Shown: positions 1-64,000 of the stretch, piece after piece
Layout: each line of letters opens with the position of its first letter
How positions within the stretch are numbered: the stretch's first letter is position 1
Assembly: GCA_900618795.1 (NCBI GenBank)
Contig: UYJD01000003.1
Location: forward strand, 1,723,336 to 1,787,335
Origin: Cyanodermella asteris
Lineage: Eukaryota; Ascomycota; Lecanoromycetes; Ostropales; Stictidaceae
Direction: 5' to 3'
DNA: 64,000 bases
Translations under genes and position numbers: made by a program
The notes under the pieces: generated by a model
What the model was told of the DNA's origin: nothing
Database searches by the model: none
Seen by the model: the letters and a program-made list of their open reading frames with translations, nothing else

Positions 1-659
1 CGCCTACACAGTCAACCAACCCGTGCCCACGTTACATGCCGAACATGCGGAAAGAGACCATAATGCCAATAGCAAGGCTTGCGTCGTCAACCTGCTGACT
101 AGCGTTCATGGGAAAGGTGTAGATAGTGAAAAGAACACCAAAGTCCATGCCGGCGAGGACCCGAGGACCATACCTCATGCCATCAGAGATACCTGATCTC
201 CATAAAGCAAAAAGGCCAACGCCAACTGCTAGGAGCGGCCATGCAGCGATAGTTAGCAGTCGACAAGCCCGAAAGTACTCGACATTTAACAGCTCCAATG
301 ATGCTAAACACGACTATGAAAACGCAGATTGGGATTATCTCAACGGCAGACCGCAGAGGGGTGTCCTGGAAGCTGGCCTGAAAGGCAAGAAGCAGGTAGA
401 GAAGACCACCATTTAACACTGCGCCGTGTATGAAGCTTCCAACCAGAGTCAAGACAGCAGTCCGTTGATTGAAAATGCGATACGGCAAAATTGGCTGAAC
501 TGGTCGCCTTTCGTATAAGCCAAAAATTGCCAAGACAAAAGCACCCAGTATGAACGGAACGAGTGTTTTGTAAGATGCCCACGGATATAAAGCGGCTGCC
601 CAAGATAGAGGAAGTGAGAACAAGGTCCTAAGGTCACAGGTACATGGAACCTTGACCAT
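1..659 (-). pseudogene. MFS (drug:H+ antiporter-like) transporter remnant, cut by window edge
   Basis: On the minus strand, reading from 659 downward, the translation has hydrophobic segments typical of the second half of a 14-TM major facilitator efflux pump: one around LVPFILGAFVLAIFGLYERR, one around IIPICVFIVVFSIIGAV and one around LLTIAAWPLLAVGVGLFALW. The first ~125 residues lie in one frame and the rest in another, with the change near 285-298, so the frame is not continuous there. The amino-terminal half is absent: homology begins within about 50 bp of a polyketide synthase remnant that runs the other way. Near 32-45 a GTAACG donor followed by a TTGAC branch and TAG could be an ordinary intron, so the gene probably continued beyond the left edge. 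MFS pumps commonly sit beside polyketide synthases and export the product. Alternative: a sequencing error at the frame change would leave one disruption fewer, but the missing N-terminal half would remain. Confidence 0.6.
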
Positions 660-663
660 GCAA

Positions 664-1406
664 CTGCAGGGATCAAGCTTGACTTCTTCCTTCTCTTTAG
701 CTCAATGTCTTCTGTAATCGGCCTCCCGGGACAAGCCAATTACGCATCTGCGAATAGCTTCCTCGATGCATTTGTTCAGTACCGCAACAACCTTGGCCTC
801 GCTTGCTCATCCGTGGACATCGGTCCAGTGGCTGATGTGGGCTTTCTGTCCGAGAGAGCCGCGCTCCTGGAGACAGCGACCTTGACTGGGTTCAAGACGC
901 TGCAAGAACAGGAAATGTTAGATGCCATTGCTCTCTCTATGATGGCCAAGCTGCCCAACGGTGACTCACACACCTCGGCCTTCTTCGACCCCAATGTGTT
1001 CGTCTTGGGCCTTGAGTCAACCATCTCACTTAGCAGCCCGGCCAACCGTGCTGTCTAGAGAAAGGACCGTCGTATGGCAATCTACCATAACGACAGTGGA
1101 TCTGCTGTTGATACCGTAAGCTCTTCCGACCAGCCCAAGACCTACATCGCAGACGCGCATCACAATCCGTCAGTTTTGAAGACTCCCGAGGCAGCGGCCT
1201 TTTTCGCACGGGAGATTGGCAAGCGTCTCTTCGGGCTTCTGCTGAAGGATGAGGATGACTTGAACACCAGCTTATCACTGGCGGACCTTGGCCTTGACTC
1301 ACTGGTTGCGATTGAACTACGTGTATGGTGGAAGCAGGCTTTCGGCTTCGACATCTCGGTTCTGGAAATGCTGTTGGACCTGGTCGTGAATGCTAATAAC
1401 AAGTGA
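664..1406 (+). pseudogene. Highly reducing type I polyketide synthase remnant (KR end plus ACP)
   Basis: The plus strand encodes the end of a ketoreductase domain (LDFFLLFSSMSSVIG, then GQANYASANSFLDAF, the usual KR core around the active-site Tyr). After a linker comes an acyl carrier protein with the phosphopantetheine site LGLDSLVAIELR and the downstream FGFDISVLEM. This is the standard C-terminal order of fungal highly reducing PKSs. All upstream domains (KS, AT, DH, MT, ER) are missing, since homology begins abruptly near 664. The remnant is not open throughout and is treated as a fossil with at least one internal break besides the lost front. It meets the MFS remnant head to head, which points to a rearranged, dead secondary-metabolite locus. 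The original product cannot be inferred. Confidence 0.8.
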
Positions 1407-2589
1407 GGCTTAGCACAAATTCTGATCATGGTCAATTTTGATGCAATGACAAGACAGATCCGATTCCACGTACATGTACACAACCTGGACCGTGTTCACT
1501 CCGCTCAAGCGATGCCGCAAGGCGTCCTGAATCGGCGTTGGAAACGCAGAGATGCCCCAAGCTTTGATTGAATTTGGTAGTCTGGGTACCCCGCGTTGGA
1601 CACCTTCGAGCCCGTGGTGCCTGCTACTCGTAGATACTAGCCAGTTGCTCAGCCTTCTCAAGCGCATCTTGGCAGCGGAACAATGTGGGTTCGAAATCGC
1701 AAGAGATTCGGTGTGTGATGACGAGGGCGCCCGGGGTGTGGAGTGCTGAGTCTCCGCTCCGCGAGGATCGCTACTACACCTGCAGGGATTGACAGTTTGT
1801 AGTGACTCTGTTCGTGTCCAAGCTCGGTGGTTTGGCGGTGCCTGTTGTCTTAATAGTCGTCCCAAGCAGGAAGTGACTAGACAGTTGTTTTGCCGCACAA
1901 GGTGCACGGAAAGAGGAAGTCTTTCCATCCATATCGCCCATCCAGCCATGGTTCGATGGACGAATCCCAATCAAGCTTCGAGAATTCCTGGAAAGATCAA
2001 GCCGCCGCCGCCGCCGTCGGCCGAAGGCTTGCGCTAAACCTTGAAGCTCGCTCTTGTAAGCGGGAGCGCGTGCGTAATGGCCAAGTCCAGCAGCTAATAC
2101 CAAAGGAGCATCTTTCCCCGTCAGACCGACAACCCAGCGATCCACGACAATCTCTCCCGTTCCTCGTGTTTGGCACATTCGACTAATCACAATAATTGTT
2201 GCAAGCCGTGTGAGAGTTCAAGTTATTCTCTGGGGGCATTTGACTTTCTGACGACGCTGGCTTTCTGGTGTGCTAGATAGTACACGGGACGGTGCTTCCG
2301 CGTTCAGGCTTTTTGGCTTTCACTTTCCGACCCTAGAAGATAAGCTAACTTACCAACGTTCCGCGTTTCGGCTCCCTTTTATTCACAGCCTCACACGTTT
2401 TTGGCACGTCACGATCGTTGTTCTGGTCCCCGGATCGAACGTGGAAGCTTAGTTTGTATACCATTGAAGTTATCTAGGGACGTTGCAATTGCAGGCGGGA
2501 GCATTATGCTGCGAGTCCGACACGGCTTTTGTACCCGGCAGGTGAAGTGAACGAACACCTATCGAGGACCGCTTGTGTCGAGAAGAACC
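1407..2589. other. Gene-free stretch between PKS remnant and membrane-protein gene
   Basis: Only short frames without recognisable domains were found on either strand. The first few hundred bases may be further decayed material from the PKS/MFS locus, but no fragment could be assigned. The last part should hold the promoter of the gene starting at 2590. Confidence 0.5.
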
Positions 2590-4269
2590 ATGTCAGGCGT
2601 GAAAAAGGATGCCGATCCCATGGCGTCTGCGACGGAGAAGCATTCTGAAGAGACTTTGCGGCCAGATCTGAGCTCGTCGTCGGCTGCTAGTTCGAGGCTG
2701 CCATCTGAATTGGACGCTACGTCCGTTAGACTCGACACGATAGGGACCTCACATAGCATCAATACCCCATCCGAGGAAAAAGCAGATTCCAGAGCTACCC
2801 ATCCGTCTCCATTATCTAATCTCTTAACACTACACACAACATCAACCAGCCCGTCCGTTTCCAGATCCACACCTCGGCCCGCGGGTATCCTGCGCCATGA
2901 TGGAGTCCCACTCTCCTCGTCCGATTCTTCAGGGACGCTCAAAGTCACGCGGCAGGACCTCTTCAATGGCATTCCCCTCGCGGCCATCATGCTCCTCGAT
3001 CTCGCTAATTCCGGCGATTTTCCCGCAAACGTCTTCAACGACAGGCCAGTCCCGACCTTCGCCATGGTGTTGATGGCCATCGGCGCCACTTTTGCCTTAG
3101 TAATGTCCATCGTAGCCTTCACCGACGCCCGACGAAGCTGGACGACCATCACCAAACTCCGAAAAGAAAAACTCGAGCTACATGGCAAAGCAAGCAGAGC
3201 AGTCGCCTCCACCAACGCCGAGAAAGCGGTTGCAGACGAGAACCCGACTTTGCAGACATTCATCCACCTGAACAGACGCGATCTCGGAACCGAATTCTTC
3301 GAACGCTTTGGTATGGAACTCTTCATGGGCATCGCCGCTTTTCTGGTAGCCATAGGCACCTACCTCGCCATAGGCGGCGACAACGACGACGTGTTCCTCG
3401 CTTCGAACCTCCTCTCCGGATACATCGGCAACGCCCCCGCCGTAATCTACGGCATCATCAACTCCGCCTGGAGCGTCGTCATCTTCCTGCGCGCCCGCCG
3501 CCAACGCCACGCCGCAAACATCATAGAAGGAGGCCATCTTGCGCGCGAAGCCCTGTATAAAAGGGCCAAATTCATTCAGATCCATGCCGCGTTCAGCGGG
3601 TTCAGCTGCCTCGTTAGTGGCGCGTTGGGAATGGTTACGCCGACGCAGTGGCAGCCGTACCCGGTCCTGGCGGTGTTGGGGATCATGTTTGCGTATACGA
3701 CGTGGTTGTTTCGTAGGAGAGTCGGATATGTGAGGGCGGGTTTGGGGAAGTTCAGCGCTGACTTGACGACGGGGGATCTGGTACACGAGATTGAGTTGCT
3801 GTTGACGCTTAAGGAGGAGACGTTGGCCAAGGCGAGGGAGCCAGCGGAGAAGGTGCGGGAGCGGGTTTATGATCGGATGGCACTGGCGGAGTTCTTGCAA
3901 CGACTCACCCTCTGTGGCGCATTTGAAAAGTTCTGCATCCGCTTGACAGATCTTGGATCGGACGTGTCTGGCACGATTCAGTCGCAGATTGTGCAGCTCG
4001 TCAAGGAGCGCCAAATCGACGAAGTCACGCCAGAAATCGTCTTGAGGCTGGCGGACGAGGTCAACGCAACTACAAAAGACGGCGGACACGCTGAAGACGG
4101 GAATGGCGCCGTGTACCAGGCTTTGGGAGAGATATGTGCGCGACTGCTCCGTAAGAAGGCCATCCTGCGCAGGATAGCGATGCGATCACGGTTTCTGGTG
4201 GAATTGCTGGGGTCGCACATGATTTCGTTTCCCGACGATCGGACTACTTTTGAGAAGGAGTCAGCTTGA
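2590..4269 (+). CDS. Conserved fungal polytopic membrane protein of unknown function
   Basis: A single uninterrupted frame of 559 residues; the start is the first in-frame ATG (2590). Residues 1 to about 150 are Ser/Thr/Pro-rich and look disordered. Hydrophobic segments follow at about residues 155-178 (FAMVLMAIGATFALVMSIVA), 242-262 (LFMGIAAFLVAIGTYLAIGG), 275-297 (GNAPAVIYGIINSAWSVVIF) and 330-375 (probably two helices). Charged loops between them include a long KLRKEKLELHGK stretch. The last ~170 residues are soluble and mostly helical. No signal peptide or catalytic motif was recognised. I recognise the type, a lineage-restricted ascomycete membrane protein, but know no function for it. 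It lies tail to tail with NSR1. Confidence 0.8.
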   Translation: MSGVKKDADPMASATEKHSEETLRPDLSSSSAASSRLPSELDATSVRLDTIGTSHSINTPSEEKADSRATHPSPLSNLLTLHTTSTSPSVSRSTPRPAGILRHDGVPLSSSDSSGTLKVTRQDLFNGIPLAAIMLLDLANSGDFPANVFNDRPVPTFAMVLMAIGATFALVMSIVAFTDARRSWTTITKLRKEKLELHGKASRAVASTNAEKAVADENPTLQTFIHLNRRDLGTEFFERFGMELFMGIAAFLVAIGTYLAIGGDNDDVFLASNLLSGYIGNAPAVIYGIINSAWSVVIFLRARRQRHAANIIEGGHLAREALYKRAKFIQIHAAFSGFSCLVSGALGMVTPTQWQPYPVLAVLGIMFAYTTWLFRRRVGYVRAGLGKFSADLTTGDLVHEIELLLTLKEETLAKAREPAEKVRERVYDRMALAEFLQRLTLCGAFEKFCIRLTDLGSDVSGTIQSQIVQLVKERQIDEVTPEIVLRLADEVNATTKDGGHAEDGNGAVYQALGEICARLLRKKAILRRIAMRSRFLVELLGSHMISFPDDRTTFEKESA

Positions 4270-4980
4270 GCGGATGTCGGGGGAGCGAGCGGGTCTCGAA
4301 ATGATGAGTGAACGACTGCATAGCATGGCGTTAATGGGCAGGAGGGCCCTTGTTTTTGACAGAAGCAATTTCTGCGTCCGAATACAATTGGTTGGCGTTG
4401 ACCGTTGGTACAGATGTGGAACCTGGATCCATTTCTGACTTTCTTCATTTATATGGCTGCTGGGTTTGAACATCAGCAGGAACACGTCTAGATGAGAGGA
4501 TGTTGAGGTGCTGCGTAAGGTCAACCTAGCCAGAGGACTCCATGAATTATCGGACGCCGACAAATTAGCTTGAAACGAAGCTTGATACCTTCAAGCCGTT
4601 CCCGGAAAGCCTGGCGGCAATTTTTTGACCATCCTTAAACGTCTGGTCACTGCAACCCGTTCTGATCCTACACATGAGGACCTAATGATGAGGGCATTGT
4701 ACTTCCTTATCGGCACGAAAATGTCATGTCACAGACGCGCTTGGAGCAGTAGCCTCTTTCGAACGTGTATTCTACCTAACGACTGCACAAGTCGAGCCAT
4801 TACGTTACATACAAATCGTGAGCGCACCATTTTCGTAAGCCATTGATCAGCTTCGAGACCCAACGCCCTTGGTTCCCAGTACAAAAGAAAAGCAAAAAGC
4901 CCATCTACTTACCAAATCGCAAAAATGGTTTGATGCCACTTGTAGTAGTTTGTAGTTTTCGCATGGTCTCTCCTCATTCC
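4270..4980. other. Convergent intergenic region (3' ends)
   Basis: The region lies between the stop codons of the membrane-protein gene (plus) and NSR1 (minus), so it should hold both 3' UTRs and terminators. No coding sequence, RNA gene or repeat was recognised. Confidence 0.5.
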
Positions 4981-6339
4981 TTAGAATGTCATCTTCTTGC
5001 CCTGGAAGCTGCCGAAGCCGCCACGGTTGGTGCTACCACCGCGACCGCCACCACGGCCTCCACGATCGCCGAAACCACCACGTCCACGACCACCACGGTC
5101 GCCGAAGCCACCGCGGCCTCGGCCACGTCCACGGCCGCCACGATCACCGAAACCACCGCGAGGCGAGTCATTGTTCTGGCGGGGCTGGCTGTAGTCGAGT
5201 CTGATCGGGCGTCCAGAGATGAAAGCACCGGACATGCCATCGTGAGCAGCTTGAGCCTCCTCAACACTGTTGAATTGAACGTAACCGAAACCCTTGGGTG
5301 TACCGTCTTCGGGCCTGGTAGGAAGACGAATGTGCTTCAATCCCTCGTAACCTGCAAACGCCTCACCAACAACGGACTCGTCAGCCTCGAAAGAGAGGTT
5401 GCCAACGAAGAGTGTGTCGCTCGGCTCACTAGGCTGATCGCCGTACTGCTTCGCGCGCTGTTGCTGGCGCTGACCATTGTTGTTGTTGTCGCCACGGGGT
5501 TGAGAGTAATCGACATTGATAGCACGACCGTCAATCTCAGCACCAGTCATCTCGGTGTGTGCCTTGATGGCGTCGTCGAGGTTCGTAAACTCAACATAGC
5601 CGAAACCCTTGGAGCGGCCGGAATCGCGGTCGGTGACTACGTTGGCGCGAATGATCTCACCGAACTTTTCAAACTCCTGACGAAGGTAGGCGTCATCAAC
5701 GTTCCATGACAGGCTGCCAACGAACAGGTTCTTCGTCTCATTGCCATTGGCCTCGGCCTTCTGCTTCTTCGCCTGAGGTGGAGCGGCATCCTCGGCCTTG
5801 CGCTTCTTGGACACGGGCTTCTCTTCCTCCTCTTCCTCCTCGGACTCATCGCTGTCCTCAGAGTCGTCGGAGTCCTCGTCGGAAGACTCAGCGGCCTTCG
5901 CCTTGGGTGTCTTTGTCTTCTCCTCGCTGTCGTCGTCGGATGAGTCGGACTCATCGGATGACTCCTCGGCGGCAGCCTTCTTGTTCACAGCCTTAGGCTT
6001 GCCGTTTGTAATAGGCTTAGCTTCGTCGTCAGACCCGTCAGAATCCTCAGAATCATCGGAGTCGTCAGATTCAACCTTAGCCTTGGCCTTGCCATTGGCC
6101 TTTCCGTTCGCAACCGGGTTCTTCTTTTCCTCGACGGACTCGTCATCAGAGGCAGAGCTGTCTTCGGAAGCGGAGGACGCGGAGTCATCGTCGCTTTCCT
6201 CATCGCTGGACTCGACCTTCTTGGCCTTCTTGTCAACCTGCTTCGAGACCTCTTTGACGGCCTTAGCCTTGACAGCCGGAGCTGACTTGGTCACTGCGCT
6301 AGCCTTGACAGGCTTGGTCTGTGTCTTTGATTTCGCCAT
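4981..6339 (-). CDS. NSR1: Nucleolin-like nucleolar protein NSR1/GAR2
   Basis: Intronless coding frame of 452 residues. Layout: a Lys-rich start (about 1-45); alternating Ser/Asp/Glu tracts (about 45-190) of the kind phosphorylated by CK2; a basic KKRKAEDAAPPQAKKQK stretch as likely nuclear signal; RRM1 from about 202 (RNP2 LFVGSL, RNP1 KGFGYVEF); RRM2 from about 305 (LFVGNL, KGFGYVQF); and a GAR tail of FGDRGGRGRG repeats from about 390. This is exactly the architecture of yeast Nsr1 and fission-yeast Gar2, which bind pre-rRNA and act in 18S rRNA processing and small-subunit assembly in the nucleolus. The ATG at 6337-6339 is the first in frame. A probable intron lies just upstream in the 5' UTR. 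The GC-rich GAR codons create long antisense open frames that I regard as artefacts. Confidence 0.95.
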   Translation of the reverse strand: MAKSKTQTKPVKASAVTKSAPAVKAKAVKEVSKQVDKKAKKVESSDEESDDDSASSASEDSSASDDESVEEKKNPVANGKANGKAKAKVESDDSDDSEDSDGSDDEAKPITNGKPKAVNKKAAAEESSDESDSSDDDSEEKTKTPKAKAAESSDEDSDDSEDSDESEEEEEEEKPVSKKRKAEDAAPPQAKKQKAEANGNETKNLFVGSLSWNVDDAYLRQEFEKFGEIIRANVVTDRDSGRSKGFGYVEFTNLDDAIKAHTEMTGAEIDGRAINVDYSQPRGDNNNNGQRQQQRAKQYGDQPSEPSDTLFVGNLSFEADESVVGEAFAGYEGLKHIRLPTRPEDGTPKGFGYVQFNSVEEAQAAHDGMSGAFISGRPIRLDYSQPRQNNDSPRGGFGDRGGRGRGRGRGGFGDRGGRGRGGFGDRGGRGGGRGGSTNRGGFGSFQGKKMTF

Positions 6340-6359
6340 TGTGTTTGTTGCGAGAATTT

Positions 6360-6437
6360 CTGCAAGTACGTTAGCAGTGATCCAAAGCAGTGATCGAAGA
6401 TAAGTTGCGATAGTAAATCTGTGACAGGGTATCTCAC
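6360..6437 (-). other. Probable 5' UTR intron of NSR1
   Basis: On the minus strand a GTGAGA donor (GT at 6437-6436) is followed by GCTAACGTACTTGCAG, a branch site plus acceptor ending at 6360. The 78-nt length is typical. Splicing would join the leader to the exon carrying the ATG 21 nt further on. Leader introns are common in highly expressed nucleolar and ribosomal genes. No snoRNA boxes were seen inside it. Confidence 0.6.
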
Positions 6438-7113
6438 GTTCTCTGCAACGGTATCTTCAAGTAGCCCTCTGGATCTCACTCAAGCCCACTGAGAAGCAAT
6501 GCTTCTGAAGATGGAAGTCTCAAGACTTGAAACCAACGAACCCTCTGAACCCACAGGAAGTGACGCAAACTCGAAATGAGTAGCGGTCAACGTGCGACAA
6601 AAGCCCTCTTGAATGTGCAGACAACGACCCCCGGCGAAAGGTGTGTCCTTGATCAAAACCCTCTGACCCTCAAGCCCTCAAGTGCCCACTGATATCCCAC
6701 GAGACTATCTGCAATGATGCTAGATGTCTGAAGTAGTTTTCTCGAGTGTCCTACTTGTGTATGCTCACAGCCCACAAAGGTGCCCACAAAATTTCTTGAC
6801 TCGAAGAAAAGTGACTGTAGTCACGAACCGACAGAACCCACTGACCTTAGATGTGCGATGAAAAAAGAAGTGAGTACGCGCGCAAGACTGATGTTTGTCT
6901 TGTGGCTGGGAAAGGATGTGTGAGGAGGAGAAGAAAAGGTGGTGTGCGCAAATCGAGTCTTTATCGGCGCTGGAAAAAAGTTTCTGTGGCACCGGAGCTG
7001 GGCTCCTAGCGCGGGAGCTTGGGCTACTTCCAGTTCGCGCTGGCTCGAGTACTCGGCTTGACCTGTACAGCAATTGTTCCTACAGGCCAATTCGAAAGCG
7101 AACCACGTCCAGC
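6438..7113. other. Divergent promoter region NSR1/ALG6
   Basis: This is about 0.68 kb between the NSR1 leader (minus) and the ALG6 start (plus). It should hold both promoters. No further gene, repeat or clear binding-site cluster was recognised. Confidence 0.5.
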
Positions 7114-8966
7114 ATGTCATCGTCACATAGACCACGGAAGCGGAAAGATGGTGCGATGGCAGTGGTACGACCCAATGGCCAGCGGACGGAGCCGACCTCA
7201 TTCAACCTCGCCCAGATTCTGAGTCCGGGCCGGAAGACGACACAATGGGTGTTGCTTCCCCTGATACTCATGATCGCAGCCCTGTTTAGGTGGTCCCTGG
7301 GGCTATGGGGATACTCAGGTTTGTCACTTGAGACTGGTGTGAGGAACAGAGCTGACGGCTGGGTACAGGTTATCAAGTTTCGCCTATGCATGGCGACTTT
7401 GAAGCGCAACGACATTGGATGGAGATCACAATACACCTCCCGCCTGCCAGATGGTACTTCTACGATCTTCAGTACTGGGGGCTGGACTATCCGCCTTTGA
7501 CGGCATATCACAGCTGGATTCTAGGCAAGATCGGCTCTATCCTCTCCCCGGCGTGGTTTGCCCTGGATACTTCAAGAGGAATCGAGGACCCAGGGCTGAA
7601 GCTTTACATGCGGGCAACAGTCCTGATATCTGAATATATGGTCTACATACCGGCAGCGATCATGCTGTTCAAGCGCTACACCAGCCTACACGGAGCAAGC
7701 AGGTGGGAAATGACCGTTGCCCTGACCGCTTTCTTGATGCAACCAGGAACCCTTCTCATTGATCACGGCCACTTTCAGTACAATACGGTCATGCTCGGCT
7801 TGGTTCTGGGAGCCATGTCGAGCTTTTTCGCGGGGAGATTCTCCTTGGGATGTGGCCTTTTCGTTGCTGCGCTTTGTTTCAAGCAGATGGCGCTCTACTA
7901 CGCCCCTGCAGTTTTCGCCTACCTGCTTGGTGTCTGCCTCTTCCCTATCAACATTACCAGATTTTTGCGAATTGCTGTGAGCACCGCTCTCGCCTTTGCG
8001 ATTGTTTTTGCCCCTTTGCTTCTCGGAGCTTTTTATAGCCATAGTCGAGATGCCGGCCTGGTCAGAACGTTGAGACCCCCTGAGCTTTTCACCTCTTTGG
8101 CCAGCATCAGCCCGGTACCCCTGGATTTGAAGAGCCCTTTGTATATCCCAGCCCTACACCTGACCCAAGCGATCCACCGCATATTTCCATTCGCTCGAGG
8201 GCTCTTCGAAGATAAGGTGGCTAACTTCTGGTGCACGTTACATACTGCCTACAAGCTCTCGGGCTTTCCTACTCAACTTCTCACCCGGATTTCCTTACTT
8301 GCGACGCTAGCCTCGATCTTCCCAGCCTGTCTTATGATCTTCCTCAAGCCTAGGCGAGAGCTTCTGCCTTATGCTTTGGCTTCTTGTGCCTGGGGATTCT
8401 TCATGTTCTCGTTTCAAGTACATGAGAAATCGGTGTTGCTACCACTCCTACCTATGACTACGCTCCTCGCCGGGCCGGACGGACTATCGACAGAAACCCG
8501 CGCCTGGATCGGGTTTGCCAACCTCATTGGCTCATGGACAATGTACCCACTGCTCAAGCGAGATGAATTGACGATACCTTACGCCACAATCACGTTGCTC
8601 TGGGCCTATCTCCTCGAGCTTCCGCCCATGAACTGGAATATCTACCGTCCGGATAAGTCGACAGACAAGCAGGCAGGCTTCCTCACATCAGCGTTGCACA
8701 CGGGGTTTTACGTCATAGCATTAATATGGCACGGCTGTGAAGCTTTCATCTCGCCACCGGACCGATTCCCGGACTTGTGGGTCGTTCTGAATTGCTGCAT
8801 TGGCGCTACCGCGTTTGGCATCTGTTATCTGTGGTGTACAGGGCAGCTTCTATACTACAGCGGACTGGTTGACTTTGCCAAGATTCAGGCGATGCAAGAT
8901 GCTCAGGTCGAGAAAGCGAAGCAGGACATTGCTGCGCGAAGACAACAATCGTCGAAGAGAAAGTAA
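7114..8966 (+). CDS. ALG6: Dol-P-Glc:Man9GlcNAc2-PP-dolichol alpha-1,3-glucosyltransferase
   Basis: Two exons, 7114-7318 and 7369-8966, with a 50-nt intron (GTTTGTC donor, GTACAG acceptor), give 600 residues. Splicing makes the family's most conserved block GYQVSPMHGDFEAQRHWMEI, followed by DLQYWGLDYPPLTAYHSWIL. The acidic residues of this first lumenal loop are typical of ALG6/ALG8. The TAYHSW wording after YPPL favours ALG6 over ALG8. Many hydrophobic helices follow, and the tail is lysine-rich. The enzyme adds the first glucose to the lipid-linked N-glycan precursor in the ER membrane, using dolichyl-phosphate glucose. The start is the first ATG of the open exon and is followed by a basic cytosolic stretch and TM1. 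It is divergent from NSR1. Confidence 0.93.
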
Positions 8967-9505
8967 GCAGTGCGACGACTCTGATCCAGACAGGATGGTC
9001 TTCCGACACGACAAAGGATCCAGGGGCGACCAATCCGGTGGGAGCCCAAGCGGCCAGGCAGGCTTCGCAAGATGTCTGAATGCTCCAGATATCATACCGC
9101 CTGCTTGCAGGCCAGGCTTGCCCCATCACGGTGCAAGACTACGACAACTCAATGACCATCAACGGTAGATGCACGCCAAAGCCAAGAATGCTGCACCTTG
9201 GGCATATAATGCGCCGGACGCTATGTATAGAAGACACAAGACGTAAAATTTCAAGTCGAATCACCGAAGGTACACAAGAGCCAAGGCATCAGCCTGACCA
9301 AACTAAATACTTAATCTAGCCAGGATTTCTGGTTCGATAATTCAGCTTCAATTTATCCTCGGCCTCTCGGATCCTTCCATGTTGCGCTGGAATAGTATGT
9401 TACAGGCAGCAAATGCCCTGCATGTCACAGAGGTCTTGTCGCTGTCTTGACCAAGTCTTTTTGTGAATTTGTCCACACTCTTCATCTCATCTCACTATCG
9501 TGTGA
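8967..9505. other. Convergent intergenic region ALG6/SPE3
   Basis: Both flanking genes end here, so the stretch is expected to be 3' UTR and terminators. No coding potential or structured RNA was recognised. Confidence 0.5.
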
Positions 9506-10527
9506 TCAAGCGTTCTTGAGTGCCTTCTTTGCGAAAGTCGGCAGGACGAACGCGGCACGGTGGACCTCTCTGTTGTAGTATCTGCACAGCTTCTCCTCCT
9601 CCTCGGGTTCCCAATGTCTCAAAGGCTCACGAAGGTTGGCCTTGGGGTTCTTGCAGCACATCATGAAACCGATCTGACCGCTCGGGTAGGTGGGGATAGT
9701 CGTGAAAGCGTACTCGACAACGGGAAAGATCTCGTGGCAGTCCTTCTTGAGCGTCTTGATCAAGTCAAGATGCAGCCATTGGTTCTCGCCTATCCTCAGG
9801 TCAGCATGTCAAATCACAATCGATGCGTGCCACAAACTCACCCTGCGTCGCAATGATTCCGCCCTCTCTCAAAGCACCTCCCATCAACTCAAAATACTCC
9901 TTACGGAACAGCGTCTCAGCCGGACCATTAGGATCACTGCTATCAGTGATAATGACATCAAACTTCTCCTTCTCGCCCTTATCGTGTCGTTCCTTCAGGT
10001 ACGCAAACCCATGACCCACAATCGTCTTCGTCTTGGGATGCTGAAACCCAATGCTCATACCCGGCAGGTACTTCTTGCTAACACGAATGACCGCCTCGTC
10101 GATATCCACCAGCGTCGCGCTGTTGATGCCCGGGTGCTTGACAATCTCGCGCAGCACGCCGCCGTCTCCGCCGCCGATGACGAGCACGTCCTTGGGGTCC
10201 GGGTGCGACATGAGCGGCAGGTGCGTGATCATCTCCTGGTAGGAGAACTCGTCGCGCTCGGTGCATTGGATGGCGTTGTCGAGCACCAGCACGGTGCCGT
10301 GGTTGGAGGATTCGAAGACGAGCACGTCCTGGTACTTGGACTTTTCGTGGTGGAGCACCTGGTTGACTTTCAGGGACATGGCTTCGCCGGGCCAGAGGGG
10401 CCCGCGCTCGTGGAACCAGCCATCTTTGGAGGAGTGTCAGTCTCGAAGAGTGGCGAGCTCTGGCGGAGGGTTTTCTGCGTGAGCTCGACTTACCGACGAT
10501 GGTCTCGTGCTTGATTTCTTCTCCCAT
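9506..10527 (-). CDS. SPE3: Spermidine synthase
   Basis: Three exons on the minus strand: 10494-10527, 9842-10423 and 9506-9789. The introns are 70 and 52 nt; all phases close and give 299 residues, the normal family length. The first exon encodes only [11 protein letters not shown] and part of a Gly. The second begins [20 protein letters not shown], the usual N-terminal gate region. The methyltransferase-like core shows the nucleotide-binding motif [18 protein letters not shown] and the catalytic-site [13 protein letters not shown]. The enzyme transfers an aminopropyl group from decarboxylated S-adenosylmethionine to putrescine in the cytosol. There is no fusion to saccharopine reductase, unlike in basidiomycetes. 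Spliced leader and start are supported by the family's conserved DGWF block. Confidence 0.95.
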
Positions 10528-11422
10528 GGTTGTAGAGGGATGTGAATGGCGCTTGAATTTGTCTTGGAGAGGAATCGAAGGAGGCCCTGGGAGGAGAGGT
10601 GTGCAGCTTTTACGGTGGAGCACAGGCAATGGCTCGGATTCCGCAGGCGGCTTGATACGACGGCGCTAAATATTTTCTGCATGGACGATGCCGAATAATG
10701 CCGCCGCCGCCAGAAAATGCAGAGTCTGAGCGTCAGTCCCCCACCATCACCTGGAGGGGCCCGGACCTAACCCCGATGACAACCTTCGGAGCAGAATTTG
10801 AATATGCATGTCAGCTTTCCTACATCAGCTTTCCTGAAGATCATCTGGGTGCAAAGTCCAGTCTAGACGAAGCTGCGTACTCTATGTGTCATTTTTGCAT
10901 AAATCTACAGGCAATGACAACATTTCACATGTAGTTGCAAACGTTGAAAGTATTCTAAGCATGTTTGAATCTGATCATGAAGCTACCCTTCAAGGTGCCA
11001 GCGAAAATACGGGGTTGCGCATGCTGGCGATTGTACCAATGAAACTGTCCCTATCACTTCCTTTCGGGAGTAAAGAAGACAGACGGGATGACTTCGAGGT
11101 TTGCCCCGGGCTTGATTCGATGAGAAGCTCCAATGACCCTCTCAATAATCAAGTGCGTCTTTTAGACTACTTCAAAGGTTGACTGGCATGATTCTGACTC
11201 GTTGAGCGTTCCTTATCTTAATGAGCCTGTGCAGCTGCTCAGGGTTGTGGGAAGAAGGATTGCTTTGGCCGCAGCCAAACGGAGGAAATGGAACTGCCTA
11301 ATCAAACCATAAGCCATGTCGCTTTATATAGAATGTGGGATCCTTCTGATGGGAAGTCGCGCATGAGCGCTTCGGAGGAATGTCGTCTTGGAGGTCAGAG
11401 TTGCTGTCCGTGTAGGATTGTC
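10528..11422. other. Intergenic region with a possible amidoligase-like scrap
   Basis: Between SPE3 and the HET gene. On the plus strand, from 10698, a short frame reads PTITWRGPDLTPMTTFGAEF and then EYACQLSY. The TFGAEFEY core resembles the first strand of fungal amidoligase-domain proteins, but the frame stops after 78 residues and nothing downstream to 11250 continues the family convincingly. If real it is a dead fragment. Otherwise the region holds only the SPE3 promoter and the HET 3' UTR. Confidence 0.3.
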
Positions 11423-13706
11423 TCAGATGATTTCTATCTCGTACCTTCCACCGCCCAAAGCTTCGAGGTAATGGGAGCCGCCGAGTTCGGAACCAGCTAT
11501 CCACCACCATGGAGCAGGTACAGGCTCTTCGATATTCCGTCGGCCATCTGAAACCGTCGTCGACCTGAGTGGAGGGAGTTCTGAGTTTGATGATGGCCCA
11601 CCAAATCGAGGCTCCGCCGCCAGAAATACTGGCTGCAAAGCGACTCTTATATAAGTACCTTTCCGGCCCTCCACTTGACGTAAGAGCATAAGAGTATACT
11701 CGGTATCCTTGTAGCGATTGTCTCTTTGTAGTGGAAGGACATGAGTCGGAGTCAATTCCCTGATGCACGTGTCGTCGTCTTTGCCCTGTGAGCATCTGAA
11801 GATCGTTGAAATGTATTCTACCCAAGTCGTCTCCAGGTATCCTCGACCGCCATTCCTCTTGCGAAAGTCGGTTACTGCAACGAGAGGCCCTTGTAGTTCG
11901 TGGAGATATATTATTAACCCTCTGATGCGGAGAGCACCGCCTTGAAAGGAATTGAATGCATTAGCGCCCAGTGTACGAATCGTTGCTTTCAAAATCTCGA
12001 ATTGTGGACTCCACTCCTTACCACGATAGGACCGAAATTTGAGGAACTTGATGGATCGTGGGCATGATGCCCATGACCACGATGGTGCCAGAGAGTGCCA
12101 AATTGGGGTGACAAACTGCTCGCGATCATCTTCTTCCGGTACACCTCTCCACAGAATGTCTCTTACGATTTCTGAGCGCCACAAGCCCGCCAAATAATCC
12201 GATGGAGCCAAATTCCATCGCTGTCCAAACTTCTCGGCGACGCCCGAGAAAGCAACGAGCTTATCTGTCATGAATTTAAGTTTGAGAGCTGAATAAGCCT
12301 CCACCAACTTCTGCCAATTTTCACTTTCAATTTCGTCATGAACTCGCAGGATTGTGGGGAAGCTGCCATGATCGACGATCTCCTTGTCGAAGTGTTGCAA
12401 ACATTGCCAACTCAGCTCAGTCAGTGGGAAGTGTATTACACGAGTGGAGAGGATGGTTTCTTGATACACCCAAGCTCTGCAACTGATCGGAGCTAAGTCA
12501 GGGTCGTAGAGCCACTTTTCGGGCGAGTGACAGAATGGCTGCACAGCCCAGATGCCGCGAAGAAACTCGGGCTGAGATTGCTCGAGAGCGAGCGTACAGG
12601 ATGGGTAAGGGTACTGTTGATTCTGAGCAAAAAGCCCTCCGGTGCTGTCAGAAGCTGCCGTTGCGGCCAAGGTGACCAGAGACCCCGAATAAACGTCTTT
12701 CATTCTTGATGCTTGATCGACCCAATCACTTACGGAGTCCTGCACGATGCAGAGAGCGTCCACCCATATATAATCAATACGAATAGATTTTGCTGCAATC
12801 GTTGCTTCTCGGAAACTACGTGGAAGGTTTTCAAAGGGTATCTCGGAGCACCAGTCCATATAGCAAGACCTGAGCAGCTGGACGGGCGGCCCTTCGGAGC
12901 CCCAGCAGTGAGACAAAGTAGCATATTGTAACCTCTTACCCTGGACATCAAGACTTGTAGTCTCAACCAGTCTGAGACTGATCTTACTCACATGTACCCC
13001 GGATTTCGACCAGACGCAGCGGCAGCTGATCACCCGAGAAGTCGTGAGCGATGCAATCAGGGTGATTCATAGCACAATCATCAAGCCGGGCCCGAATTCA
13101 TTCCACGGTCTTGGTTCGTATTCCACCCGTATAGTCATCTCGACGTCCAAAGTCATGAAGTCTGGGCAGGACCTTGAGATCTAGGCTGTTGTAATTCAGC
13201 CCAGACATCCGTAAGATATGCTGGTTGCATGGCTCTTTGGTGACTGGGCTTATGGAAATAAGCCCTGTAACGAGAGAAGGGCAGTCCAGCTTGCCGTTTT
13301 TTTCCCGGACCCCAAAGCCAAGGAACAACAACGACTGCTCTGCGACATCATCGTGGGGACTTTCGGACAAGTCCATGACGATCAACGTACAAAGCGCGCA
13401 GTTCTTCGAAGAATGCAGATCCTTCAGGCTTTTATGAAGTAAGAGCGTCATATCAGGTGGGATGTCCTCGGCAAGCTCGAGCTTGAGAGCAGAGAGAATA
13501 GTCTCATCCGCGCAACTGAGTCGATAATGGCTCTCGCCATAGTTCATGTGAGCAAGCCTGCCTTTCTGGGATAGAGGCACATAAACCTGGTTGCAATGAG
13601 CCAGCACTGATGCTCCTTGTGTTGTAGTTTTGACCAATGGACTGGTGGTCAGCAAGGTGCATTTATCGCGAAGTACATGGGTGTCCGTAGAGGTTCCAAA
13701 CGACAT
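11423..13706 (-). pseudogene. HET-domain (heterokaryon incompatibility) gene, interrupted reading frame
   Basis: The minus-strand 3' two-thirds is an open frame with all HET landmarks: YATLSHCWG, then LPRSFREAT, IDYIWVDALCIVQD, the CRAWVYQE block and a variable C-terminal half. Upstream, a second open stretch carries the usual pre-HET region (SLKDLHSSKNCALC, like the family's GC-x-LC block). The bridge between them shows IRARLDDCAMNHPDC and LPLRLVEIRG (equivalent to the family's C-x4-H-x2-C and PTRLLDV) in the upstream frame, then ISLRLVET in the downstream frame. The bridge holds an in-frame TGA near 13103 where a Trp is expected, and a one-base frame change near 12995. No pair of good splice sites removes both. 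HET proteins trigger cell death on fusion of incompatible strains; null alleles are common. I take 13706 as a likely start (MSFGTSTDTH), but the N-terminus is uncertain. Confidence 0.7.
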
Positions 13707-14033
13707 CCTCCAGGACTTATGTATAGTCTGGAGTAGCAAGTGCTTGATTTCTGAATGCAGTCGCCATGGCGCAGCATTCAACAATACTACTGCAATAGCT
13801 AAGCTAGCGGGGCTTTGATGAAGAGCGGAGAGAGCCGCCGGTGGTTGCAATCCAGGCACGGACCACCTTTTCTCGCTTGCGCTTATCGCCATGTATCGCC
13901 GAGCCCACACAGGGCTTTTGCGTCAGCTCGAACTTTTGTGCAGGGCAGCATTCGGCGTCAATCACTAAGCCTCTCGAAACCACCACAGCGCAGGATATCC
14001 ACTTCTTTGCGCGATTCACACCATACCATCAAA
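13707..14033. other. Divergent promoter region HET/RPL22
   Basis: About 330 bp between the HET N-terminus and the RPL22 ATG. It should include the RPL22 promoter and leader; the sequence just before the ATG is pyrimidine/A-rich (CACACCATACCATCAAA). No other feature was seen. Confidence 0.5.
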
Positions 14034-14977
14034 ATGGCACCCGTCACCGCTGTATGTACGATCGCGAGGGACTGCAATGGTGGTCGAGGTCAAGGACGAA
14101 GATGAAGTCGAAAAGAAAGTGCTTGCATGGCCTTGCAGTGCCAGCATGATACACTGGAAGGGGTTTGAACAAGACAACCTGCCAAACCGCCGGCCATGGC
14201 CACTCTCCATTCGTTTCATTGCTGGCCCGCAGGTCACGCTCGCCTTTCAATATCGAAATCGCTGTGCTGCCCGGCAAAGAACTGCAAGGCAGGCGCAGGA
14301 TGGCACTCTTCATTGGAGATCAGACCACCTGGCCCAGTCCCGCTCTTCTTTCCACAGAGTAGTAGGCTAAGATTTACGTACAGGGAAAGGGAAAGAGGAA
14401 GGGAGACAAGAAGGGCGCCACGAGAAAGGTACGTTGGGACCGGTTCGGGACAGTTAGACTGGGAAGCTCAGACTTCATCTGTCACCGACGGCATGATCGC
14501 GGAATTGCATCGCTAACATCGCTACCAGTTCGTGATCAACGCCTCGCAGCCCGCTTCCGACAAGATCTTCGACGTCAGTGCCTTCGAGAAGTTCCTCCAC
14601 GAGAGAATCAAGGTTGAGGGCCGCACCGGTAACCTCGGCGACAATGTCAAGATCAGCCAGGAAGGCGACGGAAAGATTGCTGTGGTTGCCAACGAAGACT
14701 TCTCCGGTCGCTACTTGAAGTACCTGTAAGAACTTGCCCCATGACACGAAGTCGCGGAATTTCGCACAGAGGATCCTCCCAAAAGAGCATCAGACGGCAC
14801 ACACGAAGGACGTATTGGTTTCCAGGAACTTCTCGCTAACCCTGACGCAGTACCAAGAAGTTCTTGAAGAAGCAGCAGCTCCGGGACTGGCTTCGTGTTG
14901 TCAGCACCAGCAAGGGCGTCTACGAGCTCCGCTTCTACAACGTCGTCAACGAGGACGCCGATGAGGATGAGGACTAA
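14034..14977 (+). CDS. RPL22: 60S ribosomal protein L22 (eL22)
   Basis: Four exons, 14034-14051, 14384-14428, 14529-14725 and 14851-14977, splice to 128 residues, the family length. Exon 1 encodes only MAPVTA, exon 2 a basic [15 protein letters not shown] tract, and exon 3 begins [20 protein letters not shown], the conserved L22 core. The tail is [13 protein letters not shown]. Introns are 332, 100 and 125 nt. The second has a textbook CTAAC-to-CAG end and the first ends GGCTAAGATTTACGTACAG. The protein is a surface component of the cytosolic large subunit. The tiny first exon and long first intron are typical of ribosomal-protein genes. I looked for C/D snoRNA boxes in intron 1 and saw none. 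Confidence 0.95.
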
Positions 14978-15523
14978 GCTGGAGGTCATTGACAAACTTC
15001 CAAGTTAATAGCTCAAAATTCACAAAATACAAGCTCTATAAAAAGCTCACGGATTTTACTCATATCGATTGTGACCATTGCGTGATCACGTGCAAATTGT
15101 GCCTCAGGAACATCGTATGCTCGTAGTCTTAAGGGGATATAACGCACTGTCTCTGGCGGACAAATGCCTCATGCTATGTTCGCATCAATGTCAAATCAGC
15201 GTGATGCAGTGCAGCGCAGCAGGTCGAGGTTAAGTTTGACAAAAATGTCACATGAGGACTAGCTCCACCCGTGCAGGCTTCTGCTCAGATGGCGTCGCTC
15301 CCCGCTGGGCCAATCTAAACACGTCTTTAATCCCCGTGTATCCTCATCATATACGCGCCAAAGTTGAAGCGACTTATCTCTTTCCTCGCGACCCCATACG
15401 ACCGCCATCGCGATGCCAACCGACCCTCAGTGAGACCAGAGCCGGTCCGGTGATTCGGCAAAACATCCTCGATCAGCCCGCTGCCATGCCTAACAGGATC
15501 AACGGGCCCTCTTAGCAGCAGGC
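14978..15523. other. Intergenic region RPL22 to NTE1
   Basis: Holds the RPL22 3' UTR and the NTE1 promoter. No gene, repeat or obvious site cluster was recognised. Confidence 0.5.
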
Positions 15524-18500
15524 ATGAGCCACAACACCAGCGCCGCTGCGTCCCTTGCGACCAGCACCAGCTCTGTCCTCTCCACGCTCGCCGACATGGC
15601 TGTGGCTGCTGCTGCGTCTTCTCCGGATGGAGGGGCGGGGCCAGCATCGGACGCCGTTGGAGCTACGACTGCTGGAGGAGGAAGCTTTTTCGCTGCATTA
15701 CGGTTGCTGCCCTGGCTCCTCTACTGGCTGATCACGTTCGTGACAATTACTCTTCCAACATGGCTGTTCACGCTCGCCAGCTACAGCATGACATTCACGC
15801 TGAATGCTACCACTTTGTATGTCGCGTTGGGCTGCTTGATTCCCTGCCCTGGTCAGAAGACCCTTGTTTCGCCTTAACTTTATCCTCCCACCTTCTCACC
15901 TCATCATTGCTCCCTGTCATTCGTTCTACCTCGTGATTTATCGCTTGTGCTACCTCCTACTCCGAGGTTCTGCATCAAGACCTCGGCCATGGAGCCGCTC
16001 CTCTACTACACCACGATACTGTTCGAAGCGTTATGGCTCGCCTCGCTGATACATTTCAGACTAGTCATATTGGTGGCTTTCGCGTCGATGGTAAGCTGGG
16101 TAGTTCGATATCGCTTCCTCAACATGTATACCCGCCTGCCACCCGAGCCACAGCGCAAGGAGCCGCAGATCGACCTCTTTACCGACGTTCCAGATGGCGA
16201 CTCAAAACCTGGGCTCTCAAACTATCTCGACGAGTTCCTGTCAGCAATCAAAGTCTTTGGCTACTTGGAACGTCCGGTATTCCATGAACTCACACGGACG
16301 ATGCAAACGCGGAAGCTCATTGCGGGCGAGACACTAATGCTAGAGGAGGAAAAGGGATTTTGCTTAGTCGTGGACGGCATGGTTCAGATCTTTGTCAAGT
16401 CTGGTCGGGAGGCAAACAACGCGCATGTAGCGAAGGATGACTCCAGAGACGGTCATCAGGACTACCAACTACTGACAGAGGTCAAGAACGGTTCACCCAT
16501 GTCATCGCTCTTCTCAATCCTGTCGCTCTTCACAGAGGACGTCAGACTCAGACACGACGATGAGCGGCCTACCACTCCTGGAATCAATGGCCTCGGTGTC
16601 CAGGGTAATGCGCCTCCCCTGGGAACTCCAGGAGCAATGACACCCTTGAAACCTCCATTTGAGCTGGATCCATCACGTCCGGAGTTGCGTAATGTGCCCC
16701 CGTTTTCGCTGGACGGCGAGCCAATGTCAAGGAGACCAGCCAGTAAGGATGGTGAGGTAAGGAACTCGGCCAGGAGGTCTTCCAAGTCGTATCATCCTGA
16801 TATTGTGGCGAGGGCGACTACTGATACGACCATCGCCATCATACCAGCCAGCGCTTTCAAGCGATTGACAAGGATATATCCAAAAGCCACAGCACATATC
16901 GTTCAGGTCATTCTCACGAGATTGCAGAGAGTGACGCTGGCTACAGCACATTCATACCTCGGATTGACCTCTGAGGTCCTTCAGACTGAAAAATTGATGG
17001 ACAAATACACGACGCACGATTTGCCGAATCACTTGCGAGGAACGGCGTTGGAGCGCTTGAAGAAGAAGTTCAGTAGGGAGCGAGAGAGGCTCGGTGAGAA
17101 CGACGACGACACCAAAGGTATTGCGCTGCACAATCCCAGAGCAGGGCACCGGAGGAGGTCAAGCAGCTCAGTACGCAACGACCTCGCAGCTCAAGCCAAG
17201 CTTGCAGCTCTCCGGATGAGCAGCAAGACCCCGCAACCACCACGTCCAGGTACAGGTACTCAGTCAATTGGCCCTGGTGATCTGTTAGGCAACTTGCAAG
17301 CCGCAAGACGTATTTCCCAACCATTGGCACCATCACCAGAATTCATGCGTCAGCCGAATCACAGCGCCTTCAATCCTCCTAGCGACCGAGACCGAACTCC
17401 GCTGGCGCGTTCGGAACATGACTCTCCATTTCATCCGGCCTCGCCGAGAATGAAATTGCAACGGCAGGAGTCGCATGACGAGGATGACATGTTCAGGACC
17501 TCGATTGTCGACTGCATCACTAAAGCTATTGGCTTGGTCAATAGCAGAGCCGCGTTGCACGAGCCCTCTAGGTCGGTGGAACAGTCACCTCGATTGGTGT
17601 CGTTTGATGCCCGGAGAAATATAGGGACATTTTCCAATGCGTTCGACTTTCTCGGGCCATTTGAGGCATCAATCGATGGTGAAAGCGAGTCGATGATATC
17701 AGGAGGTGCAAGCGCTACTGGTTCGATCATCAGCATGGAGGCTGCACGGACGGAACTGGCAGACGAGGTGGAGGTTGTCTACTTTCCGCAAGACTCGGTC
17801 CTGGTTGAGACCGGGGAGCGAAACCCGGGTCTCTATTATGTAATTGACGGGTTTCTGGATGTTCTTGCTGCCGAGCCCCAATCAGCAGACAAAACCCAGC
17901 AGGTCTTTGATTTGGGCTCCTCAAGCAGTGGTGATAATATCCTGGGATCGCTCGAAAGAACAAACAGCAGCATGCGATCGAATGAACCACACCGAAAAAG
18001 CCTATTTGACATCAAACCTGGGGGAATTGCAGGATATGTTGGCACGATCTCGTCTTATCGCTCGTTCATCGACGTCCGAGCGAAGACAGATGTCTATGTT
18101 GGCTTCCTGCCAAGAGCCTCGGTGGAGCGTTTGGTCGAGAAGTATCCTGTTGTGCTTTTGACCATGGCGAAGCGGTTGACCAGCCTGTTGCCGCGATTGC
18201 TGTTGCACATCGATTTTGCTCTTGGCTGGGAGCAGATCAATGCCGGTGATTCCGTGTATTTCCAAGGTGAAGCCAGCGATGCCATCTACATCGTGCTCAA
18301 TGGCAGGCTACGAGCCGTGTCTGACAAGGAGAAAGGCAAAGCGCGGGTAACAGGAGAGTACGGCCAGGGCGAGAGTGTTGGTGAATTGGAAGTGCTTACA
18401 GAGTCTGTCCGACCGGCAACTTTACACGCTATTCGTGATACCGAGGTGACAAGATTTCCGCGAAGTCTATTCAACAGCCTGGCTCTGGAGCATCCTGGTA

Positions 18501-20236
18501 TCACGCTCAAGATCAGCAAGATCGTGGCTCAGAGAATGCGTGCTCTAACTGAAGATCCAATGTTTGACCAGAGGACGGCAAAGACTGTCGCCCCGTCGAA
18601 CAAGAACGTCACGTCAAGTCTGAACATGCGAACAGTCTGCATATTACCCGTTTCCAACGGAGTCCCGGTGATCGAGTTCGGCAGCCGCCTTCTGAACGCA
18701 CTGTCGCAAATTGGAGTCGTCAACGGCGTCACATCCTTGAACCAAGCAGCGATCTTGAACCATCTTGGCCGCCATGCCTTTTCAAAAATGGGAAAGTTGA
18801 AACTCTCTGCGTATCTTGCTGACTTGGAGGAACGTTACGGTATGCTACTATACGTTGCAGATACCAATGTCAGCTCGCCGTGGACCCAGACTTGCATCAG
18901 CCAAGCTGACTGCATCCTGATTGTTGGTTTGGCTGAGGGGTCTCCAGACATCGGCGACTATGAGCGTTTCCTGCTCGGTATGAAGACTACCGCGCGCAAA
19001 GAGCTTGTCCTTCTACATATCGAAAGATACGTGCCATCTGGGCTGACGCGAAAATGGCTGAGCAACCGTCTATGGATCAATGGTGGCCATCATCACGTCC
19101 AGATGTCGTTCCGCACTAACAATGACCTCAGCCATTCCATTCAGGCACCAAGCCAGCGCAAACTCGGAAATGAGATTCGTCGCCGCGTGCAAGTCATTCA
19201 GGCTGAGATCCAGAAATATACGTCGCGTCGCATTCGGCAGACTCCTCTTTACTCTGCTGAAACTCCTTTCAAAGGCGACTTCCATCGTCTTGCCCGTCGG
19301 CTATGCGGCAAGTCGGTCGGCCTCGTTCTCGGAGGTGGTGGTGCTCGTGGTATCTCCCATGTTGGCGTCATCCGAGCTCTTGAGGAAGCTGGCATCCCAA
19401 TCGACATCGTGGGTGGCACCTCTATTGGCTCCTTCATCGGTGGTCTGTATGCCCGAGACGCCGACCTTGTTCCCATGTATGGTCGCGCCAAGAAGTTCGC
19501 TGGTCGCATGGGCAGCATGTGGCGCTTTGCACTCGACGTAACATACCCTACTGCCTCATACACCACTGGCCATGAGTTTAATCGTGGTATCTTCAAGGCC
19601 TTTGGGCAGTCTCAGATGGAGGACTTTTGGCTCGACTACTATTGCAACACGACAAACATATCCAAAAACCGTTCCGAGATTCATCGTTCTGGGTATGCAT
19701 GGCGCTATGTTCGTGCCAGTATGACCCTTGCAGGCCTTCTGCCTCCGCTTTGCGACGAGGGCAATATGCTCGTTGACGGTGGCTATGTCGACAACCTCAC
19801 CGTCACTCATATGAAGTCGCTGGGTGCAGACGTCGTTTTCGCCGTGGACGTTGGCTCAATCGACGACCAAACGCCACAGGAATACGGCGACTCACTTTCA
19901 GGAATTTGGACTGTCTTTAATCGTTGGAACCCATTCAGCTCACATCCCAACCCTCCTACCTTGAGCGAGATCCAAGCGCGACTAGCTTATGTCAGTTCTC
20001 ATGACGCACTAGAGAGAGCAAAGGTGACGCCGGGATGCTTTTACATGAGGCCGCCGGTGGACGGATATGGCACTCTTGAATTTGGCAAGTTCGACGAAAT
20101 ATACGAAGTTGGATACAGTTTCGGTGTCGAGTTTTTGGCGAAGCTCAGGGAAAGGGGTGTCTTGCCTATAATGGAAGAGACGGAGGAGAAGAAGAATCTG
20201 AGGAGGACGTTGGCACCAAGAAGAGCAAGTGTCTAG
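15524..20236 (+). CDS. NTE1: Lysophospholipase NTE1 (neuropathy target esterase family)
   Basis: Exons 15524-15816 and 16060-20236, with a 243-nt intron, give 1489 residues. Splicing joins [10 protein letters not shown] to [20 protein letters not shown], the known NTE1 membrane segment, followed by [16 protein letters not shown]. Three cyclic-nucleotide-binding-like domains start near residues 170, 668 and 820. The patatin domain carries the oxyanion motif [13 protein letters not shown] (about 1188), the nucleophile elbow [11 protein letters not shown] (about 1217) and the catalytic DGGYVDNLT (about 1337). The enzyme deacylates phosphatidylcholine to glycerophosphocholine at the ER membrane. 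The intron is long for this window and could hide a further small exon, but the phases close without one. Confidence 0.95.
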
Positions 20237-21121
20237 GCAAGATGTGAAACCAGTTCGCTTCATTGTGCATGCAGTGGCCACGACCACTTAAGGAGATGAA
20301 TTCCACGACGATGGGGTGGTTGGGAGCGAGGTATAAGGCTTCACAGACGTGGCATTCAGCATAGGTTGCATGAAAAGCGTTACCTGCATTTGAGCCGGTG
20401 CTCAGCATTGGCTGTTTCATCAGAAATTGTCGAAACTAGCATGAAGATACCCACATAGTACAGAGCGCTCGAAATCATACTAGTGTACCCTTGCACAACA
20501 GATCAGAGAACCTCAAAGCCACTAGTAGCTGTGCACACGTACTTGGAACTCTTCCTCAGCCTTCGAGCAACCTGATCAGAGACAGTGCGCTCTTTAGGCT
20601 GAAGTGCGTGCACACCCACACGTCTGATCTCCCGCCCACAGCGGGGCCACCAGGACGAAAAAGGAAATCTACTGCCAGCAGCGCAGATGACGTCGATTAA
20701 AGGTGGATCGCCGCCAAACAAACATTGAAGAATTGCATCGTGAGTTTCGAGTATAAATCTAGTCGATCACTGTAGATCTACTCGTCAAGCTGAGTTGCAC
20801 CATTTCGAGCTGTCAACAATCAAACGCAGAGCATCGTCTTGTCTTCCATCACTCGCTATCACAGACAAGCAGGTCCGACAGGTGGAGCACGCCGCTTGGC
20901 TGCAGCTTCGTCGCACTTGGCCCAACAAACGCCAACATCGTCTTTCTCAATCGTTCACCAGCATCGTTACAGTAACCTTACATTTAACACCAGGGCGCAA
21001 TCATCCGACATCGACCACCAAAAGGCAAAGGCAAAGGCCCCACCATATATTGACCCTCCAAACCGTCATTACTCTCCTCAATCACCTCCACGCAGCCCCA
21101 ACCCAACGGACAACCACCACC
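20237..21121. other. Intergenic region and leader upstream of ISN1
   Basis: About 0.9 kb with the NTE1 3' end and the ISN1 promoter. The ISN1 reading frame stays open upstream to about 20795, but the family's conserved start is at 21122 and the extra sequence has leader character, so it is left out of the CDS. Confidence 0.5.
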
Positions 21122-22414
21122 ATGACGAGCAAATACCGCGTCGAATACTCCCTCAAAGCCCACCGCCGCGACCAACTGATCGAATGGATCAAAGGCCTCC
21201 TCGCCGTCCCCTTCGTCCTGCACTCCCAACCCGCCGCCGCCTACTCCCCGGACCCATCCACCATCCCCTCCTCCGCCGCAATAACCCAGCGCAAGTACGC
21301 CGACATCATGTCCTCCGTCGAGGACCTGATCGCCGACCACATCGCGCACCAGAAGCTCGGCACCGCCGCGCGCTCCAAGCTGCGGCTGCTGGTCCCCACG
21401 GTCGGCACGTTCTTCACGCCGCTGTTGCTGCGCGATGCGTTCCTGTATCAGGACGAGATTCGACGCATCTCGTCGAGGAGGTTCGTGCCGCCGAGTTTCA
21501 ATGATGTGCGGGTCACGATGAATTCGGCGCAGGTGATTAGTCTGGTGAGGAATGCGCTCGGACCGTTGAAGTTGGTTACCTTTGATGGGGATGTTACGCT
21601 TTATGATGATGGGTTGAGTTTGGAGAGTGCGAATCCCGTGGTGGAGAGGTTGTTGGAGTTGTTGAAGGGAGGTATCGCGGTAGGAATCGTTACGGCGGCG
21701 GGGTATACGGAGGCGGAGAAGTATTACGGACGATTGCACGGGTTGCTCACGGCGGTCAAGGCAGGGATTGAAAGTGGACAGTTACAGAAGCCAAAGGTGG
21801 TTGTCATTGGCGGGGAGAGCAGCTATCTTTTTACGTTTGATGCGAGGCAGGAGTTTCTGCTCAGGCCTGTGGAAAGGTCGGATTGGGAGTTGCCGGCGAT
21901 GCGGCTGTGGGATCTCCAGCAGATGCAGGCATTGCTGGACGTGGCTGAAGGTGCCCTGAAGGAGAGCGTTTCAAATCTCGGCCTCGACGCGGAGATTGTT
22001 CGCAAGGAGAGAGCGGTCGGTATCGTTCCCAGCAGCAAGCCCGGAGCGAGGAAGTTTGCGCGCGAACAGCTTGAGGAAACGGTTCTGGTGACGCAGCAGA
22101 TGGTCGAGATGTCGGACGCAGGGAAGAGGATTCCGTTTTGCGCTTTCAACGGTGGAAACGACATCTTTGTAGATATTGGCGACAAGTCGTGGGGAGTTCG
22201 GGCGTGCCAGAACTATCTCGGTGGCATTGATGGGAGCCGGACGCTGCATGTTGGCGACCAGTTTCTGAGTGCCGGGGCCAATGACTTCAAGGCACGGCTC
22301 GCTTGCACGACTGCCTGGATAGCCAATCCCACGGAGACGGTGCAGCTGCTGGATGAGCTGTTATACCACCAACGACAAAGGACGATGCCGACAATAGAAA
22401 TACAATCGGCATGA
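21122..22414 (+). CDS. ISN1: IMP-specific 5'-nucleotidase ISN1
   Basis: Intronless, 430 residues, close to the yeast length of 450. The start MTSKYRVEYSLKAHRRDQLI matches the family's beginning. Core motifs are LKLVTFDGDVTLYDDG (the HAD-like Asp nucleophile region), GIVTAAGYTEAEKYYGRLHG, FCAFNGGNDIFVDIGDKSWG and TLHVGDQFLSAGANDFKARL, the last being the magnesium-site block. The enzyme dephosphorylates IMP to inosine in the cytosol and helps control purine nucleotide pools. The stop codon is only 12 bp from the stop of the convergent NOP16 gene, so the two 3' UTRs must overlap. Confidence 0.95.
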   Translation: MTSKYRVEYSLKAHRRDQLIEWIKGLLAVPFVLHSQPAAAYSPDPSTIPSSAAITQRKYADIMSSVEDLIADHIAHQKLGTAARSKLRLLVPTVGTFFTPLLLRDAFLYQDEIRRISSRRFVPPSFNDVRVTMNSAQVISLVRNALGPLKLVTFDGDVTLYDDGLSLESANPVVERLLELLKGGIAVGIVTAAGYTEAEKYYGRLHGLLTAVKAGIESGQLQKPKVVVIGGESSYLFTFDARQEFLLRPVERSDWELPAMRLWDLQQMQALLDVAEGALKESVSNLGLDAEIVRKERAVGIVPSSKPGARKFAREQLEETVLVTQQMVEMSDAGKRIPFCAFNGGNDIFVDIGDKSWGVRACQNYLGGIDGSRTLHVGDQFLSAGANDFKARLACTTAWIANPTETVQLLDELLYHQRQRTMPTIEIQSA

Positions 22415-22426
22415 AGCCCCTGGCCT

Positions 22427-23215
22427 TCAGAACTCCCACCACTTCTTGCCGCAGTTGCATCGAGGCTTGTATTCGTCATGCTTTGCACCATCAGCTTGAA
22501 TCTCTGACACGTGCAAATCGCCTGTACCTTGTGCCGTTGATATGTCCAATGTCTCGCTATTCGATTCCCGCCATTTGCGTACTCTGGTCTTGATGTCGCC
22601 CTCGCTTTGTTGCATAGGGTTCAATTTCTTGTCCTTGAACATAGCCCGGTAGTCGTCGCCATATTTCTCGACCAGCTGTGATATCCATTCTTGCTCTCTC
22701 TTGCTCTGTTTCCGCGGCCGCTTCTCCTCGCCTCGAGCTGCCAGCTCTTCTAGTTCCTGAACAACGCCCCGCTTTGGTCCCTTCTTTGCTGCCGCTGAGA
22801 CATTCTCCTCATACTGATCTTCAATCTCGTTCAGCGGATCTTGCAAGGGGTTTGCTTTCTTTTGTTTGTCCGAGCTGACGACACTGACAATTGCGCCTGT
22901 TTCTGGATCCCTAACCACTGTCGCGTCCTCGGTGTCGAACTTGGAGGCCTTCTTTGGTCCGATGGCGAAGACGTCCTTGTCATCGTCTGCTGGATTCTCT
23001 TCATACAGTGCCTTTTGTTTCTCAATGCCACCCGTTCGATGGTTGAGTCGTGATGTCAAGCCCAGGTTCTTGTAGTTTTGCGCAACCGATAGCGTCCTGT
23101 CCCAGTTGGCGGCGATGATGGCATTTGACTTGAGATTGAGCTTCTTGGACTTCGGCTTGTGCTTCACCTTGGAGATGCTGGATCTGTTCTTCTTTTTCTG
23201 AAGCTCTCTACCCAT
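22427..23215 (-). CDS. NOP16: Nucleolar protein 16 (60S ribosome biogenesis factor)
   Basis: Intronless, 262 residues starting MGRELQKKKNRSSISKVKHK, the conserved basic N-terminus. Later blocks are ANWDRTLSVAQNYKNLGLTS, the QLVEKYGDDYRAMFKDKKLN region and the terminal CGKKWWEF. NOP16 belongs to pre-60S particles in the nucleolus. An in-frame extension upstream to 23353 exists, but the family starts at MGREL, so 23215 was chosen. It is divergent from the ZIP transporter gene, with about 230 bp of shared promoter, and convergent with ISN1. Confidence 0.92.
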   Translation of the reverse strand: MGRELQKKKNRSSISKVKHKPKSKKLNLKSNAIIAANWDRTLSVAQNYKNLGLTSRLNHRTGGIEKQKALYEENPADDDKDVFAIGPKKASKFDTEDATVVRDPETGAIVSVVSSDKQKKANPLQDPLNEIEDQYEENVSAAAKKGPKRGVVQELEELAARGEEKRPRKQSKREQEWISQLVEKYGDDYRAMFKDKKLNPMQQSEGDIKTRVRKWRESNSETLDISTAQGTGDLHVSEIQADGAKHDEYKPRCNCGKKWWEF

Positions 23216-23444
23216 GATGTCGATAGGAGGTGTCGAAAGCTGGATGGTGTATGTTGAAGGTGCAGCACACTTCGTTCCGCACTTTTTTTCCTCGATGCTT
23301 CGGATCTGCAGCCGCGGGCCCGCAAACGTGTGGCCCGAGCTCAGAGCTTCCATTACACAAACGCGACACGCAAACGATCAGATAAGATCGCCATCCCTTG
23401 CATCCTAGAGACCCCACGATACAACTCGGGGCGCCATACTCATC

Positions 23445-24785
23445 ATGGCTTTCAAGGTATCAAGACGGGCACTGCAGACTGTATTGCTGCTTTGCGTAGT
23501 CTTCATTAGCCATGTCTACGCGTCCAAGGGCGAGTCCGCCATCGCCCCTATGAGCGCTGACGAGATAGACGATGCCCTCCAGGTATATACTGCTACGCCA
23601 GTCATTGAACCCTACTAAGCCAGACAGGAATGCGCCGTCGTTCAGAAACTGAATCTGCAGAAGCAGGCCAGCCATTCGGATGTTGGTTCGTTCATGACAC
23701 GAATGTTTGACGTTGTGTTCCCTGGAAGCCCGGCCGTCAACTCTCTCCTCGCTACAGCATATATCTCTGGTCCTCCAAACTTCCTACTTGCGCTGTGCCC
23801 ACCGAACATCGACCCCTCGTTTCTGTCCGTCATGGTCGCCTTTGCTGTTGGTGGTCTGCTTGGCGATACCCTGTTTCACTTGCTGCCGGAGATCTTCCTC
23901 GGTGAGGATGAGCCAGACCGGGTTCGTTTTGTTCAGGTCGAGGGAAACAAGAATCTGTTGCTGGGAGTTGCGATCATGGTCGGCTTCCTGACATTCGTCG
24001 CCATGGATAAGGGACTACGCATTGCCACTGGAGGCGACGGCGGATACGATCACAGTCATGGTCATAACCACGGGAACGATAAGAGCGAGGGCAGGTCGAC
24101 AGCACAGGAGGTTGTTGTTGCAGACAAGGACTTGCGTTCACGAAAGGTCGTTAAGACAGAGGTCACCACAAACGAGCCGTCCAAGGCTACTTCAGACGGT
24201 CCGTCGACCTCTGTCAAGCTCTCAGCTTACCTCAACCTGATTGCTGGCTTTACGCACAACATCACGGATGGCCTTGCCCTATCATCATCCTTCTATGCCT
24301 CACCAGCGCTCGGCGCAACCACTACTGCGGCCGTCTTCTTCCATGAGATCCCGCATGAGGTGGGTGACTTTGCCCTGCTCATCCAGGGCGGCTTCAGCAA
24401 GTCGCGCGCAATGGGTGCTCAGTTCGTCACTGCGGTGGGTGCCTTCCTCGGCACACTTCTCGGTATCGCAATCCAGGAATTCGGAGGAAATGGAGATTCC
24501 AGTTCGGCTGCTTCTGCCGGCGGCAAGGGCGGTCTCGCGGGAACAGGACTCAGCTGGGGCGACATGCTCCTTCCCTTCACTGCTGGAACGTTTATGTATG
24601 TTGGAACCGTAGGTGTCTTCCCAGAGCTGCTGGAGACAGGAAGCAATCGTCGCGAGGAGACATGGAAGATCCTGAAACAGTTCGTGGCGATGATGGCTGG
24701 AGCGGGCATCATGCTGGCGTAAGTGCACCTTTTCCCAGCTCATTCACGGCATACTGACTTTGGAAACAGGATCTCATGGCACTAG
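23445..24785 (+). CDS. YKE4: ZIP-family zinc transporter of the KE4/ZIP7 (YKE4) type
   Basis: Exons 23445-23582, 23628-24718 and 24770-24785 give 414 residues. The first intron is only 45 nt and has a perfect CTACTAAG branch; the last exon is 16 nt (encoding ISWH). The N-terminus is a signal peptide (VLLLCVVFISHVYA). A loop carries the metal-binding HSHGHNHG. The two ZIP signature helices are seen: HNITDGLALSSSF and FFHEIPHEVGDFALLIQGG (HEIPHE motif). Members release zinc from the ER/secretory lumen to the cytosol. The start is the ATG giving the signal peptide. Confidence 0.92.
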
Positions 24786-25046
24786 ATTCGGGCGAGCCCT
24801 GGCGGCGCCTTCTATATAATAGATTAGATGCTGGTTCTTTCCACCGCAGGCACCGGCACTGCATGCAGAATATCCCAGTTGTTCCTCAATCACTTTGTGT
24901 CTTGCTTTTTCTTCCTTCTTCAGTCCCTCATTCAGACTCGCAATCCCGGGTTGCGGTCTTCTCTGCATTCTACTTATCGACATTGCTATCGTTTGCGCTC
25001 ACTGGGTTTTCAATTTTGTGAACTCTGTATCAACAAATTCCATCCA

Positions 25047-26910
25047 ATGGAAGTCTCAGATCAGGACCCTCCAATGGTGACTCCTCCAGAAACTTCGTCA
25101 GAGCCAGAGGAGCCACAAGCTCGAAAAGTGCCATTGCACGGGTTCCGCAACACACCAGAAGGACCACGATCTTGGGTCGGTACCCCGAAGGCTTCGTGAT
25201 TCGTGGGTTCTACTAATCTGCGGACAGTACACCGACACCTTGGTCTTGTGCTTGATGGCCTTTTTATTCGCTCCACTGGCAGTATACTTCCGCAAAGGAG
25301 TCAGCGGGTCGCTCTTCTTGAACGTCTTTCTCATGTTGATCAGCTTTGGTATCCTCGGCATCATCCATGCCCTGATCGTGCTCTGCCACTCCGATCCAGG
25401 TCATGAAAAGGTCAGATCTGAACGGAAAGAGATTGAATGGCAGCAAAAGCATGCCAATCGGGAATACCCCGGTCCGCATCGTTTCATGAGGTTTCGTCAA
25501 TCGTGGCGTCCTCGGCACCGAATGCCGCCGCCTCACCAGCGTGGTCAGCATCGAAGCCATCATGACCGTAAGCACGACCCTCATACGCAACACCGCGGTC
25601 ATGAACATGGGAATCCTCAGCACGAGCCTGGTAGAACCTCACCGGGATCTCAGCATCATCGACATCATGGCACAGAGCATGACAGACACCACCAACACGG
25701 TCAGCACAACAGTGACAGTCCTCCACCGGGTCCTCCCACTCCCCCAGTGCCGGCGGATGGCCCTGACCGGGGAAGGAAGTCTACAGATGCCTCTCGCAAG
25801 CCGTCTATGGCTTCCCCATCAAAGCACAACACAGGCCTGAGCGATGCGAATCCGTCACGAAAGCCTTCGGTCGCCACTCCATCGGCAGACCAATCGTGGA
25901 GACCCTCAAATGTTGACCCAGATCAGTCACGCAAACCATCCATGGGAGTCTCATCGGCAGACCAATCGCGAAAGCCATCACTCGCTCCACCATCGAGATC
26001 GGGTACTGGCTATGATTCTGCACCTTCTTCGCGGAAACCATCTCTCATTCCACCGTCAAAACGTCCGACAGGCATAAGCGGAGAGGCGCCCTCCGCCCAT
26101 GCATCTGATCGAGACGGGAATGACGCTGACAACGAGGATGATTCGGGAAGGAAACCGCTGTCGAAAGCCCCCACGGCAGCGGATGCAGGTGTCGGTGCTG
26201 GCGTCGATGCAGAACCACCCGGTGAGCCTGTCGTCGAGCCAGTTGTTGAGCCAGTGGTCGAACCGGCAGTCGAGCCTGGAGTCGAGCCGGGAGTCGAGCC
26301 GGTAGTCGAGCCGGTAGTCGAACCCGTCGTGGAATCGGTAGTCGAGCCTGTCGTGGAGTCTGTCGTGGAGCCTGTCGTGGAGCCTGTCGCGGAGCCGGTA
26401 GTCGAGCCGGCAGTCGAGCCCGTTGTCGAACCGATAGCCGAGCAGGTAGTCGAACCGGCCGTTGAACCAGTCGTCGAAGAACTAGACGCGGACGGCAATC
26501 CTGTGCCACCCAATGCTGGCCCGGTGAGTAACAATGCTACGCCTTACCTCTTCATCCCCGGCGGATGGACGGACGGAGCATTCGAAGTGATTACACTTTT
26601 CTTTACAAAAGGGCATCAGAAAAACTGACTGGTATGTGTTTTGTATCTAGTGAAGACCGGGAATGGAGCTGAGGACCCTAAGCTCGACGACGAACGGCCA
26701 ATTCGAAGCGATGCCGCCGCTGGACCCGACGAGGAGGCTGATGCTGCACAGTCTGAGTCGGGGCACGGCGTAGTTGGTGTCGAGCCTCCGATGGACACTG
26801 AGGCGATTGTGGCCCGTGTGTTTGAAGATTATGTGTCGGGAGGGGATGAGAGTGGGCCTGCTCGGCGCGGAGATGACGAGGCTATGGCTGCTGCGGTCCG
26901 TCAGGCCTAG
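25047..26910 (+). CDS. PMP3-like (UPF0057) membrane domain with long repetitive C-terminal tail
   Basis: Probable exons 25047-25175, 25228-26523 and 26656-26910 (559 residues). Exon 2 opens with a hydrophobic pair, FLFAPLAVYFRKGVSGSLFL and then NVFLMLISFGILGIIHALIV, which matches the PMP3/stress-response proteolipid signature (LPPLGVF, GC-x-INI-LT, GIIHA). PMP3 proteins are normally 50-60 residues and modulate plasma-membrane potential. Here the domain is followed by a His/Arg/Pro-rich stretch, about six SRKPS-type repeats (consensus R-x-x-S for basophilic kinases), and a 21-unit EPVV repeat. The 25176 donor (GTCGGT) is weak, but the branch and acceptor TACTAATCTGCGGACAG are strong. The 3' end is uncertain: the canonical TAG acceptor at 26650 would stop the protein at once, whereas one 5 nt later continues an acidic frame to a TAG at 26908, after which the frame is open for another 39 codons. 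Confidence 0.65.
26224..26475 (+). repeat. 12-bp coding minisatellite (21 EPVV units)
   Basis: Twenty-one consecutive 12-nt units translate to E-P-V-V with variants EPAV, EPGV, ESVV, EPVA, EPIA and EQVV. Third codon positions vary (GAG/GAA, GTC/GTA/GTT/GTG), and some neighbouring units are identical at DNA level (around 26280-26330), which suggests recent slippage or unequal exchange. The array lies inside the tail of the PMP3-like protein and keeps the frame. Confidence 0.9.
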
Positions 26911-27285
26911 GAGATGAAGAATGCGCGGGATGTTCCGGAGAAGATTGCTGCGTGGGAGGATGTGCCGGAGCATCGTGAAGAGTTGGAGAAACAGAGGAAA
27001 GGTCATATGGTTTGGAAAGAAGACTTTTGACGGACAGAAACGTTCGGTTGATGGTTTTGTTTTGGGGTTGTTTACTTTTATTCTTGGGTGCTGTTCTGCG
27101 CTCGGCTCGATCCTTTTTCACTCGGTCCTTGAAGCCCTTTGGTGGGTGTCTCTCACTTCGTTTCCTAGAGTTCTAGAATGCTAATCAAAAGAACTACCCA
27201 AGAAACCAGGTCTTCAGCTTCGTGATAATAGAATGTTTTGTGTGATGACTTTTCGAAAATAGTGCCTTTCTGCCGCAAAGCTGCT
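26911..27285. other. 3' region of the PMP3-like gene
   Basis: The first ~120 nt continue the reading frame of the preceding gene past its TAG (reading EMKNARDVPEKIAAWEDVPE and beyond) and look coding. The rest is T-rich and looks like a 3' UTR convergent with the aldolase gene. Confidence 0.45.
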
Positions 27286-28311
27286 CTATCGGCCTTCAGC
27301 AAAGTCGACGACTCTCTTCAGCACTTCGCCGAGTTGCAGCCCCCCTTTTCCATCACCATCCTCCAAAGCCTCAATCCGACCCATCAAGCCCCTGATCTTC
27401 TCCTTCGCACTATCATCAATATCAATATACGGTCTCCTAGGCAGCACCAACTTCTCCGCACCCCTGATCCCCGCCCTCTTCGCCGTAAACTCCCCCGCCG
27501 CGAACTTGGTACTCGCAATCCCCGCCTTCGTCGGCGCCTCCGCCAACGCCAGAATCTTCTGCAAAACCAACGCCTCCTCATTCCTCCCCTCCTTCCACAA
27601 CCCGTACAATCTCGCCACGGATCTCGGGAAGATGTTCGCAAACGGAGCTATACACCCCGCGCTCCCCACCGCCAAGCCCCCGAGGAGGAAATCCGACTGT
27701 CCCCCAAACACCGCAAACCGTTCCGGCGGAAACAGCGCCGCCAGCCTCGCAACCTTCGCCACGGACCCGCAGGTGAGTTTCACGCCCACGACATTACCGT
27801 GTCGACGCGCGATCGCCGCGATGGTCTCCGAGTCCAGATCCAACCCGTTCGTCACAGCGGGGAAGTTGTATAGGATGATCGGCAGCTTGCTCACTTCCGC
27901 GACTTGGTCGAAGAATCCGTTCACCACCGCGGGTGTAGTCTGTTTCCCGAAATACGCACACGGTAAAAGTAGCGCGTAGTTTGCCCCTGCGTCGGCGGCA
28001 TCGTCGATGTATTCGAGGACTTGAGCGGTGGAGTGGCCCGAGACGCCGGCTATGATGGGGTATGAGGGGCCGACGGCGGCGCGGGCGGTGCGGAGGAGGG
28101 ATGCTCGTTCCTGGCGGGTTAGGAGGAGGGTTTCGGCGTTCGTGCCGAGGATTACGAGGCCGGTTAGGCCCGTCTTGGAGAGATAGGCGTAGTATTTGGA
28201 TTGCTCGGCGAGGTTGAGGGTGTCGGTGTCCGGGCCGAAGAAGGTTATTGCTGGGGCGTAGGTGCCGGGGGGAGGGGCGGTGGGGGTGTTTGATGGTGAT
28301 TGGGAGCCCAT
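27286..28311 (-). CDS. DapA-family class I aldolase, candidate 4-hydroxy-2-oxoglutarate aldolase
   Basis: Intronless, 341 residues. It is a dihydrodipicolinate synthase/N-acetylneuraminate lyase superfamily barrel: LVILGTNAETLLLTRQER near the N-terminus (the substrate-carboxylate loop), IILYNFPAVTNGLDLDSETI with the catalytic Tyr (about 147), and VVGVKLTCGSVAKVARLAAL with the Schiff-base Lys (about 177). Fungi do not use DapA for lysine, so members serve in catabolism, for example cleaving 4-hydroxy-2-oxoglutarate to pyruvate and glyoxylate (the last step of hydroxyproline breakdown) or keto-deoxy sugar acids. The neighbours PUT1, a Put3-like factor and P5C dehydrogenase favour the hydroxyproline role. 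This is inference from context. The Pro-rich start lacks a clear mitochondrial signal. Confidence 0.85.
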   Translation of the reverse strand: MGSQSPSNTPTAPPPGTYAPAITFFGPDTDTLNLAEQSKYYAYLSKTGLTGLVILGTNAETLLLTRQERASLLRTARAAVGPSYPIIAGVSGHSTAQVLEYIDDAADAGANYALLLPCAYFGKQTTPAVVNGFFDQVAEVSKLPIILYNFPAVTNGLDLDSETIAAIARRHGNVVGVKLTCGSVAKVARLAALFPPERFAVFGGQSDFLLGGLAVGSAGCIAPFANIFPRSVARLYGLWKEGRNEEALVLQKILALAEAPTKAGIASTKFAAGEFTAKRAGIRGAEKLVLPRRPYIDIDDSAKEKIRGLMGRIEALEDGDGKGGLQLGEVLKRVVDFAEGR

Positions 28312-28478
28312 GGTGGAGTTTGAAGCAAGGGAAAGTGAATGGATAGTTCGAGGACGGTGAGAATGAGCTGTATGATAAAAAAAGTGATGCTAGGTTATTC
28401 TATTGCTCGAAGTATTTGGGGCCGGAGTTTAGAGTTTACTTGATTCAATATGGCGAGCTAAGCTCAGTCACTCAACTT

Positions 28479-28493
28479 CGGATCGGCTACCCG
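28479..28493. promoter_or_regulatory. CGG-N9-CCG box upstream of the aldolase
   Basis: CGGATCGGCTACCCG, an inverted CGG pair with a 9-bp spacer, lies 168 bp upstream of the aldolase ATG and just past the PUT1 stop. It fits CGGA-N6-ACCCG, as do two boxes before P5C dehydrogenase. Inverted CGG triplets are the usual targets of dimeric Zn2Cys6 factors. Confidence 0.45.
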
Positions 28494-28577
28494 CTCCTCC
28501 AATCAGCCCCACATCTCCACCCATGGTCCACAATACTAGTATCCGCATTATCTGTCCGCCCACAATCACTTGACCCT

Positions 28578-30203
28578 TCATGGATCTCGACGGAACGACC
28601 GAGGAATCAGCTTCCGACCCACGCGCCTCCTCAGCTCACCCGAATAAGCCGACAAGCCATCCCTCATCCTCTCCGATGCACCCGCATTCTCCACCATGCG
28701 CCGGAACAGATACTGAATACACTCCTGCACGCTCCCCCACGTCAGACACTTGTACACCTTCGGCACGAGTCTCTTCTCCCGCGTCTTTCCCATGCCCTCG
28801 CAGTGCTCCAGCAACTCGCACCCGAGTAGATCCGCCATTCCCTGTAATTGACCGAAATCGGGGAGGACTTTCAGCCGCTGCTGGTCGGCGAGGGTGCGGA
28901 CTAGAGTTGCCGCCGTGCGCACGCTGTCGGGGTTGTGGCCGGCGAGGAAGAGTTGCATCTTGGGAAACTGGGTTTCGGGAAACCCCAGGTTCGTGCCTTG
29001 CAAAAGGTCCTGCACGATGCTGTTGTAGGAGGCGTCTGTGTCGGCTTTGGTGTCGTGAATCTTATCTCGTCGGTCGTTGGCTATGTAGGCGCCGCGGACG
29101 AGCTTGGTGCCCAGGACCCAGCGCTCGTTGCTTGCTAGGCTGAGCTGGTGCTTTAGCTTGTCTCGGGAGTCTTTGAGATATGCTTGGACTGTGTTGTAGA
29201 CGAGAGCGCGGTCTCTGTTCCACTTGCGCATGAGGTCGATTGTCCAAAGATCGATTGATTTTTGGACGGCTTGCTGTTCGGCATCGATCCAGATTCGTGT
29301 GTTCTTTTCGTGGGCTCGTTGACAGACTCGGTCCATGGCTTCGCGGAACTCGACGGGAATCGGTTCGTTCTTGAGCAGTGCTTCTGTGACTTGAGTTCCT
29401 GCTCCGGTCATCCTAGCAATTGTTAGCCTTAGTCTCTGTTTCGGGCTCGCGAAGCTCACTCACTTGATACCGATCCAGTCGTCCGGCCCACACATGTTCA
29501 ATGTCTCCAAATAGCCATCCCGCCACTGCGAAACCTCGCTGCCCGCTGCCTGCCCGGAGGAGGTTGAATGCAGCTTGTTATCCTTTGAGATTTGCACTTC
29601 TCTGCCCAGACACAATACCACACCGGCGAAGCCCATATTCCTGATCGTCTGCCTCGACCTGAGCACCTCTTTCTCATTTACACCCGCGCAAAAGGCATCG
29701 TAAACCAAATTTCTCGTCAAGTATTTGACAATCGGATTCCTCTCCGGACTATAGAGGATCGATTTGGAGTCCGCGATCCGATCGATGAGGGGCATCGTCA
29801 TCTTAATTAGTGCCGGGGATGTGAATATGGAACCGAGAAGTAAGCTCCTCAAAAGCGATGAAGTTGGCATTCGTTCGAGAGCATAATTTCGCATAGGTGC
29901 CTTTCTGGCAGGGCTCGCCGAACAGCCAGAAGGGTAGAATTCTGCGCCCTTGAGACTTGAGATATCGAATGCGGACGATGCTCGATGCGTACTGGTGGAT
30001 CTCTTTGCTGTGGTTGAAGCATTTCGTACGCCTATGTGCACAGGCGCTTTCCTCCGAATTGATATTGGAGCAAGTGGTGTGTTTCGAGGTGCGAATGTGA
30101 GTGATGCTTTGCTCGTCGCCATTGTGCTACCAGAAATAATACCCACGATTGAGTGCTGACAGCCTCTGTGCACGAGCTCGAACCGCCTTATCCTGGTTGC
30201 CAT
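28578..30203 (-). CDS. PUT1: Proline dehydrogenase (proline oxidase), mitochondrial
   Basis: Two exons, 29464-30203 and 28578-29412, with a 51-nt intron (GTGAGT donor, GGCTAACAATTGCTAG end), give 524 residues. The Arg/Ser-rich N-terminus looks like a mitochondrial presequence; a second ATG at 30122 is an alternative start. Splicing joins DDWIGIK to MTGAGTQVTEALL. The FAD-binding barrel shows RIWIDAEQQAVQKSIDLW, TKLVRGAYIANDR and LAGHNPDSVR, and the terminal YLFRRMVENAGA matches the family's substrate-binding YLxRR-x-x-EN. The enzyme oxidises L-proline to pyrroline-5-carboxylate, passing electrons to the respiratory chain. It is the first step of the pathway completed by the P5C dehydrogenase 5 kb away. 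Confidence 0.95.
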
Positions 30204-30676
30204 ATTTGCCTGTTACCAGACGAATATAATTGCTCCAGTGTGCAGCAACACAAAGCTGCCCCTCACCACTTCGAGCAGATATCGCCATTGGTTTTATCAG
30301 CCGCATAGTCTTATCACGTCAATGATGCTCATTGATAGTGGCATGATACCAATGTGGGGTTTCGGATTTGGTGTCCAGATCTGGTCTCGCAATTGGCCTT
30401 GACACCGGAAGGGCAAGCCGAAGCCGTCTTGCGCCGCACCGCTGGCCTCTGGATTATGGGTTCTGTTCCCCGCTTTCGACCATTCGTTTGTTTAAACATG
30501 CTAATCGTGGTTGGTGAGCCGATGCGGGGGTTTGCCGATAGGGATGAACGCTCGGATACTCGCGGATGACAGGCCTAGCTCTGAAGGCTAATGCAGAGTT
30601 CTGACACCACCATTGACAGATCGTGAGAGCTTTGACTCCGCGTCCAACCATATCTGTTGAGTCTCGCTTGTCGCCT
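30204..30676. other. PUT1 promoter region / 3' end of the Zn2Cys6 gene
   Basis: About 470 bp between tandem minus-strand genes. It contains one CGG-N9-CCG box (listed separately). No gene was recognised. Confidence 0.5.
30406..30420. promoter_or_regulatory. CGG-N9-CCG box upstream of PUT1
   Basis: CGGAAGGGCAAGCCG lies about 205 bp upstream of the PUT1 start. It has the same 9-bp spacing and the same A after CGG as the other three boxes, but ends AAGCCG instead of ACCCG. Confidence 0.4.
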
Positions 30677-33328
30677 TTACATGCTGTTGAGTGGCATGTT
30701 GAATTCGCCGGTTGACAGCCAGTAGTCCAACCGGTCAAAGTCAAATGCCTCCGCTACCGACTGGAGCTGGTGCGCATTCAGCAGACCATCTTCAGAGCTG
30801 CTGAAATCACCCGTATCAGCGAGGAAATCAAACCCTGTGGGACTAGATTGTGCGACGGCTGGTGCTACCATTGGTTGCCCAGTCATGTCGACCTCGTTAA
30901 CAGCTTGCATTTCGATGGGCTGATCCCCTTGACGGGCAACCGAATGCTGGCTATCGACCGAGCCTTGCAATTTCTTGATGCAGGCGGCCAGTTGTCGCAA
31001 TTCTGAAATGTGGAAAGTGGCCATCACATTGCCACGTGTAGTCATCTCCTCCAAGATTTCGTATGCCATGGGAATCCATCCGGAGTTGCCGCGAAGCAAT
31101 GATTGGTCCACAGCGAGAGTAAGATTGAGCACAACTGCGGAAGAAAACGCGCCATCGCGATCGAAAGGTAGAAAGCTGTCTGCATAGAGTTAGCTGATTT
31201 CAACTGAGGCCTTTATACCCCACTTATCCAGAAGCCCTTGCAACTGCAATGCTTTAAGAATGCGCAGGGACTGCTTGGCAGAACTGACACACACACGGAG
31301 TAAAGATCGTGCACCTCCTTCAGACGTGATCCTGAACGACTGCGGCGAATCGAGCCTTTTCTGCCAAAAGTAGAAGAGTAACGGTCTTGTTGCGAGCACA
31401 AGGCACTACAAACCTACATTAATACTGCTGCAAGAGCGGCTATGGACGGAAGGACGACATACCTGGTGGTGAAAGAGGTGTAAGTAAGCTGACAGCCTGC
31501 ATATCCCGGATGATGTGTCGCAAACATTAACTGGAAACTTCTTGTCTCGCTCATCGCTACCCTCTGCGATCGCGCGCAAAGCCTCTTTCATAATTTTGAG
31601 AAGTGGCTTATCATCTTTGCTGTTTTTGCCGTACACAGCTGCAAAGCTGATCAGTACATGGCTGGCTGTTGAATACGAGTTGGACTTACTTCGCAAGATT
31701 ATCGACGTTGCTTTGCAGAGCTGTACGTGATGGCTCAGAGCCAACGACCTCCGTGCAGAGTTTCCGAGGGACGGCAACGGCGTTGAAATGTCGTTGTCGG
31801 ATATTGACAACGGTGTCCCCATTAAGCTTGTCATTCGGCGGTCCAGAACGTAAACCGTCCACCACACATCACGACACCGTTCCACAACGTCCCCAGAGCC
31901 AATTCGGCCGGTCATATCGGTGTGCATACCTTGTTCGACTGCTAATCGCATTGCCTGGCCAATCTATTCGTGTTAGTAAATAATGACCATACTTGTCCAC
32001 GGATGATACATACCACGTTGAAAGCGGCGCTTCGCGAGTCGAGGCACTGTAGATATAGGGCTGCACATATCAGTATCTCGATCGACTGGACTGGGTCTGT
32101 GTATAGGAAGCCGATGTCTGGCAGAAGCTTCATGGCTCGCGTGAACAACTCAGCACCAGGCGGGCTTCGACCACTGCCTGTTCGAACGATGAAAGCTTTG
32201 CCAAAAGCAAGCACCAGCAAGTAGTGAATGAACCACAGGATAGGTGGCTTCTTTGCATTTTCCGGTTGCTCGTGAAAGATTGCAAAATGTGACATGAAGA
32301 CTTTCTCGTCGAAAACGTGGAGAAGACGACTGCAATGAAATTTGACGGCATTGATGAGGAAGACTGCATAGTCTGCCGCTGGGAGAGACGAGCAATCGAT
32401 GGCATCTCCATCACGAAGACCATCCCAGCCCAGGTCATAAGTTGCGCCCTGGAATAGAAGGCTTTGAGGTGGTAAGGCATAGCCTTCGACTCTTTCGTGC
32501 GCCATGTTCAGAACCCTTCGACCGAAGGACCAGTTCGACGACGTGCCGAGGTAGACTGCGAATAGAGCACGTCAGTCACCATCAAGATTGAGCTCTGTGA
32601 AGCTGCATACCTGCTTGGCCGTATTGGTTGACAGTCCATGATGCTGATTGGCCAGGGAGTAAAGGGTTTTGCAAGTCGGTATCTTCAGCCAAGGGACTAC
32701 CCACGCCTGCAGACGGACTGTTGGTTTCTGAGGCATTACCGGAGTATCCATCGTCGAAAGGGGCTCCGACTGGCGTAGGCGGATCGGGTGGTAGGGGAAC
32801 TGCATAGGTGGGGCCTGAACGATGGCGATGTCATTAGGCTGAATTCGAAGAAACAAGGTTTCATAACTGTGAGGATCACACACTGTTATCAAGCTGGTGC
32901 TCGATACGAGTGTCAGTGGGCAAGCGGTCCAAGGATCCAGGGTGGGCGATAGATGGGGACGCTCGGCTCCTTTCCGATCCGAGTCTGTCAAATGCAGAGC
33001 CTCTTGCAGCCTCTTTCTGAAGCCTTGCAATGTAGCTGTTTCATTATGCTTGATCAGAGCTTGGCTTTCGCAAAATGGATTGAATGTGGTGGATGGCATC
33101 TGCTTACCTCGCGTCAACGAGTATTTTGTGGTTCCCGGTCTCGAACTTGCAGGTCACGTTCCGCTTGGTGCATTGCTGACAGGGTCGTGAGCCTGTGCAT
33201 TTGATCTTTTGCTGACGACATCGGATACAACTGCAGGGAAAGTGTTAGACTTCGATATATCGTAGGTGATGCCAAATGTCTTACGCGTTGGGCACGCGAG
33301 GACGTTTCCGGATGCCGTTGGCTTGCAT
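30677..33328 (-). CDS. Zn2Cys6 transcription activator, Put3/PrnA-like
   Basis: Nine exons on the minus strand: 33285-33328, 33108-33230, 32884-33023, 32611-32814, 32014-32555, 31690-31963, 31463-31638, 31219-31405 and 30677-31179. Together they give 730 residues with all phases closing. The zinc cluster (about residues 16-41) is CIRCRQQKIKC then TGSRPCQQC with a final Cys six residues on, spacing C-x2-C-x6-C-x5-C-x2-C-x6-C, as in yeast Put3. The following HKILVDA-R-LQ also resembles Put3's linker (KKIVVSTKYLQ). The middle homology region shows YLGTSSNWSFGRRVL, IEILICAALYLQCLDSRSAA and CRDVWWTVYVLDRRMTSLMG. The acidic C-terminus could be the activation domain. Put3 and A. nidulans PrnA activate proline-use genes. 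Position between PUT1 and P5C dehydrogenase supports that role. The 39-nt intron at 31180-31218 is the least certain junction. Confidence 0.85.
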
Positions 33329-33541
33329 ATCGAAATTGAAGCTACAACGGCAGGACGCCAGCCTTCACTGCATCTCGATACAGGGTTAGGGAGACAGGCA
33401 AGTAATGCATTGTCTTCACAACGGTCGCTCGTACCAGGCCACTTGGGCCTAGCTGGTAGCATATCAGCGAGTGGAGCTCAGACACGGCAGTCGGCGTGCG
33501 GGGTACAAAGTTGGCTTTGATGGCATTTTAGTCATAAAGCG

Positions 33542-34466
33542 TTACATATCTCGAGCGTATCGAATGGCCTTGCGTACTGAATTGGCAACTCCAGAAGGGA
33601 CATTGGCTGTTTGGAGATCCATGATGGCGTTGATGGTGATGCCGTTTGGCGTCGACATGGCCGCTTTGAGCTGCTCCGAGCTCATGCCGCCGGCACAAAA
33701 CAGATTGCTCGAGCTTCGGAGACTCTGAGCTGCCAAACGCATGGCAGTCGGGCGATCGAAGCCCTCAGCAACGCTGGCATCGGTGATGGCGTCGAGAGCA
33801 TAGATGTTGAGAGCGTTACAGGCTGCGCCAATGGCCGTCGCGTCGTCCATCAGCTTCTCCGACACACTGACGACGCTGCCAACCCGCTCGAAGAGTTTCA
33901 CCACCTTGTCCTCATGGATGTCAGGTAGAAACTCGGACTTCGCCAGCAGTGTTACCGAGTCTCCGATCTTGGCTCCGATGCTCGGGATAACGCGAGCGAT
34001 ACTGATTTGTCCCTCTCCGTCCGTGCCCTTTTCTGCTTGCATTGCCAATCGTTTCGCCAGCGACCCTGTCGACACACCGGCCATCCGGCTTATCACCAGC
34101 TTGCCCTTCAGCGCCTCTGCTAGACCTGCCGTCTGAAGCAAAGAATCAAGTTCGCCAGGCACGCATCCTAGCATGACTGTTTCAGCGATCTCAACCGCCT
34201 CAGCGAGCCTATCGGCCTGCAAGACGACAACCTGGTCCTCGAATCCACTGATATCTTTCCGTAACCGTTTTACTGATGCTTCGCTTCGAACACATGCTGC
34301 GTATCCCCTGACTTGTGCTTCCTCCTTGTCCTTGTTGAGCAGTCCCTGCAGAATGGCTGTTCCCATAAATCCTGTTCGATTTATCAGTATCACTTCTTGC
34401 TATCTGAGCATACTACTCACCACAGCCAAGAATTGCCACCTTGCCTTCCAGCGTTGATCCGCTCAT
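33542..34466 (-). CDS. Pyrroline-5-carboxylate reductase family protein
   Basis: Exons 34421-34466 and 33542-34371, with a 49-nt intron, give 291 residues. Splicing restores the Rossmann start KVAILGCGFMGTAILQGLL (G-x-G-x-x-G). The C-terminal helical dimer domain has DDATAIGAACNALNIYALDA and FDRPTAMRLAAQSLRSSSNL, though the usual family core is SGSGPAY-like, so this is a divergent member. P5C reductases make proline from P5C with NAD(P)H in the cytosol. Finding one among proline-degrading genes is odd. It may recycle P5C, act on 3-hydroxy-P5C, or reduce another cyclic imine such as pyrroline-2-carboxylate. It is divergent from P5C dehydrogenase across about 950 bp that carries CGG boxes. Confidence 0.85.
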
Positions 34467-35092
34467 CTTGAGAATTGTTGGTTTTGGCTCGAATCAACCA
34501 ACATTTGTGTTGTTTGTTTTGATAATTTTTGCTTCGGCAGAGGGAAGGCAGGCCGAAGAAGCCCAGAGCAACGTTCACAACTTATAGTCCACCTGCCACG
34601 CGGACCCTTGTACGTGAGCTTCCGGTCCGAGATCCACCACCCTGCTTGTTATACTACACCAGCAGAGGTTTGATGCGTGTCTGAATATCTGGAAAGTGGT
34701 TTTAACCTCCTCTCCCTTGGTGTGGATTGAGCTTTTTGGCTCCTAGCTACAGCTTAATTGCCAGCTCGCGGACAGGATACATGTTCAAGCGCTTCAATTC
34801 AGATTACGAATGTGGAGCCATGAGCGGGAGCCGCAGTCGTGACCAGAACGTCTGTAGCATGTTTCGCAGCTTGTGTATGCCCCCCAAGTGATCGATAAAG
34901 TTCAAGTCCAGATGTCGGCAGCGAGGAAATCCCCTCCCAGCTTCTGAGAAGCAATCTACGTGATTCGTGAAACTGACGAATAGGCTTTGAAACCGGTCCT
35001 CAGCTTCGATACTTGATATTCGGCCGCCTGCTAACCCAGTGAACCTTGGGTCCGTCTGGTGGGGTGGCTATCAATTCAGAGAACCTGGCCGA

Positions 35093-35108
35093 CGGTAGCC
35101 GGACCCCG
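35093..35108. promoter_or_regulatory. CGG-N10-CCG box
   Basis: CGGTAGCCGGACCCCG has the 10-bp spacing known for yeast Put3 sites. It is 315 bp upstream of the P5C dehydrogenase ATG. Confidence 0.35.
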
Positions 35109-35172
35109 CTTCGCATGTCATGGGTGTGCTCAAAACATGGTGCACCAAGATGTCCGGGATAGTTGATGAAGT

Positions 35173-35187
35173 CGGAGGCGTGACCCG
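35173..35187. promoter_or_regulatory. CGG-N9-CCG box 1 of P5C dehydrogenase
   Basis: CGGAGGCGTGACCCG fits CGGA-N6-ACCCG. It is separated by only 3 bp from a second box of the same form. Confidence 0.5.
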
Positions 35188-35190
35188 TGT

Positions 35191-35205
35191 CGGATGATCG
35201 ACCCG
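35191..35205. promoter_or_regulatory. CGG-N9-CCG box 2 of P5C dehydrogenase
   Basis: CGGATGATCGACCCG fits CGGA-N6-ACCCG. Together with the preceding box it forms a tandem pair 18 bp apart start to start, 218 bp upstream of the ATG. Confidence 0.5.
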
Positions 35206-35422
35206 ATCTATTCTATCTGAACTCCACTTCTGCTCATTCAATCGACGACCGACCTTGTTGCTGGGTCAAACTAGCCATGCTTAAGGTCAGCTCCAACTCT
35301 GTCACCATGTTGCAAAAAGTCCAACACGTCAATCCTCTAGAAGTCGAAAGGGACTGTCGACACATAAGCCGACCGTCTCGAGGCTTACAGCAGCCTAGTC
35401 CTGTAATTATTATACCTCGACG

Positions 35423-37217
35423 ATGAAGAGCTACAGAGTCCTCAGCCAAGCAAAGCCATCGTCGTTACCGAGCAGGTCTCAACAGTTCCAAAACAGACCA
35501 GCCGCCAGAGTACCAACAAGAAGCTTTCATTCAGGCACCTACAGAGTTCCAAAAGCCTCCAACGAACCCAATGTGAGTGAACGGTTACATCCCCTTGATG
35601 CTTTTGACTAATACGCTTTAGCAACATTATGTCAAATCATCACCAGAGCGCAAGCATCTCGAGTCAGCATTGGCCTCTTTGAGACAACGAATACCAATGC
35701 GAGTGCCCGCCGTCGGTGGACCTCACACATCAAATACCAATGGTTCGCTCACATCAATGTCCATGCCGGCCGAACACGGCACAACATTCGCAGAGTACGG
35801 CTCAGCGACCGAAGCTCAAGTCAACCAAGCCATCACAAACGCACTCGCGGCGAAGGAGGAATGGGCGGGAATGCCGTTCACCGACCGAGCAGCGATTTTC
35901 CTCCGAGCGGCCGAACTCGTCACTGGCAAGTATCGCTACGAACTCATGGCGGCTACAATGCTGGGTCAGGGCAAGAATGCCTGGAAGGCTGAAATCGACG
36001 CCGCTGCGGAACTAGCCGATTTCTTCCGCTATAACGTTGCTTTTGCGCAGGAGATTTATGACAAGCAACCGACGGTGAATGCACCTAGCCATCATGGTCG
36101 GACGGATTGGAGGCCTTTGGAAGGCTTCGTTTACTCGGTTTCGCCCTTCAACTTCACTGCAATTGGTGGCAATCTGGTATCGGCACCGGCTATCATGGGC
36201 AACGTGGTCGTTTGGAAACCAGCGCCCATGTCGGTCTACCCAAGCTACCTCGTTCATAAGATCCTGCTGGAAGCTGGTCTCCCAGAGGGTGTTGTTCAGC
36301 TCGTCAACGGTGACCCAGGTCTGATCACCAATACCGTTCTGGAACACAAGGACTTCTCAGCGCTCACATTCATCGGATCTTCAACCGTCTTCCGCAACCT
36401 CTACGCACAGATCGGAAAGGGCGTCGGCGAAGGAAAGTACCGTGACTTTCCACGCATGATGGGAGAGACCTCCGGCAAGAACTTCCACCTTATCCATCCC
36501 ACAGCAGACATCCCCAACGCTGCTCGCCATACAATCCGCGCCTCCTTCGAATACGCCGGCCAAAAATGCTCAGCTTGCTCCCGCATCTATGTTCCCCAAA
36601 GCCAAGCAGACACCTTCTTCGCCGAAATGGAAAAGGAGCTCGCACAAATCAAAGTCGGCCCACCAGAAGAGTTCGGCGCCTTCACTGGCCCCGTCATCGA
36701 CCGCAAATCCTTCAACAAGATCAAGACCGCCATAGACTCCGCAAACAAAGACCCCGACCTCACGACCGTCGTCGGCGGCACTTACGACGACACCACCGGC
36801 TTCTTTATCGATCCCACAATTTACATCTCCAAAACCCCGTCCCACTCACTTTTCAACACCGAGCTCTTCGGGCCTGTCCTCGTCGCTTACGTCTACCCGG
36901 ACAACGAGTTCGAATCCGTGCTGGAGCACATTGACAAGCACGGCGGCGGCCTTGCGCTGACGGGCGCCATATTCTCTCACGATCAGAAAGCCATCAGACT
37001 CGCGGAAGACAAGTTGAGGTATGCGGCTGGTAACTTTTATCAGAATTGCAAGATTACGGCGGCGGTCATTGGGCAGCAGACTTTTGGGGGCGCGAGGGGG
37101 AGTGGGACTTGTGATAAGGCAGGTAGCTCGAATTTGTTGATGAGGTTTACGGCACCGAGGACGTTGAAGGAGGAGTACAATAAGATGGGCGATGTGCTGT
37201 ATCCCAGCAATCTTTGA
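35423..37217 (+). CDS. PUT2: Delta-1-pyrroline-5-carboxylate dehydrogenase, mitochondrial
   Basis: Exons 35423-35572 and 35622-37217, with a 49-nt intron ending TGACTAATACGCTTTAG, give 581 residues. Exon 1 is a mitochondrial presequence (Ser/Arg-rich, containing RSFHSG). The aldehyde dehydrogenase core shows VYSVSPFNFTAIGGNL, MGETSGKNFHLIHPTAD with the general-base Glu (about 330), and EYAGQKCSACSRIYVP with the catalytic Cys (about 364). The C-terminus GARGSGTCDKAGS and the GDVLYPSNL ending are typical of the P5CDH clade. The enzyme oxidises P5C/glutamate semialdehyde to glutamate with NAD+. It also handles the hydroxylated substrate of the hydroxyproline pathway. Confidence 0.95.
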
Positions 37218-38125
37218 GATGAAGAGTTGAACGAGATGTCAGAATAGTAGATATTGGCAATCTCTTGTCTTGCGAAATCGAACGTTTGCTCAGGCTCATC
37301 TCAAGTGACAAGCATTCATGCTGTGGTGACATTATTCAATTTCAAGCTGAAGACAAAATTAATCTGATAGGCGTCATAATGAGTGGAAATGAGCATTGGT
37401 CGCCATAATTGATAGTGTCGAGCCCTCTGCAACGACTGCACAAGTTCTGTAGCCGCAAACTTGCTACCTTGCCGTCCTTCCCAGACATCAAAGACGATCC
37501 CACATTCTATCGCAAACATGCCCCTTCCCCCGCAGGCCACGATAAGGGGAAGTGACTTGAGCACCGCCACGACTTCGCCCGCATACAGCTGCATCGCTTC
37601 AGATGACCTCGTCCCACTTCCCAAACAGGCAATATTTCGCGCCGCCGTCCCGACAACGTGGCATCGGATATCCCGAGCTGCACGGAGCCGGGAGCTACGG
37701 AAGTCGTATCAATCCGCTCATCCCTGTCTAGCTTTCTGATGCATGAGCTATCGTTGGCACATGCATGCGCGATAGACTATCGATATGCGGGTCGTAGAGC
37801 CATCTCGAGCCACCCATCATGCTGAACAATGAGGGGTGAGTACCATGTGCATCGGACTTCAGATCGAGAGTCAGAGGTCCAAAGTTGGTCCGAATGGCGG
37901 GATGTCCGTCCATTGCGATGGTGCGGTGTCTGTGAACGTGTATCGTGATCGTTAGACTGTTCAGGATGTGTTGACTGTAGTCGTTCAATTTGAGAAGATG
38001 GAGGCATGGCGAGCAACATGGTGAGGTTCTCGAGGAGCCCACTTTCACGGTGTCGCCAAACTCGTTCGAAGATCTATCTGAACGTTCTCGTCCAACAGCG
38101 CTTCACTCATCAAGATTCGTCTACC
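37218..38125. other. Intergenic region P5CDH to flavoprotein oxidase
   Basis: About 0.9 kb. Two modest minus-strand open frames (37316-37624 and within 37728-38048) show no recognisable domain. The plus-strand frame of the next gene is open from 38006 and may add an N-terminal extension. No CGG-N9/N10-CCG box was seen. Confidence 0.45.
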
Positions 38126-39499
38126 ATGGGCATCTCAAAGGACAGTCAGATCTCAATCATCGGAGGCGGAGCATGGGGCCTTTCAACGGCTCTACACCTC
38201 AACGCCGCCGGGTACGAAAGCATCACGGTCTTCGAACGAGCTGCCGAGCAGCCTTCGAGGTATTCCGCCGCATGGGACATTAACAAGATCGTGCGGGCCG
38301 AATATGAAGATCCATTCTACACCAAACTGGCATTGGTAAGTCACGCAACTGTAACGAGCAAGCCTCGTGGAAGACAGCCAACTGACAGCGCAAACCAGGA
38401 AGCAATCGAAGCATGGAAAACACCTCTATTCGGCCCATACTACCACGAAACCGGCTACGTCGTCGCAGCCACCGGCCGCGCCCCGCAAAAGGCAATCGAC
38501 CACCTCGAAAAGGCTCTGTCGTCCATCGAAAGCGATCCCGTTTTTGCTCCGGGAATCCAGCGTCTCGGCGGCGCAGCGGATTTCAAAAAGTACACCTGGC
38601 AGTACTCTGGGCCCCTGACCGGTTTCAAAGGCTACTTCAACCGACTCGCCGGCTACGCGCACTCCGCGGACACGCTCGTGGGAATCTGGAAGCACTGCGC
38701 TAGCAAGGGCGTCAAATTCATCCACGGCGAGCAAGCCGGCAAAGTAACCGAGCTGGTATCCTCCGGCTCGAAGACGACGGCCGTCAAGACAGCGGATGGT
38801 AGAATTCACGCTTCCGACCTCACGATCTGTGCGCTGGGAGCGCATGCCGCGAGGTTGATCCCTTCGATCGGCAATTTCACGACCGCGCGCTGCTGGTCCG
38901 TCGCACACGTGCAACTCGACGAAGAAGAAACCAACCTCCTCCGCGGTATCCCGACCACGAACGTCCGGGACCTGGGCTTCTTCTTCGAGCCCGATCCCGA
39001 GACCCGGCTGTTCAAGCTCTGTCCGCTCGGCACGGGATACACCAACACGTCCCCTGGGACGGGAATCTCGCTGCCTCCCGCCGAGGAACTGCCGGAGCCG
39101 CAGGACTTTATCCCGGCGGAGGACGAGCGGAAGTTGAGGACTCTGTTGCGGGAGACGTTCCCGTGGATGGCGGACCGACCGTTTGTGGAGCAGAAGCTGT
39201 GTTGGTTCTCGGATACGAGGGATTCGGAATATTGTATCGATTTTGTTCCGGGGACGAGCAGGTCGGTTGTCGTGCTTTCGGGGGACTCGGGGCATGGGTT
39301 TAAGATGATGCCGATTTTTGGCAAGTGGGTGGAGGAGCTGGTTGAGAGGGGTGAGCAGGTGAATGAGAGGTGGAGGTGGAAGAGTGAGGATTTGAGGGGG
39401 CAGGATTGGGGGAAGACTGTCAGTTGGAGAATAGGGGAAGGGAGGGAGTTGAAGGAGTTGATAAAAGAAAAGGAGAGGATGATTCGTGCGAGACTCTGA
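38126..39499 (+). CDS. FAD-dependent amino acid oxidase-like protein (sarcosine/pipecolate/fructosyl-amino-acid oxidase family)
   Basis: Exons 38126-38335 and 38399-39499 give 436 residues. The N-terminus ISIIGGGAWGLSTALHL is the FAD dinucleotide-binding fold. KLCWFSDTRDSEYCIDFVPG holds the Cys that binds FAD covalently in this family, and LSGDSGHGFKMMPIFGKWV is the conserved C-terminal block. Members oxidise secondary or cyclic amines (sarcosine, pipecolate, saccharopine, Amadori products), releasing H2O2, often in peroxisomes; no SKL-type end is present here (RARL). The 63-nt intron is in frame and stop-free, so retained transcripts would add 21 residues. An in-frame upstream ATG (38006) would add an Arg-rich 40-residue leader. 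Location beside proline genes suggests a cyclic amino acid substrate, but this is inference. Confidence 0.85.
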   Translation: MGISKDSQISIIGGGAWGLSTALHLNAAGYESITVFERAAEQPSRYSAAWDINKIVRAEYEDPFYTKLALVSHATVTSKPRGRQPTDSANQEAIEAWKTPLFGPYYHETGYVVAATGRAPQKAIDHLEKALSSIESDPVFAPGIQRLGGAADFKKYTWQYSGPLTGFKGYFNRLAGYAHSADTLVGIWKHCASKGVKFIHGEQAGKVTELVSSGSKTTAVKTADGRIHASDLTICALGAHAARLIPSIGNFTTARCWSVAHVQLDEEETNLLRGIPTTNVRDLGFFFEPDPETRLFKLCPLGTGYTNTSPGTGISLPPAEELPEPQDFIPAEDERKLRTLLRETFPWMADRPFVEQKLCWFSDTRDSEYCIDFVPGTSRSVVVLSGDSGHGFKMMPIFGKWVEELVERGEQVNERWRWKSEDLRGQDWGKTVSWRIGEGRELKELIKEKERMIRARL

Positions 39500-39687
39500 T
39501 TGATAGTGCGGATTTACGGTGCTCAGGTGTAATTCTTTCCAATCAATTATATCGATCGAGAGTCTCTATCACGGAGATGATCTTGGACCCATGTAATCAG
39601 TATTCCCAAGAACCAGACGCCGACACCAAGAAGTTGAATGATCAAGCAATCCAGATGCTCCAACGATGCTGATTTCAAGTGCGAGCC

Positions 39688-41454
39688 CTACTTGATGTCA
39701 GTCCAAGCACCTTTTTCCTGTCCGCCATTCACCATCGCACTCTGCTCATGCCCATTACCATTCCCCAAGGCCTTCTTCGTCGACCTTGACTGCACCAAGC
39801 TCAAGTCCATCTGGTATGTATCGTCCTCGCACTTCTTCATGATCTCCGTTAAAATCCAGCAGAACCTCGCACACTCCTCGAACGTGTTATACAGCGGCGC
39901 CGGCGCCACACGGATGACATCCGGTTTCCGTTCATCCAACACTATGCCGTTGTCTTCAAGGTGGTTCATCACACTATCCAGATACCCGTTGCCGATCCGC
40001 ACGCTGAGCTGCGCACCGCGCGCGGCCGGGTCGGTCGGCGTGATAATCCAGAAAGGTGCTTCCTTGTTCTTGGACGTCCATTCGGTAGCACGATAATGCT
40101 CGAGCATCCGCTCCGTGAAGCCCGTCATTGCAAGACTCTTCTTCCGCAGCGAAGCCATGTCCGTTTTCGCAAACACTTCGAGACTCCCCTGGAGGGCGGC
40201 GAGAGCCAGCGCGCACGGGTTGGAGACCTGGTAACCCCATGCACCCGGGCGTGGAACAAAGGACGTCCCGCGATCGGTCTTCATTTCAAACCGCTCGTTC
40301 TTGTGTACGCCCCACCAGCCCGCTAGCCGGTGTCTGTACGCCTTCTCGACGTCCCCGGATTCCAAAGCTGTTCTGTCGACTTGTGAGTGTTTTTCGTGTA
40401 CGAACAGCCCGCCGATGGCTCCGGGTCCGGCGTTGACGTATTTGTAGTGGCACCAGACGGCAAAGTCGACGTTCCAGTCGTGGAGTTGCACGGGGACGTT
40501 GCCGACTACGTGGGCTAGGTCCCAGCCGATTGTGAGGCCGAGGGAGTGGGCGTGCGCGGTGATGGTGGGGATGTCGAAGAGTTGGCCGGTGAAGTATTGG
40601 ATACCGGGGAGGAGGACGAGGGCGGTCTCGGAGGCGTGCTGGGTTAGGACGTCGCAAATTTGTGTGGTTGTAAGCAGGGGTCGGGCAAGGTCTTTGGGTT
40701 CGATTGTGATTAGGGAGTCGAGGGAGAGGCCGTGTTGGCGGAGTTGGGATTCAGCGGCGTACTATTTGTGTGTTAGTATATATACATAAGAATTTTGACA
40801 CATGAGAGGATATGCCATTGTCAGGTGGAGGCGACTTACGTGATCGCTGGGAAATGCTTTGCTTTCAATGATAATCTTGTGCTTTTGTGCTGTCGGCTGG
40901 TAGAAGCTGGCCATGGCGAAATGCAGGTTTGCCGTCAGGGTGTCCATGGCCACGACCTCTTCCTTCTGGGCTCCGACCAACGGAGCCACCAGCTCGGCGG
41001 CATGGTCATCGACGTCTGTCCACTGCTTCACGGCCGTGTCTTCAGCTTGGGTGAAGTGGCCAAAGACGCCACGCTGGGCCCAGTATGCGAGGTGCTCATT
41101 GATGCGTGTCTGAACCAGCTTGGGTTGTAGACCAAGTGAGTTGCCGCAAAAGTAGAGACATCCGTCTTCTTCGGCTGTATTTCTTGCTATATCAGAAGTT
41201 AGTCGATGGTCATATCAAAATATGCGACCAAACGTTCAAGGTCTATACGCTTGACAAGTTCTGACAACCATTATGCTTGAAAGAAGGAATTAAACACGAC
41301 GATGCTTACAGTTTCTATCGTTGACAGTCTTTGACTTCAAGTCCTGAATGGTAGGAAATATGAACTCATTGCGCAATTCGCGCAGAGGGTCAGCGGCATC
41401 AGACTTCTGTGCTTCGGCCTGGAACGCCTTGGTCTGATCTGAAACGTGGGACAT
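39688..41454 (-). CDS. BNA5: Kynureninase
   Basis: Three exons, 41310-41454, 40840-41186 and 39688-40761, give 521 residues. Signatures are YFCGNSLGLQPKLVQTRINE, ESKAFPSDHYAAESQLRQHG across the second splice, the PLP region LTIGWDLAHVVGNVPVQLHD, and WCHYKYVNAGPGAIGGLFVH containing the Schiff-base Lys. The C-terminus has a low-complexity extension beyond the usual end. The enzyme cleaves kynurenine or 3-hydroxykynurenine to (hydroxy)anthranilate and alanine, for NAD synthesis or tryptophan breakdown. The exon 1/2 junction (TCA codon) is slightly less certain than the others. It is divergent from ISA2. Confidence 0.93.
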
Positions 41455-41855
41455 GATTACAAAGTAATGCTAGAGTCTAGAGAGGAATGGTGTATCTCGT
41501 TTTCTGAATGCAATAGTACAGGATTCACATGAAGGCCCGGGACGATCAAAACCACTTTATGTCTGAAATCAGACTCGTTTCCGAAAAACGAGCTCCGGCG
41601 GCAATGGGATGCATGATGCGGACCGAAGCATGGTAGAGGAGCCGATACACTATCAAAGTGGGACAAGAAACAAGTGTAATCGACCAGTCGTAATCGAGCG
41701 ATTCTGCGCCGCCGACGGCCGGCGTTCGCCGCTATGACGACGAGCTTCATTTTGCTTGCTAAACATTCTGCGTCAGCTTTCGTTGCTTGACTCACGGAGC
41801 CCACTGTGAACCGTCACTGCTCACACAACGATCCGATAACGACTTGACGGTTGAC
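41455..41855. other. Divergent promoter region kynureninase/ISA2
   Basis: About 400 bp. It contains a CGG-N10-CCG (41716-41731) within a locally CG-rich palindrome; given the base composition this may be chance. No gene was recognised. Confidence 0.45.
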
Positions 41856-42566
41856 ATGATGGCTGCACGAGATCTGATCAGTCCCATGAGTTGTATTCGA
41901 GCTGGCAGCGCCGCCGAAAGGGCCATGACCACCATCGTGCGGAGGTCGTCGCCACGTTCCTTTTCTACCACGAGGGCCCTCGCGAATGCATCACTAGCCA
42001 CCGCTGGTGCTTGCTGTATACGACCAGTCCCTGTGCATGGCAAGCCTTTACGACGCGACTTTGTTCAGCACCGACAGCAGCAACCCTTCTCGACGTCTGC
42101 GACTCGTCGCGCCACCGTCGTTACACTAAACCCACGACAAGACGAGGAGGGCAAGGATATGACGATAGAAATCACGGCCGGAGCTGCCAAGGTATGCGAA
42201 ACTCCTCGAGAGCCATATACATCCAGCTGCTAACTTGTGGTTTTTCAGCGCCTTCGCGAAATCGCAGCCAAAGACAAAAACCCAGACCTCGCCCTACGCG
42301 TCCGAGTCGAATCTGGCGGCTGCCACGGCTTCCAGTACCTCATGTCGCTTACAAACAAGAAGGAATTCAACCAGGAAGATGACACGGTGTTCGAGACAGA
42401 GGACCACCAAGCTCGGGTTGTCATGGATGAGCCGAGCTTGGAGCTTCTAAAGGGCAGCAAGGTCGATTTTACAATGGAGTTGATTGGCAGCCAGTTCAAG
42501 ATCACAGGCAACCCGGCCGCCAGCAGTAGCTGTGGCTGTGGCACGAGTTTCGACATTAAGATTTGA
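41856..42566 (+). CDS. ISA2: Mitochondrial iron-sulfur assembly protein ISA2 (A-type carrier)
   Basis: Exons 41856-42191 and 42249-42566, with a 57-nt intron (CTAAC branch, TTTTTCAG end), give 217 residues. A long Arg/Ser-rich N-terminus is the mitochondrial presequence. The A-type domain has MTIEITAGAAKRLREIAAKD, VRVESGGCHGFQYLMSL with the first Cys, and SSSCGCGTSFDIKI with the CGC pair. With ISA1 and IBA57, ISA2 matures mitochondrial 4Fe-4S proteins such as aconitase and lipoate synthase. Two ATGs are adjacent (41856 and 41859); either would do. Confidence 0.95.
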
Positions 42567-42856
42567 GGAATCACGGACAAACTTCTTTTGTCAGCAGCTC
42601 GCATAACCTCGGTACAATCGGCGGGCATACATCCCAACTCGCCCTCGTCCTTCGAGGATGTTTCACTCATCAGACAAGCGACACGAATCTGGTGAGGCAC
42701 ACAAGAGTTAGATTTGGACCCCGCCATAGCAGAAGACATCCATGTTGCTGCACAGGCACTGAACCTGATCTGCAAAGTCTGGGCCGAGGAGGGGCACACT
42801 GAACATATCCAACTCAGGTCAACCAAGCACTTGCAGGATCGGTGTCACTCTCCAAG

Positions 42857-43708
42857 ATGTCGACGTTCCCCAAAGCATTCGTTTGCGACACTTTCGGGAC
42901 CTTGGTGGATTGGCGACATTCACTGACCAAAGGCTTGTTCGAAGCGGCTCAAAATGCTCTGCAATCATCCTCGACGCCCGTCACGCTGGACCATGCCACC
43001 AGAAGGCGTGCATCTGAGATGACTTGGACTCACTGGGAAGCATTCGCCGTCGAATGGCACACTTTGTACATCCAGTTCGCAGCCGGCTTCATGCCCAACA
43101 TCAGCACCTGGGTCAGCCTGGACGAGGTTCAGTTGAAGAGTCTCAAATCACTCCTGGAAACCAAAGGCTTGTCGAGTCTCTGGTCTGATCAGCAGACGCG
43201 AGCGGTGGCATCTCTGTGGTATGAGCTCGATGCCTGGCCAGACACCGCCGACGGTATTGCGTCTCTGAACAGCCTTGGCTCGGTGACCAGTACACTCAGC
43301 AACGGTTCGAGGCAGAACTTGAGGAAGCTCGCTGAGCGAAATGCGATCCCTTTCACAACGATCTTGTCATCGGATGACTTCATGGCGTACAAGCCTGCGC
43401 CGTGCGTCTACAAGGGTGCTGTCGAGAAGATTTCGGAGACTGCTGGCACGAAACTCAAGGCGCACGAGGTTGCAATGGTGGCTGCTCATCTGGGAGATTT
43501 GAAGGCGGCGAAAATGTGTGGTTTGCAGACGATTTATATTGAGCGTCCGCTCGAGGAAAAATTGACGAAACAACAGATTGAAGAAATGAGACACAGTGGC
43601 CTCATTGACTTGTGGATCGATGACAAGCCATATGACATGGGGGCTTCGGGGTTGAGGGCTCTCGTTGAGGTTTTGTCGCAGCAGCATGGTCAGCGTCTAG
43701 AAATATGA
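42857..43708 (+). CDS. Haloacid dehalogenase type II-like hydrolase
   Basis: Intronless, 283 residues from the ATG at 42857. It begins PKAFVCDTFGTLVDWRHSL, with the HAD nucleophile Asp and the GT that follows, and continues with a helical cap containing WHTLYIQFAAGFMPN. Later come SVTSTLSNGSRQNLRKLAE (Ser of motif II) and SSDDFMAYKPAPCVYKGAVE (Lys of motif III). VAAHLGDLKAAKMCGLQTIY takes the place of motif IV, where the family usually has AAHxxDLxGAxxxGxxTA. The 2-haloacid dehalogenase group is abundant in ascomycetes, mostly with unknown substrates. The plus-strand neighbour ISA2 ends 290 bp earlier and the IFI27-like gene is convergent. Confidence 0.88.
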   Translation: MSTFPKAFVCDTFGTLVDWRHSLTKGLFEAAQNALQSSSTPVTLDHATRRRASEMTWTHWEAFAVEWHTLYIQFAAGFMPNISTWVSLDEVQLKSLKSLLETKGLSSLWSDQQTRAVASLWYELDAWPDTADGIASLNSLGSVTSTLSNGSRQNLRKLAERNAIPFTTILSSDDFMAYKPAPCVYKGAVEKISETAGTKLKAHEVAMVAAHLGDLKAAKMCGLQTIYIERPLEEKLTKQQIEEMRHSGLIDLWIDDKPYDMGASGLRALVEVLSQQHGQRLEI

Positions 43709-43845
43709 CAGCATTTCTTGGATCAGAGTCATAAAGCAATTTGTTTCTTAGGCATTTCACGCTGAGTAAGCTGTGAAAATGGTCCGTGGTGCGAGCACAT
43801 GCCTTTCCTCTATTGTCGCTTAGAGTCCTAGGACTCGGCCACCGT

Positions 43846-44516
43846 CTATGCTTTGGCTCCAAAGCTCTGAAGCCAAGAGAACAAGCTCCCCTCCGGAACG
43901 GCCCCGCGATAAATTCTTTGGAAATCGGCGGCGTATGAGCCTACATCGACACAGTTAGCGCGGTGTCAAGTGCCCTTCTCATGTGACACGACGACTTACC
44001 AAGACGAATCCCACCCCGGGAAAATCCGAGCAAGTCGGCAACCCACGGCGCAATAACCCAGAGGACAGCCGCAGCGACGAGAATGCCCAAGATGATTGCA
44101 GCAGTCTCTCCCGGATGCTCTCTGATCCACTGGAACGTGTTGAGTGCCGACTCCCGCACCTCCTCATACTGCTCGCGCAACGCATCTGAGATGTTCTCCG
44201 GCTTGAGCGCTTCGATCAGGTGGTCGAGGACGCTCTTCGCGAGGCTCTCGGCCAACGAGGTGGTGCGGACGACATCGCGGCACAGCTCCTCGTTGATCTC
44301 ATTGAGAGGCGCGTCGTCGCCGGCAATCAGCGCTGCGATGGCTTTTGCTGCAATGGCATCGGTATCGTTTGCGGCCGGGACCTTCGTCTGGATGTAGCCT
44401 GAAGTTGGATTGGGGCTAATGAGGTGGCGCTTCTCATCCAAGAGGGGCGTGTACTTTGGACGTGGGCTGCAGCAGCAGCAGAGCTGGGAGAGGACTTCGA
44501 GGAGCGGGTTGGACAT
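43846..44516 (-). CDS. IFI6/IFI27-like small membrane protein
   Basis: Exons 44000-44516 and 43846-43940, with a 59-nt intron, give 203 residues starting MSNPLLEVLSQLCCCCSPRP. The four consecutive Cys suggest palmitoylation. A soluble helical middle part is followed by a hydrophobic helix (AAIILGILVAAAVLWVIAPW). Splicing then yields GFSRGGIRLGSYAADFQRIY and GSLFSWLQSFGAKA, which match the conserved half of the interferon-inducible ISG12/IFI6-IFI27 family (GF-x3-GI, GS-x-AA, GSLFA-x-LQS-x-GA). Animal members sit in mitochondria or ER and affect apoptosis; fungal members are uncharacterised. Only one clear TM and this hallmark block are present here. Confidence 0.75.
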
Positions 44517-45443
44517 GCTGGATGGTTGAGTGGGTGATAGGTGGACTAGTGAAACGTTGACTGAGAATTGAGGTAGTCGTAGTCGTTGAGATGGGATATA
44601 TGGAGTTCTCGGGCTTGTGAGAGAGAGAGGTATGTTGGCGTGAAACATGAAGGCATTGGCGAGGCTGCGGCTGCTGAAAGCTGCATGGTGGTGCGCCTTG
44701 AGGGCGCTTACATGCATGTTTCAGCGCTTATCGTTAAACGCCCCCAACGCTCTCACGTCGGGCTCAGCAGCCAGATAGTTACAATGTGGGTTGCTCAGAA
44801 CGAATCAATGTGCGTCGGCATTGTGGTTGGACTTTCAATGGTGCGCGCATACATGCTCGTCTTGCTCGAGGCAAGTAATCTAGAAGTCATGGCAAGACCG
44901 CAAGTTAAAGGTCTCTCTGCAAATCATCTTCGAATGAAATGACTTGTACTCAGCCTATTCGAATACGTCTCGAGGTCTGTGCATAGCAAGGACTAGTGAT
45001 GATGTATTTAGCATCACCTGTTAGACGACATCTGGATACTTGCCTTGCACTGTTGCCAGCAGCGGTTGAACGTTGCGAGCATTATTAAAGCTTGCTCACC
45101 CACTCACCCAAAGTACAGGCGAACGAACAGCAACGACAACATTGAAGATACCATGAAGTTTATAAGAATGCCATCATGTTGGACACAAAACCTTTTCCTG
45201 CTTAGTCCCCGAGACTATGGTCGGCATTTAGCCCCAAAAGGTGATGCTGAACTCTAATCTAGATTTCCGCCCCATCCTGTTGCGCCGCACAAAATGAGCC
45301 AGCTGTAAGCACCAATTCGGGAGGAATGTGACATGAGCGGCATATTTATCAACCTCACCTGCGCTCGGAATTTATTTAACCTACTCCTCTTGTGTCTCTC
45401 ATGAACTGTCATAGGTTTATTGCTTGATGTTCTGATCAAGACC
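44517..45443. other. Divergent intergenic region IFI27-like/P450
   Basis: About 0.9 kb, with only short frames. It must hold both promoters. No recognisable element was seen. Confidence 0.5.
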
Positions 45444-47003
45444 ATGGCATTGATCTACGTTTTTGCATCGATTGCCGCGCTTTTCTTTGGTGCCCTGTAC
45501 CTCCTACATCCCAGCTATGATCCAAGCGAACCACCAAGAGTATATCCTCGAGTCCCCCTGATCGGACACATTATCGGCCTGTTACGATATGGCTTCAAAT
45601 ACTACCGACAAACGGGGAGACGAACCGACTCTCCCATCTACATCTTGCCCATGCTCAACGGCGGCGTAGTCGTCGCGAGGACCAAAGAAACAGTCAACCA
45701 GATCTCACGAAACTCCAAGACGCTCTCTTTCAGCCCCTTCATCGTCCCCATTGCTGTGCGAGTCACGAATGCGGGCACGCACTGCATCAACATATTGAGC
45801 AAGAAGGCGACGCATCCAGACGAGGTCATCTACCCTCACGCAGTCCACAAAGTCCAGACCACGAGCCTCGCTCCGGGCGAGCAGATGACGGCGCTCGAGA
45901 AGAACATGTTCGGGCGGGTTTCGAAGGAGCTACAGACGGTGGCAGCGAGCATTGGCGACGGGTCACAAACGGTCAAGCTTTACCATTGGGCGCGAGGTAT
46001 CCTGAACGGTTGTGTACTACGTGCAATCTACGGCGAGACAGCCCCGTTCGATAAAGTTGCCGACTTCGAAGATAAATGGTATACCTTCGAAGCCGGCCTG
46101 GATGTCATGATAGTGACGGCCGACGTTGGCCCGCAGTACTTCGCTCGAAAAGCCTACAATGCGCGTGAAGAAATGATCAGACAACTCACTCACTACTACG
46201 AAGCCGGCATCCCCGAAAACGCCAGCCCGATTGCAAAAGGTCGAGAACGCGTGGGCCTCACCACGGGCCTGAATCACGAAGAGATCGCGCGCCTCGAAGT
46301 CGCAGCCATGATCGGTTTCATCGGCAACACAGCGCAGTCCGCCTTCTACCTGCTAGCGCACATCCACACATACCCCGGTCTGTTGTTTGAAATCCGCGAA
46401 GAGCTCGAAGCGCAACTCAGGATCAATTCTCCAGCTTCCGCATCCGGCGACGATATACCCTACAGTTTTCTCACTGCCATCCGCACTACCTGCCCTCTCT
46501 TCCGGAGCGTCTACGACGAGATCCTGCGTCTCCACCAGAACGGAAGTTCCGTCCGTCAAGCCCTCTCCGACACCTGGATCCGCACGAAAGCAGACTCCTC
46601 CGACGGCACCGGCGACAAAGCTTACCTCGTGAAAAAGGGTTCCATCGTCCTAATGCCCAACACCATCCTCCACCGATCCGAATCCGCCTTTCCGAACCCC
46701 GATAAATTCGAGCCGAGGCGTTTCGTGGGCGTGAAGCCGGTCGAGCATCGGCCGTGGGGTGGAGGCGAGACGGTTTGTCCCGGAAGGCATTTCGCGACGT
46801 CGGAGACGTTGGCCACGGTGGCGATGATGCTGTTGGGGTTTGAACTCGAGTGCGTGGATGGCAAAGGAGATAAAAGAGACTGGTGGATTCCGGAGGATTA
46901 TCAGAAGAGTTTGGCGGCGGGGGTGTTTCATCCGAGTGTTGATTTGGATGTGAGGATGAAGGTGAGGAGGCAGCGGTCTCAGAGGATCGATCTGGAGGCC
47001 TGA
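45444..47003 (+). CDS. Cytochrome P450 monooxygenase
   Basis: Intronless, 519 residues from the ATG at 45444, which gives an N-terminal anchor (LIYVFASIAALFFGALYLL) followed by a Pro-rich hinge (PSEPPRVYPRVPLIGHI). The I-helix region is GFIGNTAQSAFYLLAHI, the K-helix is YDEILRL (E-x-x-R), and the PERF-like block is FEPRRFVG. The haem loop is PWGGGETVCPGRHFA with the Cys ligand at about 445; the usual Phe is Trp and the usual Arg is Thr. This form is found in the CYP7/CYP8-like fungal group rather than classic CYP52/CYP65 types. Substrate unknown. No other biosynthetic genes adjoin it, so it is probably not part of a metabolite cluster here. Confidence 0.9.
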   Translation: MALIYVFASIAALFFGALYLLHPSYDPSEPPRVYPRVPLIGHIIGLLRYGFKYYRQTGRRTDSPIYILPMLNGGVVVARTKETVNQISRNSKTLSFSPFIVPIAVRVTNAGTHCINILSKKATHPDEVIYPHAVHKVQTTSLAPGEQMTALEKNMFGRVSKELQTVAASIGDGSQTVKLYHWARGILNGCVLRAIYGETAPFDKVADFEDKWYTFEAGLDVMIVTADVGPQYFARKAYNAREEMIRQLTHYYEAGIPENASPIAKGRERVGLTTGLNHEEIARLEVAAMIGFIGNTAQSAFYLLAHIHTYPGLLFEIREELEAQLRINSPASASGDDIPYSFLTAIRTTCPLFRSVYDEILRLHQNGSSVRQALSDTWIRTKADSSDGTGDKAYLVKKGSIVLMPNTILHRSESAFPNPDKFEPRRFVGVKPVEHRPWGGGETVCPGRHFATSETLATVAMMLLGFELECVDGKGDKRDWWIPEDYQKSLAAGVFHPSVDLDVRMKVRRQRSQRIDLEA

Positions 47004-47547
47004 GCGTTGTCCAGAGAGCAAGCAGTCTCTTGAATGAGCGTTATTTCGATAGAATACATGAAAACAACCCATCTGTTCGTATTATGTACGAGTTCTAATT
47101 GTGATACGCGACATTGATATCGCAATGAGCACTTTCATCTGCACGTCCTGTATGCTCATCGACATGCTCTGAAAGTCCTTGTGAAAATCATCAGCACAGT
47201 AATAGCAGCTTCGGCATAGACAAGACAATGATCGCATGCAATGACCCCGACCGGCGGCAGTTCCCTTCCCAATATGCGATGGATGTGGCTCATGGCCCGA
47301 TTTGCCCACGAAAGCGTGGTTGATGGAAAGTTGACGTCGTCATCAATTCAGCACACGCGACGCGCCTCGTTTTCAATCTTCAACTCAAGCACGCTCAAAC
47401 CGAATCCATCCACCTACGAAAATTTCACCCAAGGCCATAAACTCAATCTATCGCTCCGTCCGCTGAATTACATTTTTTTTTTACTCAGCGACTCTTTCTT
47501 GTATAGTAGCTCCGAACCCCCAACTCCCCAACTCCCCAACCGCCACC
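47004..47547. other. Intergenic region P450 to F-box-like gene
   Basis: About 0.54 kb: P450 3' end, then a promoter/leader that contains a T9 run (about 47471-47479) and C-rich repeats of CCCCAACT just before the ATG. No gene was recognised. Confidence 0.5.
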
Positions 47548-49554
47548 ATGGCGGCAATCCCCGAGCTCCCCGACGACATCCTTCACCTCATAATCGACCA
47601 ACTCCGCTCGACCCACGACTTCCACACCCTCTTCTCCGCCGCCCTCTCAACCATGCGGCTCGCCGCGCCCGCCCTCGCCGCGCTCTACCGGTACGACCCG
47701 TGCCCCTCTTCCTTTGCTCCCGACGTCTTCACCCGCTACCCGGCCACGCGCGTGCGAATCCCCCAGGGCAACCGGCTGGTTGGCCGCTACGTGGATCGTT
47801 TCGTGACGTTGCCGCTGAGCAAGCCACCGTGGGCTGGCCGCCTTTTCCAAACCCTCCACTCCCCAACTTTCTCATCTCATGACGGACAAGTTCGACTGAC
47901 TCGAGACTTTTCTGTGGGCGGCTCTAGAATGTACGAAATTGCCCCCATCACGGAACGGGGACGCGACGAGAGCGTGCAGATCAAAGCGAGTCCCAGCCAG
48001 CTCACGGCGCGGTGGGCGGGCATGTGGCGGAGCATCGTACTCAGCTGTGTGGGGCTCACGGCGTTTCCCTACGTCGGCTACATCCGGGTTCTCGATCTCA
48101 AGGACCTGGGCTACCTGTTCGACGACGGGCAGTTTACGGGCAAGATTATGAAGAACTTCTTCGACGATTTGAGTTTGGCGATGGAAGGAGCCGGGCCCCC
48201 CGCCGGCGGCGGCGGCGTCAAGCGAGGGTGGAACCAGAAGGCTAGCGTCCAGCGGATAGGGGACCTTATTACGACGAAATCGAACTTGGTGGAGGAACTT
48301 GATGGGAGTTTGGATGGGGATGTGCTGGCGACGTGGATTGAGAGGTTGGGGAAACTGACACGGTTGAGGCTGTGGAATGGGTGTGCCGTTGCCGGGTGTG
48401 GCGGATTGATTTCCCGGGGATGTCCGAATTTCAAGGCGGTGGAATTTTATTCGTGGAACGATCCGGGAGACGTGAATCGAAAACCCGACGAAGAGTTTGC
48501 GGGGTTTCTGAGCGAGTTGAGGGTTGAGTCGTTGCAGAGGTTGGAGGTAATGGGGTCTGCGAAATTTGGACCACTGACGTTTAGCGCGTTGAGCGAGAGG
48601 CACGGAAAGACTTTGACGGAGCTAATCCTGAACGATATCCCGGCTGAGGCTGTGAAGGAGTTGGGGGAATTGAAAGGGTGCACGGCGTTGCAGACGCTCC
48701 ATATTTCCGAACCTGCGCCGACGACGGATCTAGAAACTACGCATCGTGGCGTCTTTGACGAAGTGGTCAAGTGGCTCAAGGAATGCAAGCAGCTGACGTC
48801 GATCAAATTCGGAAGGTTCAAATCGGGAGCAGCGATCCTGACGCCACTGCTATCAGATCCGACCGTCGAGTTGAAGCTGGTTGCTCTGGAATTGACGGGT
48901 TTTGCACATGCGAGCGCCATCCCATTCTACGACGCACTGTCGACCCAAGCGGAGAGTTTGCGGGACTTGACGTTGCAAGGCGATACCGAGGAGGATCCGT
49001 TACGGATAGAACATTTGGTTTCAGCCATTTGCTCGTTGAGACGGCTCAGCTCGCTTGACATCAAGGTGATCAGCGATTTCTTCCGAGATGAGCATTACAT
49101 TGTCATTGCGAGTAGTTTGAGGCAGCTGGAGGAGCTTTGGCTGAGCGGATGGTGTGTCACGGACGCCATCTTTGATGCCCTTGCAGGGCTCCATTCGCTG
49201 AAGAGAGTGGAGTTGTATGCGGTCAGCTCTTTCACATGCGAGGTGGGTCTTCGAAAGGCAATCAACATTCACTATGCTGATAAGACAACAGGGCCTCCTC
49301 AATTACATAGCGCAACTCGGCGAAGACAACAGAGATTTGCTGCTGGGCGTTTCGATGGCGGCACCTTATGCGCCGCTTTCGGAACAAGAGCAGGAGATTG
49401 TGAGACAAACGTTACAAGAGAAGGTCAATGGTCGATTTGATTACGCATTGGCGAGAGGTATATGATCATCGCTTAACCGGTATCAAACACATTGCTGAAG
49501 CGATATCTAGATCCCGACGCGGATGACGACGATTCAGATGAAGATTCCGATTGA
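47548..49554 (+). CDS. F-box-like leucine-rich-repeat protein
   Basis: Exons 47548-49242, 49292-49457 and 49511-49554 give 634 residues. The N-terminus IPELPDDILHLIIDQLRS fits the start of an F-box. The rest has irregular LRR-like strands (VQRIGDLI, LTRLRLWNG, LQRLEVMG, LTELILND, LVALELTG, LRDLTLQG, LSSLDIK, LEELWLSG, LKRVELYA). Exon 2 adds YIAQLGEDNRDLLLGVSMAA, and the last exon is an acidic D/S/E tail. Such proteins usually recruit substrates to SCF ubiquitin ligases, but no substrate can be named. Phases close at both introns. Confidence 0.75.
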
Positions 49555-50848
49555 ACCAGACGTCAATACGAAAAATCGAAATCAGGATCCAGTCAAGCGA
49601 AGAGGAAAGGCGGACCCATAGGTATGCGCATGGGCAAATCCGACGACACTTCTGTTGAGCTAAACACTGATCGATGATAGACAAGAGAGACTGCCGGTCT
49701 TTCCCATGAAGCTGCATAACGGGACCGCCATACTCGTGCATGTGGAGGTCACGAAATGAAAGGTCGAAAATATCGAAGAAAATCACCAAAGATCGACTCT
49801 CAAAAAATGATCTCGTTTTGAATGGAGACATGCCATGCACGTCTCGATATTTGATGATCACACGAGTTTTCAGGATTGACCATGGCGGCGACCGCAGCGT
49901 TCGTCCGTATCCACACAAGATAAGAAGCAATACAACTGATCATATATGACGCCTTGTTGGTGAGTATAATTAAAGAAATCCCGGAAAGAGTGTGATCGGT
50001 TCAATGCACCATTATGGTAGACAATCCGAGAGCTCGCCGGCATCAACGGCCAATGGAAAGAATCACATGACCGATCGACCTCACGAATGACAGTTTCCTT
50101 ACCTCGCTCCTCAGATACATTGTGATGTCGATCGGTTCAGACTCTCGAAATGATATCAGGGAAAGCTGTCGTCAACATCAAGCACGCCATTAGAACCTTG
50201 TAACCGATTATCATAAATCCTACCCCCAAGTGAGGGGGCAATCGGCGAGAAGGTCTGGACAAACGGTATGATATCTCCAGTCGCAAAGACACCTCACGAT
50301 GGGATTGATGAGGCAATTTGGTAATATCCAAGGTGGCTCAAAAGCGGGTCCACGAAAGATTGGGCAGCGCGTGATCTGAAATCGAGAGGAGCGGGCAACA
50401 TCCGCATCTCCACCAAGCATCATCCCTTTGCACGACACTGCCACACGACCGTCTCTGTACTTCGTGAATGACATACCAAGCTTGTGTCATCATTTTTGGC
50501 AATTGCAGAAAGAGGAATAGGACATGGTCCGGTCGGTCGTTGGCGGTGGGTGTAGAGGGTCTGGCTATACGAGGAATGGTCAGGATGCATGGGTTGGACT
50601 AGGCAGGGCTGGCTTGCGTTATGCAATGCAGGCGGCCGCACCTAGTCAGCTGATGGTGTGCGCTGGCGCAAACGTGAGCATCAGTATCGAAATAACCAGG
50701 GAAAGTGCTTTCATGGCGGACGATAACTTGGCTTTTTCGCTCAATCTCCGGCCTCGATTTGATGGTCGGCCTGTCAAGTGGTGAAATGGTTGCGGGATCC
50801 ACAACTTTGTGCCACACCTGGACCGGGATAGGCCTGCATTGACTATTG

Positions 50849-50872
50849 GCGGGACCGTCAGCGGGACCGTCA
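50849..50872. repeat. 12-bp perfect tandem duplication
   Basis: GCGGGACCGTCA occurs twice back to back. It is probably slippage, or could be a doubled binding site. Confidence 0.6.
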
Positions 50873-51755
50873 AAATGATTTGAACATGATCATGATTTTG
50901 GAGGACGGGGAACAATGATGAGTGGGGGAGACGGCTCGCCCGGCGGACTCGAGAATGGATCCGACTCGCCCAGCGAAGCTCATTACCTTTGTGGAGACTG
51001 TACACGTTGCAATCTGCTTGCAAATTGTATTCATATTTCCCGGCTTGCCTTTCCCCGTTGCCGATGGAAGCTGTTGTCGGCTCCTCCTTTTTTCTTGCAC
51101 CAGCCTCTGTTCCCGTATAGACACTGATAACGGTGGCTGGGCGAATGGGGTTAATGTACGATGGATCAGATCTTCGATTCAAATGTTCTATGCCTTCCCC
51201 TCCCCCAGCCCGACCTTGTCCAAAGGGCCGATGAGGGACGGAGGGGAGGAGGGAAAAATGCGAATCCCACCTTTCAGCCTGCTCCCCCAATCGCTGGCGA
51301 ATTCCTCGATTCCGATAGGCTCCGGCGGAAAGATTGTCTGTTTGCAGGGAAATGTAGTCTTTTGTCCACATTGTTCAGCTGCCCTTCGGCAAAGGAAGCC
51401 GGACATGCATGTCTCATAGGAAGCCGCCTCATAGTCAATGCTCACGGCGCGGCTGGGGGTCTGTCAGGGTGGCTATCAGCAAATGGCAATGTCGGATGGA
51501 GAACGCCTCGATGTGATGGTGGTTCGTTGGGCGTTCTCGTGCTTCCTGATCAGTGATCGATGTGTGTGAATGTTGTTCTCAGTCTGTCAATAAGCACAAA
51601 TGGCGCGTTGCTGCCCAGAACCTGGATTCTTCAGACACCTCGGAAGGCGGGGACTAGATGATCAGGACGGCTGGTTCGCGGTTGGGATCGAAGTCAAAAG
51701 TTAGAAGATGAGCCGTGGTGGGCAGACGGGATAGATGGTGCGGAAGAGCAGGCTT

Positions 51756-51827
51756 AGGGGGGAGCTCCGGCGAAGCCCCTCCCTACGCAGCCAGCCTCTA
51801 GGGGCGGTCTCAGGGGCAGCTCAGGGG
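51756..51827. promoter_or_regulatory. Cluster of five AGGGG/CCCCT stress-response elements
   Basis: AGGGG occurs at 51756-51760, 51800-51804, 51812-51816 and 51823-51827, and CCCCT at 51776-51780. AGGGG is the STRE core bound by Msn2/4-type zinc-finger factors. The cluster lies about 3.1 kb upstream of the CON7 ATG. Local G-richness may contribute. Confidence 0.4.
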
Positions 51828-54800
51828 GGGACTGCAACAGGACTAGTGGCTGATGCCGTACATGCTGTATACTGTATACTGTACAGCTCTTCGATCATCT
51901 GCAAGTTGGCGTGCTGACGCACGCACCAATCCCCCTTTTTTTCTCTCTGCGCGTGCATCGCTCACACAGTCCACAGATCGAGGTTCTTCAAGCAACCCAG
52001 CATCTGCAGCTTCGCTTAGCGGTGCTTGGACGGGCCCCAGACCCAAGGATGCCATGCGAGGAGGCCGCCAAATGCCTGCATCAAGGCGAGCACGGTCCAC
52101 GTCATGGAGCTCTAAGCGACGTCTCGACGACTCTCGTCTCATGCTCTGATCTCTCCAGACGCTGCTGGTGTTTCCCGAGGCACATGCGTGAGAGGCCAGT
52201 TGAAATTGCAGTTGCTTCACAGACGTCGTCCTGAAGGGGGCCAAGCAATGACCTGAATTGCTGACAGCAGTGCAGGGTGGGGATGGAGGAGCATCTCTCC
52301 CGGCCGACCAATCACCAAATCCTCCGCTTCGGACATGATTCTTGTCTCGGCGCAAAGTCGACGTTTACGGATCCCGCATGCTCCCAGCAAACGTCGGCGA
52401 GCCCTGCGTGGTGTCTTTGACTCGTTCGCCATTGGTGAGCATGCTGAATTATTCCCAGCAGCGAAGCGGACAGAGGTCGTCCTGCTTCCGTTTCTTCACC
52501 GTCACTTCGACCGGCCAGACGGCCCAGGGGCGACTCGACGGTTGCATGATCAAGAGACGGAGAATTCCACGAGTCACGCAAGAGCGTGGATGCGATAAGT
52601 GAGGATCGCGACAGTGGACTGACTGCCTTGGCAACAGCTTCTCGAAACGCGTCTTTGTGCGTGTGAGCTTTTACTACCTTCCAAGACTGACTTCGATACC
52701 CTCACATCGCAATCAGGCGACGCAACTCCAGTTCAGGGCGCCCGAGCCGCACAAGATTTCTGCGGCCAGGCCAATCGCGGTTAGCCCGACTGGAGCTCAC
52801 TGGACGACCCTGTTGTGTGCAAAGCACCGTGCCTCGGTGCTGATCAGCAGTCGTTGTGAACAAAGTCAGATAGCTCGTGCCAGCTGCCAGCTTCACGGGC
52901 AGGATCAGCGGCTCGACTGACCGAATGTTGCAACGGGCGCTTGGCTGTCGTGCCGGTCAACCTTGCTAGGTCGCAGAGTCCCACAGGTTCACAGTGCCGC
53001 CGCCACGAGTCAGCGATGGAGACTGCTGCCCTTGTCCCGGGTCTTCTTCCTTACAGACTGGCAGTCCCCCGGTGCCGGTTCGCTAGCCACAGAACTCGCC
53101 ACGGCCTGATCTGCGACTCTGCACGTATACGCCGTCGTGCTCGTGGCAGCGGCGTGCGCAGGTGCGCCTTAAGGTCGGCAGCACCTGTCACGGTTGAATC
53201 GCGGATTGCCCGAAGCGGCACAGCGTGGTCTGCTGCTGTGGCCGAAGAACGGTCTCTCGGCACCAGCAACCAACTGGTTGGCTTGTCAACCGTCCGTGCT
53301 TGGCGGTGGGAAGACCCCACAGAAGAAGCTTTGATCTGCCACAGAAACAACCAGAGGAGGATCTGCACACTTGGAAGGTTATCGTCGCCGTTCGGATCTG
53401 GAGACGTGTGCAGCGGCACACGTCGGAGAGGCAGAAAGCACAACACATTACTCTTGGGAGAAGTCACAGAAGTCACATGAGTGCGGAACACACCGTCCTA
53501 CCCTCGACCCTTTGGTGTCTGATCACAGTGTGGCCTCGTCGCTTCGTCGGCTAACGGGTCGAGTCGTCAGAGAATTATTCACCAGAGCTTCAGGCTCGAG
53601 CCGCGGGGCCGGTGCCATAGAGCGCCACGACCGGTGCCAGCTTGTTTCTCGTTCTGCACGACGACAGACAAGCATCGGCCAGTGTGCATGATACAGATAC
53701 AGGCATCCTGAACGGGGCGTGTCAGCGGCTACCTTGAATAACCGGGACAAAGTGCACTTTCATTACAAGATGTGCAGCGGGTGGGTGATGCTTGGCCGTG
53801 CAGCTTTCTGACGACGTCTCACCGACTCGAAGCGTCAAGGTCAAGCTTGGTCAGTCGTCGTCAGGAGTTGATTGTCGAGTATCATGTCTCAGGGCAAGAG
53901 CCCTATCGACCCAGGTCGGACGATTGACAGGTTGGCGCGAAACGATTGTCAGGCTTGTCGGCATTGACTGAAGCCATCTCATAACTCAAAAGGCTGGCGG
54001 CGTATGGCGGTCGTCTGGCCGCCAGAGCATTATACCATCCTATTATAGGGGCCGGCGGCTGTACGGAAGGTGTTGGCGGTACGCTACTCTGTGATGCCCC
54101 TGCCGCTGCCGCCACGACCAGTTGGGTCGGGTGCTAAGGTAGCAGCGAGCAGCATTGTTGACCCGGTGGGCGGCTGCGAGGGTCCCGATGTCGTCCGTCG
54201 AGCTGGACGACCCAGTCTTGGACGGGGCGACGTGGGAGCTGCAGTGGGAGTGGTGCTGGCAAAAGTGTGTGTGCATGGCGCGCCGTTGCACCAGCAGTAC
54301 TAAGTAGTAGCGCTGGTCTGCTTCCTCCACATCGCGCTGTCGTCGTTCGTTGTTGTTCGTCTGCCCTGAGTGTCCCATCGTCCAAGCCATCCACCATCTC
54401 GTCGAGGCCCTCCGCTCTTTGCATTGCAGGTCGAAGAGGTCGAAGCAGCTTCGAGCCAGGCTAGCCGTCTAGGGCTTATCCTACTGACAGACAGCTCAGT
54501 TGACACGCTTGGTCCGACACGCTTCCTTACTAGCTTTGCCTCAGAGCTCGGTGCGCACACTAGTTCTGCCTTACAGCTGTGGTTTCAGCGGCCGCTAACC
54601 GTCCAAGCATCCAAGCTAGACCCTGCCAGCCAGATCCACGTTCGCTGCCAAACTGACGCCCATCTTACGCCTGGCTCGTCGTTGCGCGAGCAGAGATATC
54701 GCAGGCGTGTTGTTGAGAGCTTCAACTCGTTACGCTCGCAGGGTGCGGATTTCCGGCGTGCGATCTGCTCCTGTTCTGCTCTGCTTGCCACCTGCAGTCC

Positions 54801-54962
54801 TGCGCCGGCCAGCGCGCAAAACAGCCCGACGTCGCATTGGCTGACCGGCAAATTTGTTCTGCAGCAACTCTCCCACTCCGCACCCTCGTTATCCCGTCTC
54901 GATCTCGCTCAAGCTATCCCCAGCACCACAACCGCCTGCCGTTTACCGTCTCGTTCGAAACC

Positions 54963-56935
54963 ATGGCAAGCACCGGTGACCCCTACTCGCAACCTGGTAA
55001 GTCTCACCCTCTCGCCTTCGCCTCCTCCACTTCTGTCTTCTCCCTCCGCGCCAACAACCATCTCGCTGCACACCATGGCGTCGACTGACTCTCGTTACTA
55101 TTCAGATCCCGGCTCTGCCGCTCAGTACCCGCCGACCCACGACACTCGTTACCATCCTCCTGCCACCCCGACATCTGGTGGCTATCACGACGCGCCATCC
55201 TCGGCGCGTTCTGCAAACTTCCCCTACGATTCCATGTCGCGGCAGCACCAGTATACGCCGGGTTCATCAAGTGCTAGTATGGCGCACGCCTCTCTTGCTG
55301 CGGTTCCGGCGAGTGAAGGCGACAGTCACTCTCGCTCGGCGCCCGACCTCTCTTCTGCGGACAGTACTAACGGAGACATTTCACTAGACCCCAACATGTC
55401 GGCCGTCCAGTCTCCGACGTATCCCTATCCTTACACGCCGCAAAGCCACGAGATGAATCATTATCCCGGCTCTGCTCCCGCCAACTACGGCCCATGGCCC
55501 GGCTATGGCCATCCCGGAATGGGTTACCAATCGCCTGGGGGTCCTCACAGCGGTGTCCAGTCCCCGGCGTCGGCAGGACCACCCCGCACAGGTCAGGTGA
55601 GTGGACAGAGTAGCGATGAAAGAGAAGGCGATACAATACAGTCAGCTCGGGAGATGATGGAGAGACTGCCGCGACAGACACGATGCAAGAGAGAGAGAGC
55701 AACACTGACGAGTTTTGATGGTAGCAGGTCTATTCGTTCGTCCCTATTCCGGGTGCACAGCAACACAAGCGGCCCAGACGTCGGTACGAGGAGATTGAGC
55801 GCATGTACAAGTGTGGACACCAAGGATGCGAAAAGGCGTACGGCACTCTCAACCACCTGAACGCGCATGTCACTATGCAATCGCACGGCGCGAAACGAAC
55901 TCCTGAAGGTGAGTCCATACAATTCTTCCCAGCAAAAGCAATTCCATGCCTCAAGCTCGCGCATGCTTTGCTATGGTTTCTACAAATCTACTCTTGTCTG
56001 CTGTCGCAAAGTCCCCGAATTGGTTAGCTTGAGCTGGTCTCGGTCAGGACTGCAGGCATGCACGTTTTGATGCGGCAGCCAGCCAAGCCGCGTCACACAG
56101 CATAAGCATCGCGTGCAGAGGCAGCCCGGCCACTAAACTGGGCCGCCATGCTCCATGTACGGCAGAGTGCAGCAGCAGCTGGCAGCGCTATGTGGCTAGG
56201 TTGGCACAGGCATGCGGTGCGCTCGTGTTTGCCTGCAGGGCGGGCGCATCAGCGGTGGTGTTTTGCGGGAGCGCGTGCGCTCGTGGCGGGTTCCCGGGGG
56301 CTCACCCGCTGGAACCGTCCACCGGGCACGCTAGTCTCGCGCCGGCTCACGTCTGCGCTAGGGCGAAACTTAGCTCAGGCTTCCCGCCACGCCCGCCGGG
56401 CCCTTCCTTACGTTCCTTACTTGCCTTGCCGTCGGCGATTCTTAGCATTGGCTTAGTGCAATGCTTAGCACGAGGTCATGGCGCTGCGCTTGGCCCACGT
56501 CCCTTGTCTCACACGTTACTGTTCCTGTTCCAGATTCTTCTAGTCGTCTGTTGTCTTGTTCTACCCTCAGGCTAGTTGCTGATCCATTCGCCTGCAGAAT
56601 TTAAGGAAATCCGCAAGGAATGGAAGGCACGCAAGAAGGAAGAAGAGAACGCCCGTAAGGCTGCAGAGGACAGCCAACGCCAACAATCCATGAGCCAGGC
56701 ATCTGGGCCCGTTGGAGACGGTAACACCAGCGGTGGCACCGGCAGTGCCTCCGCAGCTACTCCAACGACGCCCGGCTACCCTCAAAGCCCTCGTGGCCCT
56801 CAGCTCCCACCTCTCGGCTATAACAACGCTGCTCCTCCCACCCAGTACCCAGGATCGGGTGCTGCTGACCCCAACATCTACGGCAATCAGCAGCAGGGTC
56901 AGATGTTCAACTACAACAATTACTCTCGTAAGTAG
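54963..56935 (+). CDS. CON7: C2H2 transcription factor CON7 (conidiation/infection regulator)
   Basis: Exons 54963-54996, 55106-55596, 55728-55908 and 56598-56935 give 347 residues. Residues 12-175 are Ser/Pro/Tyr/Gly-rich. Exon 3 encodes RRRYEEIERMYKCGHQGCEK and then AYGTLNHLNAHVTMQSHG, one C2H2 finger (C-x4-C-x12-H-x5-H, about 203-228). Exon 4 opens EFKEIRKEWKARKKEEENAR, the basic helix diagnostic of Con7. The tail is Q/N/Y-rich. Con7 is required for conidiation and appressorium formation in Magnaporthe and for growth and virulence in relatives. A second in-frame start at 55075 inside intron 1 would give MASTDSRYYS in place of MASTGDPYSQP. Intron 3 is 689 nt, unusually long. A donor-like GTAAGT overlaps the last codons, so a further 3' exon cannot be excluded. 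Confidence 0.9.
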
Positions 56936-58334
56936 ACTCTGTTCCTCACACCGTAAACTTGGGGGCTACCTCTCAAAACTGTTTCCCGGATGGACCTCGG
57001 GCAGGTCCTGCGCGAGTTGCTGAAACAATGTCGACGGCTTGGACTTCTGGCTCTTGGATCTCCAGATGAGCTCCCGCTGACAAGCATTCGCGAGCAAGCT
57101 GCCCGAGGTGTCCGTGTCGAAGAGTGACATGTCACCTCTGACTTTGGACCTGGTCATTGTACAGAGGAGCCTGTCAATTGCTGTTTCAATGTCGACGCCC
57201 ATTGACCCCAGACGACTTCGGAGCGGATGCACTTGGTTTGCATGCAACACTTCTGTTGACAAGCCTTCAGACTCTGTTCCTTCCAGAATCCCTGTTTGAG
57301 CAAGCTCGCATTCGCCGCATTTGTTCTTGTCTGACATCGACGATCTTGCTCAATGACGATTCCGGCTGACGAATCCGCCCAGACGCCGAGAACGGAACAT
57401 CTTACCCGCAATGAGCCGGCAACTTCAACTGTGTGTGGTTCCGGAAGATTTGTGTGTTCTACTTCTCACGATCGAGAGCAGACACAAGGAATGGAAAGAA
57501 ACAGTACCTTGCATCGGCCGGAAGAATGGCTCGGTATGCCTCACGACTTTGTCCTTTCATGAGCGTTCATGCAGATCATCCAGAAACAGACGGCGCTGAA
57601 GGTTGCATATTACCCAAGCGACACGCACTTGAACAGGCGAACCAACAGAACCTACATCTACAGTTTGATGGATATACCCCAGCATCAAGGCTTTGATGCA
57701 AGTGCAATTGTCGTTCTACGACCTTGGAAAAACGCCTGCGGGTACCGGGGTGGCTATCCCCTCGGTCTCAACGTTTGGGCAGAACAATCACACCACATTT
57801 GCTATTTTTTGCTTTTCGCTCCGTTTTCCTGCGTTCACCACTCGTTTTCCACTCCGCAACATTGACGACGAAACCAAAGTACAGAACCCAACCAAAAATT
57901 GAGACGACTTGAAATGCCCTGCACGGCCGGCGTCAAATACATAAGCTATCGAAATTGCATGAGACTGCTGCGTTTGGAGGAAACTGTGGTCACGGATGGC
58001 GTTTATTTGTTTTTTCTGGCAAAACGAAGCTGTTCTCTTTGGCAGCGGAGGAAACTGTGCATCGGTGTGGCTCCCGGTGACTTGCCAATGATGGAAGTGG
58101 GGATACGTACTCATATTCCACACAGCGGCCAGGTTGAGCAGCGCAAACGGGACTAATAAGGAGAAGGTCAGGCAAACAGCTTCAAGCCATGATGGGTTGG
58201 AATTGAATCATATGCGCTTATTACTCAATCGATGACTTCTGAATGATTAGTGTGTGATGCGTATGCGAAGTACGTGAAAGTCCATACAAATGACGAAAGT
58301 GGGCACCGACTCACGAGAAAATGGGCGATGTCTT
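56936..58334. other. Convergent gene-free region CON7/AAR2
   Basis: About 1.4 kb between two stop codons. It is probably a long CON7 3' UTR and the AAR2 3' end. Short frames only; no recognised RNA gene. Confidence 0.5.
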
Positions 58335-59726
58335 CTATAACTCAACTATCACAGGTGCATACTCGCCCCTTTCATCTTCATCCTCCATATCCTGAGTCTC
58401 GAGCTCCACCATCTCGCCATCCTCAAGCTGCACCATACCCCGTCGCAGCCACTCATCACCAAGTTCCCAACCCCAAATATCTCTGACCGTATCCTGGGGC
58501 TTGCCCATCTCGCCCTTCAACTCCGCCAAGCCTTCACTCGAATGCTCTCGCTCCAGCTCGATCAACGTCCGGCTGAAGCCTTGTAACAGTCTCCGTAGGA
58601 ACGCACCTCCTTCGTCTTTGACGTCGAAAAGGCCGCCTTCGACGAGGTTGGTGTGCGTGAGCTGCGTCGACAGCACGTTCAGGAAACTGACGAAGAAGTG
58701 CGTCTGCTGCGGGACGACGGTGGAGCATGTCAGGACGAGTTCGAGGATGCGCCTCCACTGCGCCATGCAGGACCAGTTCGCCAGGGTCAGGATCGCGATG
58801 AAGCAGAACTGCATCTCTCCGAGGAGAGCCGCGCCCCACGAGTCGTCTGCTTGCTCGACTTGGATCTCCGTCTCGTCTGCCATACCGAGCGGAGTCGATA
58901 GCTTGTCCACGACCTGGTTCAGTCTCCAACTGCGATCTCGAGCGCCCTCCGTCCGCTCCCGTCCCAACGCATCCTCGCGCCACGTCCGTTTCAGATCAAT
59001 CTCCACCAGCCCGAGCGGCTTTCCCTGAAACTTCTCATCGCCTTCAAGTCCCGGAATGCGTTCCGCTTGCGCATCGACGTCCGTCGAACTAGCAGTGTCC
59101 AGGCCCCAGAAAGCCATCGATGACGATCCCAATATGCGGTCCAATAGCTCACCGGAGATGTATTTGCTCATCGAGACGAAATCTGTAGGTGGGTTGCCAT
59201 CCGGCTTCTCGCCGTCGGTGACCTCCCGGACCCTGGTTTCAGGCTGCACGCTCTGTCGGTACGGGAAGAGACTTTTCTGTAAGCTCTCATTCGAAAGTAA
59301 TCTCGCGCGCCATTGCTCCAGTTCCTGCTCGCTGCCAACGGGTTCCAAGTTCTCGGTTTCCGCATCTGTCCTGAGCACGGCCAGCCAATCCTCGTCGAAT
59401 TGCACCGCAGCCGGCGCGTCGGACCCGATGACCTGACCCCTGACGCCCAACGGCCGGCTATCGGCTCGTCGCCGCTTCCCTCCCGCGTGAGCATGGCTCC
59501 GATCGTCCTCGGCGCCGAATGCATCGGGAACGCGGAACCAGAGGCCCTGTCGGGAAGAGAACTCGATCGTCGCGCCGCTGAAGAGGAAGTGCCAGCCCGG
59601 CGGCAGGGAGGTGAAGCCGTTGAAGCGGCTCGAGGCGGTCAGGGAGACGAAGTCGATGCCCACGAGCGCTTGTTTGGGGAGGTCCGGGAGGAGGAGGGTT
59701 GGCGGGTGGTGGCGTCTGGAGGCCAT
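58335..59726 (-). CDS. AAR2: AAR2 splicing factor (U5 snRNP assembly)
   Basis: Intronless, 463 residues. The N-terminal beta domain has TLLLPDLPKQALVGIDFVSL and FTSLPPGWHFLFSG. The C-terminal helical domain starts near LGEMQFCFIAILTLANWSCM and runs through RILELVLTCSTVVPQQTHFF. These are the two AAR2 domains. AAR2 binds Prp8 in the cytoplasmic U5 precursor and is exchanged for Brr2 during maturation. Inserts between the domains (about 80-180) are Ser/Glu-rich and look variable. The ATG at 59724-59726 is the first in frame. Confidence 0.9.
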   Translation of the reverse strand: MASRRHHPPTLLLPDLPKQALVGIDFVSLTASSRFNGFTSLPPGWHFLFSGATIEFSSRQGLWFRVPDAFGAEDDRSHAHAGGKRRRADSRPLGVRGQVIGSDAPAAVQFDEDWLAVLRTDAETENLEPVGSEQELEQWRARLLSNESLQKSLFPYRQSVQPETRVREVTDGEKPDGNPPTDFVSMSKYISGELLDRILGSSSMAFWGLDTASSTDVDAQAERIPGLEGDEKFQGKPLGLVEIDLKRTWREDALGRERTEGARDRSWRLNQVVDKLSTPLGMADETEIQVEQADDSWGAALLGEMQFCFIAILTLANWSCMAQWRRILELVLTCSTVVPQQTHFFVSFLNVLSTQLTHTNLVEGGLFDVKDEGGAFLRRLLQGFSRTLIELEREHSSEGLAELKGEMGKPQDTVRDIWGWELGDEWLRRGMVQLEDGEMVELETQDMEDEDERGEYAPVIVEL

Positions 59727-60500
59727 TGTCGGAAGGTTTGTTGGAGTTTGCGCCCCCCCCGAAGGGTGGTGGCCACGGAGGAGGGGGGAGCTTACTTATG
59801 CAACTTGCGGAGTGATCATGTTTTGTGTTGCGATGGCTTCGAGTATGTCTTCGTGCGCGTTGCTCCAGAAAAACGGGGTCTTCTCAATCGCAGTTGCAAA
59901 CCCGATCGGATGGAGTCTGATAATGTACAATTGTGTTTCGAGGATATTTCCTCGAAACGAAAATGGATGAGACGTAAGATGGCGCCTGAAGAGTGAATTT
60001 GTTGTCCCTCGAATTGCGAAACGGGCGATATCACGGCTCAATATTGTGGGATGATGACGTGAAGTCGAAATTCTGAGCAGTCTCGTGAGTTTCACTCATA
60101 TTTTGAAGGACAGGTCACCAATGGAAGCTGGAGTTTATACCTAGAGGTAAGTACTAGAGCTAGAAGAGGCAATGAAATGTTCACTATGACGTCGTTCCGG
60201 GCTGGAGAAGCTGAAGTGAGTCTGGGGCTCTACCTGAAGCGGACTGACCCAGGGGAGAGAATAGGGGGCTCTTTAGCGGCTCAGCGGGAGCGTTGCGGAA
60301 CGAGGTCCAAATCGTAGGATGTGCGACACTCGTTCACGCCGAAATTACTATCAATGGCAGATTCAAGAGTTCGCAAGTTGCAGATTGCAAGCGAACTAGC
60401 AAGAGGAATTAAAATTCGCCACTTGAAGTTGAGCAGACCACCTCAGAATGAACTGGACAAAGGCGAAGGTGGATGTATCTGTTCACAAATAACTTCGTGT
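59727..60500. other. AAR2 promoter region / thiolase 3' end
   Basis: About 0.77 kb between tandem minus-strand genes. It has a C8 run just upstream of AAR2 (about 59753-59760). No gene was recognised. Confidence 0.5.
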
Positions 60501-61754
60501 TCATTCTCTTACTATCAAACTGGCCATTCCCATACCCGTGCCAATACACATGCTCACGACACCAACCTCCTTTCCCTGCCTCGCCAGCTCGGGCAGTAAC
60601 GTCGCCACCTGTCTCGCTCCCGTCGCTCCAAGTGGGTGTCCCAAAGCGATAGCACCGCCCTTGGGATTGACCTTTTCCTCGTCCAGTTCCAGCTTCCGAA
60701 TACAATACAGAGCCTGGCTCGCGAACGCCTCGTTCAGCTCCCAAATCTGAACATCGTCCTTGCTGATACCGGTGTATTCAAGCAATTTCGGAATAGCTAC
60801 CGCAGGACCCACGCCCATCTCATCTGGATGGCAGCCAACAACTTGCGTTCCAGCCCACTTCCCGATAATGTCTTTCTGGAGGCCGAGATCGTGTGCTTTC
60901 TGTCTGCTCATGAGGAGGACTGCGGCGGCGCCGTCGGAGACTTGTGACGAGTTGCCTGCGGTTCCTGCGCCGTCCGGCTTGAATGCGGGTTTGAGCTTAG
61001 CCAGGGATTCAGCGGAAGATTTCGCTCGGATGCCGTCGTCTTCAGTCACTGTAATCTCTTCAGACATCTGATCGGTAGGGTTCTCGACCGTCTCTTCCTT
61101 TCGAAACAGCGTCTTCACAGGGATGATCTCGTCGTCAAATAGTCCCTCGTCTCGTGCCTTGGCTGCCTTCAAGTGTGATCGTGCCGCAAACGCGTCCTGG
61201 TCGGCTCGTGAGACCCCATATCGTTCAGCGACATTCTCTGCAGTCAGACCCATTGCCATGATGCAGTCGCGGGCTTCTTTGACGGGTGACTTTGGTAGCT
61301 CTGGCCAGAGGACAGTCGGGATAGCTCGAGATCCATAATTGCGAGTCATACTCTCCATACCGCCGCCGATACCGACATCGAAAGCTCCTACAGCGATTCC
61401 GTGGGCGATCCCTGTGATGGCTGCCAACCCTGAGCTGCAAGCTCGATTGACTGTGTGGAAAGAGACGTTGGCGGGCAATCCGGCGTGGTTGGCGGCCATT
61501 TTGCCGGCTTTCGAGCCGCCGAGCTCCGATAGAACCGTTCCTACTGCCACGTCCTGAATTTCTGCGGGATTCAGGTTTGGGTTCTTGTTCAAGGTGGCTT
61601 TCAGGGTGTGGTACAGTAGCTCTTCGGGATAAGAGCCTTTGAGGCCACCCTTCTTCGCGCGTGTAATTGGTGTTCGCAGGGCAGACAGTATGACAATATC
61701 GTTGGGATGCTTGGTGAGGACATTTTTGAGACCTTTCTGTAAATAGCCTGCCAT
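60501..61754 (-). CDS. 3-ketoacyl-CoA thiolase (acetyl-CoA C-acyltransferase)
   Basis: Intronless, 417 residues from ATG 61754. Motifs: [20 protein letters not shown], nucleophile [80 protein letters not shown] and the second active-site Cys in [17 protein letters not shown]. It is closest in wording to the peroxisomal beta-oxidation thiolases ([21 protein letters not shown]). The C-terminus has no SKL signal, and the N-terminus [10 protein letters not shown] is at best a poor PTS2, so the compartment is uncertain. The frame is open upstream to 61799, but the family start fits 61754. Confidence 0.92.
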
Positions 61755-62142
61755 GTTTGCTGGTACGAATTGAATGCAGTTGCAACGAGCAATAGACAAA
61801 CTTACACGGGCAAGGTGCAGGACGAGGGAGTCAATCAGTATCTCACGTCGAATCGATTACAAGAAGAACGCTCAGTAAAAGGAAGGATCAATGGATAGAA
61901 AGCATATGGTCAAGAGTCCCAGGACTCGAGCAGGCATCATATAACATCGAGACTGCCGATAATTGAACCTAGTATGCACGGCATTTGGAGGCGGCATCAT
62001 CGGTAACTCTCCGTGCGCGGACCGCGCAGCTCCAAGATCGTCTGGCCGCATCACGTGACTATCTAAATCAATTTCGGGAAGCCTGTCCAAATCTCGAGGA
62101 AAGTTGTAGCTCAAGCTCCAGATCCTCAATCAAATCCACGCG
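61755..62142. other. Divergent promoter region thiolase/mL50
   Basis: About 390 bp separating two divergent starts. It contains CACGTGA at about 62053-62059. No gene was recognised. Confidence 0.5.
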
Positions 62143-63462
62143 ATGCGACCCGCCATAGCCAGCGCAGCCCGCGTAGGCAGCGCCATAGGCGAAGCTGCAA
62201 TTCCGACCGGCCGGACCTTTGTGTGTCGCGAATGCATTGCACGAGGAGCCGGTGCGAGCACGCCAGCCAGCCAACGCCGCTTCTACGCCGACAAGAAGAC
62301 GGGCTTGCCGGTCACTGAACGATTGAGGCGGAAGATCTGGGGAACGGACCAACCACCCGGAGCGAAAGATCCGTACGCGCAATCGCAATTCGCTCCTGAG
62401 GCGAGAAAAGAGGTGGAGGTTCCAGCAGAGCAGGATGCGGATTTCGAGGAAGTCAGGGTCTACGACGGCGCGACACAAGAAGATGCGGTGGCGTTCGACC
62501 CGGAATACGAACCTGCAGAGAATTGGGAGAATCTTCCTCGAATTGGAGGTGCGAAGGGCTGGTGGGAAAAGGTCTGGGACGAGGATAACCAGTTTCAACG
62601 GTAAATTGTTGTGTATCAACTGCCTCGTACAGCTCGCTAACTTGACACTAGATGGGCAGCACCAACAGTGAGGAATCTTGAACCCAAGATCGCTGCAGAC
62701 TACATCCACCAGGCTTTCGTTGAATTGACGGTACTGCAACAAGCAGGTCTGGACATCAATGACGCCTCCTTCCTTCCGACTGGACACACAATCAACTTCA
62801 ATCAAGTCGGAATATCAGGCGGTACTGAAGATGGCCAGGCGGTCACTCTTACCTTCCCCGAGGAGACGTGGAGACAGGACATTATCGATGCCATCAGCGG
62901 TGGCGAAGGTGAGGTCGAAGAGGTCGATCTCGACGCCGCTGCTCCTACGACTGACGAGGTTGAAGCAATTGCAGAGGCCCTCGCCGAGCCTGTCACAGAC
63001 AAGAAAAAGATACCACACACAACCGAAGTCTTCCCACTCACCAAATCCAGCAAGCCAAAAGTGACAGAAGAATCCGGGCATATCGACTTGGCAGAGAAGC
63101 GCGAATGGCGACACGTCAGAATACCAAACGCCGAATTCAAGTTTGCGCTAGCGAAGCGAATTACACAGCTCACCGGAACCCGGATACCGGACCGCGTCCT
63201 CGATAAGGCGAAGGAGCTGGGCGTGATCATGCAAGAGGGCTTCAAGTGGAAGAAGCCGGAGCAATTGGCCCGAGAGCTGCTCATAGAGAACAAGGACTTC
63301 AAGACCCACGGCCAGAAGTGGGCCATTGCACCGAATGTGACTGTGCACACGAAGCGAGTCACGTATGTTGATCGCGAGAAGAATGTCGGCAGATGGAAGA
63401 GTGTTAAGAAGGAGCTTGTGAAGCGAGAGCTACCTATTCCAAGACGGAAAGGGAAATACTGA
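62143..63462 (+). CDS. Mitochondrial large-subunit ribosomal protein mL50
   Basis: Exons 62143-62600 and 62652-63462, with a 51-nt intron (CGCTAACTTGACACTAG end), give 422 residues. The N-terminus is a mitochondrial presequence ending near RRFYADKKTG. The family block TERLRRKIWGTDQPPGAKDP follows, then a long acidic variable region. The C-terminal L50 domain is about 290-422 (EWRHVRIPNAEFKFALAKRI, KTHGQKWAIAPNVTVHTKRV). mL50 (yeast Mrpl13) is a surface protein of the mitoribosome. Confidence 0.88.
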
Positions 63463-64000
63463 GGCTGGTCGATTGGAGACGGCCGGAAAATACATGTACA
63501 TTATTATGGTGTAAAACAATGCATTAAGGTTCGTGAATGGGCACCTACATGTATAGCGTGGAAGTGGCTCCGACCAACTATTAAGGAATGATCGTTTGTC
63601 GGATAGCCACGATAAGGCGAATTCGCAAAGTCTACAGGAGAAATGATCGCATCAGGCCGGGACAGCAGTTTCGTGTAGTCTTGTTTGAACGGGACACATA
63701 TTCCATGGTCAAGAAGACGAGGGCTGACAGTACATGCCGGCGGGCAATTGCGAGCAGTCGAGAAGCGCCATGATGCGGCCTGGTGGTGGGATTCAAAGCG
63801 TGGCTCGGATCGTGATTCAGGAAATGGCATCAACGAGTCCCTGACATCTGACGTAACTCGGATGCGCGCTCCTGACATGATGCACCTTTTCTTTCGCGTC
63901 TTTCGCCGCGGGGTTCTGCTATGCTATTTATTCTGCCACTTTGCATTTCACTCTCGACTAGACAAGCTACATCAGAATCCAATCAACCTCTACAACACCT
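63463..64000. other. 3' UTR of mL50 and probable promoter/leader of a gene beyond the right edge
   Basis: No coding sequence was found. From about 63880 the plus strand turns pyrimidine-rich, then has CTATTTATTCTGCC and a CA-rich run (AATCAACCTCTACAACACCT) up to the edge, like the leader of a plus-strand gene starting after 64000. Confidence 0.4.

Follow-up and report, generated by a model that had tools for sequence, protein, structure and literature searches.

A candidate hydroxyproline-type gene cluster with a Put3-like regulator and shared CGG-N9-CCG boxes in Cyanodermella asteris

The described systems closest to the locus studied here are the Put3 regulon of Saccharomyces cerevisiae, the prn cluster of Aspergillus nidulans and the mammalian pathway of trans-4-hydroxyproline breakdown. 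Yeast Put3 recognizes CGG-N10-CCG sites, and Candida albicans Put3 has been reported at a PUT1 promoter that lacks the classic motif (both in the passages of PMC5729217 cited here). Proline, but not hydroxyproline, elicits a response of the C. albicans protein, as stated in the cited passage of PMC10621835. For A. nidulans PrnA, sites of the types CCGG-N-CCGG and CCGG-N6/7-CCGG are given in the relevant passages of PMC5983819. In the mammalian pathway (HYPDH/PRODH2, P5CDH and HOGA), PRODH2 starts the breakdown of hydroxyproline, P5CDH and P5CR also accept OH-P5C, and the route ends in glyoxylate and pyruvate, according to the cited parts of PMC9930595. Discrimination between the two imino acids has been linked to a single residue of PutA, Tyr540, which favours proline over hydroxyproline (a passage of PMC3718742 that cites the original work).

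The C. asteris cluster (Table 1) was studied within the window, i.e. the whole stretch of 64,000 nucleotides that was analysed. When compared by genes and sites with the A. nidulans prn cluster, as far as the passages of PMC5983819 describe it, the locus likewise unites a PRODH, a P5CDH and a Zn2Cys6 activator, and differs by an extra aldolase and a P5CR-like gene. With the mammalian trans-4-hydroxyproline pathway it shares a PRODH that is devoid of the gate tyrosine, a P5CDH, a HOGA-like aldolase and possible recycling by a P5CR. Unlike in the mammalian pathway, the fungal genes are clustered with a regulator of their own, the gate residue is a cysteine, and the aldolase shows a mixed set of active-site residues. 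All start codons used for the cluster genes are predictions. No permease or aminotransferase gene was detected among those scanned between 27 and 40 kb of the window. The gene adjoining the cluster P5CDH (38006-39499, plus strand) encodes an FAD enzyme that resembles fructosyl-amine oxidases (213.8 bits to 3djd) and is followed on the opposite strand by the C-terminal region of a kynureninase (39688-40284). On the other side of the cluster the window contains a gene with a HET (heterokaryon incompatibility) domain (11423-12859, minus strand) and an open reading frame (25255-26628, plus strand) in which many short repeats of the VEPVVEP type are found towards the 3' end.

Table 1. Predicted genes and CGG-CCG sites of the cluster, in window positions
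Feature	Position	Strand	Remarks
DHDPS-family (HOGA-like) aldolase	27286..28311	-	Pfam PF00701, 123.9 bits
Box 1, CGGATCGGCTACCCG	28479..28493	+	168-182 bp upstream of predicted aldolase ATG
PRODH-family enzyme, candidate hydroxyproline dehydrogenase	28578..30203	-	one intron, 29413-29463; Pfam PF01619, 167.3 bits
Box 2, CGGAAGGGCAAGCCG	30406..30420	+	203-217 bp upstream of first predicted PRODH ATG
Put3-like Zn2Cys6 transcription factor	30677..33328	-	several introns, the last two tentative
Diverged P5C reductase-like (P5CR-like) gene	33542..34466	-	short first exon predicted; PF14748, 73.2 bits
CGG-N10-CCG site (Put3-spaced), single	35093..35108	+	P5CR/P5CDH divergent promoter
Box 3, CGGAGGCGTGACCCG	35173..35187	+	236-250 bp upstream of predicted P5CDH ATG
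Box 4, CGGATGATCGACCCG	35191..35205	+	218-232 bp upstream of predicted P5CDH ATG
P5C dehydrogenase (P5CDH, ALDH4-type)	35423..37217	+	short 5' exons; TIGR01236, 677.3 bits (cut-off 613.6)

The genome encodes a second copy of three of these enzymes, with a PRODH on contig C5 (36% identical to the cluster enzyme), a P5CDH on C6 (57% identical) and a P5CR on C11. Because the main PRODH exon found no PDB sequence match up to an E value of 1e-5, and a profile built from the two PRODH sequences gave only weak matches to PutA, we aligned the fungal enzymes directly with PutA of E. coli MG1655. PutA Tyr540 is placed opposite Cys469 in the cluster PRODH and opposite Tyr469 in the C5 copy. In PutA and in both fungal PRODHs this gate position lies fifteen residues ahead of the conserved arginine pair, and the PutA residues Tyr437, Leu513, Tyr552, Arg555, Arg556 and Glu559 are present in the two fungal enzymes as well. 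The alignment is poor around Lys329 and Asp370, with Lys329 facing no lysine in either fungal sequence, and nothing is drawn from these two positions. The cluster PRODH thereby displays the combination expected of a HYPDH, namely loss of the gate tyrosine (Cys469) with retention of the catalytic arginines (Arg484, Arg485). In the original prediction the genes were labelled as belonging to the proline pathway, a label that is not supported as it stands for a cluster whose PRODH is devoid of the proline-favouring tyrosine and whose PRODH, P5CDH and P5CR all have counterparts elsewhere.

Could this nevertheless be an ordinary proline-utilization cluster, i.e. a Put3/PrnA regulon whose enzymes are redundantly encoded elsewhere in the genome? 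The gene set resembles that of the A. nidulans prn cluster (as described in the passages of PMC5983819), the DNA-binding domain of the factor is Put3-like, and the cluster P5CDH lies above the ordinary P5CDH cut-off, as does the C6 copy with its higher score of 755.7 bits. However, it is the C5 PRODH that keeps the gate tyrosine, and it is the C11 P5CR that clears the proC equivalog cut-off of TIGR00112 (232.6 bits; cut-off 196.75), whereas the main exon of the cluster P5CR, scored alone and without the first exon, remains below it with 148.1 bits. In addition, an aldolase is part of the cluster, none of the 20 amino-acid permease (AA_permease) hits that were scored (20 of 49 candidates) falls into the window, and PrnA-type sites (CCGG-N-CCGG or CCGG-N6/7-CCGG) are absent from the four intergenic stretches of the cluster. 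Taken together, we consider an ordinary proline cluster unlikely.

The aldolase is less easily assigned. Its closest structure is 3qfe, annotated as 'putative dihydrodipicolinate synthase' (417 bits), and its match to human HOGA (97.6 bits) is barely above that to a DHDPS (96.3 bits). The Schiff-base lysine, the catalytic tyrosine and Asn78 of HOGA are kept in the alignment, and Ser77, Gly79 and Ser198 are replaced with Thr, Ala and Thr, respectively, in positions that were read off the alignment (residue roles according to the cited passages of PMC3188589). Only one other DHDPS-family match was found in the genome (locus L059; G000:C6:460369-461220, minus strand). This C6 copy scores 120.0 bits to human HOGA as opposed to 89.9 bits for the next named kind and is thus the clearer HOGA match, which makes hydroxyproline the best guess for the substrate of the cluster rather than a certain one. 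A cluster dedicated to another cyclic imino acid, such as 3-hydroxyproline or an analogue from plants or microbes, and subject to the same regulation, would be in line with an aldolase that is not clearly HOGA and with a cysteine at the gate, where human HYPDH has a serine. On the other hand, a PRODH, a P5CDH and a P5CR acting on a route from hydroxyproline to glyoxylate and pyruvate correspond to a pathway already described (in the cited parts of PMC9930595), and we rate a different imino acid as the least probable of the alternatives discussed here.

We therefore return to trans-4-hydroxyproline, or an imino acid close to it, as the substrate of a second, diverged proline-type pathway. The absence of the gate tyrosine from PRODH, together with the adjoining HOGA-like aldolase, fits hydroxyproline catabolism, and based on these features we regard a hydroxyproline-type cluster as fairly likely, bearing in mind that its P5CDH still clears the ordinary P5CDH cut-off and that the C6 aldolase is closer to HOGA. 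In the proposed pathway, the PRODH-like enzyme would oxidize the substrate to hydroxy-P5C, from which the cluster P5CDH would produce 4-hydroxyglutamate. An aminotransferase encoded outside the cluster would then form 4-hydroxy-2-oxoglutarate, the presumed substrate of the aldolase, which would release glyoxylate and pyruvate, and the P5CR-like enzyme might return hydroxy-P5C. This probable departure from the ordinary proline pathway is a stronger result of our analysis than the boxes discussed below.

The factor encoded in the middle of the group contains a Zn2Cys6 and a Fungal_trans domain, and its cysteines are arranged as C-x2-C-x6-C-x5-C-x2-C-x6-C, the Put3-like zinc-cluster spacing ascribed to it in the original prediction. 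Among solved structures, yeast Put3 is the best match to its DNA-binding domain (E value of 1.9e-10). The alignment is gapless over 51 residues, such that zinc cluster, linker and the start of the coiled-coil dimer helix correspond in the two proteins. Conversely, the Put3 DNA-binding domain found the cluster factor as its best match in the C. asteris genome with 34.6 bits, a modest margin over the next of the 29 candidates scored (28.1 bits). The factor has no close paralogue since the next match to it reached only 33.9 bits. Because its linker has the same length as that of Put3, sites with Put3-like N10 spacing are predicted. Yet the site at 35093 is the only one of this type in the three promoters concerned, and CGG-N10-CCG was thus not found before each of the putative target genes as it would be for Put3. 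The noncoding background holds 0.35 N10 sites per 1709 bp, a rate in which locus L032 is counted twice and one promoter includes 14 bp of the transcription factor gene.

All four N9 boxes and the N10 site were found where they had been predicted. An A directly follows CGG in each of the four N9 boxes, three of which conform to CGGA-N6-ACCCG, again as predicted. The A at spacer position 8 is likewise common to the four, resulting in the shared form CGGA-N6-A-N-CCG, which occurs 6 times in the window. The boxes are located upstream of the genes for the aldolase, PRODH and P5CDH, which are exactly the three breakdown enzymes. No N9 box is present between 30420 and 35173 or near the start of the transcription factor gene, and the P5CR-like gene, which shares a divergent promoter with the P5CDH gene, has its nearest N9 box more than 700 bp upstream. 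If the second in-frame ATG of the PRODH gene (30122) is considered, the centre of box 2 lies 291 bp upstream of it. Boxes 3 and 4 are identical at 11 of 18 positions when taken as 18-mers; box 4 may have arisen from box 3 as a tandem copy that has since degenerated, in which case the pair would represent a single event.

CGG triplets are common, and the most serious rival to a regulatory role is a coincidental grouping of such triplets into the boxes, with the factor binding elsewhere, for example to the N10 site at 35093 or to half-sites. The possible duplication of box 3 and the linker of the factor, which predicts N10, both speak for this explanation. About half a site of one fixed spacing had been expected by chance in the roughly 1.7 kb of promoter, and this estimate is borne out by the background, which amounts to 0.32 N9 sites per 1695 bp of noncoding sequence from the same genome (12 sites in 62,988 bp) and to 0.46 for all sequence (61 sites in 224,014 bp). 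This background was assembled from 40 stretches with a total of 224,014 bp. Most are loci of permeases, ALDHs and paralogues, joined by the parts of the window that flank 26,900-37,400, and they do not amount to a random sample of the genome; the overlapping loci L022 and L032, the motif-selected loci L001-L008 and L060-L072 and the cluster's own loci were left out. Across the entire window, N9 sites are about as frequent as in shuffles (19 as compared with 19.5), which also favours chance.

The promoters themselves were compared with 10000 random triples of noncoding stretches matched in length to the three promoters (1695 bp). Four N9 sites were found in only 1 of the 10000 triples, and four sites with a common inverted spacing, whichever it was between N0 and N16, in 78 triples; every promoter was hit in 29 of these. 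When inverted, everted and direct arrangements were all admitted, the numbers rose to 1681 for four sites of any single class and to 532 with every promoter hit, and these figures leave room for chance, whereas those for inverted repeats alone, and for N9 in particular, argue against it. In first-order Markov versions of these promoters (3000 draws), four N9 sites never occurred; one inverted spacing was reached in 6 draws (every promoter hit in 1) and any class in 247 (every promoter hit in 42). The spacers were compared with those of real N9 sites drawn at random in groups of four (20000 quadruples). Here the outcome depended on the measure: the summed pairwise identity of 27 was matched by only 104 quadruples, which speaks against chance, but two columns common to all four spacers were seen in 1340, a weak likeness, and three of four spacers sharing three columns in 4256, which is no likeness. 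The similar distances of the boxes from the three predicted start codons would arise by chance with a probability of 0.0028 for independent boxes and of 0.029 if boxes 3 and 4 are taken as one event; with PRODH starting at its second methionine, the respective values are 0.013 and 0.079. As all of these tests were devised after the boxes had been seen, they are read as suggestive. The four boxes moderately exceed chance, and we consider them plausible, though not proven, regulator sites. Set against controls, the predicted excess thus holds modestly for promoter triples and does not extend to the window.

The picture is different at the level of the genome, where the scan revealed no enrichment. 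CGGA-N6-ACCCG occurs 147 times in 28.5 Mb as compared with 262 occurrences of a letter-reversed control, and the paired motif has 21 matches as compared with 22 for its reversed control. Since the shared form CGGA-N6-A-N-CCG was found 730 times and its N10 equivalent 693 times, N9 is not preferred to N10 genome-wide, a further point in favour of chance. From the genomic rate of the strict form, CGGA-N6-ACCCG, 0.009 occurrences are expected in the three promoters, where 3 are seen, and across the genome about 0.09 triples confined to 6.7 kb would be expected, a figure that leaves some scope for coincidence. The original prediction had interpreted the 9-bp spacer as a lineage-specific change in half-site geometry relative to yeast Put3. 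Neither the Put3-length linker of the factor nor the genome-wide counts lend themselves to this interpretation, and yeast Put3 is hardly suitable as the sole yardstick given that, in the cited passages, A. nidulans PrnA binds other sites (PMC5983819) and C. albicans Put3 was reported on a PUT1 promoter that is free of the classic motif (PMC5729217).

Outside the cluster, no N9 box is present within 900 bp upstream of the C5 PRODH gene. One box each was found at -873 of the C6 P5CDH gene, at -461 from the open frame of the C11 P5CR (without the second shared A) and at -603 of the C6 aldolase-family gene (without the A after CGG). The regions upstream of 20 amino-acid permease matches contain 7 N9 sites in 26,000 bp, none of them of the form CGGA-N6-ACCCG; each region comprises 1300 bp upstream of the Pfam match rather than of the start codon, and loci L020 and L022 overlap. 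With the full form of the box absent, no regulon member was recognized outside the cluster among the pathway paralogues and the 20 permease matches. An inverted repeat of one PrnA type, CCGG-N-CCGG, was observed at one of the 20 permease matches (locus L015), 105 bp before the Pfam match at G000:C13:1188976-1190340.

Weighing these data, we consider a chance origin of the boxes a real contender that is nonetheless less probable than function, and the proposal that the four N9 boxes are sites of the cluster's own factor to be evenly poised. The Put3-like factor would sense the substrate and, as a dimer, bind the CGG-N9-CCG boxes, which lie some 175-243 bp upstream of the genes for the three breakdown enzymes. 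For the complete model, a cluster for hydroxyproline or a related imino acid run by its own Put3-type activator through N9 boxes, we estimate a probability of roughly 40%.

The canonical proline genes may be regulated in another way. A CCGG-N6-CCGG direct repeat lies upstream of the C6 P5CDH gene, at 226 bp from its predicted start codon (L046:3945-3958; G000:C6), and in 224,014 bp of background this arrangement occurs once, namely at this very site. No PrnA-type site was found near the C5 PRODH gene. This hints at different control of the canonical genes, although a single site on C6 could be due to chance. It is tempting to speculate that the activator has been re-aimed from proline to hydroxyproline, reads N9 instead of N10, and has left the canonical proline genes to other control; this more far-reaching scenario is doubtful. 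A hydroxyproline-sensing member of the Put3 family would be a real change because C. albicans Put3 ignores hydroxyproline, at least in the cited passage of PMC10621835.

In the open-licence literature we found no paper on a 9-bp spacer for such sites, and among the titles listed there none concerned clustered hydroxyproline genes of a fungus under a regulator of their own, which is weak evidence for novelty. Cell-wall proteins of plants and collagen are rich in hydroxyproline. If the proposed model is true, the C. asteris cluster would represent a clean case in which a regulator, its sites and the enzymes under its control have been re-aimed together at a new substrate, and it would include a change in half-site spacing that can be tested.
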